This document shows, piece after piece, positions 1 through 64,000 of a DNA stretch of 64,000 nt (its first letter is position 1; the number at the start of each line of letters is the position of its first letter). The DNA is from Alcanivorax jadensis T9 (GTDB taxonomy: Bacteria > Pseudomonadota > Gammaproteobacteria > Pseudomonadales > Alcanivoracaceae), in assembly GCF_000756655.1 (NCBI RefSeq), contig NZ_ARXU01000002.1, positions 248,001 to 312,000 on the forward strand, in the 5' to 3' direction. Under the pieces are notes generated by a model. That model ran no database searches and was not told the origin of the DNA. It saw nothing but the letters and a program-made list of their open reading frames with translations. The position numbers and the translations under genes were made by a program.

Positions 1-834
<834 letters not shown>

Positions 835-3414
835 ATGCGCTTACCCTCCTGGACCCGATACCTGCTCCTTCTCCTGATTGCCGGCGCCGGTAGCGGGCTA
901 TCCATTCTGGCCGCCAGCTATCTGTATCTGGCCCCACAACTGCCACCAGCCAGCCAGATCCGCGAGGTGGAATACCAGATTCCCCTGCGCATTTATAGCA
1001 GCGATATAAAACTTATTGCTGAATACGGGGAAAAACGCCGACAACCGGTATCCTACGGGGAATTGCCGGAAACCCTGGTCCAGGCGGTATTGGCTGCCGA
1101 AGATGAGCGTTTCTTCAGACACAATGGCGTTGACCTGAAGGGTCTCGTACGAGCCGCCGTGGAACTGGCCCGCTACCGGGAAATCCGCTCCGGTGGCTCC
1201 ACCATCACCATGCAGGTGGCGCGTAACTTCTTCCTCAGCCGGGACCAGCGCTTTCTGCGCAAATTCAACGAGATTGTCCTGGCCATCCAAATCGAGCGGG
1301 TACTCAGCAAGGAAGAGATACTTGAGCTATACCTGAACAAAATCTATCTGGGGCACCGGGCCTACGGCGCCGAAGCCGCCGCCCAAGTCTATTACGGCAA
1401 ATCGGTGGGAGAACTCAATATCGCCCAGCAGGCCATGATCGCCGGCCTCCCAAAGGCCCCTTCAGCCTATAACCCGATCACCAACCCGGAACGGGCGCGG
1501 GTGCGGCGCAACTGGATCCTGTTTCGCATGGAAGAAACCGGTGTTCTTACTCCTGAGGCTCGCAAGGTAGCTCAGGCCGAACCGGTAAGCGCCCGCTTCC
1601 ATGCCGCCCAGCCCGAGGTGGACGCCGCCTATGTGGGCGAAATGGTCCGCCTGCAGGCTGCGAAACTGGTGGAGCAGGATATTTTTACCGATGGCATTCG
1701 CATCATCACCACCATCGACAGCAAGCGCCAGACAGCGGCCGTTCAGGCACTGCGCACCGGCCTGCACAGCTACGATGAGCGCCATGGCTATCGCGGCCCC
1801 GTAGTGCAGCAGGATATCAGCGAAGCCCCGGCATTATCAGCCATCGACGTGTCAGACAGCGAACAACCTCCAACAGAAGAGAGCGAACTGCCTGCTCAGG
1901 CAGAAAAAGCGGAAATCGAGAAAACTATTACCGGACTGGATCCGAACGTCGCCCGCTGGGTAAAGATGATCCGCAACCAGCAACGAATCGGCCCCCTGCA
2001 ACCGGTCATCGTCACCCGCGTTGGCGAACAGGATGCAGACATACTGTTCCGCGATGGTAAGCGCGCCCAACTGGCCTGGAATGATATCCGCTGGGCCCGC
2101 CCCCAGCTCAACAACAAATATGTCGGCGAAGAGCCCCAGAAAGCCGCCGATGTACTAACCCGGGGCGACATCATCCGCGTCCGTCCGGTGGGCCCCGACG
2201 ATAACCGCCGCTGGCGCCTGGCCCAGTTGCCCGTCGCGCAATCCGCCCTGGTCTCACTGGACCCGGCCACCGGCGCCGTGCTCGCCATGCAGGGCGGCTA
2301 CAGCTTTTCGGCTTCCAACTTCAACCGAGCCGTGCAAAGTGAGCGCCAGGCAGGCTCCGTATTCAAACCCTTTATCTATACTTCGGCCATGGAGAACGGC
2401 TTCACACCTGCCTCCATCATCAATGACGCGCCCGTGGTGTTCGATGACGACAAACTGGAAACCGCCTGGCGCCCCACCGGCGCCAGCGGCAAGTTCTACG
2501 GCCCCACCCGCATGCGCGAGGCCCTGTATCGCTCCCTGAACCTGGTCTCCATTCGCATTCTGCGTCAGATCGGCATCAGCCAGGCCATGGGCACTCTGAA
2601 GCGCTTCGGCCTGCCCGCTGACGGCTTTCAGCGTGACCTGTCGCTGGCACTGGGTAGTGCCAGCGTCACTCCGATGGATATCGCCAGCGCCTACGGCATC
2701 TTCGCGAACGGTGGCTACCGGGTGACCCCCTGGGCCATTCAGCGCATTGAAAATGCGGATGGCGACATCCTCTGGCAGGCAGCGGACGTCATTCTGTGCG
2801 AGCCCCCTTGTCTGCCGCCCCTCAAACTGGAGGACGAGATCCCCGAACTGGCGTCGTCGCCGGAGCCATCGGATCCGGACAACAAGGATAGCGCCGACAA
2901 ACCGGGCACACCAATTCAGCCAGAACCGGTCATGGCCCCCCGGGTACTGGATCCGCGCATTGCCTGGCTGATGAACTCCATGCTCCAGGACGTGATTCGG
3001 GTAGGCACCGGCAACAAGGCCCGTGCCCTGGGCCGTGACGACCTGGCCGGCAAGACAGGTACCACCAACGACCAGGTGGATGCCTGGTTCTCCGGCTATT
3101 CTCCGGACCTGGTGGCCACTGTCTGGGTAGGCTTCGACAACCCGGCCAACCTGGGCTGGGGCGAATACGGCGGTAAGGCGGCCCTGCCAATCTGGATCGA
3201 TTACATGGGCCCTGCCCTGCAAGGGGTTCCGGAACGACAGCTGGAACAACCCTCCGGCATCTCCACCGTGCGGATCGACCCCGACAGCGGCCTGCTAGCG
3301 CGCCCGGACAACCCCAATGCCATCCGCGAGTACTTTATTGAGGACCAAGTGCCGGAAATAGAACCCCAGCGCGGCCCCGGCGGCAGCAACAGCGCGCCGG
3401 AACAGATATTTTAA
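835..3414 (+). CDS. mrcA: Penicillin-binding protein 1A (bifunctional transglycosylase/transpeptidase)
   Basis: This class A penicillin-binding protein polymerises lipid II and cross-links peptidoglycan from the periplasmic side of the inner membrane. It has 859 residues. A single N-terminal membrane anchor spans about residues 10-32. The glycosyltransferase domain begins with EDERFFRHNG at 89-98, where E89 is the expected catalytic glutamate, and it includes GGSTITMQ. The transpeptidase domain carries SVFK with nucleophile S508 and K511, SLN at 567-569, and KTGTT at 740-744. An insert of roughly 150 residues between the domains fits the OB-like region of PBP1A. Pseudomonads often call this gene ponA. 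It is divergent from pilM and followed by a repeat and a bidirectional terminator. Confidence 0.97.
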   Translation: MRLPSWTRYLLLLLIAGAGSGLSILAASYLYLAPQLPPASQIREVEYQIPLRIYSSDIKLIAEYGEKRRQPVSYGELPETLVQAVLAAEDERFFRHNGVDLKGLVRAAVELARYREIRSGGSTITMQVARNFFLSRDQRFLRKFNEIVLAIQIERVLSKEEILELYLNKIYLGHRAYGAEAAAQVYYGKSVGELNIAQQAMIAGLPKAPSAYNPITNPERARVRRNWILFRMEETGVLTPEARKVAQAEPVSARFHAAQPEVDAAYVGEMVRLQAAKLVEQDIFTDGIRIITTIDSKRQTAAVQALRTGLHSYDERHGYRGPVVQQDISEAPALSAIDVSDSEQPPTEESELPAQAEKAEIEKTITGLDPNVARWVKMIRNQQRIGPLQPVIVTRVGEQDADILFRDGKRAQLAWNDIRWARPQLNNKYVGEEPQKAADVLTRGDIIRVRPVGPDDNRRWRLAQLPVAQSALVSLDPATGAVLAMQGGYSFSASNFNRAVQSERQAGSVFKPFIYTSAMENGFTPASIINDAPVVFDDDKLETAWRPTGASGKFYGPTRMREALYRSLNLVSIRILRQIGISQAMGTLKRFGLPADGFQRDLSLALGSASVTPMDIASAYGIFANGGYRVTPWAIQRIENADGDILWQAADVILCEPPCLPPLKLEDEIPELASSPEPSDPDNKDSADKPGTPIQPEPVMAPRVLDPRIAWLMNSMLQDVIRVGTGNKARALGRDDLAGKTGTTNDQVDAWFSGYSPDLVATVWVGFDNPANLGWGEYGGKAALPIWIDYMGPALQGVPERQLEQPSGISTVRIDPDSGLLARPDNPNAIREYFIEDQVPEIEPQRGPGGSNSAPEQIF

Positions 3415-3495
3415 TGCCTGACGCCTGACGCCTGACGCCTGACGCTAATCACTTTAAGGACAGCGTTTTCGCGTCAAGCATCAGGTTCGACAGGC
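3415..3495. repeat. Heptamer array ACGCCTG with inverted partner
   Basis: Starting right after the ponA stop codon, about four copies of a 7-bp unit ACGCCTG run to 3444. At about 3471-3486 a degenerate inverted copy (GCGTCAAGCATCAGG) faces it, with about 26 bp between the two arms. A further set of 7-bp units (TCTTGCA, TCAAGCG, TCTTGGA, TCAAGCG) follows the terminator at about 3529-3556, next to the end of maeB. The arrangement matches other heptamer elements in this window. Confidence 0.75.
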
Positions 3496-3499
3496 CCAT

Positions 3500-3527
3500 A
3501 AAAAAACCGCCTTTCGGCGGTTTTTTC
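3500..3527. terminator. Bidirectional intrinsic terminator between ponA and maeB
   Basis: The stem AAAAAACCGCC / GGCGGTTTTTT with a short TTTC loop is flanked by runs of A and T. It can therefore terminate transcription of ponA on the plus strand and maeB on the minus strand. Confidence 0.9.
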
Positions 3528-3563
3528 GTCTTGCATCAAGCGTCTTGGATCAAGCGCGCCCCA

Positions 3564-4838
3564 TCACAACTCCGGGAAAATCTCATCCAGGGAGCTCAAC
3601 GGATAGTGCGAGGGATACCCCTTGCGAGCCACACCACAATCCACCGCCGCACGAGCCACCGCCGAGGACACACGGCCCAACAGACGAGGATCATTGGGCT
3701 TGGGAATGATGTAGTCGGCGCCAAAGGTCAGCGGCTCACCGCCATAAGCGTCCAGCACTTCCTGAGGCGGCGCTTCGCGCACCAGCTCGGCAATGGCGTG
3801 CACCGCAGCGATCTTCATTTCCTCGGTGATCGAGGTGGAGCGCACATCCAGCGCACCACGGAACATGTACGGGAAACACAGCACATTGTTCACCTGGTTG
3901 GGAAAGTCGGAACGACCGGTAGCCACGATCGCATCCGGGCGCGCCGCCTTGGCCACCTCCGGGCGAATTTCCGGATCCGGATTGGCCAGGGCAAAGATGA
4001 TCGGCCGAGGGGCCATCTTCTTGACCATTTCCGGGGTCAGCATATCCGGGCCGGAAACACCGATAAACACATCCGCATCTTCCACTGCATCGTTCAGGGT
4101 GCGCTTGTCGGTATCGTTGGCCAGCGCCGCCTTGTACTGGTTGAGATCGTCTCGACGGCTATGAATCACGCCCTTGCGATCCAGCACCAGGATATTTTCC
4201 TTGCGCGCACCCATCTCGATCAGCAGCCGCACCGATGCCACGCCAGCGGCGCCGGCACCCACACAGACCACCTTGATGTCTTCGATACGCTTTTTCTGGA
4301 TTTCCAGCGCATTGATCAGACCGGCCCCCACCACGATGGCGGTACCGTGCTGATCATCGTGGAAGACCGGCACATCGCACTGCTCTTTAAGGATGCGCTC
4401 GATCTCGAAACACTCCGGCGCCCGGATATCTTCCAGGTTGATACCGCCAAACGTGCGATGGATACGCACCACAGTGTCGATAAAGGCCTGGGAGTCTTCC
4501 GCGTCCACTTCGATATCGAACACATCAATACCGGCAAACAGCTTGAACAGAATCCCCTTGCCTTCCATCACCGGCTTGGACGCCAGCGCACCCAGATTGC
4601 CAAGGCCCAGGATGGCAGTGCCATCACTGATCACGGCCACCAGATTGCCCTTGGCAGTAAAGCGGTAGGCCAGCTCCGGCTCCCGGGCGATCTCGCGCAC
4701 CGGTTCCGCCACACCCGGACTATAGGCCAGGCTCAGATCACGGCTGGTTGCCGCCGGCTTGGTCACCTCAACGCTGATTTTCCCTGGCCGCGGTTTGGCG
4801 TGGTATTCCAGGGCCGCCGTTCTCAAATCCTCAGACAT
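3564..4838 (-). CDS. maeB: NADP-type malic enzyme, short form
   Basis: This enzyme oxidatively decarboxylates malate to pyruvate, producing NAD(P)H. The 424 residues contain the N-terminal malic domain, with YSPGVAEP near residue 40 and the GKGILFKLFAGIDVFDIEVD segment near residue 93, followed by FHDDQHGTAIV near residue 140 and the nucleotide-binding GAGAAGVA near residue 172. The protein stops where the larger MaeB proteins continue into a phosphotransacetylase-like domain, so this is the short malic-domain-only form that is common in pseudomonads. The gene is transcribed toward ponA and shares its terminator. Cofactor preference cannot be settled by reading; NADP is assumed from the family. 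Confidence 0.93.
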   Translation of the reverse strand: MSEDLRTAALEYHAKPRPGKISVEVTKPAATSRDLSLAYSPGVAEPVREIAREPELAYRFTAKGNLVAVISDGTAILGLGNLGALASKPVMEGKGILFKLFAGIDVFDIEVDAEDSQAFIDTVVRIHRTFGGINLEDIRAPECFEIERILKEQCDVPVFHDDQHGTAIVVGAGLINALEIQKKRIEDIKVVCVGAGAAGVASVRLLIEMGARKENILVLDRKGVIHSRRDDLNQYKAALANDTDKRTLNDAVEDADVFIGVSGPDMLTPEMVKKMAPRPIIFALANPDPEIRPEVAKAARPDAIVATGRSDFPNQVNNVLCFPYMFRGALDVRSTSITEEMKIAAVHAIAELVREAPPQEVLDAYGGEPLTFGADYIIPKPNDPRLLGRVSSAVARAAVDCGVARKGYPSHYPLSSLDEIFPEL

Positions 4839-4908
4839 GCTGGTCTCCGCTGGTCCCTAGTCGGGCTAAACTGTCAGGCTAAACACTGTGTACGCAAGAT
4901 CTCAAAGC

Positions 4909-4936
4909 AAAAAGCACCCCGCAGGGTGCTTTTTAA
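4909..4936 (-). terminator. Intrinsic terminator of rpmE
   Basis: On the minus strand the stem AAAGCACCC / GGGTGCTTT is followed by a T-rich stretch. It lies about 30 bp downstream of the rpmE stop. Confidence 0.85.
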
Positions 4937-4966
4937 AGGCTACATAAACTGCGGTGAAAACGCTGT

Positions 4967-5185
4967 TTAGTCCTTCTTGCTGCGCATCATGCCGAAGCGC
5001 TGCTTGAACTTGTCGATCTGGCCACCGCTGTCGGCTTGCTTCTGCTTGCCAGTATAGAAAGGATGGCAAGCGGAACAAACGTCCAGGTCCATCGCACCAC
5101 CGCGGGTGGAATGGCTTTCAATAACGTTACCGCAGCTGCAGGTATAAGTCGCTGCCTGGTATTCGGGATGAATCTCTGGTTTCAT
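4967..5185 (-). CDS. rpmE: 50S ribosomal protein L31, zinc-binding form
   Basis: This is a 72-residue large-subunit ribosomal protein. Cysteines C16, C18, C37 and C40 form the zinc-binding set that marks the C+ paralogue, which cells replace with the zinc-free form under zinc limitation. The FYTGKQK sequence after the last cysteine is a family signature. The frame stays open for 16 codons upstream, but the start is placed at MKPEIHPEY, the universal L31 N-terminus. The gene is divergent from priA, the usual neighbour in gammaproteobacteria. Confidence 0.97.
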
Positions 5186-5343
5186 GGCTGAGCTCCAATA
5201 TGTGTCGCTACCTGGCTCTACGACAGGCACCACACGGCTTGCGTCTGGGAAAAAGAAGGCGAATCATAACAGCTTAATCCCAATCCGCAAGCGCTGAGGG
5301 CCTATTTGAAGGCTCTTTGGCGCAGCAGTCTTCAGGAACGCCC

Positions 5344-7515
5344 TTGTCAGCCAAGAAAACCCTGCAAATTGCCCTGCCGGTCCCGCTAACAGGCTGCTTT
5401 GACTACCTGTACCCGGGCGACACCCCGCCTCCGCGCGGCTGCCGGGTACAAGTGTCTTTCGGTCGGCGAACCCTGGTGGGCCTGGTCCACGGTCACGGCA
5501 ACAGCGATTACCCCAAACTCAAAGCCGTTCAACGGGTACTGGACGACAGCCCTGTCCTGCCGACAGAGCTTTACCAGCTGTGCGAACGGGCCGCCCGCTA
5601 CTACCACCACCCCCTCGGCGAGGTCCTCAATTACGCCCTGCCGGCCCTGCTGCGCCAGGGCAACGACGCCGAAGCGAGCCAGGAAAAGCGCTGGCAGCTT
5701 ACCGAACGGGGCCACCATGTCAGCGACGACCAGGTCAGCCGGGCTCCCCGCCAGCGCCAGGCCCTGCACACCTTGCGGGATCACCCCAAGGGGCTGAGCA
5801 GCGCCATGCTCGCCGCCCTGGAGGTTCCCTCAGCCACCCTGGCCAGCCTGCGAGACAAGGGCTGGGCGGAGCAGGTGGCTCTGGACGATGACGCGCCGCC
5901 CAAGGACATTCTGGCCCAGCCGCCCCTGGCCGCCAACGCAGAACAGCGCAAGGCCATCCGTGCCCTGCAGGAAGCCAGGGGGTTTACCCCCTTCCTGCTC
6001 GACGGTGTCACCGGCAGTGGCAAGACCGAGGTCTACTTACAGGCCATGACCGCGCATCTCACCGCCGGCAAGCAGGTACTGGTGCTGATTCCGGAAATCG
6101 GCCTGACACCGCAGACCGTGCAACGCTTCCGCCAGCGCTTCGCCGTGCCGGTGGTCACCCTGCACTCCGGACTCAGCGACCGGGAACGGCTGGACAACTG
6201 GCTGGCCGCCCGGGATGGCAAGGCACGCATCATCATCGGCACCCGTTCTGCCATCTTTACCCCGCTCGCCGACCCGGGCCTGATCATCGTCGACGAAGCC
6301 CACGACGCCTCGCTGAAACAACAGGATGGCTTTCGCTTCCACGCCCGCGACCTGGCCACCTGGCGAGCCCAGCAACTGGACATCCCGGTAGTACTCGGCA
6401 GCGCCACCCCAGCCCTGGAAACACTGCAGCTCGCTCGGCAAGAGCGCTTTCAATGGCTGAAACTGTCGCAACGGGCCACGGATCAGGGACGCCCGCCCAT
6501 CGAAATCCTCGATGGCACCCTGGCCGCCCCCGGCCAGCCACTGCTCCCCCAGTCCCTGCAGGCGATAAAACACTGCGTAGAGCAGGGCAACCAGGCCCTG
6601 GTCTTTATCAACCGGCGCGGCTACGCCCCCATGATTCTCTGCCAGGATTGCGGCTGGCAGGCGGAATGCCGCCGTTGCGACAGCTTCCTCACCTGGCACC
6701 GCAGCGAAGGCAGTCTGCGCTGTCACCACTGCGACTATCAGCAACGGGTGCCATCGCGTTGCCCGGACTGCGGCTCCAGCGCCATCCATGAAGCTGGCAG
6801 CGGCACCGAAAAACTCACCGAATTGCTGGAACAGTCAATACAGGTGCCGGTAATCCGCATCGACCGGGATGCCACCCGCCGCAAGGGCAGCCTGGACGCC
6901 CACTTGGCCACCATCCAGCAAGGCAACCCGGTGGTAATGGTGGGCACCCAGATGCTGGCCAAGGGGCATCACTTCCCGAAACTGTCTCTGGTAGTGATTC
7001 TGGATATGGATGCCGGCTTTCTCAGCGCCGACTTTCGCGGCCCGGAACAGGCCGCCCAACTGCTGCTGCAAGTGGCAGGCCGCAGCGGCCGGGAAAACCA
7101 GGGGCGGGTACTGCTGCAGACCCGCCACCCGGACCACCCACTCCTGCAACTGGCCGCCAGCGGCGACTACCCGGCCCTGGCCAGCGCCTTGCTGGAGGAA
7201 CGGAAGATGGCCGGCCTGCCCCCCTTCGGCCACCTGGCCCTGTTCCGCTGCGAAGCCATGAGCATGAACAAGGCCATGGAGTTTCTGCAGCAGCTTGCAG
7301 GTATTCCCCTGCCCCCGGACGTGCACCTGCTGGGCCCGGTCCCCGCCCCCATGGAAAGACGCGCCGGCCGCTACCGCACCCAGATGTTGCTGCAATGTAC
7401 CAGCCGCCCCCCCCTGCACCAGGCCATCAGCCTGTTGCTGGAACAGGCCCGCACCCTGCCCACCGCCCGCCAGTGCCGCTGGCATCTGGATGTGGATCCA
7501 ATTGATATGTTGTGA
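5344..7515 (+). CDS. priA: Primosomal protein N' (replication restart helicase PriA)
   Basis: PriA is a 3'-5' superfamily 2 helicase that recognises stalled forks and loads DnaB for replication restart. It begins with the DNA-binding FDYLYP region. Walker A is GVTGSGKTEVYL and the Walker B/DEAH box is IIVDEAHD. Eight cysteines in CQDCGWQAECRRC and CHHC/CPDC form the two zinc sites inserted in the helicase core. The frame is open from a TTG at 5317, but I place the start at TTG 5344, giving MSAKKTLQIALPVPL and 723 residues, because AGGA sits at a suitable distance and the homologous N-terminus begins there. No ATG fits. Confidence 0.95.
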   Translation: MSAKKTLQIALPVPLTGCFDYLYPGDTPPPRGCRVQVSFGRRTLVGLVHGHGNSDYPKLKAVQRVLDDSPVLPTELYQLCERAARYYHHPLGEVLNYALPALLRQGNDAEASQEKRWQLTERGHHVSDDQVSRAPRQRQALHTLRDHPKGLSSAMLAALEVPSATLASLRDKGWAEQVALDDDAPPKDILAQPPLAANAEQRKAIRALQEARGFTPFLLDGVTGSGKTEVYLQAMTAHLTAGKQVLVLIPEIGLTPQTVQRFRQRFAVPVVTLHSGLSDRERLDNWLAARDGKARIIIGTRSAIFTPLADPGLIIVDEAHDASLKQQDGFRFHARDLATWRAQQLDIPVVLGSATPALETLQLARQERFQWLKLSQRATDQGRPPIEILDGTLAAPGQPLLPQSLQAIKHCVEQGNQALVFINRRGYAPMILCQDCGWQAECRRCDSFLTWHRSEGSLRCHHCDYQQRVPSRCPDCGSSAIHEAGSGTEKLTELLEQSIQVPVIRIDRDATRRKGSLDAHLATIQQGNPVVMVGTQMLAKGHHFPKLSLVVILDMDAGFLSADFRGPEQAAQLLLQVAGRSGRENQGRVLLQTRHPDHPLLQLAASGDYPALASALLEERKMAGLPPFGHLALFRCEAMSMNKAMEFLQQLAGIPLPPDVHLLGPVPAPMERRAGRYRTQMLLQCTSRPPLHQAISLLLEQARTLPTARQCRWHLDVDPIDML

Positions 7516-7636
7516 GAAGGCAGCATGCTGTGGACCGCGGGGCGCGCGCTGCGTGTCCCGTGCTGCGTAATCCCGCCATTTCCCGTACAATCGCCGCCCA
7601 ATCGAACGGCCCAGATGCCCTCCACAAAAGAATGCC

Positions 7637-9391
7637 ATGAAAGAACGCCTGATTACCCTGATCGACAGCGCCCTGGACACCCTGATTGCCGAGGGGGCTC
7701 TGCCCGCCGAGGCCAAGCGCCCGGCGCAGATCGACCGCACCAAGGACAAGAGCCACGGCGACTTCGCCACCAATATCGCGCTGATGCTGGCCAAACCCGC
7801 TGGCATGAAGCCCCGCGACCTGGCGGAAAAACTGATTGCCGCCCTGCCGGCGGACAACGCCGTGGCCAAAGTGGAAATCGCCGGCCCCGGTTTTATCAAT
7901 TTTTTCCAGGCCGATGACTGGCTCACCGGCCTGCTGGATCAGGCACTGGCGGACCCATACCTTGCTGTACCCCGCCCTGAGCAGGCACAGACCGTGGTGG
8001 TGGACTACTCATCCCCCAATCTGGCCAAGGAAATGCACGTGGGGCACCTGCGCTCGTCCATCATCGGCGATGCAGTGGTGCGCACCCTGGAATTCCTCGG
8101 CCACGCGGTGGTTCGCCAGAATCACGTGGGCGATTGGGGCACCCAGTTCGGCATGCTGCTGGCCTACCTGGACGAACAGAAAAGCGAGGAAAGCGACACC
8201 GAGCTGTCCCGCGAGCTAGGAGACCTGGAAGGTTTCTACCGTGCCGCCAAGCAGCGCTTTGACGAATCCGACGCATTCGCCACCCGCGCTCGCAGCCTGG
8301 TAGTAAAACTTCAGGCCGGCGACGAAGACTGCCTGGCTCTGTGGCGGGAATTCAACAGCGTCTCCCTGAGCCACTGCCAGGCCGTCTATGACCGCCTGGG
8401 CGTCAGCTTGACTCCAGCGGACGTGCGCGGTGAAAGCGCCTACAACGATGACCTGGCGCAAGTGGTCAGCGATCTGGACGCCAGAGGCCTGCTCAGCGAG
8501 GATCAGGGCGCCCAGTGCGTGTTCATGGACGAATTCAAGAACAAGGAAGGTGCCCCGCTGCCGGTGATCGTGCAGAAAGCCGACGGTGGCTATCTGTACG
8601 CCACCACCGACCTGGCCGCCCTGCGCTACCGGGCCGGCACCCTGCATGCCGACCGCATGCTCTACTTCGTGGACCAGCGTCAGGCCCTGCACTTCCAGCA
8701 GATGTTCAGCCTGGCCAAACGGGCCGGCTTTGTGCCTGAGCCCACCGAGCTCGAACACATGGGCTTCGGCACCATGAACGGCCCGGACGGTCGCCCGTTC
8801 AAGACCCGCGACGGCGGCACCGTGAAACTGATTGATCTGCTCGACGAAGCTGAAGAACGCGCTTATACCCTGGTCAAGGACAAGAACCCGCAACTGGACG
8901 ACCAGGACCTGCGAACCATCGCCCACGCCGTGGGTATTGGCGCAGTGAAATACGCGGACCTGTCGAAGAACCGCAGCAGTGACTACATCTTCAATTTCGA
9001 GCAGATGCTCAGCTTCGAAGGCAACACCGCCCCCTATTTGCTCTACGCCTACACCCGGGTGGCCAGCGTATTCCGCAAGGCCGGTCTGGAGATGGCCCAG
9101 GTCAGCGGTGACTTCCAGCTTCAGGAAGACGCGGAGCAGGCACTGGCCGCCCGCCTGGTGCAATTCGGGGAAGTACTGGAAAGCGTGGCCGAAAAAGGCC
9201 TGCCACACCTGCTCTGCACCTATCTGTATGACGTGGCCGGCCTGTTTTCCACTTTTTACGAGCATTGCCCGATCCTCTCCGGCGACAATGAGGCCCTCAA
9301 ACAGAGCCGCCTGAAGCTGGCAGCCCTTACCGCCCGCACCCTGAAACAGGGCATGGAACTGCTGGGCCTGAGCCCGCTCGAACGGATGTAG
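7637..9391 (+). CDS. argS: Arginyl-tRNA synthetase
   Basis: This class I synthetase charges tRNA-Arg and needs the tRNA for amino-acid activation. The 584 residues match the usual length of about 580. The N-terminal Add-1 domain that binds the tRNA elbow spans about 1-110. The HIGH motif appears as HVGH at 134-137 within [16 protein letters not shown]. The C-terminal DALR anticodon-binding domain contains [16 protein letters not shown]. As usual for ArgRS, no canonical KMSKS is seen. It lies between priA and a SPOR-domain gene, the pseudomonad order. The start ATG gives [13 protein letters not shown]; no strong Shine-Dalgarno sequence is visible. Confidence 0.97.
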
Positions 9392-9412
9392 CCGAGAACC
9401 ACAGGACACCCC

Positions 9413-10042
9413 ATGGCAAAGAACACCAGCAAACGAGGGGCCAGCCGCGGCCCGGTACGCAAGAAGACGCAACGCCAGGTCCCGGGCTGGGTGTGGCTGT
9501 TCACCGGGCTGATGGTGGGCCTGTTTGTGGCGTTCCTGTTTCACCTGGGCAAGACCCAGCTGGAGCAAGGAAATAACGGCAAGGTGGCACAGAAGCCGGA
9601 GCAGCCCGCCAAACCGGCCAAGCCAGCACCGAAAAAGGACAGCAGCGACGATTCCCCGCAATTCGATTTCTACGCAGTACTGCCGAAGATGGAAGTGATC
9701 GTGCCGCAGAATGAAACCGATTCTGGCAGCCGGGACAGCCGCAAACCCGCTCAGGACAAACCGACCAGCGAACGCAAACCGGACGCCGGCACACGCTCCA
9801 GCAGCGAGCGCTATCTGCTGCAAGCGGGCAGTTTTCGCCGCAACGAGGATGCCGACCGCCGCCGTGCCGAGCTGATCCTGAAGGGCTTCGATGCCTCCAT
9901 TCAGTCCGTGGACCTGGAAAGCGGAGACAGCTGGCACCGGGTCATGATCGGCCCCTACGACAACCTTAACGCCATGCACCGGGCCCAGGATCAACTGGCC
10001 GGCAATGGCATTGAGACCCTGCCGATCAAGATGAAGAAGTGA
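9413..10042 (+). CDS. SPOR-domain membrane protein (FtsN-like)
   Basis: This 209-residue bitopic protein probably binds denuded septal peptidoglycan. A short positively charged cytoplasmic N-terminus is followed by one membrane helix at about 25-45 (WVWLFTGLMVGLFVAFLFHL). A low-complexity linker rich in Pro, Lys and Ala leads to FDFYAVLP, a motif seen ahead of SPOR domains in the DedD/FtsN group. The C-terminal SPOR domain begins at about 131 with YLLQAGSF and ends near VMIGPYDNLNAM. The position after argS is where pseudomonads keep their FtsN-like SPOR gene. I give no symbol because FtsN and DedD types cannot be separated here. Confidence 0.88.
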   Translation: MAKNTSKRGASRGPVRKKTQRQVPGWVWLFTGLMVGLFVAFLFHLGKTQLEQGNNGKVAQKPEQPAKPAKPAPKKDSSDDSPQFDFYAVLPKMEVIVPQNETDSGSRDSRKPAQDKPTSERKPDAGTRSSSERYLLQAGSFRRNEDADRRRAELILKGFDASIQSVDLESGDSWHRVMIGPYDNLNAMHRAQDQLAGNGIETLPIKMKK

Positions 10043-10055
10043 GGACGTTCCAACT

Positions 10056-10096
10056 GCAGGAGCTTGCCCGCAAGCGAGGCGGGATCAAGCTCCTGC
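10056..10096. repeat. REP-like hairpin after the SPOR gene
   Basis: Eleven perfect base pairs, GCAGGAGCTTG with CAAGCTCCTGC, are extended by CCCG/CGGG across a two-base bulge. The left part (GCAGGAGCTTGCCCGCAAGC) resembles Pseudomonas REP units. It starts 14 bp after a stop codon and may also attenuate read-through. Confidence 0.7.
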
Positions 10097-10100
10097 GGCT

Positions 10101-10232
10101 AATGGATAATTGATAACGACCCAATCCATGGCTGTGACTCTCAAAGCGCAGACGTCGCAACGAAACCATGAGCGCACCCTCTGCTGGCCCGGCACCAAAC
10201 CCCCTCGCGAGCTATCCACTATCAATCATCAA
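10101..10232. repeat. Degenerate copy of the heptamer-armed element
   Basis: The left arm AATGGATAATTGATAAC is identical to 17 bases of the left arm of the complete element at 37231-37386. The right arm at 10212-10232 agrees at 18 of 20 positions with the right arm of the element at 23325-23471, counted by eye, but it lacks one internal 7-bp unit. The central GC hairpin found in the other two copies is absent. Confidence 0.65.
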
Positions 10233-10246
10233 ATGCCCTCTCTTCC

Positions 10247-10274
10247 CTTGAATCCCTTATCGCCAGCCCCACAT
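10247..10274 (+). promoter_or_regulatory. Sigma-32 (RpoH) type promoter for hslVU
   Basis: The -35 CTTGAAT at 10247-10253 and the -10 CCCCACAT at 10267-10274 are separated by 13 bp, close to the heat-shock consensus CTTGAA-N(11-16)-CCCCATNT. The start codon of hslV is about 30 bp downstream, and HslVU is a classic heat-shock operon. Confidence 0.8.
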
Positions 10275-10303
10275 CTGCAAAACCACTATAAAAGGAGCTT
10301 ACC

Positions 10304-10828
10304 GTGACCACTATCGTATCCGTACGCCGCGGCAATAGCGTTGTGATTGGCGGTGACGGCCAGGTGTCACTGGGCAACACCGTCATGAAAGGCAATGCCC
10401 GCAAGGTGCGCCGCCTCTACCACGGCAAGGTCATTGCCGGGTTTGCCGGCGGCACCGCCGATGCCTTCACCCTGTTTGAGCGATTTGAAGCGCAACTGGA
10501 AAAACACCAGGGCCATCTGGTCCGTGCCGCTGTAGAGCTGGCCAAGGATTGGCGCACCGACCGCGCCCTGCGTCGCCTGGAAGCTCTATTGGCCGTGGCC
10601 GACAAGGAAGCCTCACTGATCATCACCGGCAATGGCGATGTCATTGAGCCGGAAAACGACCTGATCGCTATCGGTTCCGGTGGACCCTTTGCCCAGGCAG
10701 CCGCCACCGCCCTGCTACACAACACCGAGTTGGCTGCCGGAGATATTGTCGAGAAGAGCCTGACCATTGCCGGCGATATCTGCGTCTACACCAATCAACA
10801 GCAAACCATTGAAGAATTGAGCTGGTAA
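10304..10828 (+). CDS. hslV: ATP-dependent protease peptidase subunit HslV
   Basis: HslV forms the dodecameric proteolytic core that degrades proteins unfolded by HslU. It has 174 residues. The sequence after the GTG start is [10 protein letters not shown], so Thr2 becomes the N-terminal catalytic nucleophile once Met is removed. [23 protein letters not shown] is the family signature. The start is fixed by AAAGGAG eight bases upstream. It lies four bases from hslU and behind a heat-shock-type promoter. Confidence 0.98.
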
Positions 10829-10832
10829 TCCG

Positions 10833-12167
10833 ATGCCAAACCTGACCCCGCGCGAAATTGTTCATGAACTGAACAAGCACATTGTCGGCCAAGAGCCGGC
10901 GAAAAAATCCGTTGCCCTGGCCCTACGCAACCGCTGGCGTCGCATGCAGCTTCCGGCAGAAATGCGCGCTGAAGTGGCGCCCAAAAATATTCTGATGATT
11001 GGCCCTACCGGCGTGGGCAAGACCGAAATTGCCCGCCGCCTGGCCAAACTGGCCGATGCCCCCTTTATCAAGATCGAGGCCACCAAGTTCACGGAAGTGG
11101 GCTATGTGGGCCGCGATGTGGAATCCATCATTCGTGACCTGGTGGAAATGGCCATCAAGATGCTACGCGAGAAAGCCATCGCCCGCGTCGGCAGCCAGGC
11201 TGATGATGCCGCAGAGGAACGCATTCTCGATGCCCTACTACCCGCCGCCCGCGGCGAGGAAGAGAACAAGACCGACAACAGCACCCGTCAGATCTTTCGC
11301 AAGAAACTGCGCGAGGGTGAGCTGGACGACAAGGAAATCGAGATCGAGGTGTCCAGCAACCCGGCCGGGGTGGAAATCATGGCACCGCCAGGCATGGAAG
11401 AGATGACCAGCCAGCTGCAGCAGATGTTCTCGAAAATGGGCGGCAGCGGTAACAAGCGCACCCAGAAACTGCGTGTCCGCGAAGCCTACCGACTGATCCG
11501 CGACGAGGAAGCGGCACGTTTCGTCAATGAAGACGAATTGAAGGTGCAGGCCATTGATGCGGTGGAAAACAACGGCATTGTGTTCCTGGATGAAATCGAC
11601 AAGGTGGCCAAACGCGGCGAAAGCGGCGGCACCGATGTATCCCGGGAAGGGGTCCAGCGCGATCTGCTGCCGCTGATCGAAGGCTGCACCGTGTCTACCA
11701 AATACGGCATGGTGAAAACCGACCACATCCTGTTCATCGCCTCCGGCGCCTTCCACCTGTCCAAACCCAGCGACCTGATCCCGGAGCTGCAAGGCCGTCT
11801 GCCCATTCGCGTGGAACTAAGCGCGCTGACGCCAGATGACTTCCAGCGCATTCTCACCGAACCCAGATGTTCGCTCACCGAGCAGTACAAGGCCCTGCTG
11901 GACACCGAAGGGCTTAATCTGGAGATCACCGACGACTGCATCCGGCGCATCGCCGAGGTGGCCTGGCAGGTCAACGAGCGCACCGAAAATATCGGTGCCC
12001 GCCGTCTGCACACGGTACTGGAAAAGCTACTGGAAGAGATCAGCTACGATGCCGACTCCCTGGCCACCCAGTACCACGACAAGGCGCTGGTACTCGACGC
12101 CGAAGCGGTGGACCGCTATCTGGGTGAGCTGGCCGATGACGAGGATCTGAGCCGCTACATCCTCTGA
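10833..12167 (+). CDS. hslU: ATP-dependent protease ATPase subunit HslU
   Basis: This AAA+ unfoldase docks on HslV and feeds it substrates. At 444 residues it is the normal length. Walker A is [17 protein letters not shown] near residue 57 and the pore loop is GYVGRD near residue 90. The intermediate I domain runs from about 110 to 240 and includes the acidic [10 protein letters not shown] segment. Walker B is [14 protein letters not shown] near 250. The C-terminus ends in DEDLSRYIL, the conserved tail that inserts into HslV pockets. Co-transcribed with hslV. Confidence 0.98.
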
Positions 12168-12275
12168 TGGCCCGCGTCTGAGGTCGGGCATCTGACACGA
12201 AACCTGCAAGTGTTGGATGCCTGACTTCCGTCGTCCACCCCCTTTCCTGCTATGATCCCCGCCGGAGGAAAAACC

Positions 12276-12971
12276 ATGACCGCCGGCGAACAACTACAAC
12301 ACTATCTGGACCGTTTCTTTGCCCTGCGCCAGCATGGCGACGACACCCTGTTTCTCGCCCGCCTGCAACGTCTACAGGACTGGCAGGGGGAACGTCTCAA
12401 GCACACCCATCGCCATCTTCTGAACGCTCCGGCCACGGCGGAGGGCATCCGTTTTCTCCTCGAGGAAGTCTACGGTGGTCGCGAGCTGCTACCGGTGGCC
12501 CGGGAAATCCGGCGCGCCCTGCCCAAGGCCATGAAGCTGCTGCCGGACAAGGTCATGGCCACCTCCGCCAGCGCTCTGGAGGCCGCCATTCTCACCCAGG
12601 AGCTGGACGAGCAGGTCACCGACTGGCTGAGTGACGAGCTGGATCAACCGCTCACGGAGCTGACCTACCTCAAGGGGTTTCGCCAGCAAAGCCATCACCC
12701 TGCCCGCCAGCGCCAGCTACAATTGGTGGCTGAGCTTGGCCATCGGCTGGACCGCTATATCCGCTCGCGAATGATACAGACCACCTTTCGCATGGTACGC
12801 AGACCGGCCCATGCGGCAGGCTTTACGAACCTGTATGATTTCATGGATCGCAGCTTCCGGGTGATGAAGCCAGTGCCCAGTGTGGGCCTGTTGCTGGAGC
12901 AGCTGGCCGCACGGGAAGAGACCATCATGCAGAAGGTCTACGACCATCACCCGGCCCCCTTCGAGGACTGA
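12276..12971 (+). CDS. Uncharacterised FFLEE-motif-type protein
   Basis: This 231-residue soluble protein has no signal peptide or membrane helix. It contains [32 protein letters not shown] near residue 55, the motif region of a family of unknown function seen in marine gammaproteobacteria. The second half is alpha-helical and basic. The frame opens at 12252, but GGAGGAA at 12264-12270 points to ATG 12276. It ends one base before ubiE and is probably translated with it, although no functional link to ubiquinone synthesis is known to me. Function not assigned. Confidence 0.75.
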
Positions 12972-12972
12972 C

Positions 12973-13725
12973 ATGAACGACGAAACCAAGGTCACCCACT
13001 TCGGTTACCAGCAGGTACCGTGGCAGGAAAAGCAGCAGAAAGTGGCTGGCGTATTCCGCTCGGTGGCGGGCAAATACGATGTCATGAACGACCTGATTTC
13101 CATGGGTAGCCATCGCCTGCTCAAGCGCATGACCATCGAACTTGCCGGCATTCGTCCGGGCCACAAGGTACTCGATCTGGCCGGCGGCACCGGTGACCTG
13201 GCCATCAAGTTTTCCCGTCTTGTCGGCGAAACTGGGCAGGTGGTGCTGGCAGATATCAATGACGCCATGCTGGCAGTGGGCCGCGACCGTCTGTTCGACG
13301 CGGGTTGCAGCCACAATACCCAGGTCGCCCAGGTAAACGGCGAATGCCTGCCCTTCGAAGACAACAGCTTCCACTGCATCACCATTGCCTTCGGCCTGCG
13401 CAACATCACCGACAAGGATGCCGCCCTGCGCTCCATGCTGCGGGTACTGAAACCCGGTGGCCGGCTGCTGGTACTGGAATTTTCCACCCCGGTGCACAAG
13501 CCCCTGGCCAAGGCCTACGAGCTGTACTCCTTCGGCGTATGGCCCAAACTGGGCAAGCTGATCGTCAATGACGCAGACAGCTACCAGTACCTGGCCGAGT
13601 CCATCCGCATGCACCCGGACCAGGACACTCTGCAGGGGATGATGGACCAGGCCGGCTTCGCCCGTACCGAATACTTCAACATGCTGGGTGGCATCGTGGC
13701 GCTGCACAGAGGGTTCAAATTTTGA
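12973..13725 (+). CDS. ubiE: Ubiquinone/menaquinone C-methyltransferase UbiE
   Basis: This SAM-dependent enzyme performs C-methylation of the benzoquinol ring in ubiquinone synthesis. It has 250 residues. Methyltransferase motif I is [15 protein letters not shown] near residue 67. [32 protein letters not shown] is the UbiE signature. The frame is open upstream inside the previous gene, but [15 protein letters not shown] is the conserved N-terminus. Its stop overlaps the start of ubiJ, forming a ubiE-ubiJ-ubiB operon. Confidence 0.97.
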
Positions 13726-14393
13726 GTCTGAAAGACCAGTCCCGCTCCCCCGGCCTCCTCTCCACCACCGCTCTGGCTACGGTGGAACGAGCCATTAACA
13801 CCGCCCTGCGCTCCGATCCGGCCAGCGCCGACCGGCTGGCGCTGCATGCCGGGCGCCTGCTGGCCATCGAGGTGACCTTACCGCCGCTGGCCATCTATGC
13901 GCTGATCGTGGAAGACGGGGTGGAGTTATATCACCGCAGCGATGCCAACGCGGATGTCACGGTAAAGGGCAACCCCATGGACCTGGCCTCCCTGCTGCTC
14001 AACTGGAATACCCGCCCCGGCGTCATTGGCGGCCCGGTGGATATCAGCGGCAACCGGGAACTGTTGCAGGAAATGCAGCAACTGGCCCGTGAACTGCAAA
14101 TCGACTGGGGCGCCATCCTAGAGCCGGTGACCGGCTCGGAACTGGCCCAGCAACTGGATTATAGCGCCCGTCGCCTGTTCGGCTGGGCCCGCCAGGCCGC
14201 CGGTCGGCTGACCGAGCAACTGGCCGACTACGTGGGCAACGAATCCGGCCTGACCCCCGGGCGCCGGGACGTCTACGAATTCGGTCAGGACGTGGACGAG
14301 CTGCGCATGGACGTGGACCGTCTGGATGCCCGTATCCAGCGCCTGCGCACTGCACGGTCCGGCAATACCAGCAACGGGAGCGCCACCGACTGA
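13722..14393 (+). CDS. ubiJ: Ubiquinone biosynthesis accessory factor UbiJ (SCP2 domain)
   Basis: UbiJ is a lipid-binding member of the cytosolic Ubi metabolon that holds the isoprenoid intermediates. The 223 residues contain an N-terminal SCP2-like sterol-carrier domain, with [31 protein letters not shown] at about 60-95. The C-terminal end, near 185-212, is a charged coiled coil ([19 protein letters not shown]). The start is TTG at 13722, overlapping the ubiE stop by four bases, which suggests translational coupling. It lies between ubiE and ubiB as in E. coli. Confidence 0.92.
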
Positions 14394-16000
14394 TGCTGCC
14401 CGTTACCCGCATTCTGGTGGTCGCCCATGTGGTGTGCCGCTACCGGCTGATTGCCCTGCTGCCCTCGCATCCGCTGCGCAATGTGCTGCTGATGCTGTCA
14501 TTCCTGGTACCTTCAAGCTGGCTTGGCACCGGCAAACTCAGCGAAGGCGAGCGCCTGCAGAAGGCCCTGGAACGCCTCGGCCCCATCTTCATCAAGTTCG
14601 GCCAACTGCTGGCCACCCGCCAGGACATGCTGCCACCGGAGTGGACCAGCGCCCTGGCCCGACTGCAGGACCAGGTGGCGCCCTTCGACGGGCAACAGGC
14701 CCGGGATCTGGTGGAAGCCAGCCTGAGCCAACCCTTCGATGAGGTATTCCTCGACTTTGACACAACGCCCATGGCCGCCGCCTCCGTGGCCCAGGTCCAT
14801 GCCGCTACCCTGCACAATGGCCAACAGGTGGTGGCCAAGGTACTGCGCCCCACCATCCGTCCGGTGGTGCACCGGGACCTGAAGGTAATGGCCTTCGGCG
14901 CCCGCTGGCTGGAACGGTTGTGGCGCGATGCCCGCTATTTCCGCCCGGCCCGGGTGGTACAGGATTATCGGGACATCATCCTTGGCGAACTGGATCTGGC
15001 CGCCGAGGCCCGCAACAGCGAAACCATGCGCCGGCACTTCCTGTTCAGCCCGCTGCTGCATATCCCGGCCATTCATCTGGAGCTGTCCAGTCCCACCGTG
15101 ATCATCATGGATCGCATTCACGGCATCCCGGTGAATGATATCGAGCGCATCAAGGCTGCCGGCATTGATCCCAAGGTGCTCGCAGAACGGGGCGTGGAGA
15201 TCTTCTTTTCCCAGGTATTCCGTTTCAACTTTTTCCACGCGGACATGCACCCGGGCAACATCTTCGTCAACCCGGAACACCCGGAATCCCCCCAGTATAT
15301 GGCCGTGGATGCGGCCATCGCCGGGCGCTTGTCGAAGGAAGACCTGAACGTGCTGGGCCGCATGGTGCTGGCCGTCATGCGCGAGGATTACAGCGCCCTG
15401 GTGGATGCGGTGATCCGCGCCGGCTGGAATACCGCCCCCATCGACCGCCCCCGCTTTGAGCGGGCCGTGATCGACATTGTCGAGCCGGTGCGCTCCGCCC
15501 AACTGGACCAGCTGGAATTCGCGCCGCTGGTGATGAAGCTGTTCGATATGGCGCGCAACTACCACATCGAAATGCCGGTGCAGTACATCCTGCTGATGAA
15601 GACCCTGGTACATATCGAAGGGCTGGGGCGCAGCATTTACCCGCAACTGGATATCTGGAGCACCGGACGGCCGCTGCTGGAGGCCTGGATGCTGGCCGAA
15701 TACGGGCCCAGCGCCACGCTAAAAAAGCTGCAGAACCGCATGCCGGAGTGGACCGCCCAGCTGCCAGACATGCCGGATCTGCTGCGCGACGGTCTGGAAA
15801 GCCTGCGCGAACTGCCCTATCAACAGGACCGCCTGGAAGCCCGCTTCGAACAGGCCCTGTTACGCCATCGGCACAAGCTGTTTGCCGGTCTGGCCGGCCT
15901 GGGCTGCGCCGGCACCGCCGTGTGGCTGGCAACCCCCCATTTCAGCTGGCCACTGGCCGCGGCTGCCATGCTGCTGGTGAGCTGGAGCTGGCGGCGCTAG
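14393..16000 (+). CDS. ubiB: Atypical kinase/ATPase UbiB for ubiquinone biosynthesis
   Basis: This protein-kinase-like ATPase supports the Ubi complex, probably by extracting membrane-bound intermediates. It has 535 residues. The KxGQ motif KFGQ is at 68-71, the Ala-rich loop AAASVAQVH is at about 128-136 and the likely nucleotide lysine is in VVAKV. The catalytic region is [11 protein letters not shown]. Two membrane helices close the C-terminus (about 497-533). One oddity is that the DxG metal motif, DCG in the UbiB proteins I recall, reads D306-A-A here. D306 itself is kept, so function is probably retained. It starts on the last base of ubiJ. Confidence 0.96.
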
Positions 16001-16085
16001 ACTGTGGCACCGCACTGCGGCACACCGGATAATCCGTCGGCGCCCGCCCGCAGCAGGCGCCAACAATAAAGAAAGTACAAACGCT

Positions 16086-16421
16086 ATGTCAGATATACTC
16101 AGTCAGCTCCATCAGGTGCTTGAATCCCGCAAGGGCTCCGACCCGGACAGCTCCTACGTGGCCAGCCTGTACGCCAAAGGATTGAACAAGATCCTGGAAA
16201 AAGTGGGCGAGGAAGCGGTGGAAACCATTCTCGCCGCCCGCGACGCGGAGGTCAGCGGCAAAACCGATGCGCTGATCAGCGAAACCGCAGATTTGTGGTT
16301 CCATAGTCTGGTCATGTTGGCCAAACTGGGAGAACACCCTGACAAGGTACTGGCAGAACTGGAGCGCCGCTTCGGCCTGTCCGGCCATGACGAAAAAGCG
16401 GCGCGCGGCAGCAAGCACTGA
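16086..16421 (+). CDS. hisE: Phosphoribosyl-ATP pyrophosphatase
   Basis: HisE carries out the second step of histidine synthesis, hydrolysing PR-ATP to PR-AMP. The 111 residues contain [17 protein letters not shown] and [14 protein letters not shown], the helical segments carrying the Mg-binding acidic residues. Pseudomonads usually have hisI directly upstream; it is absent here and ubiB is the neighbour. A small GGCGCC inverted repeat lies in the 85-bp gap after ubiB. tatA follows after 43 bp. Confidence 0.94.
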
Positions 16422-16464
16422 ACCGCCCTGACTATCGGCGCCTGACCTACTGGAGAGAGACAGC

Positions 16465-16698
16465 ATGTTTTCCGGCATCAGCATTTGGCAGTTACTGATC
16501 CTTCTGGCCATCGTGGTCCTGTTGTTCGGCACCAAGAAGCTGCGCAATATGGGTGGCGACCTTGGCGGAGCCGTAAAAGGCTTCAAAAATGCCATGAAAG
16601 ACGGCGAGGAAGAGCAGGATCAGAAGCGCCTGGCCGACGAAGAGAAAGAGGCTCCCGAACAAAAAACCGAAAAGGACAAGGAAAAAGAACAAGCCTGA
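16465..16698 (+). CDS. tatA: Twin-arginine translocase subunit TatA
   Basis: TatA is the pore-forming small subunit of the twin-arginine pathway, which exports folded proteins. It has 77 residues. One membrane helix ([17 protein letters not shown]) is followed by the [21 protein letters not shown] amphipathic hinge, and the C-terminal tail is highly charged and rich in Lys and Glu. GGAGAG upstream supports the ATG start. First gene of tatABC. Confidence 0.96.
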
Positions 16699-16745
16699 TC
16701 TGGCCCGGGCTTTCGGCTTCTCCAACGCCCCGTTAAGAGGTTTCC

Positions 16746-17099
16746 ATGTTCGATATCGGCTTTGCCGAACTTACCCTGATCTTCGTCATTGGTCTGGTGG
16801 TGCTTGGCCCCGAGCGTCTTCCCACGGTGGCGCGCACTTTGGGGCAATGGATCGGTCGTGCCCGCTCCACCTTCAATCATCTGAAAAGCGAACTGGAGCG
16901 CGAAGCGGTCACCCAGGACATGCGCGAACGCATGGAAAAACAGATGCGCGAGATGGGCCTGGATGAAGACAGCATCCGCGACGCCAAAGAAAGCCTGCTA
17001 AGCCCGGAACAGATTGCCAAGGCGAGAACCCCCCGCGACTCGCAAGCGGACTCCGCCGACGACAGTGAAAAAACCCAGGAACCACCGCGCCATGAATGA
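16746..17099 (+). CDS. tatB: Twin-arginine translocase subunit TatB
   Basis: TatB forms the twin-arginine signal receptor complex with TatC. The 117 residues start with MFDIGFAELTLIFVIGLVVLGPERLP, where the glutamate in the membrane segment and the GPERLP hinge distinguish TatB from TatA. A long amphipathic helix follows (LKSELEREAVTQDMRERMEKQ). Its end overlaps tatC by eight bases. Confidence 0.96.
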   Translation: MFDIGFAELTLIFVIGLVVLGPERLPTVARTLGQWIGRARSTFNHLKSELEREAVTQDMRERMEKQMREMGLDEDSIRDAKESLLSPEQIAKARTPRDSQADSADDSEKTQEPPRHE

Positions 17100-17850
17100 C
17101 GCCAGCAACGATTCCGGCCAGCCACTGATTGCCCATTTGCTGGAACTGCGCAATCGCCTGCTCAAAGCCATGGCAGCCATCTCCGTGGTGTTCCTGGGGC
17201 TGTTTTATTTCTCTCGAGAACTGTACACCCTCGTGGCCAAACCGCTGATGCAGGCCATGCCGGAAGGTACCAGCATGATCGCCACCGGCGTCGCCTCGCC
17301 GTTCCTGGCGCCCTTCAAACTAACCCTGTATCTGAGCATCTTCGTGGCCATGCCCTTTATCCTGCATCAGGCCTGGGCCTTTGTGGCACCTGGCCTGTAC
17401 CGGCATGAAAAACGCCTGGCCATCCCGCTACTGGGCAGCAGCGTGCTGCTGTTTTACGCCGGCGCTGCCTTTGCCTATTTCGTGGTATTCCCGCTGATGT
17501 TCCAGTTCTTTACCGCCATTGCCCCGGAAGGGGTGGCGGTGACCACGGACATCAGCAGCTATCTGGATTTTGTGCTGGCCCTGTTCCTGGCGTTCGGGCT
17601 GGCCTTTGAGTTACCCATCGCCATCGTGCTGCTGGTCAGTACCGGGGCCACCACAGTGGAAAAACTGGCCAGCGCCCGCGCCTATGTGGTGGTGGGCTGC
17701 TTCGTGGTAGGCATGCTGCTGACACCACCGGACATCATCAGCCAGACCCTGCTGGCGCTGCCCATGTGGTTCCTGTTCGAGGTTGGCCTGATGGCCGCGC
17801 GTTTGATACGTCGGGAAAAGCAGAAACAGCAGGAGACGCCCGACCCGTAG
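17092..17850 (+). CDS. tatC: Twin-arginine translocase subunit TatC
   Basis: TatC is the six-helix inner-membrane core that binds the twin-arginine motif. The 252 residues open with LIAHLLELRNRLLKA, the conserved cytoplasmic signal-binding region, and include FLAPFKLTLYLSIFVAMPFILHQAW. The frame is open upstream, but MNDASNDSG at 17092 is chosen because it overlaps tatB by only eight bases. The stop codon TAG is also the first triplet of the repeat at 17848-17946. Confidence 0.96.
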   Translation: MNDASNDSGQPLIAHLLELRNRLLKAMAAISVVFLGLFYFSRELYTLVAKPLMQAMPEGTSMIATGVASPFLAPFKLTLYLSIFVAMPFILHQAWAFVAPGLYRHEKRLAIPLLGSSVLLFYAGAAFAYFVVFPLMFQFFTAIAPEGVAVTTDISSYLDFVLALFLAFGLAFELPIAIVLLVSTGATTVEKLASARAYVVVGCFVVGMLLTPPDIISQTLLALPMWFLFEVGLMAARLIRREKQKQQETPDP

Positions 17851-17946
17851 GGTGGATTAGCCGAAGGCGTAATCCACCAGACCAGGCACATCGAACACTC
17901 TCCCACCTTATGGTGGATTACGCCCTTTGGCCTAATCTACCCCCTA
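17848..17946. repeat. Inverted REP pair between tatC and the hydrolase
   Basis: The left arm 17848-17879 (GGTGGATTAGCCGAAGGCGT plus AATCCACC) is itself a hairpin. The right arm 17911-17946 is an inverted, slightly diverged copy ending in TAATCTACCCCCTA. The GTGGATTA...TAATCCAC pattern is a repeat that I recognise from many gammaproteobacterial intergenic regions. It lies exactly between convergent genes and contributes the tatC stop codon. Confidence 0.8.
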
Positions 17947-17977
17947 CGCACAGTCTCGCGCTCGGCAGCCTCCTTCA

Positions 17978-18919
17978 TTAAAAGCGGTAGCCATTATTGC
18001 CGGTTGGCGCTGGCGGCAACGGCAACGGCGCCAGGCCATCCATACCGTCATCACGGGCCGGTGGCGCTGGTGCCGGTGCGGCGCAGCCATTGTGCTGCAG
18101 AAAATCCACTATGCGTTGCTGCACCGACGGATCCCGGGTGCTTTCGATATGCCCGCCACGCAAGCGCTGGAACGTTTTCGGCTCGCTGGCAGCAGCAAAC
18201 AACCGCTTGCCGTGGTCATAGGGAATAATCGGGTCGTCTTCGCTGTGCATCACCAGCAAGGGCGTCGGTGCCACCCCTGCAATACGGGATTCCGGGTCCA
18301 GGTCGGTGCCGGGCATACCCGGTAGCACCAACCAACGCAGCGGCCACAGCAACCAGCTGCCTTTCATCACATCATTGGTGATACCCCGATAACTGGCAAA
18401 CGCCGCCTCCAGCACCACGCAGTCCGCCGCACCCTGATTCTCGGCATCTCCCAGCACCGTCGCTGCCATGGCGCCCCCCAGGCTCTGACCAAACACTGTC
18501 AGCGGGCCCTCGGCACTCTTGGCATTGCGCAACCAGTCCAGCCCCAGCTGCACATCGTCGAACACCGCCGGCAGTTTCGGCTTTCCCTCTGACAAACCAT
18601 AGCCACGGTAATCAAGGAGAAAAACGTTATACCCCTGCTCTGGCAACCATTGCACACTGGCCAGATGGGTGCTGATGTTCTGAGCATTGCCATGAAGAAA
18701 ATACACGGTGCCACGCACATGACCATCACCGGCTGCCGGCAGCCACCAGCCATGCAGGCGCAGCCCGCGCGGATGGATCAACACCACATCCTCGTAGCTG
18801 AGCCCCTGGTTTTCCGGGTTTTGTACCCAGGGCTCCATGGGATAGAAGAACAGTTTGCTGCAGCCGGCCAGCGCCATGGCCAGCCCAGTCAGCAGGATCA
18901 GTCGAAGTACCATCGCCAT
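17978..18919 (-). CDS. Lipoprotein alpha/beta hydrolase
   Basis: This 313-residue serine hydrolase of unknown substrate appears to be membrane-anchored. The N-terminus is a lipoprotein signal with lipobox LAGC, giving Cys20 as the lipidated residue. The alpha/beta fold shows the oxyanion HGNAQN, the LDYRGYG turn and the nucleophile elbow GQSLGG. The acid is likely in MHSEDDPIIPY and the histidine in RGGHIEST. The C-terminal 40 residues are rich in Pro and Ala. Its first codons overlap the end of the DUF4105 gene by 22 bases, so the pair is co-transcribed. Confidence 0.82.
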   Translation of the reverse strand: MAMVLRLILLTGLAMALAGCSKLFFYPMEPWVQNPENQGLSYEDVVLIHPRGLRLHGWWLPAAGDGHVRGTVYFLHGNAQNISTHLASVQWLPEQGYNVFLLDYRGYGLSEGKPKLPAVFDDVQLGLDWLRNAKSAEGPLTVFGQSLGGAMAATVLGDAENQGAADCVVLEAAFASYRGITNDVMKGSWLLWPLRWLVLPGMPGTDLDPESRIAGVAPTPLLVMHSEDDPIIPYDHGKRLFAAASEPKTFQRLRGGHIESTRDPSVQQRIVDFLQHNGCAAPAPAPPARDDGMDGLAPLPLPPAPTGNNGYRF

Positions 18920-20727
18920 TGCAGTTTGAACTCGTTATCACCATCCCCGCGCCAGCCTTCCCGGCTCAGCGATGCCCGCAGTCCGTGCTGTCGGGCAAAC
19001 GCCCAGTGCACGGCAAGCTCGGAGGTATGTCGATAGGTATCGTTGTTGAAGTAATGCCCCACGCTCCCCACTTGCCACTGCCAGCGCCCACGCTGGTAGA
19101 GCAGACCGGCATCCAGCCCGGCCCCGGGGGTGAGGAAGGTATCGAAGTCGCTATTATTTTCCATTCGCAGGCTGGTTAACAGGTAAGGCTGCCAGTTCCC
19201 CATGGCCCAGCTGCCACCCGCACCGCCCTGAACATAGCGAACCAGTCTGCGACGCCCCGCCCAGGCTCTCTCCAGGCCACCCTCCACATACCAGCTCAGC
19301 GGTTTGCTGAAGCGGTTACGGGGGGCCAGCGAGCGAATGCTCACCACATCCAGTTCTTCCAGTCGTGGATCACCGGATTCCGTGCTGCGCAACGTCAGTC
19401 CGAGCCCCTGGATCTGTGCTCCGCGCAGAAACCCGTAATTATTATCCAGCAAGTCATGATAGGTCAGCCGGTAACTCAGTTCCCCAAAATCCTGGTTTCC
19501 TTCGCGCTGACCACCAGCCAGCGCCAGCATCTGGGTGCCATGGCCGGCTTCCGGCGGCTCGGGGTCCTGCGTTTCCGGCACATCGACCCTGGGCAACTGA
19601 TTCATCTTTGTCAGCAAGACAAAGGAATCCCTGGCGACCTCTGGATCCCGTGCCCCCTTGCGGTTGACCAGGCGCAGATAGCGGTAGGCTGTGGTGACCA
19701 TCTGCGCCTGCTGCTCCGCACCGGCTTGCAGGAATTCTTCCGATTCCATTAAACCGGGATCATCCGCCAGACGCCGGGCCAGCTTCTGTTGGCGCGGCGT
19801 CATCTGGCGGCGCAGGTTATCCAGCTCCACCGCCTTGGAGGGCCGGTAGTGGCGCTCGCTGATCAGATCCCGGTCATCCAGGGCGCGCACCGTATTCACC
19901 GGCACTTCGGCAAACCGTAATTCTGTCAGCAGCTGCGACCCCGGACGTGCTACCTCCACCAGCTCCAGCAAACGAAAGGAGCAATTTTCATCAAAAAAGT
20001 AGTAATCGAAATTGATGTCCTTCAATTCCCACAGATGCTCAATCAGCCAGTCAATTTCCTGCTGATCCAGGTCCAGGGTGTACTCCCACATGTCGCGGTT
20101 TTCCATGTGGGAGTATTCCTGAATTTTTTGCACGTAAGGGACCAGGGCAAATCGCCCGGGATAACCACCCGCCAGACCCCGGTAAATATGAAACAGGGAA
20201 TTGTCGGCCTCGCTGGATACCGCACCGAAGTTCACCGCCCAGGACAACCACACGGCACTGCCTTCGCCCTGATCCAGGCGCAACAGAGTGTGACCGAACA
20301 TGGAAGACGGGCTGTTCAGATAAGCCGCAGGAAAAACCAGCACTGCCCGACTGGCCTGTACCGCAGCACGCCATTCGGAATAATCCTCGCAGTGGGCAAA
20401 CGGCGTATCATCCTGCCAATTGAAATGCCCGGCCAGGAAACGATAGCGGGCAGGGAAACGACAACGATCCGGGGCTTCTGCCGGCTCAAGCGCAGCAGCC
20501 GTTGCCCGCAATTCGGCAAGCACATCATCCTTGCCATTGTCTGCCAGAAAATAATTGTCGTCGTCGATATAACTGCGTCCCCGGTCACGCAGGGTGGCAC
20601 CGGGATTTACATGCATGAGAGCCTGCCATCGTGATGAAGCGGCAAGATCAACCAATGAGGGAGAGGAGTTCGCGGCCAACGCCGGGGCAATCCAGCACAG
20701 CAGCACACAAAACAGTCCAGTGCGCAT
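18898..20727 (-). CDS. DUF4105 (Lnb-type N-terminal domain) envelope protein
   Basis: This 609-residue exported protein has a signal peptide ending near ALAANS. The central region carries the DUF4105 signatures SPSSMFGHTLLRLD and FFDENCSFRLLELV, which keep a conserved His and Cys likely to form the active site. This domain is related to that of the alternative lipoprotein acyltransferase Lnb, but I cannot say that this protein has that activity. The last roughly 200 residues, with alternating aromatic strands and a terminal LQWRWYFD, look like an outer-membrane beta-barrel. Located just upstream of a lipoprotein hydrolase. Confidence 0.78.
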   Translation of the reverse strand: MRTGLFCVLLCWIAPALAANSSPSLVDLAASSRWQALMHVNPGATLRDRGRSYIDDDNYFLADNGKDDVLAELRATAAALEPAEAPDRCRFPARYRFLAGHFNWQDDTPFAHCEDYSEWRAAVQASRAVLVFPAAYLNSPSSMFGHTLLRLDQGEGSAVWLSWAVNFGAVSSEADNSLFHIYRGLAGGYPGRFALVPYVQKIQEYSHMENRDMWEYTLDLDQQEIDWLIEHLWELKDINFDYYFFDENCSFRLLELVEVARPGSQLLTELRFAEVPVNTVRALDDRDLISERHYRPSKAVELDNLRRQMTPRQQKLARRLADDPGLMESEEFLQAGAEQQAQMVTTAYRYLRLVNRKGARDPEVARDSFVLLTKMNQLPRVDVPETQDPEPPEAGHGTQMLALAGGQREGNQDFGELSYRLTYHDLLDNNYGFLRGAQIQGLGLTLRSTESGDPRLEELDVVSIRSLAPRNRFSKPLSWYVEGGLERAWAGRRRLVRYVQGGAGGSWAMGNWQPYLLTSLRMENNSDFDTFLTPGAGLDAGLLYQRGRWQWQVGSVGHYFNNDTYRHTSELAVHWAFARQHGLRASLSREGWRGDGDNEFKLQWRWYFD

Positions 20728-20792
20728 CCGGTATTATCCGTGATTCGGGCGGGGGAAATTCAGACCTGAATCCGTGATTTCAGATCAGACAA

Positions 20793-20822
20793 ACAAAGCC
20801 CCGCCGTTGGGCGGGGCTTGTC
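20793..20822 (-). terminator. Intrinsic terminator of the DUF3015 gene
   Basis: The GC-rich stem AAGCCCCGCC / GGCGGGGCTT has a GTTG loop and is followed on the minus strand by a T-rich tract. It lies about 20 bp past the stop. Confidence 0.88.
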
Positions 20823-20840
20823 GGTAAACGTGCTAGCCGT

Positions 20841-21323
20841 TTACGCCAGGTACTTGGACAGGCTCTGGTCCTGCTTCATTACCTCGGTGATGCTGGCCAT
20901 GACTTCTTCGGCAGTCACATCCTGGTGCGGGAAGATAACTGCAAAGTTTTCATGCATGGCAGCATTGAAGCGAGCGCGGTCGCCAGCTTCGATGCCCATG
21001 GATACGGACAGTGCGGTCAGGGCTTCGCCTTCACCGGTTGCCATATCCTGAGCCACTTCTTCCATCACACCGGTCATACCCAGCAGGCTCTGGCCGCTGT
21101 AGGTCAGAGAACCATTGGTATCACAACCGTTGGTGCCGGTAGTCATACCAAAGGTGGCGTTGCCGGAGGTGCCATTCACAATGGTCGCCAGCAGGTGCAT
21201 GGGCAGACCGGAGTTGCCTTCGAACAACAAGTTGCCCCAACCACAGCCCGGACCACCCGGTGCTACAGCCATGGCAGAAGTAGAAGCGCCAAGCAGAGTG
21301 GCAGCGATAAGCGTCTTTTTCAT
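20841..21323 (-). CDS. DUF3015 family exported protein
   Basis: This 160-residue protein has a clear signal peptide (MKKTLIAATLLGASTSAMA). The mature N-terminus begins VAPGGPGCGWGNLLFEG, followed by TTGTNGCDTNGSLTYSGQSL, the DUF3015 pattern with two conserved cysteines that could form a disulfide. Function unknown. The frame is open for 16 codons upstream, but the GGAGG just before MKKTL fixes the start. It has its own terminator and a long 178-bp upstream gap, suggesting a single-gene unit. Confidence 0.85.
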   Translation of the reverse strand: MKKTLIAATLLGASTSAMAVAPGGPGCGWGNLLFEGNSGLPMHLLATIVNGTSGNATFGMTTGTNGCDTNGSLTYSGQSLLGMTGVMEEVAQDMATGEGEALTALSVSMGIEAGDRARFNAAMHENFAVIFPHQDVTAEEVMASITEVMKQDQSLSKYLA

Positions 21324-21475
21324 CCTGAGATACCTCCAAGTTTTTATATGTCGTCCCTGGGGATACTTCACAGCACCAGGCTGTATTTCGCAACCCTTTT
21401 GCAGCGATGCTGCTCAGTGCTCTCCCCGTCACCCGTAATCAGGTAACAAACTTCATCATAAACAAGGCGAGGACC

Positions 21476-21494
21476 TTTGCAATACAATTGCAAA
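21476..21494. promoter_or_regulatory. Perfect 19-bp palindrome, candidate operator
   Basis: TTTGCAAT-ACA-ATTGCAAA is a perfect inverted repeat of 8-bp arms in the gap between dtd and the DUF3015 gene, about 153 bp upstream of the latter's start. It is AT-rich with no T tract, so it looks more like a binding site than a terminator. Confidence 0.45.
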
Positions 21495-21501
21495 ACCGGT
21501 G

Positions 21502-21939
21502 TCACGAGCTCAAAAGAAATGTGACGGGTCCATCATTGACGAGTTGAACCTGCATATCGGCACCAAAGACTCCGCTGCGCACCGGAATATTCTGTTTCTC
21601 CAGCTCCCGCAGGTAACCCTCGTATAGCTGTTTGCCCTGCTCCGGCTGGGCTGCCTTGCTGAAGCTGGGCCGACGCCCTTTGCGGGTATCTGCCGCCAGA
21701 GTGAACTGGGATATAGCAAGAATTGCGCCATGAATATCTCGCACATCCAGGTTCATCTTGTCATCACTGTCGGCAAACACCCGATATCCCACCGTCCTCT
21801 CGGCCATACGCGCAATCGTAGCCTCATCGTCGCCGGGCTCAATGCCAACCAGCAACAGCAGACCTTGACCAATGCGCCCCACACAATCACCGGACACCGT
21901 CACCGACGCTTCGCTGACACGCTGCAACAACACCTTCAA
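21502..21939 (-). CDS. dtd: D-aminoacyl-tRNA deacylase
   Basis: Dtd hydrolyses D-amino acids (and Gly) mischarged onto tRNA. It has 145 residues, the standard length. It contains the SQFTLAAD motif near residue 78 and the cross-subunit GPVTF motif at the C-terminus (NDGPVTFLLSS), which together form the active site of the dimer. Its ATG overlaps the stop of pip in a four-base ATGA junction, so the two are translationally coupled. Confidence 0.96.
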   Translation of the reverse strand: MKVLLQRVSEASVTVSGDCVGRIGQGLLLLVGIEPGDDEATIARMAERTVGYRVFADSDDKMNLDVRDIHGAILAISQFTLAADTRKGRRPSFSKAAQPEQGKQLYEGYLRELEKQNIPVRSGVFGADMQVQLVNDGPVTFLLSS

Positions 21940-22859
21940 TCGTCAATCCTCTTTTCCAGTCGATTTACCGCATCCATCAGTGCATTGGAAATCGCCGGGT
22001 CGGAGGAAGAATGACTGCCCCCTTCCACCCAGTGGAGTCGACTGCCTGGCAATACCTGATGCAGAGCAAGGGCCTGATCCGCCGGGCAGACAAAATCCCG
22101 GGTGCCGTGAACCATTTCCACCGGCAGGGTCATGCCGGCACAAGCCTCCAGCAACGGCGCTGTCAGGAAACCATCATGAAGAAAATAATGGGTTTCCTGC
22201 ATGGCCATGCATAACTCATCGTCACTGGCTTCACCGGACGGTAGCACCGACGTTAACGCCAGCGTGGACTCCCAGTTACACCAGCTGCGGGCATGATAGC
22301 GGGCACGATCTCCTTTCAGCCCCTGATGATAGCGCTGCAGCAGGCTCCCCTCGCCAGGCGGGGCCTGCTTCTGTAATGCAGCCCATTCTTCAGGGAACAG
22401 CCGCGCCGCACCCTCTGACGTATAAAGCCAGTCACGATCCTGCTGACGACAGAGGAAGACGCCCCGCAGCACCATACCGACGACTCGCTGCGGATGCGCC
22501 GCCAGATAGGCCAGAGCCAGAGTGACGCCCCAGGAACCACCAAACACTCGCCATCGCTCCACCCCAAGGGCCTCGCGGAGAGATTCCAGATCAGCAATCA
22601 GATGCGAGGTGGTATTGTGGCTGGTAGACGCAAAGGGACGGCTTTGACCACTACCCCGCTGGTCGAAGAGAATAATGCGAAACCGCCGGGGATCGAAAAA
22701 GCGGCCCATGAACGGCGAGCAACCGCCACCGGGGCCACCGTGCAACACGATCACTGGCACGCCGTTCGGGTTACCACTTTCTTCCACATAAAGCTGATGC
22801 CCCTGACCCACCGGCACCAGAGACTGCCGATAACTGTTCGGCAAGGGAAATAACGCCAT
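21936..22859 (-). CDS. pip: Prolyl iminopeptidase
   Basis: This alpha/beta hydrolase of family S33 removes N-terminal proline from peptides. It has 307 residues with HGGPGGGCSP as the oxyanion loop, FDQRGSGQSRP, and the nucleophile elbow GGSWGVTLAL. The acid is in HGTRDFVCP and the histidine in EGGSHSS. The frame is open upstream, but the protein family starts at MALFPLPN. That ATG shares its CATG with the divergent lipoprotein start, so the divergent genes have no spacer. Confidence 0.92.
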   Translation of the reverse strand: MALFPLPNSYRQSLVPVGQGHQLYVEESGNPNGVPVIVLHGGPGGGCSPFMGRFFDPRRFRIILFDQRGSGQSRPFASTSHNTTSHLIADLESLREALGVERWRVFGGSWGVTLALAYLAAHPQRVVGMVLRGVFLCRQQDRDWLYTSEGAARLFPEEWAALQKQAPPGEGSLLQRYHQGLKGDRARYHARSWCNWESTLALTSVLPSGEASDDELCMAMQETHYFLHDGFLTAPLLEACAGMTLPVEMVHGTRDFVCPADQALALHQVLPGSRLHWVEGGSHSSSDPAISNALMDAVNRLEKRIDD

Positions 22860-23325
22860 GAGAACTGCACTTGTCTGCAGAAAGATTTCAGCATACCTGC
22901 TGCTGATTGCCCTGCAACTGTTGATCGCTGGCTGCAACAAAACACCACCGGAGCAAGCCATTCTGGATGCTCTGGAAAAGCTTGAGACAGCCATAGAAGC
23001 CGGCGATACCGGCACGGTTATGGATGCCCTCACCGATCCGGCAGAGATTCAGCGTGGCGGCCAGATCCTGCAGCGCGACGAGCTTCGGCGCCTGGTGATG
23101 GGCACTTTCCTGCGCTACCCGAAGCGTCAGCTCGCACTCACCCAGATCAACATCGAGCTGGATCCGGTTACCCAGCGCCACGCCCGCGTCACCTTCACCG
23201 CCTTCGCCTGGGGCGGGCAAAGCGTGATGCCCGACAACGCCGACAGCTACCGGGTGGTGAGCGACTGGCGCGAGGACGGAGAGTGGAAGATTGAGGGGCT
23301 GACGGCGAACGGGCTTAGGGAGTGA
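22858..23325 (+). CDS. Small lipoprotein with NTF2-like fold
   Basis: This 155-residue protein has a lipoprotein signal, with the lipobox LIAGC near residue 25. The mature part begins with a helix (EQAILDALEKLETAIEAGDTGTVMDALTD), then alternating strands ending in YRVVSDWREDGEWKIEGLTANGL. That order, with a terminal VSDWREDGEWKI strand, resembles NTF2/SnoaL-like domains. Function unknown. GGGA ten bases upstream supports the start. The TGA stop touches the first base of the repeat element that follows. Confidence 0.75.
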   Translation: MRTALVCRKISAYLLLIALQLLIAGCNKTPPEQAILDALEKLETAIEAGDTGTVMDALTDPAEIQRGGQILQRDELRRLVMGTFLRYPKRQLALTQINIELDPVTQRHARVTFTAFAWGGQSVMPDNADSYRVVSDWREDGEWKIEGLTANGLRE

Positions 23326-23471
23326 ATTGATAATTGATAACGACGCGGGTTGGCGTTCTGTTATCTTTGAGTGCAAGAGGCCGCGACTAAACCATTGTCG
23401 CGGCCTCTTGCGTTTTAAGCTTTACTATCCCTTCTGGCGAGTTATCAATTATCCATTCTCAATCATCAATT
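23325..23471. repeat. Heptamer-armed element with 14-bp central hairpin (copy A)
   Basis: The element fills the gap between convergent genes. The left arm is two AATTGAT units plus AAC. The right arm at 23441-23471 is four 7-bp units (ATCAATT, ATCCATT, CTCAATC, ATCAATT). In the middle GCAAGAGGCCGCGA (23373-23386) pairs perfectly with 23398-23411. Its right arm matches that of the element at 37231-37386 at 29 of 31 positions, and when the second copy is reversed the interiors also align without gaps over about 60 bases on the right side. Confidence 0.85.
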
Positions 23472-23476
23472 GCCTT

Positions 23477-24910
23477 TCAATCCTCTTCCCCTGCTGTCAA
23501 CTCTCCTTCCATATCCAGCTCCTTGATCTTGCGGGTAAGAGTGTTTCGCCCCCAGCCGAGCAGAGCGGCGGCGTCACGTTTGCGGCCGCCGGTGTGCTGC
23601 AGGGCCACTTCGATCATGGTGCGCTCAAAGCCGGGAACCGCCTGTTCGAGGATGCTGCGCTCACCCTGTGACAGGGCGCGATCGGCCCAGTTGCGCAGGG
23701 ACTTGAGCCAGTCGCCGGACACATCAGCCCCCTTGGCGGCACCCGCTTCTTTCAATTCCGGGGGCAAATCATCCACAAGGACTTCGCGACCGGACGCCAT
23801 TACGGTCAGCCAGCGACAGGTATTTTCCAGCTGCCGCACATTGCCCGGCCACGCCTGGGCAGACAGGTATTTCTCGGTATCCTTGTGCAGAATTTTCGGC
23901 TCCACACCCAATTCATGGCCTGCACGCTGGAGAAAATAATTGGCCAGCCGGGGAATGTCTTCGCGGCGCTCGGCCATACGCGGAATATGGATGCGAATCA
24001 CGTTTAGCCGGTGGAACAAATCCTCCCGGAAGTCCCCTTCCTTCACCAGTTTTTCCAAATCCTGGTGGGTGGCGGCAATAATCCGCACGTCCACATGGAT
24101 AGGCGTTGTACCTCCGACCCGGTAAAACTCACTTTCCTGCAATACCCGCAACAGACGGGTCTGCGCTTCCAGCGGCATATCACCGATTTCATCGAGAAAC
24201 AGGGTGCCGCCATTGGCCTGCTCGAAGCGGCCTACACGCTGGTTGTTGGCGCCAGTAAAGGCACCTTTTTCATGGCCAAACAGTTCCGACTCGATCAGAT
24301 CCTTGGGAATGGCCGCCATGTTCAGGGCAACGAAATTCTTTTCCCGCCGCATGGAATGGCTATGCAGTGCCCGCGCCACCAGCTCTTTACCGGTACCGGA
24401 CTGGCCATTGATCAATACGGTGACGTTGGAATGGCTGAGCCGACCAATAGCGCGAAACACCTCCTGCATGGCCGGTGCTTCACCGATAATCTCAGTGGAC
24501 TCTTCCTCCACCGCGGCCGGCTGTTCACCACGGGATTCTTCCCGGTGCTTGATGGCGCGGCGCACCAGCGCTACCGCCTCATCCACATCAAACGGCTTGG
24601 GCAGGTACTCAAAGGCCCCGCCCTGGTAGGAGGCCACCGCCGAATCCAGATCGGAATGGGCGGTCATGATGATCACCGGCAGGTCCGGATTCTTGCGCTG
24701 CAGGATCTTGAGCATGCGCAGGCCATCAGTACCGGGCATTCGCACGTCACTGATCAGCACCTCCGGCTCCTGCGCTCCCTCTTCCAGGGTATTCAGCGCC
24801 TCATCGCCATCTTCGAAACAGGTTACCGCGTATCCTTCCTGGCTCAGTGCCTTTTCCAGCACCCAGCGAATGGAGCGGTCATCGTCGACTACCCATACGG
24901 TTACGCTCAT
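23477..24910 (-). CDS. ntrC: Nitrogen regulation response regulator NtrC
   Basis: This sigma-54-dependent activator of nitrogen assimilation genes is phosphorylated by NtrB. It has 477 residues. The receiver domain has phosphoacceptor D55 in LISDVRMPG. The AAA+ domain has Walker A GQSGTGKE at 169-176, the sigma-54 contact loop GAFTGA at 216-221 and Walker B TLFLDEIGD at 236-244. The C-terminal Fis-type helix-turn-helix is GRKRDAAALLGWGRNTLTRKIKEL. It lies 55 bp after ntrB and is expected to act on the sites upstream of glnA and ntrB in this window. Confidence 0.97.
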   Translation of the reverse strand: MSVTVWVVDDDRSIRWVLEKALSQEGYAVTCFEDGDEALNTLEEGAQEPEVLISDVRMPGTDGLRMLKILQRKNPDLPVIIMTAHSDLDSAVASYQGGAFEYLPKPFDVDEAVALVRRAIKHREESRGEQPAAVEEESTEIIGEAPAMQEVFRAIGRLSHSNVTVLINGQSGTGKELVARALHSHSMRREKNFVALNMAAIPKDLIESELFGHEKGAFTGANNQRVGRFEQANGGTLFLDEIGDMPLEAQTRLLRVLQESEFYRVGGTTPIHVDVRIIAATHQDLEKLVKEGDFREDLFHRLNVIRIHIPRMAERREDIPRLANYFLQRAGHELGVEPKILHKDTEKYLSAQAWPGNVRQLENTCRWLTVMASGREVLVDDLPPELKEAGAAKGADVSGDWLKSLRNWADRALSQGERSILEQAVPGFERTMIEVALQHTGGRKRDAAALLGWGRNTLTRKIKELDMEGELTAGEED

Positions 24911-24965
24911 GACCGGCCTCTCCCTGGATTTTCACTGTTGTCGTTACTCACGGCTACATAGGCGC

Positions 24966-26075
24966 TCATGACTGTTCGCTCTCCGTTACTTCCGGCTGCT
25001 CCATTGGCAGCAAAATACTGAATACGGTTTTGCCCGGTACGCTTTCGCACTCGATCAGCCCCTGGTGCTGGCTGATGATGGACTGGGCAATGGACAATCC
25101 CAGCCCGGTACCACTGGCCCGGCCACTGACCATGGGATAGAACAGGGTCTCCTGCACATCCGGAGCTATGCCCGGGCCGTTGTCGATAATATCCACCCGC
25201 AGCACCAGGCGGTGGCGCAGTGAGCCGATGGTGAACTGCCGCAACACCCGTGTGCGCATGATGATGCGGGCATCCTCGGTGTGCGATTCCAACAAGGCCT
25301 GGGTGGCGTTGCGGATAATATTGAGCAGCACCTGGATCATCTGATCCCGGTCGGCGATCACATCCGGCAGGCTGATATCGTAATCCCGCCAGATGGACAC
25401 ACCCCTGGGATGTTCCGCCAGCAACAATTGCCGCACATGCTCCAGGCACTCATGGATATTCACCGCCTTGAATTCCGGCGGTTTGCGCGGACCCAGCATA
25501 CGGTCTGCCACCGTGCGCAACCGGTCCGCCTCATCAATGATGACCTTGGTGTACTCGGTCAGATCCGGGGTCGGCAGGGCTCGCTCCAGCAACTGTGCAG
25601 CACCGCGGATGCCGCCCAACGGATTCTTGATCTCGTGTGCCACACCGCGCACCAGCGCCCGGGTGGCCTGATGAGCATGGATCAGCGCCTCTTCCCGGGT
25701 AATGCGCAACAGCCGGTCCAGCGGTTGAAGTTCCATCAACAGACACAGCGTCTGCCCCGGCTCATTGATCGGGCTGACTGAGTAATCCACCGTTATTTCA
25801 TAGCCGGGGGACACTGCCAGGCGGGCTTCCCGACGGGTAAACGGATGCTCGTCCCGAATGCACTGGCGCAGGGCAGCACGGGCTTCCTCATCATCAAAGA
25901 AATAGTCCGGTAATGGCTGACCCATGGCACGGCTGGCACTGGTCGCAAGCAGCATTTCCGCCGCCGGATTCAGGTAGCGGACCTGCAGATTGTCATCAAG
26001 CATGATCACTGCGGTACGCAGGTGATCGAGTAAACGTTTGTGCAAGGTGACACCACCCATCAACTGTTGGCCCAT
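24966..26075 (-). CDS. ntrB: Nitrogen regulation sensor kinase NtrB
   Basis: This cytoplasmic kinase/phosphatase controls NtrC and is itself governed by PII protein. It has 369 residues. An N-terminal PAS domain spans about 10-115 (LDDNLQVRYLNPAAEMLL). The dimerisation/phosphoacceptor motif VAHEIKNPLGGIRGAAQLL contains H147. The ATPase domain shows the N box NIIRNATQAL, then DNGPGI and GTGLGLSIAQSI. No membrane helix is present, as expected for NtrB. A likely NtrC site lies about 120 bp upstream. Confidence 0.96.
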   Translation of the reverse strand: MGQQLMGGVTLHKRLLDHLRTAVIMLDDNLQVRYLNPAAEMLLATSASRAMGQPLPDYFFDDEEARAALRQCIRDEHPFTRREARLAVSPGYEITVDYSVSPINEPGQTLCLLMELQPLDRLLRITREEALIHAHQATRALVRGVAHEIKNPLGGIRGAAQLLERALPTPDLTEYTKVIIDEADRLRTVADRMLGPRKPPEFKAVNIHECLEHVRQLLLAEHPRGVSIWRDYDISLPDVIADRDQMIQVLLNIIRNATQALLESHTEDARIIMRTRVLRQFTIGSLRHRLVLRVDIIDNGPGIAPDVQETLFYPMVSGRASGTGLGLSIAQSIISQHQGLIECESVPGKTVFSILLPMEQPEVTESEQS

Positions 26076-26195
26076 AACAGGGCATAAGCAATTATCAGGC
26101 CACTTGGGCTGGCACCTATAATGCGTACCTAACAGGCACTACAACCCGACAGGACTCAGAGCCTATAATGAGTTTAGGGGATGGCAAGGCAGAAT

Positions 26196-26212
26196 TGCAC
26201 CAAAGCAGTGCT
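26196..26212. promoter_or_regulatory. NtrC binding site upstream of ntrB
   Basis: The sequence TGCACCAAAGCAGTGC contains the ideal NtrC half-sites GCAC-N7-GTGC. It lies between the stop of the upstream gene and ntrB, about 120 bp from the ntrB start. By analogy with enteric bacteria it could mediate autoregulation of ntrBC. Confidence 0.6.
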
Positions 26213-26872
26213 TTAAGGGCGGGCCGAATAGGGGCGCAGCGGCTGAACAGGGCGCTGCGATGTGCCAGGACGTATGGCGGTATCACCCCCGTTCGAGGGC
26301 TGCTGCTGCCGTTTGATATCCCCCACCGTTGTCCTGTGGATATAGATCTCAACAATTTCAGATTCGATCAGGACCTCACCCTCGGCACTCAAAATCCGAG
26401 CCTGAATTTGATGCGTGCCTCGCTCTGGCCGATCCAGTGAAGTTCCTTCAAGAACCTGACCATTATGCGTCAACTCCAGCCGATCGCCTGGTTGTAGCTG
26501 TGGCTTGATGGCCACTTCAATGGGTATCGACTCCACCGGGTTACGGATGGTCGCACCCGGCTCAGGACTGGAGACCGCCAGACCGGCATACTCCTGCCGG
26601 GAAACTACCGGAGGCGCACTTTTCCGTAGCTCGCTGTCCACCGGGCGCACTGTCTTTTTCGCACCCTCCACAGTGTTCACACTACGGATATCAACGGGCT
26701 CTGCCCCTGAAGACAAAGGCTTATCCGTGAACTGCACCGAACCGTCCGGCATCGTCTGCTTGTAAATTCTGGATTGCGCGGCGGAAGCGCCCTCTTCGTC
26801 GACAATCCCGTCTTCAGCCTGCAACACAACCGTCATAAGCAGCACGGCAATACCCGCTATCAACCTGAGCAT
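26213..26872 (-). CDS. DUF4124 domain exported protein
   Basis: This 219-residue protein has an N-terminal signal peptide (LRLIAGIAVLLMTVVLQAED). Shortly after comes SRIYKQTMPDGSVQFTDKPL, the DUF4124 motif found in many proteobacterial periplasmic proteins. The middle, PEPGATIRNPVESIPIEVAIKPQLQPGDRLELTHNGQ, looks like an immunoglobulin-like beta domain. The C-terminus is rich in Gln and Pro. Function unknown, but a DUF4124 gene between glnA and ntrB is a recurring arrangement in pseudomonad relatives. GGAGG before MLRLIAG fixes the start. Confidence 0.82.
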   Translation of the reverse strand: MLRLIAGIAVLLMTVVLQAEDGIVDEEGASAAQSRIYKQTMPDGSVQFTDKPLSSGAEPVDIRSVNTVEGAKKTVRPVDSELRKSAPPVVSRQEYAGLAVSSPEPGATIRNPVESIPIEVAIKPQLQPGDRLELTHNGQVLEGTSLDRPERGTHQIQARILSAEGEVLIESEIVEIYIHRTTVGDIKRQQQPSNGGDTAIRPGTSQRPVQPLRPYSARP

Positions 26873-26971
26873 CTGGACACCTCCCTCTTTCTTTCGATTC
26901 TGAACAGCCTCTGGAAAGATGAAAAGGGCAAAATGCACAAAACACCATATGCATTACCGTCTTTCTTCAGA

Positions 26972-27004
26972 CAAAAAAAGCCCCCGACTAGCGGGGGCCT
27001 TCTT
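26972..27004 (-). terminator. Intrinsic terminator of glnA
   Basis: On the minus strand AGGCCCCCGC pairs with the mirrored CGGGGGC across a TAGT loop and is followed by seven T residues. It lies 24 bp past the glnA stop. Confidence 0.9.
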
Positions 27005-27027
27005 TCTGCGAGCTTTCCCAGGGGAAA

Positions 27028-28434
27028 TCAGCAGGAGTAGTACATATCGAACTCGACCGGGTGCGGGGTCATGTTGAGACGTTCAACCTCACCACGCTTC
27101 AGGGCGATGTAGCCTTCCAGCATATCCTTGGAGAACACGTCGCCTTCGGTCAGGAAGTCCATATCGGCTTCCAGGCAATCCAGCGCCATGGTCAGGGTAT
27201 GCGCCACGGTCGGGATGTCCTTGGCTTCTTCTGCCGGCAGATCGTACAGATCCTTATCCATGGCATCGCCAGGGTGCATCTTGTTCTTGATGCCGTCCAG
27301 GCCAGCCATCAGCAGAGACGCGAAACACAGGTACGGGTTCGCAGACGGATCAGGGAAACGCGCTTCGATACGACGCGCCTTGGCGCTGTTCACAAACGGA
27401 ATCCGGATGGAAGCAGAACGGTTACGGGCAGAGTAGGCCAGCATTACCGGGGCTTCGAAGCCGGGCACCAGACGCTTGTAGGCGTTGGTGGACGCATTGG
27501 TGAACGCGTTCAGGGCACGGGCGTGCTTGATGATGCCGCCGATGAAGTACAGCGCTTCGTCGGACAGGCCTGCATAGCCGTCACCCGCGAACAGGTTTTT
27601 GCCATCTTTACCCAGGGACACGTGAACGTGCATACCGGAACCGTTATCACCGATCAGCGGCTTGGGCATGAAGGTGGCTGTTTTGCCGTAGGCGTGAGCC
27701 ACGTTGTGTACGCAGTACTTGAGAATCTGTACTTCGTCAGCCTTGGCAGTCAGGGTGTTGGCGCCAACGCCGATTTCACACTGGCCCGCAGTACCCACTT
27801 CGTGGTGATGCACTTCGATCTGCAGACCCATCTGCTCCATGGCGGAACACATGGCGCCACGCAGGTCGTGCAGGCTATCTACCGGCGGAACCGGGAAGTA
27901 GCCGCCTTTCACGCCCGGACGGTGACCAATGTTGCCACCTTCGAAGTCTTCGTGGGATACCCACGCTGCTTCTTCGGAGTGAATATTGTACATGGAACCC
28001 TGCATGTCGGATTTCCACTGCACGGAATCAAATACGAAGAATTCCGGCTCCGGACCGAACAGTGCGGTGTCAGCAATACCGGTAGACTTCAGGTATTCCT
28101 CGGCACGACGGGCAACGGAACGCGGATCACGCTCATAACCCTGCATGGTGGACGGCTCGAGGATGTCGCAGCGCAGGTTGACGGTCGCCACATCAGTGAA
28201 CGGGTCCAGTACGGCAGACTCGTCGTCCGGCATCATCACCATGTCGGACTCGTTGATGCCTTTCCAGCCAGCGATGGAAGAGCCATCGAACATTTTGCCA
28301 TCCTGGAAGAAATCTTCGTCGATTTCGCCCACGGGGAGGGTTACGTGCTGCTCCTTACCACGGCTATCGGTGAAGCGCAGGTCCACCCATTTCACATCAT
28401 TTTCTTTAATCAGCTTGAGGGTCTTTTCAGACAT
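27028..28434 (-). CDS. glnA: Glutamine synthetase type I
   Basis: GlnA forms the dodecameric enzyme that condenses glutamate and ammonia with ATP. It has 468 residues. [18 protein letters not shown] near residue 50, the ATP-binding [16 protein letters not shown] and the NRSASIRIP substrate loop are all present. Y397 in DKDLYDLP is the expected adenylylation site, so the enzyme is probably regulated by GlnE. The frame is open for 43 codons upstream, but [12 protein letters not shown] is the conserved start and AGGAGG lies 11 bases ahead. Expression is predicted from a sigma-54 promoter with two NtrC sites. Confidence 0.98.
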
Positions 28435-28551
28435 TGTCGTGCGTCCTCCTAAGGAACAGCGGGTTTGTCTCTGGCTCATGGCCCCGCCCCGCATCAGGGC
28501 AGAACAGAGAGCCGGTATTCTCGGCCACCAGGCCTGCTTTGCCAATAGGGA

Positions 28552-28567
28552 GGCAAGTTCCATGCCA
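28552..28567 (-). promoter_or_regulatory. Sigma-54 promoter of glnA
   Basis: On the minus strand TGGCATGGAACTTGCC has the invariant GG and GC separated by 10 bp and matches the consensus TGGCAC-N5-TTGC closely. The predicted transcription start is about 28541, giving a leader of about 107 nucleotides. Confidence 0.88.
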
Positions 28568-28628
28568 GCCCTTTTTTAGCGCATTTGACGCTAAAATACA
28601 GAATCAGGGGAAAGATAACACCTCATAG

Positions 28629-28645
28629 TGCATTATTGTGGTGCG
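28629..28645. promoter_or_regulatory. NtrC site 2 (promoter-proximal) upstream of glnA
   Basis: TGCATTATTGTGGTGCG contains GCAT-N7-GTGC, one mismatch from the NtrC half-site pattern. It is centred near -96 relative to the predicted sigma-54 start and 31 bp from the stronger site. It partly overlaps a second palindrome, TGGTGCGCCGCACCA, at 28639-28653. Confidence 0.6.
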
Positions 28646-28659
28646 CCGCACCATTTTAT

Positions 28660-28676
28660 GGCACTAAAATAGTGCA
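28660..28676. promoter_or_regulatory. NtrC site 1 (promoter-distal) upstream of glnA
   Basis: GGCACTAAAATAGTGCA has perfect GCAC-N7-GTGC half-sites, centred near -127 from the predicted start. It overlaps the stop codon of the upstream TusA-like gene. Confidence 0.75.
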
Positions 28677-28915
28677 CCATTGTCTTCGCCGACCCGCAGG
28701 ACCACAAACACCTCGTTGCCCGCCTCGCCGGTTTCCAGCACCTGATGCCCGTTGATACGGCACCAGGCAGGGATATCGCTTAGCGCTCCGGGGTCCGTGC
28801 ATACCACACGCAGGCAATCGCCGGTGGCCAGAGTGCGCACCTTATTCTGCGTCTTGATCACCGGCATGGGGCACAACATGCGGCGCACATCCAGTTCATG
28901 AACAGCTTCGGTCAT
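28664..28915 (-). CDS. TusA-family sulfur carrier protein
   Basis: This 83-residue protein carries the TusA CPxP motif in RMLCPMPVIKTQNKV near residue 15, where the cysteine carries a persulfide in sulfur-relay proteins. Family members hand sulfur to tRNA thiolation or other pathways. The next gene upstream in the same direction is a PP-loop protein of the tRNA-thiolation type, so a shared sulfur-transfer role is reasonable but inferred. The stop codon lies inside an NtrC site for glnA. Confidence 0.85.
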   Translation of the reverse strand: MTEAVHELDVRRMLCPMPVIKTQNKVRTLATGDCLRVVCTDPGALSDIPAWCRINGHQVLETGEAGNEVFVVLRVGEDNGALF

Positions 28916-28929
28916 CAGGGATCCCTGGG

Positions 28930-28985
28930 TTCTAGCTTCTAGCTTCTAGCTTCTAGCTTCTAGCTTCTAGCTTCTAGCTTCTAAA
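28930..28985. repeat. Tandem array of 7-bp unit TTCTAGC
   Basis: Seven perfect copies of TTCTAGC are followed by an eighth, altered copy (TTCTAAA). The array lies between the TusA-like gene and the PP-loop gene. No inverted partner is seen nearby. Perfect identity between units suggests recent expansion or contraction. Confidence 0.95.
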
Positions 28986-29065
28986 GAGGGTGCCGCGCCC
29001 CAAACGAAGCACAACCCCAGCAGCACTTTTTTGTTTTCCTCGCAGCCAACAGCTCATAGCTGCCT

Positions 29066-30163
29066 TTACCCCACATTCCAGGCCAACGGCACTGCATCCG
29101 GGTGAAATGGCTCTACAGTGACCTGGCGCGCCACACCATCCGGGCTGCGCACTTCCAGGGTAACCTCATCCGACGAACGCCCCTTGGAATAACGGGCCAC
29201 GATCGCCGCCGCCTGCTGCATTTCCTCATCATTCTGGAAATTGCCATCCACCAAGGCCAAAGGCCCCGGGCAGCTCACTGTGGTAATGCTGGTAAACTGG
29301 TAGCGATACCCCTCCAGGAAACGGTTCTCGCCTTCCTCCCGGCTGATGATCAGCTTTAAATGGGGCTGCGGACGTATATGACGCCCCACCTTTAACAGCA
29401 TGATGTCATCAAGCTCGTAGCGACGCTCGTTGCGGGCCTTCCACAGATCCGCCAACTTGTTGGAATAGGATTCGTCGGTAAGAAAGCAGCAACCACCGGC
29501 AGGCTGGGCAAAGTCATCCAGCCCGAACTTCTTGGCCAGGGCCATTTGCGGCTTACGGCTGCGGCCGGAAAAATCGTGCAGGGATTCCCGGTCTACCCAG
29601 CCCTCACGTTCGGGCAGGGTAGCTGGCAAGTTCTTCGCGCATAGCGGCCGCAGCAGACGCTCGTCCGCGCCGGATTCCGCGCTGATAATCGGCATGGTTG
29701 CCTTGCGCTGGCTTTTCGGACGCTGGCCGATCACCTCGCCAGTGACGATAAAATCAAAACCCCTATCGCCGGCCAACTCCCGGGCCTTGTTGATCATCAG
29801 GGTGGCCTGGTTAACCATGAAAATCTTGCAGTCCAGACAAGGGTTGAGGTTGGCCCCGTAGCCATGTCTGGGGTTGAGCACCACATCTTTGTACTCCTCG
29901 GAGATATCAATGATGTGCATCTTGATGCCCAGCTGTTCGGCCACCCACAGGGCGTTATTACGCTTTTCCTTGTCCTTGTCCTTCTTGCGGATGGCATGGG
30001 TATGGCCTTCCACACAGAAACCGGTGAAGAAATTGACGCCCTCCACCTCAATCCCCTGCTCCTGCATCACCTTCACTGCCAGCATGGAATCCAGCCCGCC
30101 GGACACCAGTGCGATAGCACGGCGCTTAATCGGTTGGGTTGACTCAGTTACAGAAGACATCAT
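29066..30163 (-). CDS. PP-loop ATPase of the tRNA-thiolation (MnmA/ThiI-like) type
   Basis: This 365-residue protein starts with the PP-loop SGGLDSMLAVKVM near residue 20, which adenylates substrates in tRNA sulfur or amine transfer. CLDCKIFM near residue 110 and GGCCFLTDESYSNKLADLW near residue 225 hold conserved cysteines. The C-terminal about 100 residues resemble a short domain found in NFACT-type proteins. There is no THUMP domain, so it is not a normal ThiI, and it is shorter than MnmA. The target is unknown. Upstream codons exist, but ATG at 30163 or 30160 fits best. It neighbours a TusA-like gene. Confidence 0.75.
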   Translation of the reverse strand: MMSSVTESTQPIKRRAIALVSGGLDSMLAVKVMQEQGIEVEGVNFFTGFCVEGHTHAIRKKDKDKEKRNNALWVAEQLGIKMHIIDISEEYKDVVLNPRHGYGANLNPCLDCKIFMVNQATLMINKARELAGDRGFDFIVTGEVIGQRPKSQRKATMPIISAESGADERLLRPLCAKNLPATLPEREGWVDRESLHDFSGRSRKPQMALAKKFGLDDFAQPAGGCCFLTDESYSNKLADLWKARNERRYELDDIMLLKVGRHIRPQPHLKLIISREEGENRFLEGYRYQFTSITTVSCPGPLALVDGNFQNDEEMQQAAAIVARYSKGRSSDEVTLEVRSPDGVARQVTVEPFHPDAVPLAWNVG

Positions 30164-30532
30164 GTGAAAAAACCTGCTGCCTTGATCGGCGCTCAAAAAA
30201 TGGGCGGCGCAGTATAGCAATCACGCGCTCCTGACGCACCCTTCACCCCGGCCTGGCTGTCACCTGAAGGGCACGCAGGGCTCCTCAAGACAGGCAGCGT
30301 CCGTGCATAATCGGGGAATCAAAATGCCAAAACCTGGCCGGAGGGCACAGCACCAATCACTGATCCAAGCCCCGCTACAACTAATTTGAGCAGTGGCCTG
30401 AGCCTTTGAATTGAACCGGGTCTTTCCGCACAACCCCACGGTCAACGGCAGCTACCGCCTCTACTGTGTGCGAGGAATCCCGAAGACCTGCTGATCTTCA
30501 GCTATGGGAGGGAGATCAGCGCGCTCAGAGAA
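30164..30532. other. 369-bp region without a recognised gene
   Basis: No open frame here looks like a protein. The end nearest the ATP-grasp gene holds an inverted repeat GCTGATCT / AGATCAGC at about 30489-30519, without a T tract. The other end should contain the PP-loop gene promoter. The rest shows nothing I can interpret. Confidence 0.5.
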
Positions 30533-31537
30533 TCAAGGCGTAACGGCGGAATCAGGTTCGCTAACCGGCACCGGTCCGGCCACGGCGAAATGCTTTTTGG
30601 AGAACGCGATACGTTCCGCCACCGGGCGACGGATATTGCCGAGGCTGTCCAGGTGGTCCTCAATAATACTGCAGCGACGCAGCAGACCATCATCCATGGC
30701 GATCTGGATGTTCAACCCTGGTCGGGCATTCAGCTCCAACATCATCGGCCCGAATTCCCGGTCCATCACCAGATCCACCCCCAGATAGCCCAGGCCGGTC
30801 AGATCATAACAACGGGCGGCCAGCTCCAGACACTCTTCCCAGTCCGGCACGGTCAGGCCGGCCACCGCATTGGCGGTGTCTGGATGGCGCTCGATTCTCT
30901 GGTTGTGCCAGGTGCCACCCAGAGTCACGCCGCTGGACAGGTCCAGACCCACACCAATAGCACCCTGATGCAGGTTGGCCTTGCCCTGGGATTGGCGGGT
31001 AGGCAGACGCAGCATGGCCGCCACCGGGTAACCCTGCAGCACGATGATGCGAATATCCGGCACCCCCTCGAAACTGATGCGATTGAACAGCTCGGTGGAC
31101 CGCACCCGGTATTCAATCAGGGCCTGATCACGGTGGCCGCCCAGGGAATAAATACCGGAGATAATCCCGGAAATATGATGTTCCAGCTCCTCGGTAGTCA
31201 CGATGCGCCCGGAGGCGGAACGGAAATAGTCCTCGAAGCGATCGGCAATCACCATGATACCGTCACCGCCCGCACCCTGAGCCGGCTTGATGACGAAATC
31301 CCGATGGGTTTCCACCACCCGGTGCAGGGTGCTGATTCCCTGTTCGGTGGCGATGGCACCGTACAGCTCCGGCACCCGAATGCCCGCATCCAGCGCCATC
31401 TGCTTGGTCTGCAGCTTGTCGTCCACCAGCGGATACAGACTGCGCTTGTTATAGCGGAGGATGTAATCACCGTTGCGCTGGTTAATACCCATTACGCCAC
31501 GGGCACGCAGGGCCTTGCGGGTCTTGGACCAGAACAT
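30533..31537 (-). CDS. Alpha-L-glutamate ligase-like (RimK-related) ATP-grasp protein
   Basis: This 334-residue ATP-grasp enzyme is of the kind that forms amide bonds between amino acids or onto peptides. DFVIKPAQGAGGDGIMVI near residue 97 is the nucleotide loop, EYRVRS and DIRIIVLQG follow, and GYLGVDLVMDREFGPMMLELNARPG near residue 255 supplies the metal-binding acidic residues and Asn. It is the last gene of a three-gene unit with an inactive transglutaminase/membrane protein and a retropepsin-like protease, a set known from comparative genomics. The substrate is not known to me. Confidence 0.87.
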   Translation of the reverse strand: MFWSKTRKALRARGVMGINQRNGDYILRYNKRSLYPLVDDKLQTKQMALDAGIRVPELYGAIATEQGISTLHRVVETHRDFVIKPAQGAGGDGIMVIADRFEDYFRSASGRIVTTEELEHHISGIISGIYSLGGHRDQALIEYRVRSTELFNRISFEGVPDIRIIVLQGYPVAAMLRLPTRQSQGKANLHQGAIGVGLDLSSGVTLGGTWHNQRIERHPDTANAVAGLTVPDWEECLELAARCYDLTGLGYLGVDLVMDREFGPMMLELNARPGLNIQIAMDDGLLRRCSIIEDHLDSLGNIRRPVAERIAFSKKHFAVAGPVPVSEPDSAVTP

Positions 31538-31538
31538 G

Positions 31539-33065
31539 TCAGCGCTCCACCATCGCCCGGAAGCGCATCAATTCAGTGAGGCGGTAGCCACGGTAATGCC
31601 CCATCAACACCATCACTGCGGACATGCACAACAGCACACCCGGGAAGGTAAAGACGAAATAGACCAGCGGCGGCCATACCATAAGCAAATGACACAACAC
31701 CGCAGCCACCAGGGTACCCAGCGCCACTTTCAGGGACTGGGTTCCACCGCGCTCTTCCCAGACAATGGAAACCCGCTCGATCACCATGGTCAGAATCACC
31801 ATGGGGAACAGTGCCACCGACAACCCTGATGACACACCCAACTTATAGCCAAACAGACTGATGACTGCCATCAGGATTACCACAAAGGTGAGCACAATGG
31901 ACAGCCGCGCCAACAGCTGCAGTTTCAAATGCTCAAGATAGGAGCGCACCGACAGGCCAATAGCGGTGATGAAGGTAAACAGCAGCACCCCCCAGATCAC
32001 CTAGGTTTCCCGGAACGCCAGGGCAATCAACACTGGCGTAAAAGTGCCCAGAGTTTCCATACCCACCAGGGAACGGATCAGCAGGACCAGCAGTACGCCC
32101 ACCGGGATCATCATCAGAATGCGGAATAGCTGCTGAGAGGGCAGCGGCAACTCGTACAGGGAGAAATCGATAAAGCTGCTGGCATCCTGCAGCCGCAGGG
32201 ACCGAGCCAGTTGCAGGGCACTCATTTCATTACGGTGCACGCTCAGTGTCATATTCGCCGAGCGCCCGCCTTCGACATTCAGCAACGACTCACTGCCGCT
32301 CCACCATACCACTCGGTCATCCGGCAAACCCTGCTGGCCATCCAGCGGGTTGAAGTACAGCCAGCGCTTTCCGTTATAGGTCCGCAACCACAGTTCGGGC
32401 TGCTGTTCCTGACTTTCCACCAGTCGCAGGGTATGCACCGGCTGAGCAGGAATATGGGACATGGCAAGCAGCAGATCCACTACCTGGGCTCGGTTTTCCG
32501 GACTCACATCACCGCCGAGCAACAACTGGACGTTGTCGTTTTCCAGTTCATTCACCCGCTTGATGGTTTCGCCAATGAAGGTTTCCACATCGGCGGAATG
32601 CTGACGGATCGGCTGCAACAGCGCTTCGGCCGCCAACTTTTCCGCTCCGTCCAGCACCGGGGCCGGCCGGAACTGGGGGCCCGGCTCATTCTCGCGGGTT
32701 TCCGCAAAACGGGGGGTAAGCATCAGCCGATAGTAAAGATACTGATTACCCTCGGCACGACGGGCGGACCAGGTGACCTGTCGGTTGCCCTTCTCCACAT
32801 TGACGTTTACGCCATAGTTATTGGAGATAAAGCTTTCGTTGAGGGTGGTGTAACCGGCCCCCTGTGGCGGCACGAACATGCGCACCTTGATCGGTTTGTT
32901 GGCCCTGGCAGTAAAGCTGACCTGGGCATCGACCACCCACACCGGGTCCTTCTCATCCTGAGTCAGCGGCACCTTCTGCACTAGCAACTGGTAAGCGATA
33001 CTGCCGCCACCCAGCAGCAAGAGAAACACGGCCAAAATCCGTGCCTGTAGTTTGACAGACCCCAT
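31539..33065 (-). pseudogene. Inactive transglutaminase fused to transmembrane helices, interrupted by in-frame TAG
   Basis: The full frame would encode 509 codons, near the family length. The N-terminal part (codons 1-354) has a membrane anchor at about 8-28, a periplasmic transglutaminase-like domain without an obvious catalytic Cys, and a membrane helix near 312. Codon 355 at 32001-32003 is TAG, in the segment FTPVLIALAFRET-stop-VIWGVLLF. As I recall it, family members continue RET-Q, so a single C-to-T change of CAG would explain it. The C-terminal 153 codons (31539-32000) remain open in the same frame and encode several membrane helices; a GTG follows the stop directly. It could be a recent nonsense mutation, a split gene or a sequencing error. 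Confidence 0.82.
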
Positions 33066-33066
33066 G

Positions 33067-33660
33067 TTAATGCGCCCCGGCAGCCTCCATCATCAGTTCA
33101 TCCTCCTGATCCTCCCGGCAGCGTGGCGCGCCCACAGACATGGACAACGACGGGTCTACCAGGGCTCCCAGGCCCATCAGGGCATCCGCACCGACCAGAA
33201 GCGGGTAACGAAACTCGCTCCGGTCTGTCAGATTGACATCTATTTTCTGCTCACGATCGCCCATGCATATCGTCAACGTCACCATTGGCCGGCGGCTGAA
33301 ATCCCGCTCGCCGTCCTGAACACTCTCTGCCCGGCGCTTTATCCGCACATGCCCGGCCAGTGGCAATTCCACGTCATCCCACTGATTCTGCTGGATGCCC
33401 CACTCTTCACGGTCATCCCTGTCGATGGCTATATCAAACTCAACCATTTTCACCCCGTCACGCTCAAAGGTCTTTATGTAACGGGCACTCAGGGAGGCGG
33501 AGTCCGCCCCGGTGTCCAGCTTGGCCGGCACCGTAATACCCAGTTCACCGACATGCACGCTTTCGTGCAGACCATAGATTCTCTTGTTGACTGGTGGCAC
33601 CTCAGACAGGGCCACGGCAGGCACCAGCGCCCCTATCAGCACCAAGGGGATTCGCATCAT
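33067..33660 (-). CDS. Retropepsin-like aspartic protease (RimK-cluster, ATP-dependent zinc protease family)
   Basis: This 197-residue exported protein has a signal peptide (MMRIPLVLIGALVPAVALSE). KLDTGADSASL near residue 48 is a retropepsin-type catalytic motif, and YPLLVGADALMGLGALVDPS near residue 152 is a second conserved block of the family. Many databases still name the family as a zinc protease, but the DTGA motif argues for an aspartic protease. It is the first gene of the unit with the membrane transglutaminase and the ATP-grasp ligase, separated from the next gene by one base. Confidence 0.85.
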   Translation of the reverse strand: MMRIPLVLIGALVPAVALSEVPPVNKRIYGLHESVHVGELGITVPAKLDTGADSASLSARYIKTFERDGVKMVEFDIAIDRDDREEWGIQQNQWDDVELPLAGHVRIKRRAESVQDGERDFSRRPMVTLTICMGDREQKIDVNLTDRSEFRYPLLVGADALMGLGALVDPSLSMSVGAPRCREDQEDELMMEAAGAH

Positions 33661-33989
33661 AACAACCTGATTATAAAAGCGTTATTGCCGAATTTTCGGC
33701 ACCGACAACGGAGAAAGACGGTGAGTCTGACCCTTCTCCGGGGAAATGGTTGCGCCATTCTAGGCGATCCGCAGCCCACTCGCAGGAACAACCGTAAATT
33801 TTTGAATCTTTTCACATTCGCAAATGTTACGCGAAAGCCTGACCGACGGGCTATCACCTGCGCCCAGCGCTGGTATAATGCGCGCCCCCGCGGGATGCCA
33901 GACCCTTTTCAACGCCCACTACGTGGCTGCGTACAGGTCGAGATCAGGCACGAGCGTCATCCCGCCCATTTCTTAACGGAGCTACATCT
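33661..33989. promoter_or_regulatory. Divergent intergenic region, protease unit and typA
   Basis: The 329-bp gap contains no credible gene. A TATAAT at 33874-33879 followed by a GC-rich stretch (GCGCGCCCCCGCGG) is a likely typA promoter of the kind used by growth-controlled genes, though its -35 is poor. The leader would be about 105 nucleotides. The half near the protease is more AT-rich and probably holds its promoter. Confidence 0.5.
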
Positions 33990-35798
33990 GTGATTGAACG
34001 TCTGCGCAATATCGCCATCATCGCCCACGTTGACCACGGCAAGACCACCCTGGTGGACAAGCTGTTGCAACAATCCGGCACCCTGGGAGATCGCGCTGGC
34101 GATATTGAGCGGGTAATGGACTCTAACGATCTGGAGAAGGAACGGGGCATCACCATCCTCTCCAAGAACACTGCCATCCAGTGGAATGAATACCGCATCA
34201 ACATCGTCGACACCCCCGGCCACGCCGATTTCGGTGGCGAGGTAGAGCGGGTCATGTCCATGGTGGATTGCGTATTGCTGCTGGTAGACGCGGTGGATGG
34301 CCCCATGCCGCAAACCCGCTTCGTAACCCAGAAAGCCTTTGCCGCCGGCCTCAAGCCAATCGTGGTAATCAACAAAATCGACCGCCCGGGCGCGCGACCG
34401 GACTGGGTCATGGATCAGGTATTCGACCTGTTCGATAACCTTGGCGCCACCGACGAGCAACTGGATTTCCCGGTCATTTACGCGTCAGCCCTGAACGGCA
34501 TTGCCGGTCTGGAAGCAGACAACATGGCCGACGACATGACCCCGCTGCTGCAGACCATCGTAGACAAGGTGGACTACCCGAACGTGGACGCGGACGGTCC
34601 GTTCCAGATGCAGATTTCCTCCCTGGACTACAACAGCTACCTGGGCATCGTCGGCATTGGCCGGGTCAAGCGCGGCAACATCAAGGCCAACAGCCCGGTG
34701 AAAGTAATCGGCGCCGATGGCAATGTCCGCAATGGCAAGATCCTCACCATCATGGGCTATCACGGTCTGGAGCGTGTTGACGCCCCCACTGCCTCTGCCG
34801 GCGAAATCGTCTGCATCACCGGCCTCGACCCGCTGAACATTTCCGACACCCTGTGTGATCCGGCCAGCGTGGAAGCGTTGCCGCCGTTGAGCGTGGACGA
34901 GCCCACCGTGAGCATGTTCTTCCACGTGAACACCTCGCCGTTCGCCGGCCAGGATGGCAAATTCGTCACCAGCCGCCAGATCCGCGAACGCCTGGAAGCG
35001 GAGCTCAAGCACAACGTGGCCCTGCGCGTGGAAGAAACCGGCAGCGCCGACCAGTTCCGCGTCTCCGGCCGTGGAGAGCTGCACCTGTCCGTGTTGATCG
35101 AGAACATGCGTCGCGAAGGCTTCGAGCTGGCCGTTGGCCGCCCGCAGGTGATCATCCGTGAAGAGGATGGCGTCAAGCAGGAGCCCTACGAAACCGTGAT
35201 CGCCGATGTGGAAGAGCAACACCAGGGTGCCATCATGGAGCATCTGGGTCTGCGTCGTGCGGAAATGACCAACATGGAGCCGGACGGCAAGGGCCGGGTA
35301 CGCCTCGAGTTCCTGGTGCCCAGCCGTGGTCTGATCGGCTTCCGTAGCCAGTTCCTGACCCTCACCTCCGGCACCGGCATCCTCAACAGCACCTTCAGCC
35401 ACTACGGCGAATACAAGGCCGGCGACATGGCCAAGCGCATCAACGGTGTGCTGGTGTCCATGGTCAAGGGCAAGGTGCTGGGCTTCGCCCTGTTCAACCT
35501 GCAGGAGCGTGGCCGGATGCTGATCGATCCGAACGTGGATGTGTACGAAGGCCAGATCATCGGCATCCACAGCCGCGGCAACGACCTGGTGGTCAACCCC
35601 ACCAAGGGCAAACAGCTCACCAACATGCGCGCCTCCGGCACCGATGAAAACATCGTCCTGACTCCGCCGATTCGTTTCAGCCTGGAGCAGGCACTGGACT
35701 TCATCGAAGATGACGAGCTGGTGGAAGTGACCCCGAACTGTCTGCGTATCCGCAAGAAGCTGCTTACCGAAACCGAGCGCAAGCGCGCCGGAAGGTAA
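33990..35798 (+). CDS. typA: Translational GTPase TypA/BipA
   Basis: This ribosome-associated GTPase, related to EF-G and LepA, assists large-subunit assembly at low temperature and under stress. It has 602 residues. G1 is [11 protein letters not shown]3 is DTPGHADF, G4 is NKID, and the family's C-terminal region includes [14 protein letters not shown] and [22 protein letters not shown]. The start is GTG with GGAG upstream, giving [17 protein letters not shown]. It ends in a bidirectional terminator shared with the convergent DUF2007 gene. Confidence 0.98.
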
Positions 35799-35812
35799 AC
35801 GCAACAATGGTC

Positions 35813-35848
35813 GCGGGGAGGAATGCGCAAAGCGAACTCCTCCCGCTA
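35813..35848. repeat. Inverted repeat after typA
   Basis: GGGGAGGA and its complement TCCTCCC, spaced by about 15 bases (ATGCGCAAAGCGAAC), form an imperfect hairpin just after the typA stop. It is distinct from the terminator that follows, and the spacing and location resemble REP units. Confidence 0.5.
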
Positions 35849-35859
35849 CGCCAACGTTT

Positions 35860-35898
35860 GACACAAAAAAGCCGGGCGATGCCCGGCTTTTTTGTGTC
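35860..35898. terminator. Bidirectional terminator between typA and the DUF2007 gene
   Basis: The perfect stem GACACAAAAAAGCCGGGC with GCCCGGCTTTTTTGTGTC has a three-base loop. The A and T runs lie in the lower stem, so it can act in both directions. Confidence 0.93.
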
Positions 35899-35907
35899 CA
35901 AGCTTTT

Positions 35908-36228
35908 TCAACGCAGCAACATCAACATCACCACAGCGCCGATCACCATTCCCAGCAACAACCCCTGGGTGAAAGAGCGCTGCGCCTCAGGGCGAGCCGC
36001 TTGCACGGTGTCTGCAGGCTGACTCGTCTCAAACTCGGCGATCACCTCACGAGCTCTCGACTCATCGCTTTCCGCCACCCACACCGACGCCAGGCCCGCC
36101 GCAGGCAGCTCTCCTACGGCTCCCTGCAACATGTCGCCCTGAACCTGCGCCATGATACCCACCTGATCCAGCAGGTCCGCCAGCATATGCGCTTCAATAC
36201 CGTCGCGGGCATGGAAAACACGCTTCAC
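35908..36228 (-). CDS. DUF2007 domain protein with C-terminal membrane helix
   Basis: This 106-residue protein starts MKRVFHARDGIEAHMLADLLDQVGI, the DUF2007 fold, a ferredoxin-like domain often labelled as a putative signal-transducing protein with no proven role. The last 20 residues, GLLLGMVIGAVVMLMLLR, form one membrane helix, so the domain would face the cytoplasm. It is preceded 19 bp upstream by a lipoprotein gene in the same direction. Confidence 0.8.
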   Translation of the reverse strand: MKRVFHARDGIEAHMLADLLDQVGIMAQVQGDMLQGAVGELPAAGLASVWVAESDESRAREVIAEFETSQPADTVQAARPEAQRSFTQGLLLGMVIGAVVMLMLLR

Positions 36229-36247
36229 GGCAGTGTCCTCTCATTCA

Positions 36248-36574
36248 TCAGGGGTTGACCGCTTCCTTGCTCACCACCTCCAGCAGGGTGTAACGCAAGC
36301 TGCTGCCGTCTGCTGGCGGTGACGCCACTTCCTCTATTTTTACTCGCAGCGTATAGCGGTGACCGGGCTCGAACTCGAAACCATCGATATGATTATAGAA
36401 AAGCTGAAAGTTGGCTTCGTCATCACTGCGCACCCTCAGACAATCCATTGGCCCCGCACCGATACAGGCAGAAGAATAAGGAGCAACATGCAGAATATCG
36501 CCGGGCTTGTCTTCTTGTTCACCACAAGCAACCAGTAAAAACAGCGCCGCAAACAGCGTGTGTTTCAGTATCAT
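36248..36574 (-). CDS. DUF4377 small lipoprotein
   Basis: The protein has 108 residues. The signal MILKHTLFAALFLLVAC ends at a lipobox with Cys17. The mature part, DILHVAPYSSACIGAGPMDCLRVR and RYTLRVKIEEVASPPADGSSLRYTLLEVV, matches the DUF4377 pattern with two cysteines likely to form a disulfide. The frame is open for 32 codons upstream, but the start at MILKHT is required to give a signal peptide. Function unknown; possibly co-transcribed with the DUF2007 gene. Confidence 0.8.
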   Translation of the reverse strand: MILKHTLFAALFLLVACGEQEDKPGDILHVAPYSSACIGAGPMDCLRVRSDDEANFQLFYNHIDGFEFEPGHRYTLRVKIEEVASPPADGSSLRYTLLEVVSKEAVNP

Positions 36575-36772
36575 GGTACCAGCCTTGTTATTTTTTCCCT
36601 CACAGGTAACAAGCAGTACCATGCGCGGCCCACCAAGGCAAAACATAAGAGCAGTGCTTCGCCGCAACACGAACGGGCGATTACCCTTGTTAAGGCAGAA
36701 TGACTACACTGCGCAGTCGCAATAAGAGCCCGGCGACAGAATTCGCTGCGCCCAGACTTGAAACAGGTTCCC

Positions 36773-37246
36773 ATGCTCCATATCGCACTGTTCGAACCGG
36801 AAATCCCCCCCAACACCGGTAACATCATCCGCCTGGCCGCCAACACCGGGGCCCACCTGCACCTGATAGAGCCACTGGGCTTTTCCCTGGAGGAAAAGAA
36901 ACTGCGCCGCGCCGGGCTGGACTACAATGAACTGGCCCACCTCACCGTGCATGCGGATTTTGTCGCTTTTCTGGACGCAATGGAGGGTAAACGCCTGTTT
37001 GCCCTGACCACCCGGGCCAGCCAGCCACACAGTGATGCGGTGTTCGCAGACGAGGATGTGCTGCTGTTCGGTCCGGAAACCCGCGGCCTGCCCACCGACA
37101 TTCTCGACAGCCTGCCACCCACCCAAAAACTGCGCCTGCCCATGGTGGCGAACAGCCGCAGCCTCAATCTTGCCAATGCGGTGTCGGTGACGCTGTATGA
37201 GGCATGGCGGCAGCTGGACTACATAGGGGCAATTGAGAATGGATAA
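36773..37246 (+). CDS. trmL: tRNA (cytidine/uridine-34 2'-O)-methyltransferase TrmL
   Basis: This SPOUT-family enzyme methylates the ribose of the wobble base in tRNA-Leu isoacceptors. At 157 residues it equals the E. coli protein. It opens [26 protein letters not shown] and includes [15 protein letters not shown] and [21 protein letters not shown], the motifs of the deep knot that bind SAM. An upstream TTG is in frame, but ATG 36773 fits the family. The final residues GAIENG and the TAA stop are encoded inside the heptamer element, which has taken over the original gene end. Confidence 0.95.
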
Positions 37247-37386
37247 TTGATAACTCGCGGGAACGGACATCAAGTCCTGAAACGCAAGAGGCCGCGTCCA
37301 AGCGTTTGGACGCGGCCTCTTGCATTTAAAGACAATAGCAACGTCAATCCGTGGCGTTATCAATTATCCATTTTCAATTATCAATT
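37231..37386. repeat. Heptamer-armed element with 18-bp central hairpin (copy B)
   Basis: The left arm is AATTGAG, AATGGAT, AATTGAT, AAC. The right arm at 37356-37386 is GTT followed by four 7-bp units and mirrors the left with one mismatch. In the centre GCAAGAGGCCGCGTCCAA (37284-37301) pairs perfectly with 37306-37323 around a four-base loop. It is inserted in the opposite orientation to the copy at 23325-23471. It starts inside trmL and ends one base before the secB stop. Confidence 0.88.
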
Positions 37387-37387
37387 C

Positions 37388-37861
37388 TTACTGAACCGTC
37401 TCACCCTCAGCTTCAGCCTGCGCTTTCGCCTGCTGCTGGCGTTGCTGCTGGTACAGGGCATCGAAGTTGATCGGCTGCAGGACCATTTGCGGGAAGGAGC
37501 CCTTGGCGACCAGGTCCGAGACCACTTCGCGCACATAAGGGAACAGCAGGTTCGGGCAGTAGGCACCGAGCAACTGGGCACGCTCTTCGCCCTCCACACC
37601 CTTCACGGTGAAGATACCGGCCTGCTTCACTTCTGCCAGATAGAAGGTTTTCTCTTCCTTCTCGTCCTTAGCGGTGACCGTGACAGTCAACTCCACTTCA
37701 AATTCATCGGTCTCGCCAATGCGGCGGGCGCCGTTATTGAGCTGTACATTAACCTTGGGCTTCCACTCTTCCAGGAACACTTCCGGCGCCCCCGGGCACT
37801 CGAAAGAGGCATCTTTCAGATAAATACGCTGCAGCTGGAAAACCTGTTGTTGTTCGGCCAT
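37388..37861 (-). CDS. secB: Protein-export chaperone SecB
   Basis: SecB is a tetrameric cytosolic chaperone that keeps preproteins unfolded and passes them to SecA. It has 157 residues. FQLQRIYLKDASFECPGAPEVF is the conserved first strand, and GAYCPNLLFPYVREVVSDLVAKGSFPQMVLQPINFDALY is the signature of the peptide-binding groove. The frame continues upstream into the glutaredoxin region, but MAEQQQVFQLQ is the standard start. Order rhodanese-grxC-secB is conserved in pseudomonads. Confidence 0.98.
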   Translation of the reverse strand: MAEQQQVFQLQRIYLKDASFECPGAPEVFLEEWKPKVNVQLNNGARRIGETDEFEVELTVTVTAKDEKEEKTFYLAEVKQAGIFTVKGVEGEERAQLLGAYCPNLLFPYVREVVSDLVAKGSFPQMVLQPINFDALYQQQRQQQAKAQAEAEGETVQ

Positions 37862-37874
37862 GGTTTTTCTCCTG

Positions 37875-38153
37875 TTACTTTGTTCCCGACTCCCCCGAAT
37901 TGGCGCCGAGCAGCGAATCCAGCTCCCCTGCGCGCTCCAGAGCATAAAGTTCATCACAACCGCCGATGGGGCGATCATCAATAAAGATCTGTGGCACCGT
38001 ACGAGCCCCGCCACGCTGCATCATCACCGCACGTTGATCAGGCTCTCGATCCACATCCGTATCGTGGTACGGAATGTTTTTGCTGTTCAGCAACTGCTTG
38101 GCGCGAACGCAAAAAGGGCACCAACCTGTGGTATAAAGCTCCACTTTGGCCAT
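37875..38153 (-). CDS. grxC: Glutaredoxin 3
   Basis: This 92-residue thiol-disulfide oxidoreductase uses glutathione. The active site CPFC is in YTTGWCPFCVRAKQLL, and ARTVPQIFIDDRPIGGCDELYAL contains the cis-Pro and glutathione-binding residues. MAKVELYT is preferred over upstream in-frame codons. It lies 13 bp from secB and the rhodanese. Confidence 0.96.
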   Translation of the reverse strand: MAKVELYTTGWCPFCVRAKQLLNSKNIPYHDTDVDREPDQRAVMMQRGGARTVPQIFIDDRPIGGCDELYALERAGELDSLLGANSGESGTK

Positions 38154-38166
38154 ATTCACCTCCCGC

Positions 38167-38583
38167 CTAGTCTTTAACCACAGGCAGGGAAGCCCCGCGC
38201 CAGGCGTTGAGACCGCCCTGGATGCGATACAGCTCGTCAAAGCCCTTACCACGCAGCTGACGACCGAGATGTGAGGCCTTGGCGCCCATATCACAAGTCA
38301 GAATAATGGGTTTGTCCTTGTATTTTTCCAGTTCTGCAATACGCTCAAGGGCCTGGCTGGCAGGGATATTGATGCTGCCGGCAATATGTCCGGCACGAAA
38401 CTCATCGCTATCGCGCAGGTCAACAATCACCGCATCCTTCTGGTTGACCAGATTGGTGGCCAGCTGAGGACTCAGAGCCTTGCCGCCACGGCGGGACTCA
38501 AGCACAAAGAAAACGGCCCACAGCAGAAAAAAGGCGGACACCAGAAGGTAATGGTTACTGGCAAATTCAAGCAATTGGCTCAT
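38167..38583 (-). CDS. Membrane-anchored rhodanese-like protein
   Basis: The protein has 138 residues. An N-terminal membrane helix (YLLVSAFFLLWAVFFVLE) is followed by a single rhodanese domain. The catalytic loop is LTCDMGAKA with a candidate sulfur-accepting cysteine, and DLRDSDEFRAGHIAGSINIP is the family signature. This is the YibN-like protein found next to grxC and secB across gammaproteobacteria. The gpmI gene that commonly lies beyond it is missing, and envC is adjacent instead. Confidence 0.92.
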   Translation of the reverse strand: MSQLLEFASNHYLLVSAFFLLWAVFFVLESRRGGKALSPQLATNLVNQKDAVIVDLRDSDEFRAGHIAGSINIPASQALERIAELEKYKDKPIILTCDMGAKASHLGRQLRGKGFDELYRIQGGLNAWRGASLPVVKD

Positions 38584-38695
38584 TGGAACCCCGAATCAGT
38601 GGCAATGGCCGACGCTGTGCAGATAATTGGACAGCCCCGCGCCGATGGAAAATCGGCGCCAAGTATACACACCCGCAAGGGGGTAAGGTAAAACC

Positions 38696-39856
38696 ATGCG
38701 CCCCGGATTACTGCTGCTATTGCTCCTGCCCACCCTGGCCTGGGGCGAAAACACACCGTCAAAGGCCCAACTGGCGCAGCTCAAGGACCGCATCAGCGAG
38801 CTCAGTGCCGCCCAGAACCGGGAACTGCGCAAGCGGGATTCAGTTCAGGCGGATCTGCGCGAAGCCGAGCTTCGCATCAGTCGCCTGTCCCGTGAACAAC
38901 GCAATCTGGAACAACAGGCCGGCGAGGCCCGCCAGCGACTGGCCAAACTGGAAAAGGAACAGGCTCAGCTGGCCCGGGAAAAGCAGACCCAGCTCAACTG
39001 GCTGGCCAAAACCGTCCGCGCCAGTTATCAGGCCGGCCGCCAGGAACGCATCAAACTGCTGCTGAACCAGGAGCAACCGGACCAGATTGCCCGCCTGCTG
39101 CGCTACCAGGAATACTACCAGCGTGCTCGCAGTGATCGCTTGCAACAGGTGAATGGTGAGCTTGATGAACTGATGGCTGTCAGCCTGCGCGTGGAGCAGG
39201 CACGCCAGGCCCTGCTCGACAAGCGCAGCGACGTACAGCGCCATGCCGATAAATTGCAGGGGGCCCAGAAAAGCCGCCAGCAGACCCTGGCCAGCCTGAA
39301 CCGCTCCCTGGATGACCGCAGCTCCAGCCTCAACCAGCTCAAGCAAGACCAACAGCAGCTGGAAAAATTGCTGGCAGACATGCAGCGCAGTCTCGACGAT
39401 ATCCCCGCCGACCTGGGCGGAAAACCCTTCGGCAAGCTGGCCGGCAAACTGCCATGGCCTCTGGATGGAAATATCGGCACCAGCTACAACAGTGCCCGCG
39501 AAGGGGCACTACGCTGGCAGGGAGTCATCCTGAATGCGTCTGCCGGCACACCGGTGCGGTCGGTGTACGCCGGCCGCGTCGTGTTTGCAGACTGGCTGCG
39601 CGGCTACGGCCTGCTCACCATTGTCGATCACGGCAACGGCTACCTGACCCTGTATGGTTATAACCAGAGCCTGTTGCGGGAAGTGGGCGAGTGGGTATCA
39701 GCCGGTGACAGCCTGGCGCTGGCCGGCAATTCCGGCGGCAATCGTGCCAGTGGTCTGTACTTCGAGATACGCCATCGCGGCAAGGCAGTGAACCCCACAC
39801 GCTGGTGTAATCGCCGTGTTACACTGCCGCCACTGGCCCAAAACACAAATGATTGA
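38696..39856 (+). CDS. envC: Murein hydrolase activator EnvC
   Basis: This periplasmic factor activates amidases at the septum during cell separation. The 386 residues start with a signal peptide ending at AWGEN. A long coiled coil spans about 22-250 (for example ISELSAAQNRELRKRDSVQADLREAEL). The C-terminal LytM domain is degenerate: the usual HRGID metal site reads WQGVI, although DHGNGYLTLYGYN and YFEIRHRGKAVNP remain. A catalytically dead LytM domain is the hallmark of EnvC. It is followed by ctpA in the same direction. Confidence 0.94.
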   Translation: MRPGLLLLLLLPTLAWGENTPSKAQLAQLKDRISELSAAQNRELRKRDSVQADLREAELRISRLSREQRNLEQQAGEARQRLAKLEKEQAQLAREKQTQLNWLAKTVRASYQAGRQERIKLLLNQEQPDQIARLLRYQEYYQRARSDRLQQVNGELDELMAVSLRVEQARQALLDKRSDVQRHADKLQGAQKSRQQTLASLNRSLDDRSSSLNQLKQDQQQLEKLLADMQRSLDDIPADLGGKPFGKLAGKLPWPLDGNIGTSYNSAREGALRWQGVILNASAGTPVRSVYAGRVVFADWLRGYGLLTIVDHGNGYLTLYGYNQSLLREVGEWVSAGDSLALAGNSGGNRASGLYFEIRHRGKAVNPTRWCNRRVTLPPLAQNTND

Positions 39857-39896
39857 AGCACGCGCATTGATCTCGCGTGCCTGCCGGGGATACTGA

Positions 39897-41198
39897 ATGC
39901 CAACGCCAACCTTGTCCTTTCTGCGCACAGCTGTGGTGACGGCACTGCTGTCCGCCGCTCCCTTCGCCAGCCTTCATGCCGAAGACCCGGCGCTGGATCA
40001 ACAGGCCCGCCAGCAGGGCGTACCGGTGGATGAACTGCGTGCCTTTGCTGAAGTCATGGAGCGCATCCGCGGCGCCTATATCGATGAGGTTGATGACCGC
40101 GAACTGCTTGAATCAGCCATTCGCGGCATGCTCTACGAACTGGACCCGCATTCCAGCTACCTGACCCCGGACCAGTTTGACGACCTGCAGGTCACCACCA
40201 CCGGTGAATTCGGCGGCCTGGGTATCGAAGTCACCATGGAAGACGGCTTCGTCAAGGTGGTTACCCCGGTGGACGGCTCACCGGCCAGCAAGGCCGGCAT
40301 CCAGGCCGGCGACCTGATCCTGAAAATCGACGAGACCTTTGTGAAAGGTCTGAGCCTGGGCGAAGCCGTAGAGCTGATGCGCGGTGAGATTGGTTCGGAA
40401 ATCGAACTGATGGTGCTTAGTGACGGGGATGACAAACCTCACCAGGTTACCCTCGAGCGCGACAAGATCCAGCTGCACAGCGTCAAATCCCGTATGCTGG
40501 AGCCCGGGCTGGGCTATTTGCGCATTTCCCAATTCCAGAACAATACCGGCGACGATGCCCGCAAAGCCCTGGACAAGCTGGCCAAGGAAGACACCTTGCG
40601 CGGCCTGGTGCTGGACCTGCGCAACAACCCCGGCGGCGTACTGGGTGGCGCCGTGGAAGTGGCCGACCTGTTCATGGACAACGGCCTGATTGTCTATACC
40701 CAGGGCCGCGAGAAAAGCAGTCGCAGCGACTTCAATGCCAAACCCGGCGACCGCCTGAATGGCATGCCCATGGTGGTACTGGTCAATGGTGGCAGCGCGT
40801 CCGCCTCGGAAATCGTCGCTGGCGCCCTTCAGGATCAGGGCCGCGCCATCGTGGTAGGCAATCGCACCTTCGGCAAGGGCTCGGTACAAACGGTGCTACC
40901 GCTGAGCAAGGACAAGGCCCTGAAGCTGACCACTGCCCGTTACTACACGCCCGATGGACGCTCCATTCAGGCCGAAGGCATTGCACCGGATATCGCCGTG
41001 GACGTGGTTACCAAACTCGAAGTCCGTGAAGACATGCAGGTACGAGAGGCAGACCTTCCTCGCCACCTGAACAACGAAAACGGAGAAACCCGCGACGACG
41101 GCAAGCGCCAGTCTCTTGCCCAGGAAGATTACGCTCTGGCACAGGCCCTGTCCGTGCTGAAAGGCGTAGTACTGGCCCGCAACAACGACAGTCGCTAA
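39897..41198 (+). CDS. ctpA: Carboxyl-terminal processing protease (S41)
   Basis: This periplasmic serine protease trims cell-wall hydrolases and other envelope proteins. It has 433 residues with an N-terminal signal peptide. A PDZ domain spans about 95-180 (GEFGGLGIEVTMEDGFVKVVTPVDGSPASKAGIQAGDLIL). The catalytic dyad is S302 in NGGSASASE and K327 in FGKGSVQ, spaced 25 residues apart as in E. coli Prc. Its stop overlaps the start of the deacetylase gene by one base. Confidence 0.95.
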   Translation: MPTPTLSFLRTAVVTALLSAAPFASLHAEDPALDQQARQQGVPVDELRAFAEVMERIRGAYIDEVDDRELLESAIRGMLYELDPHSSYLTPDQFDDLQVTTTGEFGGLGIEVTMEDGFVKVVTPVDGSPASKAGIQAGDLILKIDETFVKGLSLGEAVELMRGEIGSEIELMVLSDGDDKPHQVTLERDKIQLHSVKSRMLEPGLGYLRISQFQNNTGDDARKALDKLAKEDTLRGLVLDLRNNPGGVLGGAVEVADLFMDNGLIVYTQGREKSSRSDFNAKPGDRLNGMPMVVLVNGGSASASEIVAGALQDQGRAIVVGNRTFGKGSVQTVLPLSKDKALKLTTARYYTPDGRSIQAEGIAPDIAVDVVTKLEVREDMQVREADLPRHLNNENGETRDDGKRQSLAQEDYALAQALSVLKGVVLARNNDSR

Positions 41199-41962
41199 TG
41201 CACCGTTTCGCAATCGGTCTGGCGCTGTTGCTGGCCACCGCCACTGCCACAGCCCAGCCGCGCATTGCCATCATCATTGATGATCTGGGGTATCACCGCC
41301 AGAACGGCCAGGCCATTGCCGATCTACCTGCACCGGTGACCTGCGCGGTGATCCCCTATTCCCCTCACGGACGCAAACTGGCCGAGCGCGCCAGTCGGGC
41401 CGGCAAGGAAGTGCTGGTACATCTGCCCATGGACGCCGGCCAGCATATTCGCCTGGATCGCGGCGGACTCCGGCAGGGCATCAGCGAAAACGAACTGCTC
41501 GATACCGTACGCCAGGCACTCAGCCAGATCCCCCAGGCACGGGGCCTCAACAACCACATGGGCAGTGCACTCACCGAACAGGACGAACCCATGGGCTGGC
41601 TGATGGCAGAACTGAAAGCCCATCAACTGTTCTTTGTGGATAGCCGCACCAGTGGCCGCTCAGTGGCACAGCAGGTGGCACGACAACAGGGGCTGGCCAA
41701 CGCCGGACGTGACATCTTTCTGGATAACGAGCGTGATCTGGTCAAGATCAACGCCCAGTTCAACAAACTGATCCGGCTCGCCCGTCAGCGCGGCCAGGCG
41801 ATTGCCATCGGCCACCCTTACCCGGAAACCGTTCATTATCTGCAGCAGGTACTACCGCTGATGGACGATGCCGGCATTCAAGTGGTGCCAGTTTCTTCGC
41901 TACTGGACACCCCGGCGCTGGACACTGCCACTACGGGAAATAGCACCCACCCCGGGTCCTGA
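41198..41962 (+). CDS. Divergent polysaccharide deacetylase family protein
   Basis: The 254 residues open with a signal peptide ending at ATAQP. PRIAIIIDDLGYHRQNGQAI holds the Asp pair, EVLVHLPMDA follows, and GLNNHMGSALTEQ resembles the metal-binding His region of the YibQ/DUF610 family of predicted carbohydrate deacetylases. The family's substrate is not established. It is translationally coupled to ctpA (TAATG) and completes the envC-ctpA-yibQ set common in gammaproteobacteria. Confidence 0.9.
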   Translation: MHRFAIGLALLLATATATAQPRIAIIIDDLGYHRQNGQAIADLPAPVTCAVIPYSPHGRKLAERASRAGKEVLVHLPMDAGQHIRLDRGGLRQGISENELLDTVRQALSQIPQARGLNNHMGSALTEQDEPMGWLMAELKAHQLFFVDSRTSGRSVAQQVARQQGLANAGRDIFLDNERDLVKINAQFNKLIRLARQRGQAIAIGHPYPETVHYLQQVLPLMDDAGIQVVPVSSLLDTPALDTATTGNSTHPGS

Positions 41963-41968
41963 GTCCAG

Positions 41969-42859
41969 TTATTCAGAGACCGGAGCGGGCTGTCCCCGGC
42001 CGATACCGGTGAGCCTGGCATAGCCGATCATCAGGAAGCCGAAGACAAACATCAGCACCCCGTACACCGCTGACGGCACCGACATGGCTTCGGAGTGCAA
42101 CAGGGTCAGGGTCACCATCAGCCCCAGGGTGCCATTCTTGATGCCCAGCTCGATTGCCACGGTAAAGGCCTGGTCCCGGCTCAGGCCAATCAGGCGCCCC
42201 CCCACCAAACCCAGCACCAGGCCGGCAATGTTCAGAATTACCGCCGACAACCCTGCTTTGCGGAACAGATCCAGCGCTTCTTCACCCAGCTCTACCATCA
42301 GCAACGCAATCACCGCCACCAACACCAGCAGACCCAGCAAGCCTACCGCCTTCTCGCCCTTTTCCGCCCAGTCCTGACGGAAATGGCGAATCGTCATGCC
42401 CACTGCCACCGGCAGCAGAATGATCACAAACAGAGTAATGATGGTGCGCAGCACCGGCAGCTCCAGCACCTTGTCCGCATCCTGAAAGCGCTCCAGCGCC
42501 CAACCGGTAAATGCCGGCAGGGTAACAATGGTGATCAGGCTGGCCAGCACTGTCAGTACGATGGACAGGGCCACATCACCACGGCCCAGATAGACGAAAA
42601 GATTGGACGTTGTACCACCCGGACAGGCGGCAATCACGATCAGCCCCACCGCCAATGCAGGGGACAACTCCAGCGCCAGGGCCACCCCCAGGGCAATGAG
42701 CGGCAATAAAAGAATCTGGGCCAGCAGTCCGAAGAAGGTGCCGCGCGGGGCGATGGCGACTTCGCGGAAGTCCTTGGGAGTCAGGGTCATGCCCATCCCC
42801 ACCATGATCAAAAACAGCGACACCGGCAGGCCGATATCGATTAACGCATTGGAACCCAT
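41969..42859 (-). CDS. Bile acid:sodium symporter family (BASS) transporter
   Basis: This 296-residue inner-membrane protein has about nine or ten hydrophobic segments. CPGGTTSNLFVYLGRGDVALSIVLTVLAS near residue 80 and ELGIKNGTLGLMVTLTLL near residue 238 are the two conserved crossover motifs that bind sodium in this family. The substrate cannot be inferred. The frame opens at GTG 42865, but ATG 42859 has a better-placed GGGAG. It ends six bases from the convergent deacetylase gene, with no terminator between them. Confidence 0.88.
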   Translation of the reverse strand: MGSNALIDIGLPVSLFLIMVGMGMTLTPKDFREVAIAPRGTFFGLLAQILLLPLIALGVALALELSPALAVGLIVIAACPGGTTSNLFVYLGRGDVALSIVLTVLASLITIVTLPAFTGWALERFQDADKVLELPVLRTIITLFVIILLPVAVGMTIRHFRQDWAEKGEKAVGLLGLLVLVAVIALLMVELGEEALDLFRKAGLSAVILNIAGLVLGLVGGRLIGLSRDQAFTVAIELGIKNGTLGLMVTLTLLHSEAMSVPSAVYGVLMFVFGFLMIGYARLTGIGRGQPAPVSE

Positions 42860-42977
42860 TGCCACTCTCCCGAGGTTTTATTCTTGGTAACGTCTCGAGA
42901 GTAAAACAGGATTTCACTGACAGCCAGTACAAAGCGGCTGTCTTGCCACATCTGCGACCCCGGTCTGATATACCTGT

Positions 42978-43043
42978 TGGCGCTTTGCTCGCAAAGCGAA
43001 GGGTAAAGGCAACCGAAAGATTCGTGTTGCGAACAAAGCGCCA
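42978..43043. repeat. Inverted REP pair upstream of the transporter
   Basis: The left unit at 42978-43000 (TGGCGCTTTGCTCGCAAAGC then GAA) and the right unit at 43021-43043 are inverted and differ at a few positions. Each contains its own small hairpin. Units of the form GCGCTTTGCTCGCAAAGCGAA resemble Pseudomonas REP sequences. The pair lies between hisF and the transporter promoter. Confidence 0.72.
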
Positions 43044-43084
43044 GCGGGTCGACTCAGTAGCGCGCCGCTGAAATATAACGGCCG

Positions 43085-43861
43085 CTAGCCCAGTCGCATC
43101 TCCACCCCGGCCGCCTGCATGAACTGCTTGGCCTCCTGCACGGAGTATTCGCCGAAGTGGAAAATGGAAGCGGCGAGCACCGCATCGGCACCACCCTGAA
43201 CCACGCCGTCCACCAGGTGCTGCAGGTTACCAACACCGCCAGAAGCGATCACCGGCACCGGCACTGCGTCGGCAATGGCCCGGGTCAGGGCAATATCAAA
43301 GCCGTTCTTGGTACCATCCCGGTCCATGCTGGTGAGCAGGATTTCACCGGCACCGTAGTCGGTCATCTGCTTTGCCCAGGCTACCGCATCCAGCCCGGTG
43401 GGCTTGCGGCCACCATGGGTGAAGATTTCCCAGCGATTGGACTCGCTCTCGGCACTGACTTTCTTGGCATCAATGGCAACCACGATGCACTGGGACCCGA
43501 AACGCTCCGCCGCTTCGCGCACAAATTCCGGATTGTGCACCGCCGCCGAATTGATACCGACCTTGTCAGCACCGGCATTGAGCAGATTACGGATATCTTC
43601 CAGAGTCCGTACGCCGCCGCCCACGGTGAGCGGAATAAACACCTGGCTGGCGATCCGCTCCACGATGTGCAGGGTGGTGTCACGCTCCTGATGGCTGGCG
43701 GTGATATCCAGAAAGGTAATCTCGTCAGCACCGGCATCGTTGTAGCGCTTGGCAATCTCCACCGGGTCACCGGCATCGCGAATGTCCACGAATTGCACGC
43801 CCTTGACCACCCGACCGGCGTCCACATCAAGACACGGAATAATGCGTTTGGCTAAGCCCAT
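43085..43861 (-). CDS. hisF: Imidazole glycerol phosphate synthase cyclase subunit HisF
   Basis: HisF makes imidazole glycerol phosphate and AICAR using ammonia from HisH. The 258 residues form a TIM barrel with catalytic D11 in [46 protein letters not shown] and [13 protein letters not shown] are the phosphate-binding repeats. It is the last gene of hisB-hisH-hisA-hisF. Confidence 0.98.
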
Positions 43862-43873
43862 AATGCGTCCCCG

Positions 43874-44614
43874 TCAGGCGCCGATCAGTTCGTCGGACAG
43901 TGCCTGGCCTTCGCCGAAGTCCAGGGTGTTCTCGTAGATGGCACGACCGGTAATGGCACCACTGATGCCCTGATCCGCCACTGCACACAGGTTACGCACG
44001 TCATCCAGATTGGTGATACCGCCGGAGGCAATCACCGGAATGGACATAGACTGGGCAAGGCGCACGGTAGCGTCCACATTGACGCCCTGCAGCATGCCGT
44101 CACGGCTGATATCGGTATAGACGATGGCGGACACGCCGTCGTTTTCGAACTGTTTGGCCAGATCGATCACATCCACATCAGTGACATTGGCCCAGCCATC
44201 GGTGGCGACCTTGCCATCCTTCGCATCCAGGCCAACGATGATGTGGCCGGGGAACTGCTGACACATTTCCTTGACGAACTGCGGCTCGTTGACCGCCTTG
44301 GTGCCGATAATTACCCATTGCACCCCGGCATCCAGATAGGCCTGGATAATTTCCGGGCTGCGGATACCACCGCCAATCTGGATTGGCAGATCCGGATGCG
44401 CCTTGGCTATCGCCTTGACGATGTCACCATTCACCGGCTCCCCGGCAAAGGCACCGTTCAAGTCCACCAGGTGCAGACGGCGGGCGCCGCGCTCCACCCA
44501 GTGGCTGGCTACCGCCACCGGGTCATCGGAAAACACCGTATCGTCTTCCATACGCCCCTGCTTCAGGCGTACACATTTACCGTCTTTCAGGTCGATGGCG
44601 GGAATCAAAAGCAT
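43874..44614 (-). CDS. hisA: ProFAR isomerase HisA
   Basis: HisA is the fourth step of histidine synthesis and isomerises ProFAR to PRFAR. The 246 residues form a TIM barrel beginning [20 protein letters not shown]. The acid pair is D8 in AIDLKDG and the aspartate in [11 protein letters not shown] near residue 130. [28 protein letters not shown] is the first phosphate-binding half. Twelve bases before hisF. Confidence 0.97.
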
Positions 44615-44709
44615 GTCAAAATCTCAAAAGCTGGGTTTACGCTTGCGCGGGGAATAACGACGTTAGTAGTGACATTACTGTCGGCGACCCACTGCAACGG
44701 TCAGCGACT

Positions 44710-45351
44710 TCACGGCTGCCAGCGCAGGAAATTTTCCAGCAGGGTCAGGCCGGCATCTGCGCTCTTCTCCGGGTGAAACTGCACCGCAAAGACATTTTTT
44801 CGGGTAGCCGCAGCGGCAAAGGACAGGCCGTAGTCGCAACGACCCGCCACTTCCTCATCCACCAACCCGGTGACGCAGTAGCTGTGCACGAAGTAGAACC
44901 GGGTGTTATCGGCAATGCCTGCCCACATGGGGTGCGCCATACCCTGTCGCACCTGGTTCCAGCCCATGTGCGGCACTTTCAGGCGGCCACCGGTATCATT
45001 CTGCAACTCGCCGAAAAAGGTCACCTGACCGCCGAACACGCCCAGGCAATCGACGCCGTTGTTCTCCTCACTGCGCGCCATTAGGGCCTGCATGCCAACA
45101 CAGATCCCCAGCACCGGCTTGCCGGCGGCAATCACATCTAGAATGGCCCGGTCCAGGCCGGTCTCGCGCAGCACCGCGATACAATCCCGGATGGCACCCA
45201 CACCGGGGAACACCACCCGATTTGCCGCCCGCACCTGATCCGGGTCACCGGTAATGACGATCTGCTGGCCACTGGCCACCTTTTCCAAGGCCTTGCCGGC
45301 GGAGTGCAGATTGCCCATGCCGTAATCAATGACGGCTACTACTTCGCTCAT
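44710..45351 (-). CDS. hisH: Imidazole glycerol phosphate synthase glutaminase subunit HisH
   Basis: This class I glutamine amidotransferase passes ammonia to HisF. The 213 residues include the oxyanion strand, the nucleophile Cys in GKPVLGICVGMQALM near residue 84, and His/Glu in FAVQFHPEKSADAG near residue 195. The gap to hisA is 95 bp, longer than the other junctions in the operon. Confidence 0.97.
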   Translation of the reverse strand: MSEVVAVIDYGMGNLHSAGKALEKVASGQQIVITGDPDQVRAANRVVFPGVGAIRDCIAVLRETGLDRAILDVIAAGKPVLGICVGMQALMARSEENNGVDCLGVFGGQVTFFGELQNDTGGRLKVPHMGWNQVRQGMAHPMWAGIADNTRFYFVHSYCVTGLVDEEVAGRCDYGLSFAAAATRKNVFAVQFHPEKSADAGLTLLENFLRWQP

Positions 45352-45360
45352 ACGCTACGG

Positions 45361-45966
45361 TTACTCGCTTTCGCTCAGGGTGCCCTTGGTGGACGGGGTA
45401 ATGCCGCTCATGCGCGGGTCCGGCTCCACCGCCATGCGCAGGGCACGGCCGAAGGCCTTGAACACGGTCTCTGCCTGGTGGTGGGCGTTCTTGCCACGCA
45501 GGTTATCGATGTGCAGGGTGATCATGGCGTGGTTCACCAGGCCCTGGAAGAATTCGTAGAACAGGTCCACGTCGAAGCCGCCGATGCTGCCCCGGGTAAA
45601 GTCCACGAACATTTCCAGGCCGGGACGGCCAGACAGGTCCAGCACCACGCGGGACAGGGCCTCATCCAGTGGCACATAGGCATGACCGTAACGGCGCACC
45701 CCTTTCTTGTCGCCAATCGCCTTGGTAAAGGCCTGGCCCAGGGTAATGCCGATGTCTTCCACCGTGTGGTGGGCATCGATGTGCAAATCCCCCTTGGCCT
45801 TGATCTCGATATCCACCAGACCATGGCGGGCCACCTGATCCAGCATGTGCTCCAGGAACGGCAGGCCGGTATCCAGTTTGCACTGGCCGGTGCCATCCAG
45901 ATTGATGGAGACCTGGATCTGGGTTTCCAGGGTGTTGCGCTCAACAGTGGCGCTGCGCTTGCTCAT
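45361..45966 (-). CDS. hisB: Imidazoleglycerol-phosphate dehydratase HisB (monofunctional)
   Basis: This metal-dependent enzyme makes imidazole acetol phosphate. The 201 residues contain [28 protein letters not shown] and, near the C-terminus, [26 protein letters not shown], the two metal-binding repeats. There is no N-terminal phosphatase domain, so HisN activity must be elsewhere. First gene of the his unit, nine bases before hisH. Confidence 0.97.
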
Positions 45967-46046
45967 CTATATCTCCAGGGGTTACCCAGGGCAGTGGGCC
46001 GGTTATTATACGCACCCTGACAGAGCCTAACCAGCGGAGCAATTTC

Positions 46047-46364
46047 ATGCCGATCAGTGCTGAATCCCACCCTTTATCGTCGGAACAGGCCGCCACCTTC
46101 GATCAGGTGCTGCGCGATGACCCGCAATACCGGGAAAAACTGGACGCGGCAGTGGCCGCCGGCGACAAACGCCTGTTTGCCGCCCATTTCAACGGCAAGC
46201 GGGTGGCGGTGGCGTTGATAGAAGAAAACCGGCCCGAGCTGGACTGGGTGGTGGTGCACCCGGCCACCCGGGGCCGCGGGGTGGGCAAGGACTTTTTGCG
46301 GCTGATCGGCCAGCAACTGGGGGCAATTCTGGCTATGCCCCGGGAATGCGACCCAACACGCTGA
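46047..46364 (+). CDS. Small GNAT-family protein, PanZ-like
   Basis: This 105-residue protein of the acetyltransferase fold is divergent from hisB. LDWVVVHPATRGRGVGKDFLRLIGQQLG near residue 70 contains the acetyl-CoA pyrophosphate loop. The N-terminal part (FDQVLRDDPQYREKLDAAVAAGDKRLFAAHFNGKRVAVALIEE) fits the PanZ/PanM type, which regulates or matures aspartate decarboxylase. At 105 residues it is shorter than E. coli PanZ (about 127). No frameshift was evident to me. Confidence 0.7.
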   Translation: MPISAESHPLSSEQAATFDQVLRDDPQYREKLDAAVAAGDKRLFAAHFNGKRVAVALIEENRPELDWVVVHPATRGRGVGKDFLRLIGQQLGAILAMPRECDPTR

Positions 46365-46386
46365 TCAGTGACCCGGGCGGCAACGG

Positions 46387-48351
46387 TTACGCCCGCGGGG
46401 CCTGCATGTCCGAGAGAGGCAGGCGAATATGCAGGGTAAAGCCCTGCCCCGGCCCCGGGCTTTGCGCCCACAACTGGCCATCCACCTGCTCGATCATTAC
46501 CCGGGCCATGGCCAATGACAGACCGAAACCTTCCTCGTGGTGGCGCGAGCCCATCACGAAGAAGGGCTCAAGAATATGCTCAAGCTGCTCCGCCGTGGCG
46601 CCCTTGCCCTCATCCCGGATGCGAATCTCCGCGTACCCGCCTGGCACATCCACTTCACTGGAAATGTCCACGCTGCCGCCTTCAGCACTGAAACGCAGGG
46701 CATTATCCAGTCCAATGGACAACACTTCCTGCAGCTCGCCTTCACTGGCGTTGACCCGCAGGTTCGGTGATACACGATTGCGTACGGCAATGCCGCTCTG
46801 TTCAATCCGCCCGGCTTGCTCACGCAAAATCCCATCCAGCACCCACATGGGCTGGCAGTTACCCACCGGCGGCGGCTGATTGCGGTCTGACAAATCGAAA
46901 TAACGCAGCGAGGTGCTGACGATCCCGGTCAGCCGTCGCTGGCCCTTGCGTACCATGGCCCAGACATCCACATCCTGGTCACCCTGTGCATCCTGTCCCA
47001 GGGAGTCGGCGGCACCGATCCAGTTGATCGGTGTATTCAGCTCGTGGCTGATGTATTGCAGGAACATGGACTTGTCCCGGTTCATCTGCTCGATATCCGC
47101 CAGATGCCGCTCCAGATTCTGCTGCGCTTCAAGGGCCAACTGTTTGCGCTCGGTCTCCAGAAAGCGAATTCGGTCCCCAAGCGCCAGCGACAGCATGACT
47201 ACCACCCACAGAGCGCCAAAATGCGGCAGATAAGGTACGAACACGCTATAGGGCATAAGCCCCAGGTTGCCCATGGCGAACAGGAAGATAGTCAGCAGAA
47301 ACACCGACCAGGCCAGTACGTAGAGCCGCGCGACCCGAAACCCCTGCCGCCAGACCATCCAGCCCAGCCAGCTGAACAGCACGATGGTCATCAACGCAAT
47401 CACCGTGGAAAGGTGATAGGTCCAGGGGGGCTCCATGAGCCACTGCAGCACAAAGGCGCCGCCAACCATCATCAGGTAATGTTTTATCAGCCGATCATAG
47501 CGGGGAAAACGTTGCGCCAATTGCAGAAACTGGCGGGAATACAGGGCAAGGGCCAATGTAATCACATAGGTACTAAGCCAGAAGTATTCATTGATCTTGG
47601 GCGTTTCCGGCCACAGGTATTGCAAGCCAAAGCCGCTGACATTGATGTTGAAAAAAATTATCCCGCCCAGAAACATCACGAAGTGCAGATGCACATTGTC
47701 GCGCAGAGACAGGTAGAGCAGCAGGTTGTAGACCAGCATAATCACCAGGGAGCCGTAAAACAGGCCCTGCATCAATTGCTCAAGGTATGTGAACTCCACC
47801 AGCCCCTTGGCACTATAGAGCGCCGGCATCATGTTCAGGGCACCCTTGCCGCGCACCTTGAGGTAATACTCCTTCACCCCGGGATCGTCGGTTTCCAGGC
47901 CAAATACAAAGGCCCGATGCTTCATGGGCCGCTGGTCAAAGTTCCGAGTATCCCCCACTTCCAAAGCACGATAATTGCCCTCCCCGTCAGGCGCATAAAG
48001 AGTCAATTCATCAAGGATCGGATGACGCTCCACCAGAAACCAGCTTCCGTCCACACCGGTGGAATCCACGGCAATACGTAACCAGAAAGTGCTGCGGGTG
48101 AAGCCGAAGTTCAGGGTACTGCTTTCGCTGTTGCGAAAGCGGCTGGCAAACTGGTCACGGACCTGATCCAGAGTCCAGTCTCCCTCCGGATCTTCCAGTA
48201 TCTGCATGTACTCGCCCAGCAGCACTTTCTCCTTGGCATCAGCCAGTGCCACCGTCCTTCCCTGGGCAGCCGTGGCCAGGCCGCACCACACAAGCAGAAG
48301 CGTCAACACTGAAAATTGGAACTTTTGCAAAGGTCCTTCCCCTAAACTCAC
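46387..48351 (-). CDS. Sensor histidine kinase with 7TMR-DISM input
   Basis: This 654-residue membrane sensor kinase starts with a signal-like segment. The periplasmic extracellular sensing domain spans about 30-180 (STFWLRIAVDSTGVDGSWFLVERHPILDELTLY). Seven membrane helices at about 195-390 form the 7TMR-DISM block. A coiled linker leads to the phosphoacceptor motif FLQYISHELNTPINWIGA, and the ATPase domain has the N box (LDNALRFS) and GFGLSLAMARVM. No receiver or output domain is attached and no response regulator is adjacent. The ligand may be a carbohydrate, as in other DISM receptors. The start is taken as GTG; a later TTG is possible. Confidence 0.87.
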   Translation of the reverse strand: MSLGEGPLQKFQFSVLTLLLVWCGLATAAQGRTVALADAKEKVLLGEYMQILEDPEGDWTLDQVRDQFASRFRNSESSTLNFGFTRSTFWLRIAVDSTGVDGSWFLVERHPILDELTLYAPDGEGNYRALEVGDTRNFDQRPMKHRAFVFGLETDDPGVKEYYLKVRGKGALNMMPALYSAKGLVEFTYLEQLMQGLFYGSLVIMLVYNLLLYLSLRDNVHLHFVMFLGGIIFFNINVSGFGLQYLWPETPKINEYFWLSTYVITLALALYSRQFLQLAQRFPRYDRLIKHYLMMVGGAFVLQWLMEPPWTYHLSTVIALMTIVLFSWLGWMVWRQGFRVARLYVLAWSVFLLTIFLFAMGNLGLMPYSVFVPYLPHFGALWVVVMLSLALGDRIRFLETERKQLALEAQQNLERHLADIEQMNRDKSMFLQYISHELNTPINWIGAADSLGQDAQGDQDVDVWAMVRKGQRRLTGIVSTSLRYFDLSDRNQPPPVGNCQPMWVLDGILREQAGRIEQSGIAVRNRVSPNLRVNASEGELQEVLSIGLDNALRFSAEGGSVDISSEVDVPGGYAEIRIRDEGKGATAEQLEHILEPFFVMGSRHHEEGFGLSLAMARVMIEQVDGQLWAQSPGPGQGFTLHIRLPLSDMQAPRA

Positions 48352-48370
48352 ACGATCAATGCTAAGTTAT

Positions 48371-48397
48371 CAGTCAGTCATTTCTGACTGGTATAAT
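48371..48397 (+). promoter_or_regulatory. Promoter with overlapping palindrome upstream of the AsmA gene
   Basis: A palindrome of seven-base arms (CAGTCAG / CTGACTG, six-base spacer) at 48371-48390 lies just before TATAAT at 48392-48397, between the divergent kinase and AsmA genes. A regulator bound here would cover the -35 to -10 spacer. The -35 itself is weak. Confidence 0.5.
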
Positions 48398-48431
48398 CCG
48401 GGTCCATCGTCCAACACGCAAGGAGAGCTCC

Positions 48432-50642
48432 ATGGGACGCTTGATAAAAATTTTGCTGATCACAATTTTTGCCATCATTCTGCTATTGGCTATCGCGGTT
48501 TTTGTGATCACACAGGTGATTGATCCCAACGAGTTCAAACCGGAAATTGAAAAACAGGCCAGGGAGCAGGCCAATCTGACTCTGGATATCCAGGGCGACC
48601 TGGCATGGCAATTCTGGCCATCGCTGGGCGTCAGCCTGGGCCGCACCGAGGCCCGCATCGCGGATGAGGAGGAGCTGTTTGCCGCTCTCAACGCGGCCAG
48701 CGTCAGTGTTGCAGTACTTCCCCTGCTGTACGGTCAGGTGGAGATGGACGGCATCACGCTGGCAGGCCTGGATGTAAACCTGATCGAGGAGCCGGATGGC
48801 GCCAACTGGGAGCAGATCGGCCCGCAAACTGCGGCGGAAGAAACGCCGGAGGAGGCAACCACCGCCGCTGACGAAGAAGGCAGCAGCAGCCTGGATATTC
48901 CCCTTACCATTCCCAGCGTGGCCGTCACCGACGGCAAGGTGCGCTATCGCAACACCAGCGACGGCACCGACATCGTGGTAGAGCATTTCAACCTGAACGC
49001 CCAGGACGTCAATCTGGATGAGGCTTTCCCACTGCAGATGTCACTGCGTTATCAGGACCAGAGCGACATGCGGGTGGACCTGAATCTGGACACCACTCTC
49101 ACCACCGATCTGGATGCCAACCACTTCATCCTTGACCCGATGACCCTGGACGCCAACATCGCCGGCGCCACCACCATGCCAGTGGATGTGCACCTGGAAC
49201 AGAAGCTCGACGTGAACCTCAACGAGGACACCGTCTCTATCAAGGATCTGCTGCTCACCGCCGCTGGCACCGAAACCCGCGGCAACATCGACATCGCCGC
49301 CCTCACTGGCGACATGCAGCTCAGCGGTAATCTGTCCACCGCCCCCTTTGACGCCAACAAGGTACTGGAAGCCATCGGCGAAGCCCCCATCGAGACCACC
49401 GACAGCAAGGCGCTCAGCAACATCGCCATGGAGACCACTCTGGCCGGCGAGCCCGGCAGCGTCATGGCCAACCCGCTGAAGATCACGCTGGACAGCAGCA
49501 CTCTCAGCGGCAGCGCCGGCCTGGCCAGCCTGGAAAGCGGCAAGATCATTTTTGACCTGGCGCTGGACCAGATCACCCTGGACGGCTACATGCCGCCATC
49601 CTTGGATGAGCCGGCCACCGCTGCTGCCGGCGGCGGCAAGGACGGCGGCACCGCCAACCTGTCCACCGCGGAACTGATTCCGGTAGAAGCTCTCCGCCCC
49701 CTTGTCATGGATGGCAAACTGCGCATCGGCAGCCTGAAGTACGACACCATCGACGCGAGCAATCTGAAATTTGCAGTCACTGCCAACAACGGCATCCTGC
49801 AGCTCACTGAAGCCCGCGGCGACACTCTCGGTGGCAGCTTCAGCGCCAAAGGGAAGCTGGATGCGTCCGGCAACACTCCACGCATCACCGCCAGCAACAC
49901 CGTGACCAGCATGCAGATCCAGCCACTTGTACAACTGGCGCTGGAAGACGACCTGGCCAAGGGCATTTTCGCCATGAGCGGCAGCTACAGCGCCAGCGGA
50001 AATAGTGAAAAAGCACTGATGGATTCCGCAAAAGGCACTATCGACATGTCACTGGCCGATGCCACCGTGCGCGGCCTCAACCTTTACCAGACCCTGGTCG
50101 GCGGCGTAAACGATATGCTTGGCCAGTTCCAGGGCCTGGCCACAGCACTGATCCCCAATCAGGAATCCGGCAAGCTGCCCAGCGCCCTGTCCGAAGACAC
50201 CAAGATCGTGGACCTGACCACCAAGGCGCGTCTGGACAAGAACGTGGCCTACCTGGACAGCCTGAATGCGGTACTCAGCAAAGGTGAGATCACCGGTAAC
50301 GGCTGGATGAATATCCTCAATCAGGATTTCGACCTGAAAATCGGCATGCAGTCCCCGGAACTGGGTACCTCCAAGTACCTGGAAGGCACCACCTGGCCGC
50401 TGCGCTGTGAAGGCAATCTGGGCGGCAGCCCCGCCAAATGGTGTGGCCCGGACAAATCCGGCTTCAAGGACATTGGCAAGCAAGTGGCCGCCAAAGCCGC
50501 TCAGCAAAAGATCAAGGACAAGCTGGGCATCGACGGCGAAGGCGACACCGCCGAGGAAGTGATCAAGGATGCCGCCAAGAAAAAGGCCAAGGAAGAAGTG
50601 GACAAACAGCTCAAGGATGGCCTGAAAAAGTTGTTTAACTAA
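48432..50642 (+). CDS. AsmA family protein
   Basis: This 736-residue inner-membrane-anchored periplasmic protein has one helix at about 5-27 (ILLITIFAIILLLAIAVFVITQVIDPNEF). ITLDIQGDLAWQFWPSLGVSLGRTEARI is the AsmA N-terminal signature. The middle is long and repetitive with beta strands rich in T, L, D and N, and the C-terminal TKARLDKNVAYLDSLNAVLSKGEITGNGWMNI is the AsmA-2 block. It ends in a Lys-rich helical tail (KKKAKEEVDKQLKDGLKKLFN). AsmA-like proteins are proposed lipid-transfer bridges in the envelope. Specific function not assigned. Confidence 0.88.
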   Translation: MGRLIKILLITIFAIILLLAIAVFVITQVIDPNEFKPEIEKQAREQANLTLDIQGDLAWQFWPSLGVSLGRTEARIADEEELFAALNAASVSVAVLPLLYGQVEMDGITLAGLDVNLIEEPDGANWEQIGPQTAAEETPEEATTAADEEGSSSLDIPLTIPSVAVTDGKVRYRNTSDGTDIVVEHFNLNAQDVNLDEAFPLQMSLRYQDQSDMRVDLNLDTTLTTDLDANHFILDPMTLDANIAGATTMPVDVHLEQKLDVNLNEDTVSIKDLLLTAAGTETRGNIDIAALTGDMQLSGNLSTAPFDANKVLEAIGEAPIETTDSKALSNIAMETTLAGEPGSVMANPLKITLDSSTLSGSAGLASLESGKIIFDLALDQITLDGYMPPSLDEPATAAAGGGKDGGTANLSTAELIPVEALRPLVMDGKLRIGSLKYDTIDASNLKFAVTANNGILQLTEARGDTLGGSFSAKGKLDASGNTPRITASNTVTSMQIQPLVQLALEDDLAKGIFAMSGSYSASGNSEKALMDSAKGTIDMSLADATVRGLNLYQTLVGGVNDMLGQFQGLATALIPNQESGKLPSALSEDTKIVDLTTKARLDKNVAYLDSLNAVLSKGEITGNGWMNILNQDFDLKIGMQSPELGTSKYLEGTTWPLRCEGNLGGSPAKWCGPDKSGFKDIGKQVAAKAAQQKIKDKLGIDGEGDTAEEVIKDAAKKKAKEEVDKQLKDGLKKLFN

Positions 50643-50727
50643 CGCCACACGCGGCACGCCTCACGCTACACGCCACGCCGGCTTCGTCACCGGCGCAAGG
50701 CGTGAAGCGTGTTGCATGCCTGCGTCT
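50643..50727. repeat. Heptamer array ACGCNNC with inverted partner and hairpin
   Basis: Right after the AsmA stop come five 7-bp units of pattern ACGCNNC (ACGCCAC, ACGCGGC, ACGCCTC, ACGCTAC, ACGCCAC). A hairpin, CGCCGG with CCGGCG around an eight-base loop, follows. An inverted set then appears (AGGCGTGAAGCGTGT). The same arm-hairpin-arm plan is seen in the elements at 23.3 and 37.2 kb, with a different unit. Confidence 0.78.
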
Positions 50728-50747
50728 TCACAGGTACAACTCGCCAC

Positions 50748-51827
50748 ATGCGCAGTCCTTCACCGATCCCCCCCTCCACCGTCAGCGATGCCGTGCTCGC
50801 CTGGTACGACCAATACGGTCGCCAGAGTCTGCCCTGGCAGCACCCCCGCACACCCTATCAGGTGTGGGTTTCGGAAATCATGCTACAGCAGACCCAGGTC
50901 ACCACGGTCATCCCCTACTTCCAGCGGTTCATGGAACGTTTTCCGGATGTACACAGCCTGGCCAGCGCCGCCCAAGATGAAGTTCTGCACCTGTGGACCG
51001 GCCTGGGCTACTACGCCCGCGCCCGTAACCTGCACAAGTGCGCGCAAACGCTGGTGGCGGAACATGCGGGCGACTTCCCGCATACCGTGGAGGAAGTCGC
51101 TGCCCTGTCCGGCATCGGTCGCTCCACCGCCGGCGCTATTCTTGCCCAGAGCCGAGGGATCCGTGCCGCCATTCTCGACGGCAACGTGAAACGGGTACTG
51201 GCGCGTCTGCATGCAGTGGAAGGCTGGCCCGGCAAGAAACCGGTGGAAAACCGCCTGTGGGAACTGGCAGAACATTACACCCCTCACCAGCGATTGGCAG
51301 ACTACACCCAGGCCATGATGGATCTCGGCGCCACCGTCTGCACCAGGGGCACGCCCAATTGCAGCGCCTGCCCGATACAGCCCCACTGCCAGGCCCACGC
51401 CAATGGCAATCCGCAGGACTATCCCGGACGCAAACCGAAAAAAACAGTGCCGGTGCGCACCACCGTGATGCTGATCCTGCGAGATACACAAGGCCGGGTG
51501 TGGCTGGAACCCCGGCCATCATCTGGCATCTGGGGTGGCCTGTGGTGCTTCCCGCAGACAGATGATGTCGATCTTTTCGACGAAGCTCTGGCCCAGCGAG
51601 CGCTCAGCACCAGTGACACACCACAGCCCCTGCCAGGCTTTCGTCATACCTTCAGCCATTTCCATCTGGATATCACGCCGCTGGAGGTCCGGGTACACAC
51701 CGTCGGCACCCGAGACAGCAACGGCCGCTGGGTGGACCCGGCAGCCCCGGGCGAATTGGGGCTGGCCGCCCCGGTCAAAAAACTGTTGAGCCGGCTCGAC
51801 CATCCACAGCAGACGAGCATGTTATAG
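50748..51827 (+). CDS. mutY: A/G-specific adenine DNA glycosylase MutY
   Basis: MutY removes adenine mispaired with 8-oxoguanine. The 359 residues contain [11 protein letters not shown] with E43, the helix-hairpin-helix [13 protein letters not shown] and the catalytic Asp in ILDGNVKRV. The [4Fe-4S] cluster is bound by C-x6-C-x2-C-x5-C in [17 protein letters not shown]. The C-terminal NUDIX-like domain contacts the oxidised base. The frame is open from TTG 50709 in the repeat, but MRSPSPIPP at 50748 is chosen. It precedes yggX, as in E. coli. Confidence 0.96.
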
Positions 51828-51861
51828 TCCCGCCATACCCATTCCGCACCATGGAGACGTT

Positions 51862-52146
51862 ATGAGTCGCACGGTTTTCTGCCGCAAATACCAGAGCGAA
51901 CTGGAAGGCCTGGACCGCCCCCCCTTCCCCGGCCCCAAGGGGCAGGACATCTTCGATAATGTATCGCGCAAGGCCTGGCAGGAGTGGCTCCACGAGCAGA
52001 CCATGCTGATCAACGAAAAACACCTGAACGTGATGGACCCACAGGCAAAAGGGTTTCTGGACGAACAGCGCGATCGTTTTTTGAACAACGAAAACTACGA
52101 AAAAGCCGAGGGTTACGTTCCCCCTGCTCACGATGCGAACAAATAG
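51862..52146 (+). CDS. yggX: Fe(2+)-trafficking protein YggX
   Basis: This small oxidative-stress protein is thought to shuttle iron and protect Fe-S clusters. It has 94 residues. [28 protein letters not shown] is the full N-terminal signature with Cys7, and ISDNVS-like [22 protein letters not shown] follows. The 34-bp gap to mutY and shared direction suggest one unit, as in enterics. Confidence 0.97.
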
Positions 52147-52157
52147 CCGCTGATCAC

Positions 52158-52186
52158 TTGACGCCTCCGGCTCGAGCCGCTTTAAT
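52158..52186 (+). promoter_or_regulatory. Sigma-70 promoter of tRNA-Phe
   Basis: TTGACG at 52158-52163 and TTTAAT at 52181-52186 are separated by 17 bp, 14 bp before the tRNA. The GC-rich ACGCGCCC downstream of the -10 is typical of stringently controlled stable-RNA promoters. Confidence 0.82.
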
Positions 52187-52199
52187 ACGCGCCCTGATT

Positions 52200-52275
52200 G
52201 CCCGGATAGCTCAGTCGGTAGAGCAGGGGATTGAAAATCCCCGTGTCGGTGGTTCGATTCCGCCTCCGGGCACCA
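52200..52275 (+). tRNA. tRNA-Phe (anticodon GAA)
   Basis: The 76-nucleotide tRNA has all stems intact. The acceptor GCCCGGA pairs with TCCGGGC and CCA is encoded. The anticodon loop is ATTGAAAAT with anticodon GAA, and the T arm reads GGTTCGATTCC. A strong promoter lies upstream and a terminator follows within 7 bp. No integrase or repeated 3' end was seen nearby, so it does not appear to be an occupied integration site. Confidence 0.97.
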
Positions 52276-52281
52276 TCTTGA

Positions 52282-52314
52282 GAAGCCCCGCTCAAACGAG
52301 CGGGGCTTTTTTTA
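52282..52314 (+). terminator. Intrinsic terminator of tRNA-Phe
   Basis: AAGCCCCGCTC pairs with GAGCGGGGCTT around an AAAC loop, followed by seven T residues. Confidence 0.94.
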
Positions 52315-52402
52315 TGCTGCAGAATCGCCTGCCCCGCCCAAGGGCTACCACTCCTATCGGCTTCCCCCTTATCCTGACACTGCACTCACCGCAGGACAGC
52401 CC

Positions 52403-53197
52403 ATGAAGACACGCCTCCTTCTGCTTGCCACCCTGATACTGATCAGCGGCTGCGACAAGACTCCAACCGGTCGCGACCAATTAGCGCTGGTACCCGGGTC
52501 GATGATGGCCCAGTTTGGCAGCCAGGCCTTCCTGCAGATGCAGCAACAGATTCCGGCCAGCGAGAATACGACCCGTAATGCCCGTGTGCAGTGCATCGCC
52601 AGGGAAATCCTGCTGGAAGTGGGCAATCGCTTTCCCGGCACCCCCATGCCGGACACCTGGGAAATCGTGCTGTTTGATGACCCCACGCCCAACGCCTTCG
52701 CCCTGCCTGGCGGCAAGATTGGCGTGAACCAGGGTTTGCTGGACGTGGCCGACAACGACGCCCAACTGGCCGCAGTCATCGGCCACGAGGTGGCCCATGT
52801 GCTGGCTCGCCACGGTAATGAGCGCCTGACCCAGGAACTGGGTATCAAGGCGGTATTGTTACTGGTGGGGTTATTCAGCGAGGGGGACGGTGATAGTGAA
52901 CGAATCATCCAGGCACTGGGACTTGGCGCCCATCTGGGCATTGCCCTGCCCTTCAGCCGTGCCCATGAGGAAGAAGCCGATGTAATGGGACTGGAGTTGA
53001 TGGCCAGTGCCGGTTTCGATCCGCGAGAGAGCACCCAGCTGTGGCGCAATATGGCCGCCGCGGGGGACGGGCAACCGCTGGAGTTCCTTTCTACCCACCC
53101 AAACCATGAATCGCGGATCGAGGCACTGGAACAGCGGATGGACGCAGCGCTGCCACTGTATCAGCGCACCACTCCGGTGGATTGCGGGAGCCCGTGA
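52403..53197 (+). CDS. M48 family metalloprotease, lipoprotein
   Basis: This 264-residue envelope zinc protease has the lipobox ISGC with Cys17. The metal site is HEVAH at 128-132 (VIGHEVAHVLARHGNERL) with the third ligand expected in AHEEEADVMGLELM near residue 195. LSTHPNHESRIEALE near the C-terminus is typical of the LoiP/BepA-like group. It lacks TPR repeats, so it is nearer LoiP than BepA. Likely role in outer-membrane protein quality control. A REP pair follows. Confidence 0.88.
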   Translation: MKTRLLLLATLILISGCDKTPTGRDQLALVPGSMMAQFGSQAFLQMQQQIPASENTTRNARVQCIAREILLEVGNRFPGTPMPDTWEIVLFDDPTPNAFALPGGKIGVNQGLLDVADNDAQLAAVIGHEVAHVLARHGNERLTQELGIKAVLLLVGLFSEGDGDSERIIQALGLGAHLGIALPFSRAHEEEADVMGLELMASAGFDPRESTQLWRNMAAAGDGQPLEFLSTHPNHESRIEALEQRMDAALPLYQRTTPVDCGSP

Positions 53198-53241
53198 GTC
53201 TTGCCGTAGGAACGCTCCGTGACATCTACAAAGCCCCTGTA

Positions 53242-53349
53242 GGAGTTCCTCTTGAGGGACGAATCCGAGCCTGAGCGAGGAAGCATGCTCCTGATCGCCC
53301 TACGGCGATGTCCACGCTGATGCGTGGTTCGTCCCTCAAGAGGAACTCC
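53242..53349. repeat. REP pair flanking two further hairpins
   Basis: The outer units GGAGTTCCTCTTGAGGGACG(AA) at 53242-53263 and 53328-53349 are perfect 22-bp inverted copies. Between them lie ATCGCC/GGCGAT and CCACGC/GCGTGG hairpins. The unit follows the same TAGGAG...CTTGAGG...CGAA plan as the REP at 56080-56103. Located between convergent M48 and monooxygenase genes. Confidence 0.88.
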
Positions 53350-53402
53350 CGGCATAAACGTGTGACTAGCGCCGCCAGCGACACGCCTACGGATAGGCCA
53401 GC

Positions 53403-54932
53403 CTACCTGCCCAATGACGCCTTCGCCGTAGCCGGCACCACCGCCGGCTGCCAATCGTAATCCTTCATGTTCACGCGCCAGGTACGGGCCATGAACTGGA
53501 AGGTGGCGTGGGGCCACAGGGCGGTATTGCGGCCATCCGCCTGCTGATACCAGCTCATGCAACCACCGTTCTGCCACACCGTGCCTTTCAACTCTTCCTG
53601 CAGCTTGTCGTTGTAGCGATTCTGCACATCTTGTTTCACGTCCAGCCAGGCATCGCCGCGCTGATCCAGCTTGCTGATGGCATCAATGACATAACGCACC
53701 TGGCTCTCGATCATGAAGATGATCGAGTTATGGCCCAGCCCGGTATTCGGCCCCACCAGCTGGAACATATTCGGGTAACCGCTGACGGTGGTCCCCAGGT
53801 AGGCCTCCGCGGCGTCTTTCCAGTCATCCTGCAGACGGTGACCCGGCAAGCCGGTGATCTCGAAATCCTTCATGTAAATGCGCGGATCGACGATAAAGCC
53901 GGTGCCCAGCACCAGACAATCCGCCTGCTGCTCAGTACCATCACTGAAGACAATGCTGTTCTCGCGGATTTCCTTCACCCCTTCGGTGACCAGCGACACA
54001 TTGTCCCGGTTGAAGGTGGGGTAATAGTTGTTGGAAATCAGGATGCGCTTGCAGCCCAGGGTGTAGCTGGGTATCAGCTTGCGAGCGGTCTCCTTGTCCT
54101 TTACCTGATAACGGATAAACGCCTTCAGGGCCGGCTCTGCCAGCTTGGCCAGGCGCGGTTTGAAGATCGGCACCACACGGGCTTCGTTACTCAGATACAG
54201 ACGCAGGCGGTGCAGCTTGCGCAGGGCCGGGAAGCGGCGAAACATCCACTTACTCAGACCGGAATAGGCGCGTTCGTCACGGGGAATAATCCATGGCGGG
54301 GTACGTTGCACCACGGTGAGATGTTCCGCCTCTTTGGCTACGTGCGGCACATACTGAATGGCGCTGGCGCCGGTGCCAATGGACACCACCTTCTTGCCCG
54401 CCATGTCGTAACCGTGATCCCACTGGGCCGAGTGAATGATCTTGCCCTGGAACTTGTCTATTCCCTTGAAGTTGGGGAAGGAAGGGACATGCAGGGGGCC
54501 GCTGGCCAGCACCCAGTGCTGACATATCACCTGGGAGCCATCTGCCAGGTCCAGGGTCCACAGGGCAGCCTTGTCATCAAAATGCGCGCCGGTCACTTCC
54601 GCATTGAAACGGGTGAACTGGCGGATGCCGTGCTTTTCAGTGACCCCATTGATGTAGCTGTGGATCTCCTGCTGGCCGCTGTAGCGGTGACTCCAGTCCG
54701 GATTGCCCTCAAAGGAAAACGAGTACATGTGCGACTGCACATCACAGGCTGCACCCGGGTAGCTATTGTGATTCCAGGTACCGCCCACATCGTCGCCCTT
54801 CTCCAGCAGCAGAAAATCATCGATGCCAGCTTCTCGCAGCTTGATGGCCATACACAGACCGCCGAAGCCACCACCGACGATGGCCACCTTTACGCGACGG
54901 GTTTGTACATTGATCCGGGCCTGACTTGTCAT
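53403..54932 (-). CDS. Baeyer-Villiger-type flavin monooxygenase
   Basis: This 509-residue FAD- and NADPH-dependent oxygenase has the first Rossmann GGGFGG at 20-25 (AIVGGGFGGLCMAIKLREAG). The fingerprint FQGKIIHSAQWD at 161-172 exactly fits the type I Baeyer-Villiger pattern F-x-G-x3-H-x3-W-[PD]. The NADPH-binding GTGASA lies at 187-192. Such enzymes oxidise ketones to esters; in hydrocarbon degraders they can act on alkane-derived ketones, but the substrate here is unknown. It is divergent from an AraC regulator. Confidence 0.9.
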   Translation of the reverse strand: MTSQARINVQTRRVKVAIVGGGFGGLCMAIKLREAGIDDFLLLEKGDDVGGTWNHNSYPGAACDVQSHMYSFSFEGNPDWSHRYSGQQEIHSYINGVTEKHGIRQFTRFNAEVTGAHFDDKAALWTLDLADGSQVICQHWVLASGPLHVPSFPNFKGIDKFQGKIIHSAQWDHGYDMAGKKVVSIGTGASAIQYVPHVAKEAEHLTVVQRTPPWIIPRDERAYSGLSKWMFRRFPALRKLHRLRLYLSNEARVVPIFKPRLAKLAEPALKAFIRYQVKDKETARKLIPSYTLGCKRILISNNYYPTFNRDNVSLVTEGVKEIRENSIVFSDGTEQQADCLVLGTGFIVDPRIYMKDFEITGLPGHRLQDDWKDAAEAYLGTTVSGYPNMFQLVGPNTGLGHNSIIFMIESQVRYVIDAISKLDQRGDAWLDVKQDVQNRYNDKLQEELKGTVWQNGGCMSWYQQADGRNTALWPHATFQFMARTWRVNMKDYDWQPAVVPATAKASLGR

Positions 54933-55056
54933 CGTTATCCTCCATGGACAGCACCGCTGTCATTCGTCATTGGCGATTACTCTAGCCATGGTTGGCGTCG
55001 GTGAATACGTGTTAACCTGAGCTGAAAATTGATAATTCCGGCCAAGGCTTTATCCC

Positions 55057-56082
55057 ATGTCCGCTCGCTCGATCCTGGCACTGATCTACACCGTGGAACT
55101 TCTGGAAACAGAGAAAGGACTGGATTGCGCGCCGGTGCTGGCCCGCCATGGCCTGGACAAGGCCAGCCTGGACCCCAACAGCGAAATCGGCCGGGACCGG
55201 GAGCTGCTGATCTTTTCCGAGCTGCTGCCCCGGGTGGATGACCCGATGCTGGGTTTCGAAATGGGCAGTCGCTTCGGTTTTGCCGGCTATGGCCAGCTCA
55301 CCATGCTGCTGATGACCAGCGAAACCGCCTTTCAGGGCTTCCAGTTCGGCGTGAAATACCAGGCGCTTACCTATCTCTACGGCGAAATCGCCCTGACCCC
55401 GGGGGAGCACAGCACTGCCCTGGATCTGTACCCCATCTCACTGCCGCCGGAGCTGCGCCGCACCCTGATCGACCGGGACATGGTGGGCACCTTCAAGCTG
55501 GTCAACGATATCCAGACCCAGCTCAATCTGGACCTGAAACCGGCCGAGGTCTGGATGCCCTATGCCCGCCCACCGGAGGAACAGGTACGGAGATTCGAGG
55601 ACTATTTTGGCTGCCCGATACGCTATGACCAGCCCCACTGCCGAGCGCTGATTCGCAATCAGGACCTGGCCGTACGCCTGCCGGGCTACAACAAAATGGC
55701 CCAAGACATGTACCGCGACCAGTGCGACGCCATGCTGGCCCGTCGGGAGATTCCCACCGACAACCTGGCCACCCGGGTGGCCAGCTACCTGCAGCTGTTC
55801 GTACGCAGCTACCCCACTGCCGAGCAGGTGGCCCGGGCCTTCGGTATCCCGGAACGCAGCTTCCGGCGACAGTTAAGCAGCGAGCAAAAGCCCTTTCAGA
55901 GCATCATGGATCAGGTGCGCGAAGAGAAAGCGAAACGGTACCTGGCCGATTCAGAGAAAAGCGTGGCGCAGATCGGCGAGCTGTTGGGTTATAGCGAGTC
56001 GGCGGCCTTTGTAAGAGCGTTTGAACGATGGACGGGGATGACGCCGGCCCGCCATCGCAAAGAGGACAGGGATGGGCAGTAG
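55057..56082 (+). CDS. AraC family transcriptional regulator
   Basis: This 341-residue regulator has an N-terminal ligand-binding region at about 15-200 of the AraC_arabinose-binding-like type (GFEMGSRFGFAGYGQLTMLLMTSETAFQGFQF). The C-terminal double helix-turn-helix begins near VASYLQLFVRSYPTAEQVARAFGIPERSFRRQL and ends with GYSESAAFVRAFERWTGMTPARHR. It probably controls the divergent monooxygenase across the 124-bp shared promoter. Its TAG stop is part of the REP unit that follows. Confidence 0.9.
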   Translation: MSARSILALIYTVELLETEKGLDCAPVLARHGLDKASLDPNSEIGRDRELLIFSELLPRVDDPMLGFEMGSRFGFAGYGQLTMLLMTSETAFQGFQFGVKYQALTYLYGEIALTPGEHSTALDLYPISLPPELRRTLIDRDMVGTFKLVNDIQTQLNLDLKPAEVWMPYARPPEEQVRRFEDYFGCPIRYDQPHCRALIRNQDLAVRLPGYNKMAQDMYRDQCDAMLARREIPTDNLATRVASYLQLFVRSYPTAEQVARAFGIPERSFRRQLSSEQKPFQSIMDQVREEKAKRYLADSEKSVAQIGELLGYSESAAFVRAFERWTGMTPARHRKEDRDGQ

Positions 56083-56238
56083 GAGCGCCGCTTGAGGCGC
56101 GAACAACACCATTTCGAGTTACGAGAAACGAGTTTCGAAAACCAACACATCCGACCAGGCAGGTTTTGCCTTTCACAACTCGCTTCTCGAAACTCGTTAC
56201 TCGCTAACGCTCGTTTCGCGCCTCAAGCGGCGCTCCTA
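56080..56238. repeat. Composite element: outer REP pair enclosing inverted heptamer arrays
   Basis: The outer REP units at 56080-56103 and 56215-56238 (TAGGAGCGCCGCTTGAGGCG then CGAA) are perfect 24-bp inverted copies. Inside, the left 7-bp units CGAGTTA, CGAGAAA, CGAGTTT (56115-56135) face the right units ACTCGCT, TCTCGAA, ACTCGTT, ACTCGCT (56178-56205), which are their complements. A small GGCAGGTTTTGCC hairpin lies in the middle. The element starts in the AraC stop codon and ends 19 bp before the hldE stop. Confidence 0.88.
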
Positions 56239-56257
56239 CAGAGGCTTCGTAGAAAGA

Positions 56258-57685
56258 TCAGTCTTGCCGAATGCGCTCCACAATCTTCGTCGTAGAGATA
56301 TCGTCGATAAAATCGAGCACCTTCACTTCACCGCCATAGCCTTGCACAAACTCGTGCCCAACCACCTGATCCACACTGTAATCGCCACCTTTTACCAGCA
56401 CATCCGGCTTGATGGCTTCCAGCAGTGGCTCAGGGGTATCGGTATCGAAAGACACCACCCAGTCCACTACCTCAAGGGCCGCAAGAACCGCCATGCGGCG
56501 CTCCAGGGGATTGATGGGACGGCCCGGTCCCTTCAGGCGACGGATGGATTCGTCGCCATTCACCGCCAGAACCAGGCGATCACCCTGACGGCGGGCGGAA
56601 TCCAGGTAGCCCACGTGACCCGCATGAATGATGTCGAAACAGCCGTTGGTAAAGACGATCCGCTCGCCCTGGGCGCGGGCATCTTCGATGGCAATCAGCA
56701 ACTGATCTTCAGTCATCACACCACGGCCCAGGCCACCTTCCTGATGCACCGCCCGGCGCAATTCCGGGGCAGATACCACCGCGGTGCCCAGCTTGCCGAC
56801 CACGATACCAGCGGCGATATTCGCCAACGCCACCGCGTCCGCCATGTCGGCACCGGCGGCCAGCGCCACCGCCAACACCGAGATCACCGTATCGCCGGCG
56901 CCGGTCACATCGAATACTTCACGGGCACGGGCAGGCAGGTGCAGCTCCGGCTGACCATCGCGCAGCAGGGTCATGCCCTTTTCGCTGCGGGTTACCAACA
57001 GGGCCTGCAGGTCAAGATCCCGGATCAGTTTCTGGCCCTTGGCAATCAGATCCTGCTCATCTTTGACCGGGCCGGCCACCGCTTCGAATTCACTGAGATT
57101 GGGCGTAAGCAACGTCGCGCCACGGTAATGACTGAAATCCGTTCCCTTCGGGTCCACCAGTACCGGCACGCCGGCTTCCCGGGCCAGGGCAATCAGACCG
57201 GGGCAATCACGCAACGCCCCCTTGGCATAATCGGACAACACCAACGCCCCGCAGTGAGCCAGTTGCTCCTTTACCTTGCTGGCGAAAGGCGCCGGATCCT
57301 GGTCGTGGAAGGCTTCTTCGAAATCCAGGCGCAGCAACTGCTGCTGGCGACTGATGACACGCAGCTTGGTAATGGTGGGGAGGCCATTCACCTTCTGAAA
57401 ATGACAACCCACTTCCGCGGCACCGAGGCGCTCCTCAAGGATAGAGGCGGCCTCGTCATCGCCGGTAATCCCCACCAGCTCGGCCCGGGCGCCAAGGGCG
57501 GCCATATTCAGGGCCACGTTGGCCGCGCCACCAGGACGGTCCTCCAGCTCGGTCACCCGCACCACCGGTACCGGCGCTTCCGGCGAGATTCGCCCGGTGG
57601 GGCCATGCCAATAACGGTCGAGCATGACATCACCTGCCACCAGAACACGGGCCTTGCCAAAAGCAGGAATATGCGGATTGTGCAT
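56258..57685 (-). CDS. hldE: Bifunctional heptose-7-phosphate kinase / heptose-1-phosphate adenylyltransferase
   Basis: HldE makes ADP-D-glycero-D-manno-heptose for the LPS inner core. The 475 residues contain an N-terminal PfkB-type kinase at about 1-320 with [16 protein letters not shown] and the base motif [17 protein letters not shown]. The C-terminal nucleotidyltransferase begins [26 protein letters not shown] with its HxGH. Six extra codons precede MHNPHIPAF, but GGAG lies just before that ATG. It opens the LPS region. Confidence 0.97.
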
Positions 57686-57929
57686 AGGTTCTCCAAAACA
57701 CAACAGAGCCGGATTTCGAGGCAGTGTAGCATAGCCGGATACTTAGCTAACCTGCTGAAAGTGTTCGAGGAAACACCGAAACGCCAGGGACACAGACAAA
57801 ACCCGGGAAGCCGGATAGGCAGTAGATGCCGCGGGCTCTGGGCAGTACACTTTGCCGCCGCTACGCATCCACCGGTCAGACGGGTATCATGTCCCCCAAC
57901 CGAGAGAATCCAGGGAGCCACAGGACCAT

Positions 57930-59096
57930 ATGCCGCCATTACCCCCCAACATCATGCAAGGTCGCTGGCTGCGCTGGTGGCTGACCCTGTCTTTTGCAGT
58001 GATGTTCAGCGGTACCTTCCTGTTCAATTCCCGCATTGGTTTTCTCAATGTACTGGACGTGCTGTTCTTTCTGCCGGCACTGACCTTGCTGACCCGGGCC
58101 GTGGTGAGCGGTGACTACCGTTTGATGACGTCGCCGTTGTTGGCGCCGCTGTATCTGTTCATCGGCTGGGCAGCCCTGAGTTTCGCCTGGGCCGAAGAGC
58201 CCAACACCTCGCGCGCCGTTCGCGGCATGGTGCAGCTCATCGTCATGGTTGGCATCTTCCGCTGGCTGCACCTGTATTTCCGCAACACCTTCAAACAGGC
58301 TCTGGCCAATGGCGCCCTGTGCTGCATGGTCGTTGCCACCATGGTGATGATCAGTTACTACACCACCCAACCGCTTAGTAGCCCCCTGTTCAGCGAGCCG
58401 GCCAATCTGATCTTTCACCTGCCATCCCTGGATCCCAGCGTTGCCCTGATGGCCATGGTAGCCCCTACCTTTATCCTGCTCGCCCAGGGCATGGAAGAAG
58501 GGGTCAGTGGCAAGGGCGGGCGTCGCCTGGTCGGTGCTGCTGTGGGCTTTGCCTTTCTGTGTCTGACATCACTGCCTCTGGGCCTGATGACGGTAATGCT
58601 GGGGCTGAGCTGGCTGGCCAGCCGGCGGCGACGCTCCTGGTTGGCGGTTATTCCCTTGCTGGCCGGGGTCTATCTGATGCTGGAAGGCAGCAGCGACTTC
58701 ACTTTGAGCAACTACTTCCTGCATCCACTGATTGGCAATGGTCTCAATCAGGAGACACTCAACAACGTTCTTGCCCAGGATAACAACCGCCTGCTCAGCC
58801 TGGCGCATCCCCGTAACCTGTTCGTATTACTGATCCACAGTTTGGGTCTGGTCGGCCTGGTCCTGTTCCTGGCCAGCTGGATCAGTCCTTTCACCGCCTT
58901 GTTACAACGTCAGGTCAACTGGCATGTGGACGCAGCCTACTCCATCGCCGTGCTTCCCGGTCTGTTCATGGCATTCGCCGCCGGCGCCTACCTGCTGGTG
59001 CCGTTTCATGCCAGCTGGCTCAGTGTCTGGTTGCCACTGGCCCTGCTGCTCGCTCGGCTGAGCGAGCGCCCCTCTATCCGCCCTAACAGCCGTTGA
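57930..59096 (+). CDS. O-antigen ligase-like polytopic membrane protein
   Basis: This 388-residue membrane protein has about ten to twelve hydrophobic helices. ALSFAWAEEPNTSRAVRGMVQLIVMVGIF resembles the early part of the Wzy_C/WaaL family, and the large periplasmic loop with GNGLNQETLNNVLAQDNNRLLSLAHPRNLFVLLIHSLGLVG carries an AHPRN segment near the place of the conserved His in ligases. ATG 57930 is chosen for AGGA eight bases ahead; the frame is open 26 codons upstream. Context between hldE and an LpxL-type gene supports a surface-glycan role. Wzy polymerase is an alternative. Confidence 0.68.
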   Translation: MPPLPPNIMQGRWLRWWLTLSFAVMFSGTFLFNSRIGFLNVLDVLFFLPALTLLTRAVVSGDYRLMTSPLLAPLYLFIGWAALSFAWAEEPNTSRAVRGMVQLIVMVGIFRWLHLYFRNTFKQALANGALCCMVVATMVMISYYTTQPLSSPLFSEPANLIFHLPSLDPSVALMAMVAPTFILLAQGMEEGVSGKGGRRLVGAAVGFAFLCLTSLPLGLMTVMLGLSWLASRRRRSWLAVIPLLAGVYLMLEGSSDFTLSNYFLHPLIGNGLNQETLNNVLAQDNNRLLSLAHPRNLFVLLIHSLGLVGLVLFLASWISPFTALLQRQVNWHVDAAYSIAVLPGLFMAFAAGAYLLVPFHASWLSVWLPLALLLARLSERPSIRPNSR

Positions 59097-59114
59097 ACTT
59101 GTCTCGAGATTTGC

Positions 59115-60038
59115 ATGGGAAAACGTAATAACCGCCCCACCCGATTGTCTGATCCCAGGCTATACCCTAGCTGGATCGGCGTGGGCCTGTTCTGGCTGAT
59201 CGGTCAGCTGCCCTGGCGCCTTTTGCAGGCCATAGGCAGAGGCTTGGGGCGCCTGGCGTGGTATCTGGCAAAAAAACGGCGCCATATTGCCCAGACCAAC
59301 ATTCGACTTTGCTTCCCGGAGCTGACGCCGGAAGAACAGGACGAGCTGGCCCACCGCAGCGTCATCAGCACCGGCGAGGCGATCCTTGAGATGGCCGGCA
59401 GTTACAATAATCACCGCATCGACCTGAATAAGAATCTTACCGTGACGGGCATGGAGCACATCGAAGCCTGCCAGGCCAGGGGCGAGGGCGTATTGCTGCT
59501 GGGCATGCATTTCAACACCTTGGATACCTGCTCAAGGATGCTTGCCACCCTGGTGGATATCCATGCGGTCTATCGCCCCAATGACAACCCGGTCATCGAC
59601 CGGCTTATCGACCGGGGGCGCCGCCACTACGTTCGCAGCACCGTCGACCGTACCGATATCCGGCAAATGCTGCGCCTGCTGCGCAGTGGCGAAATTGTCT
59701 GGTATGCGCCGGACCAGGACTACGGCACTGCCCACGCTCTGTTCGTTCCGTTCTTCGGCATTCCAGCAGCCACCATCACCGCCACCAGCCGCATCGCCAA
59801 GATGGGCAAGGCTGCGGTGATCCCGTGTGCGCATTATCGCTTGCCTGGGGGGCGGTACGAGATCGAGTTCGGACCAGCACTGGAACATTTTCCCGGCGGC
59901 GACGAAGCGGCGGATACCGCCCGCATCAATCAGACTATCGAACACTATGTCCGCAAGCATCCCGAGCAATATTTGTGGGTGCATAAGCGGTTCAAACATC
60001 AGCCCGAAGGTCGGCCCTCTCCTTACAAGAAATTATAG
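59115..60038 (+). CDS. Lipid A late acyltransferase, LpxL/HtrB family
   Basis: This 307-residue inner-membrane protein has an N-terminal hydrophobic anchor (YPSWIGVGLFWLIGQLPWRLL). The catalytic HX4D motif appears as HFNTLD in LLLGMHFNTLDT near residue 135. VWYAPDQDYG and YLWVHKRFKHQPEG are family blocks. It adds a secondary acyl chain to Kdo-lipid A using acyl-ACP. LpxL and LpxM types cannot be distinguished here. Its stop overlaps the stop of the convergent membrane gene. Confidence 0.92.
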   Translation: MGKRNNRPTRLSDPRLYPSWIGVGLFWLIGQLPWRLLQAIGRGLGRLAWYLAKKRRHIAQTNIRLCFPELTPEEQDELAHRSVISTGEAILEMAGSYNNHRIDLNKNLTVTGMEHIEACQARGEGVLLLGMHFNTLDTCSRMLATLVDIHAVYRPNDNPVIDRLIDRGRRHYVRSTVDRTDIRQMLRLLRSGEIVWYAPDQDYGTAHALFVPFFGIPAATITATSRIAKMGKAAVIPCAHYRLPGGRYEIEFGPALEHFPGGDEAADTARINQTIEHYVRKHPEQYLWVHKRFKHQPEGRPSPYKKL

Positions 60039-61448
60039 GCCTGCCATTACCAAAACCACATCATCGCCGCCGCTATCAAAGACCTCCACTACCCGAAGTG
60101 ACACTCTGTTTTCGTCAATCAGGCGCTCCATATCATCACGGTCGACCAACCAGACAAGGAATTCTCCACTAGCAACCGCATCAGGCTGCTCCATTGGCGA
60201 CATGAAGTAAGTTCTTCCAGCATAAAAACTGATCCGGGGATCATTGAAATACACTACGGGGGAATTCTGCTCTATCAACCAGTGCCCAGCCTGAACAAGG
60301 GACATCTTTTCCCGGGCAGAAGAACTGTAGGAGCCGGTCAACGCCATCATCGCCAACACAAAAACGGCCACGGAACGCCACTTTGCAGATCCGTTTTCAT
60401 AACCCTGTGCAAAACGCAGAAATAACCAGGGCATGACCACAAGAGCAAGCAGTACCACATAGCGAGATGAGAGCAGAAAATAGGCAGTGAGAAAAACCAC
60501 CAATATCAGAAACCAGATCACAAAGACTGTGCCGTAAATCCGTTTCTCCCGGTCAGGCAAGGTCGCCTTACCCATGAAGAGCGCCAGCAAATAAGGTCCC
60601 AACAGTGCCAGTAATTGGGCCGGAATAATACTAACCAGGCCCACGAACAATACCAAGCCGCCGTATTCCCGAGAGTACTCATGAATGAAGGTGTCAGCGA
60701 ATTTCTGGGAGATGGTCATGAACTCCTGATATCGGGCGACCACATCAAGAGCATCCAGGTAAAGTCGGATGCGCTCACCAAAATCGCCCTCAAAGGCATA
60801 CCAGAGCCCGACCAGCATCGCCGTCACCACCAGGCTGCCCAGCACAAGTAGCTTGCGTCTACCCCCCTTCAGCCCCCAAGCCAAGCCCAAAGCCATACCA
60901 AGACCCGCCACCTCAAGCCGGCAAAGCATGCCCATCAGCAGCAACGCCACCCCGGCCAAGGCATAACGCCAGCGCAACGTCTCATCAAAGCGGATAACAG
61001 CGTAAATGGCTCCCAGGGAGAAAAACCAGGCAGGCCAATCCCGTAAAATCTGAGCACGATTATCGTTGAACCCCGGAAAAGCCAATGCAACAAGCACAGC
61101 AAGAAACACAAACCGCTTTGCGGTCATTGACCCCAGCAGTACGGCCAGCAACGCCGTAGCCCCGGCAGAAAAGAGCGATACCACCATCATGCTGGTTACA
61201 GTATCGCTGAAGGGGCTGATGCTGATTACACCAGCCAGAAAATAAGAAAAGAAAGGCCAGTTAAATTGCTCTACATTCCCGCCATGCTCGGCAATACTCT
61301 GGGCCATATCAATGTAGAGCATGCCATCACGATTAATGACCGGATCACTGTAAAAGGCGAGCAGGGACAGAATCAGGCTCCCGAGAAAAGCCATCACGGC
61401 CGCCTGTTTTTGTTGGCTCAGCGTCTCCCACCCCTCAAGAATTCGCAC
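60033..61448 (-). CDS. Polytopic membrane protein, possible GT-C glycosyltransferase
   Basis: The protein has about 471 residues and roughly eleven membrane helices. DPVINRDGMLYIDMAQSIAEHGG right after the first helix is typical of the first periplasmic loop of GT-C transferases, where an Asp acts in catalysis. The C-terminal 110 residues form a soluble domain. The start is uncertain: GTG 61448, overlapping the kinase gene by 14 bp and preceded by GGGG, or ATG 61394. It lies in an LPS-core gene run, so sugar addition or modification of LPS is a reasonable guess only. Confidence 0.65.
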   Translation of the reverse strand: MRILEGWETLSQQKQAAVMAFLGSLILSLLAFYSDPVINRDGMLYIDMAQSIAEHGGNVEQFNWPFFSYFLAGVISISPFSDTVTSMMVVSLFSAGATALLAVLLGSMTAKRFVFLAVLVALAFPGFNDNRAQILRDWPAWFFSLGAIYAVIRFDETLRWRYALAGVALLLMGMLCRLEVAGLGMALGLAWGLKGGRRKLLVLGSLVVTAMLVGLWYAFEGDFGERIRLYLDALDVVARYQEFMTISQKFADTFIHEYSREYGGLVLFVGLVSIIPAQLLALLGPYLLALFMGKATLPDREKRIYGTVFVIWFLILVVFLTAYFLLSSRYVVLLALVVMPWLFLRFAQGYENGSAKWRSVAVFVLAMMALTGSYSSSAREKMSLVQAGHWLIEQNSPVVYFNDPRISFYAGRTYFMSPMEQPDAVASGEFLVWLVDRDDMERLIDENRVSLRVVEVFDSGGDDVVLVMAGL

Positions 61449-62757
61449 GAAATTGCCCCCAGTTTTTTTCAAATCGGAGTCGGTCCTTCTTGTTACCGCC
61501 TTGTCCCAGCAGTCCGCCGTCCCGGACAGAGGCCGCATCCAGATCAATAAAACAGATTTCACCCCCGGCACTGACAAGAATATTCTGGGCTTTCATATCA
61601 CCATGACTCAGCCCCGCCCACTGGAACAACGCCAACCACTCCCGGACCTTGTCAGCGACAATAGAAGCATTATTTCTGTGCGTTTCCATGATTTCACTCA
61701 ACCGGATACCGGAGAATTTGGGGCAGACAATGATGCTTTGTCCCGCTTGTTCTCCCTGAGTAAACTCCACCAACAAAACTGGCTCAGGAGTGGGAACCCC
61801 CAATAAACTCCAGGTTAGTCCTCGCCGCCAGCTGGTCATTCCGTGAGACAGCCCCAGCTTCTGACGCAGACGCCCTTTCCAGCCCATGGAGTGATAATGT
61901 TTGACCACCCACTGATCGTTTCCGGTGACGCGCACACGCCGCCCTTCCTTTATCAGCGACAACCCGGACGACGGCTCACAAAGTGCCAGTAGCTCGTCAG
62001 CCTGCTCGCGCCATTGCCGGTTCAGATACACAGTGCGGTCCGGCTGCAACTCCACGGATACCGCCGTACAGTTACGCGTCCATTTTCTGTCCGCCTTGAT
62101 CACACGGCGACGCAGCAAACGCTGACAGGAGGCATCAAACCCCTCGCTGTTCAGCCCCCAACCCTCCATCGCTTTTTTGATCTCACGGATCAGAGGCTGC
62201 TGGAAGGGGAGTTGAAACTGTACCGCCAACAAGGCCAGGTTGTTCTTCAGGGCGCGAGGGTCAAAAGACACCACTCGTTTCATTTCCCCGGCATCGATAC
62301 AGTAAAGCCCCGCCTCTGACACCATGAAGTTGCCGGGGTGAAGATCCTTCTGAACCCAGCCAAGCCGGAACAACTCCCAGACCAAGTTCAGCATCCGGCC
62401 AACCAGCTCCGGATCAAAACCGGCACCCAGTACGGTTTGCAGATCAGAGCCCGGCAGTTTTTCCAGTAACAAGACAGCGTGGGGGCCCTGTTGATACAGC
62501 TTGAGCACACCGGGTACCGGCATCGCCTGCTCGGCGAGCATGGTCAGCGTCTCGGACTCAGGGCGGGCATGCTGGCCACCGTCATTAAAGAAAATCTTGG
62601 CAACAACCGGTTGTCCCTGCCAGGTCCCGGAGGCCACCAGGCGCTTGCCCGGAACCAGGCGCAAAACCTGCTCACCGACGAAGGTCGCGCCAGCTACCGT
62701 AACCTGAAACGGCGACTCATCCTCCCACTGCCGCGTCGACAACGTCTCGATATTCAT
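61435..62757 (-). CDS. Tandem kinase-fold protein of the LPS kinase type
   Basis: This 440-residue protein has two kinase-like modules in one chain. Module one has the lysine K54 (VVAKIFF), the catalytic loop QKDLHPGNFMV near D138, and the metal motif DAG at 155-157. Module two has K286 (WVVKHYH), the catalytic loop SHGDMKAQNILV with H385, D387 and N392, and the metal residue D405 in CFIDLD. Both keep the key residues, so both could be active. LPS-core kinases of the WaaP/KdkA group normally have one such domain. The ATGA overlap with the glycosyltransferase fixes the start. Confidence 0.82.
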   Translation of the reverse strand: MNIETLSTRQWEDESPFQVTVAGATFVGEQVLRLVPGKRLVASGTWQGQPVVAKIFFNDGGQHARPESETLTMLAEQAMPVPGVLKLYQQGPHAVLLLEKLPGSDLQTVLGAGFDPELVGRMLNLVWELFRLGWVQKDLHPGNFMVSEAGLYCIDAGEMKRVVSFDPRALKNNLALLAVQFQLPFQQPLIREIKKAMEGWGLNSEGFDASCQRLLRRRVIKADRKWTRNCTAVSVELQPDRTVYLNRQWREQADELLALCEPSSGLSLIKEGRRVRVTGNDQWVVKHYHSMGWKGRLRQKLGLSHGMTSWRRGLTWSLLGVPTPEPVLLVEFTQGEQAGQSIIVCPKFSGIRLSEIMETHRNNASIVADKVREWLALFQWAGLSHGDMKAQNILVSAGGEICFIDLDAASVRDGGLLGQGGNKKDRLRFEKNWGQFRANS

Positions 62758-63650
62758 GACAGCCACAGGCTCCGGAGAAAGCGACGCAAGTAACGGGGAC
62801 TTAATGCCTGCAGAGGGGATACCCAGAACAACTCCCGGTAAAGGCGACCCACATCCTGGTAGCGGCCCGCCCGTTCACACAATTTGATCAGGGAGATCAG
62901 TCGGCGAGCCCGGTAAGGTTTGCGCAGGGCTTCCGCCCATTGCGGCAGACCATTATCGTCGAAGATTTTTGCTTCCAGAGAGAGCCCCACCTTGAGCGCG
63001 GCATCCACATCGTGACGCATGCTGCCCGCATGCTTGTGAATCATCGCCACCGGCGTGGAGAAACAGGCCACATCGTAATTCGCCAGAATATGAGCAAAGA
63101 CCGGCAGGTCTTCGGTATGACGCAACGCCGGATCATAACTCACCGATTCAAACAGCGATCGGTGCATGGCACAGGCGCCGTTGGAAATGGTCAACTTCTT
63201 GTTCAGATAGTTGGCAAAGTTCAGCTTGCGCTCAGCGCTGGCCTCCAGCGGTGCGATAGATGTCTGCCTGTCTGTCGTGGCAGACACATGACCTCCGATC
63301 AGCAACCGCGCCGAAGGGCAAGCCGTCGCACACGCCTGATATGCCTCCAGCGCGCCGGGACACATCTCGTCATCCGCATCCAGAAAGACTAACCATGGGT
63401 AGCGACTTTCTTGCAGCCCCCGGTTGCGAACCGCCGATAACCCCTGGTTCGTCTGGGAGATATAACGCAGACGCTGATCCCCCAGCGCCACCAGTCCCCG
63501 CATCACTATATCGGTGTCGTCCGTGGAGCCGTCGTTGACAACGATCACCTCCAACGCCGGGTATGACTGATCCAGCACTGAGCGCACGGCGCGTTCTACA
63601 CAATGGCCGTAATTGAAAACCGGAATGACCACTGAGAAACCCTGGTTCAT
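62754..63650 (-). CDS. Family 2 glycosyltransferase
   Basis: This 298-residue GT-A fold enzyme begins FSVVIPVFNYGHCVERAVRSVLDQSYPALEVIVVNDGSTDDT, with nucleotide-binding Asp residues. The metal-binding DxD appears as FLDADDEM near residue 93, and LRHTEDLPVF near residue 183 holds the likely catalytic acid. The C-terminal part is basic (PYRARRLISLIKLCERAGR and LRRFLRSLW), suggesting membrane contact. It is joined to both neighbouring kinase genes by ATGA overlaps, so it probably adds a core sugar in the same pathway. Confidence 0.9.
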   Translation of the reverse strand: MNQGFSVVIPVFNYGHCVERAVRSVLDQSYPALEVIVVNDGSTDDTDIVMRGLVALGDQRLRYISQTNQGLSAVRNRGLQESRYPWLVFLDADDEMCPGALEAYQACATACPSARLLIGGHVSATTDRQTSIAPLEASAERKLNFANYLNKKLTISNGACAMHRSLFESVSYDPALRHTEDLPVFAHILANYDVACFSTPVAMIHKHAGSMRHDVDAALKVGLSLEAKIFDDNGLPQWAEALRKPYRARRLISLIKLCERAGRYQDVGRLYRELFWVSPLQALSPRYLRRFLRSLWLS

Positions 63651-64000
63651 ATATCTTTTCCCGGATGATCATTGTATTGCAGCGGAAACCCCGGCGGCTT
63701 CTCGTAATACCGACGGTAGATTTTCTCGCCTTCCCGGCGGCTGGCATTGAGCAGTCTGGCGTGACGCTTGAGCACAGCCCGCAGGTCATCACCGAAGTAC
63801 ACCTTGAGAAAGCGCAGTACGTCCCGCCGCGTCATCCCATAACGGGCAGTGGAAAAATACAAACCACCCAGGTCCTTCACTTGCCAGCGCCAGGGCACAC
63901 TGCGACGCACCTGAGAACGATGCAGATCAATCAGGTACAGCGGACCAGTAGCGTCGTGCTCGGCCGCCGCATTTTTCGGTATCAAAAAATGGGCGATATA
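63647..64000 (-). CDS. waaP: LPS core heptose kinase, WaaP/InaA family (5' truncated by window edge)
   Basis: Only the last 117 codons are inside the window. The first visible residues YIAHFLIPKN correspond to the catalytic loop region (YICHFLL in WaaP). LYLIDLHRSQVRR holds the metal-binding Asp, and WQVKDLGGLYFSTARYGMTRRDVLRFLKVYF is the strongest WaaP signature. WaaP phosphorylates inner-core heptose. The frame continues beyond 64000, so the start is not seen. It overlaps the glycosyltransferase gene by four bases. Confidence 0.9.
   Translation of the reverse strand, partial: YIAHFLIPKNAAAEHDATGPLYLIDLHRSQVRRSVPWRWQVKDLGGLYFSTARYGMTRRDVLRFLKVYFGDDLRAVLKRHARLLNASRREGEKIYRRYYEKPPGFPLQYNDHPGKDI

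Follow-up and report, generated by a model that had tools for sequence, protein, structure and literature searches.

Two copies of a heptamer-armed element between convergent genes

The stretch of DNA analysed here (64,000 nucleotides of an Alcanivorax jadensis T9 contig, hereafter the window) contains two copies, A and B, of a short element, each lying between two genes that face each other (Table 1). The left arm of copy A overlaps the stop codon of the upstream gene by a single base, the last of the codon and the first of the arm, and on the far side of the copy lies a response regulator gene that we take to be of the NtrC type. Copy B is bordered by two genes, presumably trmL-like and secB-like, and supplies the stop codon of the former. 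Both copies are intergenic, not in an rRNA gene, and each has inverted arms of 7-bp units on either side of a GC hairpin.

Table 1 Coordinates of copies A and B, their neighbouring genes and other heptamer elements of the window
Feature	Position	Strand	Remarks
GACGCCT-type heptamer array element	3416..3550	.	between convergent genes; right end approximate
Third copy, AATTGAT-type arms	10102..10233	.	between co-directional genes; without GC hairpin
Gene upstream of copy A	22858..23325	+	155 aa, lipoprotein-like; stop codon touches left arm
Copy A	23325..23471		
Copy A left arm	23325..23341	+	AATTGAT units, GATAAC at end
Copy A central GC hairpin	23373..23411	.	15-bp stem (23373-23387 with 23397-23411); family core GCAAGAGGCCGCG
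Copy A right arm	23441..23471	-	four 7-bp units and 3 more bases, inverted
Response regulator gene facing copy A	23477..24910	-	stop codon 5 bases from right arm
(TTCTAGC)8 heptamer array	28925..28982	+	fewer units at orthologous site in two congeners
trmL-like gene	36758..37246	+	end inside copy B left arm
Copy B	37231..37386		
Copy B left arm	37231..37254	+	AATTGAG AATGGAT AATTGAT AAC
Copy B central GC hairpin	37284..37323	.	18-bp stem (37284-37301 with 37306-37323)
Copy B right arm	37356..37386	-	four 7-bp units and 3 more bases, inverted
secB-like gene	37388..38014	-	end one base outside copy B right arm
CACGCTA-type heptamer element with hairpin	50642..50715	.	

A first-pass annotation, made from the letters alone, had described A and B as inverted copies of a MITE-like repeat. 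As it stated, the right arms are identical at 29 of 31 positions and reversed copy B aligns with copy A, here over 139 bases (82% identity, E 2e-31) and thus beyond the arms. Of the stems that it gave as 14 and 18 bp, the second was confirmed, while that of copy A measured 15 bp. Its claim of a real family rather than chance is likewise upheld: an arm 15-mer (up to three mismatches) occurs 14 times in the window against 0.39 expected, and more than 40 further places in the genome match besides A and B. RNA folding gave z-scores of -8.3 for A and -14.9 for B, with no shuffled sequence folding as well, and the arms of both copies are predicted to pair into a stem in RNA.

Other heptamer elements are found in the window as well. 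At the site of the (TTCTAGC)8 array, 8, 6 and 4 units occur across three species, which may make it a typing marker. Furthermore, one convergent gap (56078-56240) holds nested repeats, in which a REP-like pair (GTAGGAGCGCCGCTTGAGGCGCG) surrounds an element with AGTTTCG-type heptamer arms. A role as DNA uptake signal was rejected, as no exact GCAAGAGGCCGCG occurs in the window outside the two hairpins.

A genus-wide family with variable arms

The repeat is a real, dispersed, non-coding inverted-repeat family present throughout the genus. At least 45 paired-arm elements, A and B included, occur among the copies sampled in the A. jadensis genome, and the element is present in all 17 Alcanivorax genomes and in none of 11 genomes outside the genus. 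In a wider species collection, the core hairpin pattern matched almost only Alcanivorax or Alcanivoracaceae records. An arm usually comprises four 7-bp units, and the interior usually spans 99-105 bp, mostly with a GC hairpin; some copies with the same arms, such as the third copy in Table 1, have no such hairpin. Most arms belong to one of two types, AATTGAT/AATTGAG/AATGGAT or TTAACTG/TTCACTG, either of which can enclose the same hairpin. Unit sequences vary between copies, and between species at one site. Elsewhere in the A. jadensis genome, three loci resemble copy B at 85-89% along almost its full length. Bases just outside the arms are weakly conserved (GCCTTT-like, each base in about half of the copies).

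Seven is the prevailing period. In 360-400 kb from each of three species, we counted 28, 44 and 45 period-7 arrays, against at most 8 for any other tested period. Stop codons in all frames occur with the AATTGAT, AGTTAAC and AATTAAT unit types; as a general reason for 7-bp units this fails, on reading the sequences, for the AGCTTCA, CACGCTA and AGTTTCG types. At five loci (L108, L112, L289, L298 and L300), one arm has grown to about 8-18 units with the other at about four, as if by one-sided slippage. At L066 (approximately 1360-1375), a run of about 12 G lies between hairpin and right arm and is possibly a hypermutable tract.

Elements sit at gene 3' ends and turn over at fixed sites

Placement relative to genes is strict. 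Convergent genes border 25 of the 45 paired elements, and all 25 reach from stop to stop: on both sides, the distance from the stop codon to the outer end of the arm is between -22 and +11 bases, individual values carrying some error from the simple codon-usage script that called the genes. In three species, arrays occupy 10/49, 12/37 and 11/43 convergent gaps and 13/125, 12/119 and 22/141 tandem gaps, and they are nearly absent from divergent (promoter) gaps (0/49, 2/37 and 0/40).

Orthologous sites keep the position of an element and change its sequence. Most congeners carry an element at the same position between trmL and secB, with differing arm families, and the ntrC site likewise keeps its position with differing arms, including long unit expansions in two species (to about 9 units in L108 and about 18 in L112). 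At C2:153527, as judged by eye, species share a similar interior and both arms have changed. The interior at C2:100893 is inverted between A. jadensis and congener G001 (Smith-Waterman 134 inverted, 75 direct), and that at C2:69931 is weakly inverted (108 versus 85); five other comparable pairs are direct. Arms and interiors therefore both change, sometimes jointly and sometimes separately. The comparison of sites with and without the element, which the first-pass annotation had proposed as a way to find a target duplication, yielded one element-free site, in the distant species G004, where trmL and secB overlap, with no clear target duplication. Among the compared sites, we found no transposition event and no empty-site pair with a target duplication.

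Most examined S23 genes carry heptamer arms

Being non-coding, A and B were thought to need a partner in trans, for which a transposase or RAYT flanked by the same arms had been suggested. None was found, and the three RAYT-like loci of A. jadensis lack heptamer arms. A partner in trans is plausible all the same: in one congener (L294, G009), AATTGAT-type arms like those of A and B surround an S23 gene, so the gene found with the same arms encodes S23 and not a known transposase. In A. jadensis itself, a 481-bp interval with AGTTGAC-type arms (C2:130601) encodes a four-helix-bundle protein of TIGR02436, near PDB 2rld and distant to 2gsc. These sequence comparisons suggest that the gene for S23, the 23S-rRNA-intervening-sequence protein (PF05635, TIGR02436), is the partner of the A/B family.

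PF05635 was present in 16 of 17 Alcanivorax genomes and in none of 14 control genomes. Period-7 arrays occur within 220 bp of the Alcanivorax S23 genes in 19/30 cases on the left and 20/30 on the right, compared with 4/236 control windows, related S23 loci within the genus not being independent of one another. For the 30 best-scoring loci of other gammaproteobacteria, the counts were 23/30 and 21/30, with 18/30 on both sides and 12/214 in controls; in a first count, 5 of these 30 had no array. Other periods gave 0 or 1 around these S23 genes and those of the plasmids. Plasmid S23 genes chosen from the hits in five further phyla (Cyanobacteriota, Spirochaetota, Bacteroidota, Bacillota and Chloroflexota), like the gammaproteobacterial loci a non-random sample, had arrays in 15/16 cases on the left, 16/16 on the right and 15/16 on both sides, against 6/128 in controls. 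Units differ widely between S23 loci, and the two arms flanking a given gene usually correspond to each other in inverted order.

Arms also vary together with the S23 gene that they enclose. Seven species carry S23 at the same place between glyA and nrdR, where three arm families pair with three S23 types independently of host relatedness. S23 identity and arm identity were correlated after correction for host flanks both there (partial r 0.79, reached in 14 of 5000 permutations) and at the cysC site (partial r 0.86, 0 of 5000), in small samples of 7 and 11 and with a permutation test that ignores the tree. Arms did not track host identity (r -0.28 at glyA-nrdR and 0.12 at cysC).

Other observations weigh against the link. 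The genome with the fewest elements in the genus, G015, has no S23 match and keeps 22 element matches, so copies can persist without S23. In a random sample, 10 arrays were found in 400 kb of S23-positive genomes and 2 in 373 kb of others, some of which are of untested S23 status; by genome, 6 of 20 versus 2 of 20 had arrays, a weak comparison. None of the three S23 genes of A. jadensis whose flanks were read (a fourth, partial match being left out) has AATTGAT arms, so no gene of this genome can at present be named as the cognate partner of A and B. Moreover, the inner edges of S23 elements showed neither the inner CGCG of ORF-less copies nor their GCAAGAGGCCGCG hairpin.

Two observations on plasmids may be added. 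Around an S23 element of a Dolichospermum plasmid (L402, 27262-35404), about eight extra heptamer arrays lie within a few kb, mostly (AATTACG)n, the heptamer of that element's own arms. Heptamer-flanked S23 genes also occur in plasmid defence loci, namely between cas2 and cas1 (L388 and L395), upstream of cas1 (L391), in a restriction-modification locus (L384) and at DISARM drmD (L393). An earlier survey had listed 23S_rRNA_IVP genes in cas loci (PMC3936711).

Discussion

Our preferred reading, to which we give a probability of about 60%, is that small elements with inverted arms of about four heptamers form a widespread class, some members of which encode S23, and that copies A and B belong to it as members without an ORF. 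Because A and B are too short and contain no S23 ORF, they can only be ORF-less relatives of S23/IVS-type elements. The intervening sequences (IVSs) of 23S rRNA genes seem to be elements of this kind too, and IVSs without an ORF are also known. In such a scheme, the S23 protein would recognise its own arms, either as DNA or as an RNA stem. Elements would be exchanged at fixed sites at gene ends, the arms and the S23 gene changing jointly, and ORF-less copies with matching arms would ride along, with S23 acting in trans and presumably driving their movement. An element may be tolerated at gene 3' ends because its arms lie at, and often supply, stop codons. Transcription arriving from either side may stop at the central hairpin, a role to which its placement and the strength of its stem point; at most four T in a row follow the hairpin, which is absent from the listing of a consensus terminator scan.

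The main rival is that these are bidirectional 3'-end hairpins made by the host, whose arms stem from 7-mer slippage and arm-to-arm copying with no mobility, S23 being merely cargo. Much of the evidence fits such an origin: the strict 3'-end placement with its stop-to-stop fit, the retention of the same site across the genus, changes in array length of the sort that slippage produces (about 9 units in L108 and about 18 in L112; 8, 6 and 4 units at one site) and the interior inversion at C2:100893, which is expected from arm-arm recombination. We nevertheless consider slippage with a host function unlikely, as it accounts neither for the arrays on both sides of S23 genes across six phyla, nor for the joint change of arms and S23 at fixed sites, nor for the close similarity, over nearly the full length, of ORF-less copies from separate loci in a single genome.

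Less probable still is a classical MITE that a DDE transposase or a RAYT mobilises through its arms, these acting as terminal inverted repeats. The A/B family does resemble MITEs in being short (a fixed size of about 150 bp), non-coding, multi-copy and bounded by inverted terminal repeats, and to that extent the first-pass label holds. RAYT-like genes, moreover, occur in 16 of the 17 genomes, the exception being G015, the genome poorest in elements. The reading as a classical MITE lacks support, however: a search that went locus by locus for RAYTs only turned up no transposase gene bearing these arms, the same sites are occupied genus-wide, no target duplication was established, and arms vary between copies with the architecture unchanged. 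The three RAYT-like loci in A. jadensis lack heptamer arms, and GTAGGAGC REP motifs occur at two of them. A retroelement-like system, in which reverse transcription copies the element, draws on the reported homology of PF05635 to Avd of diversity-generating retroelements (PMC10053308) and is very improbable, RVT_1 being unmatched in the A. jadensis genome and in 10 of 16 congeners.

Several known systems resemble the A/B family in part. The IVS of the Coxiella burnetii 23S rRNA gene encodes S23, is bounded by terminal inverted repeats of 28 bp and carries tandem heptamers ahead of the S23 ORF, and RNase III excision from RNA has been reported for it (PMC4990558). S23 IVSs resemble the A/B family as short, selfish-looking elements whose terminal inverted repeats form a stem; the A/B family differs in being intergenic and ORF-less and in having a GC hairpin. 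Xanthomonas genomes contain (GGGAATC)n repeats, mostly of four units, with about 70-75 inverted pairs per genome, near stop codons and rare between divergent genes; together with related Nostoc repeats, they were interpreted as G-quadruplex elements (PMC4692102). They share with the A/B family the four units, the inverted pairs, the proximity to stop codons and the rarity in divergent gaps. The arms described here, in contrast, are AT-rich or mixed and not G-rich, so quadruplex formation was rejected for them and cannot account for the architecture in general. The Coxiella IVS and the inverted heptamer pairs of Xanthomonas fit one class of element.

In the accessible part of one report, TAACTGA heptamer repeats of Beggiatoaceae, Cyanobacteria and Bacteroidetes are mostly direct and near start codons, and no link to S23 is mentioned (PMC4679880); these heptamer arrays likewise lie between genes, and their unit resembles that of the AGTTAAC family of Alcanivorax. 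REPs and REPINs are likewise intergenic palindromic repeats, and GTAG-type REPs are present in the A. jadensis genome. They differ in sequence and lack 7-bp units, and the RAYT loci of A. jadensis pair with REP motifs rather than with heptamer arms. On balance, the A/B family is best filed among ORF-less, intergenic relatives of S23/IVS-type elements and not as a classical MITE.

A broader proposition, which we advance tentatively and judge slightly less than even, is that S23 genes mark out an extensive and so far unrecognised class of mobile elements in at least six phyla, with inverted arrays of about four heptamers matched to their own S23 and ORF-less copies left at gene ends. The arrays of Xanthomonas, Cyanobacteria and Beggiatoaceae and the IVSs of 23S rRNA would then be one phenomenon with one protein. 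In the accessible part of the literature, where the Coxiella paper alone was relevant, the link between S23 and heptamers is undescribed, and it may have been published before. S23/IVP proteins are without known function (PMC4990558). The arms are candidate S23 substrates, and arm sequence can be matched to S23 type. To our knowledge, no catalytic function has been assigned to S23 proteins. S23 genes in CRISPR and restriction loci (PMC3936711; L384, L388, L391, L393 and L395) could be there as inserted elements and not for defence. The link to S23 makes two questions testable, namely what S23 does and what makes 7-bp repeats so frequent between the genes of bacteria.
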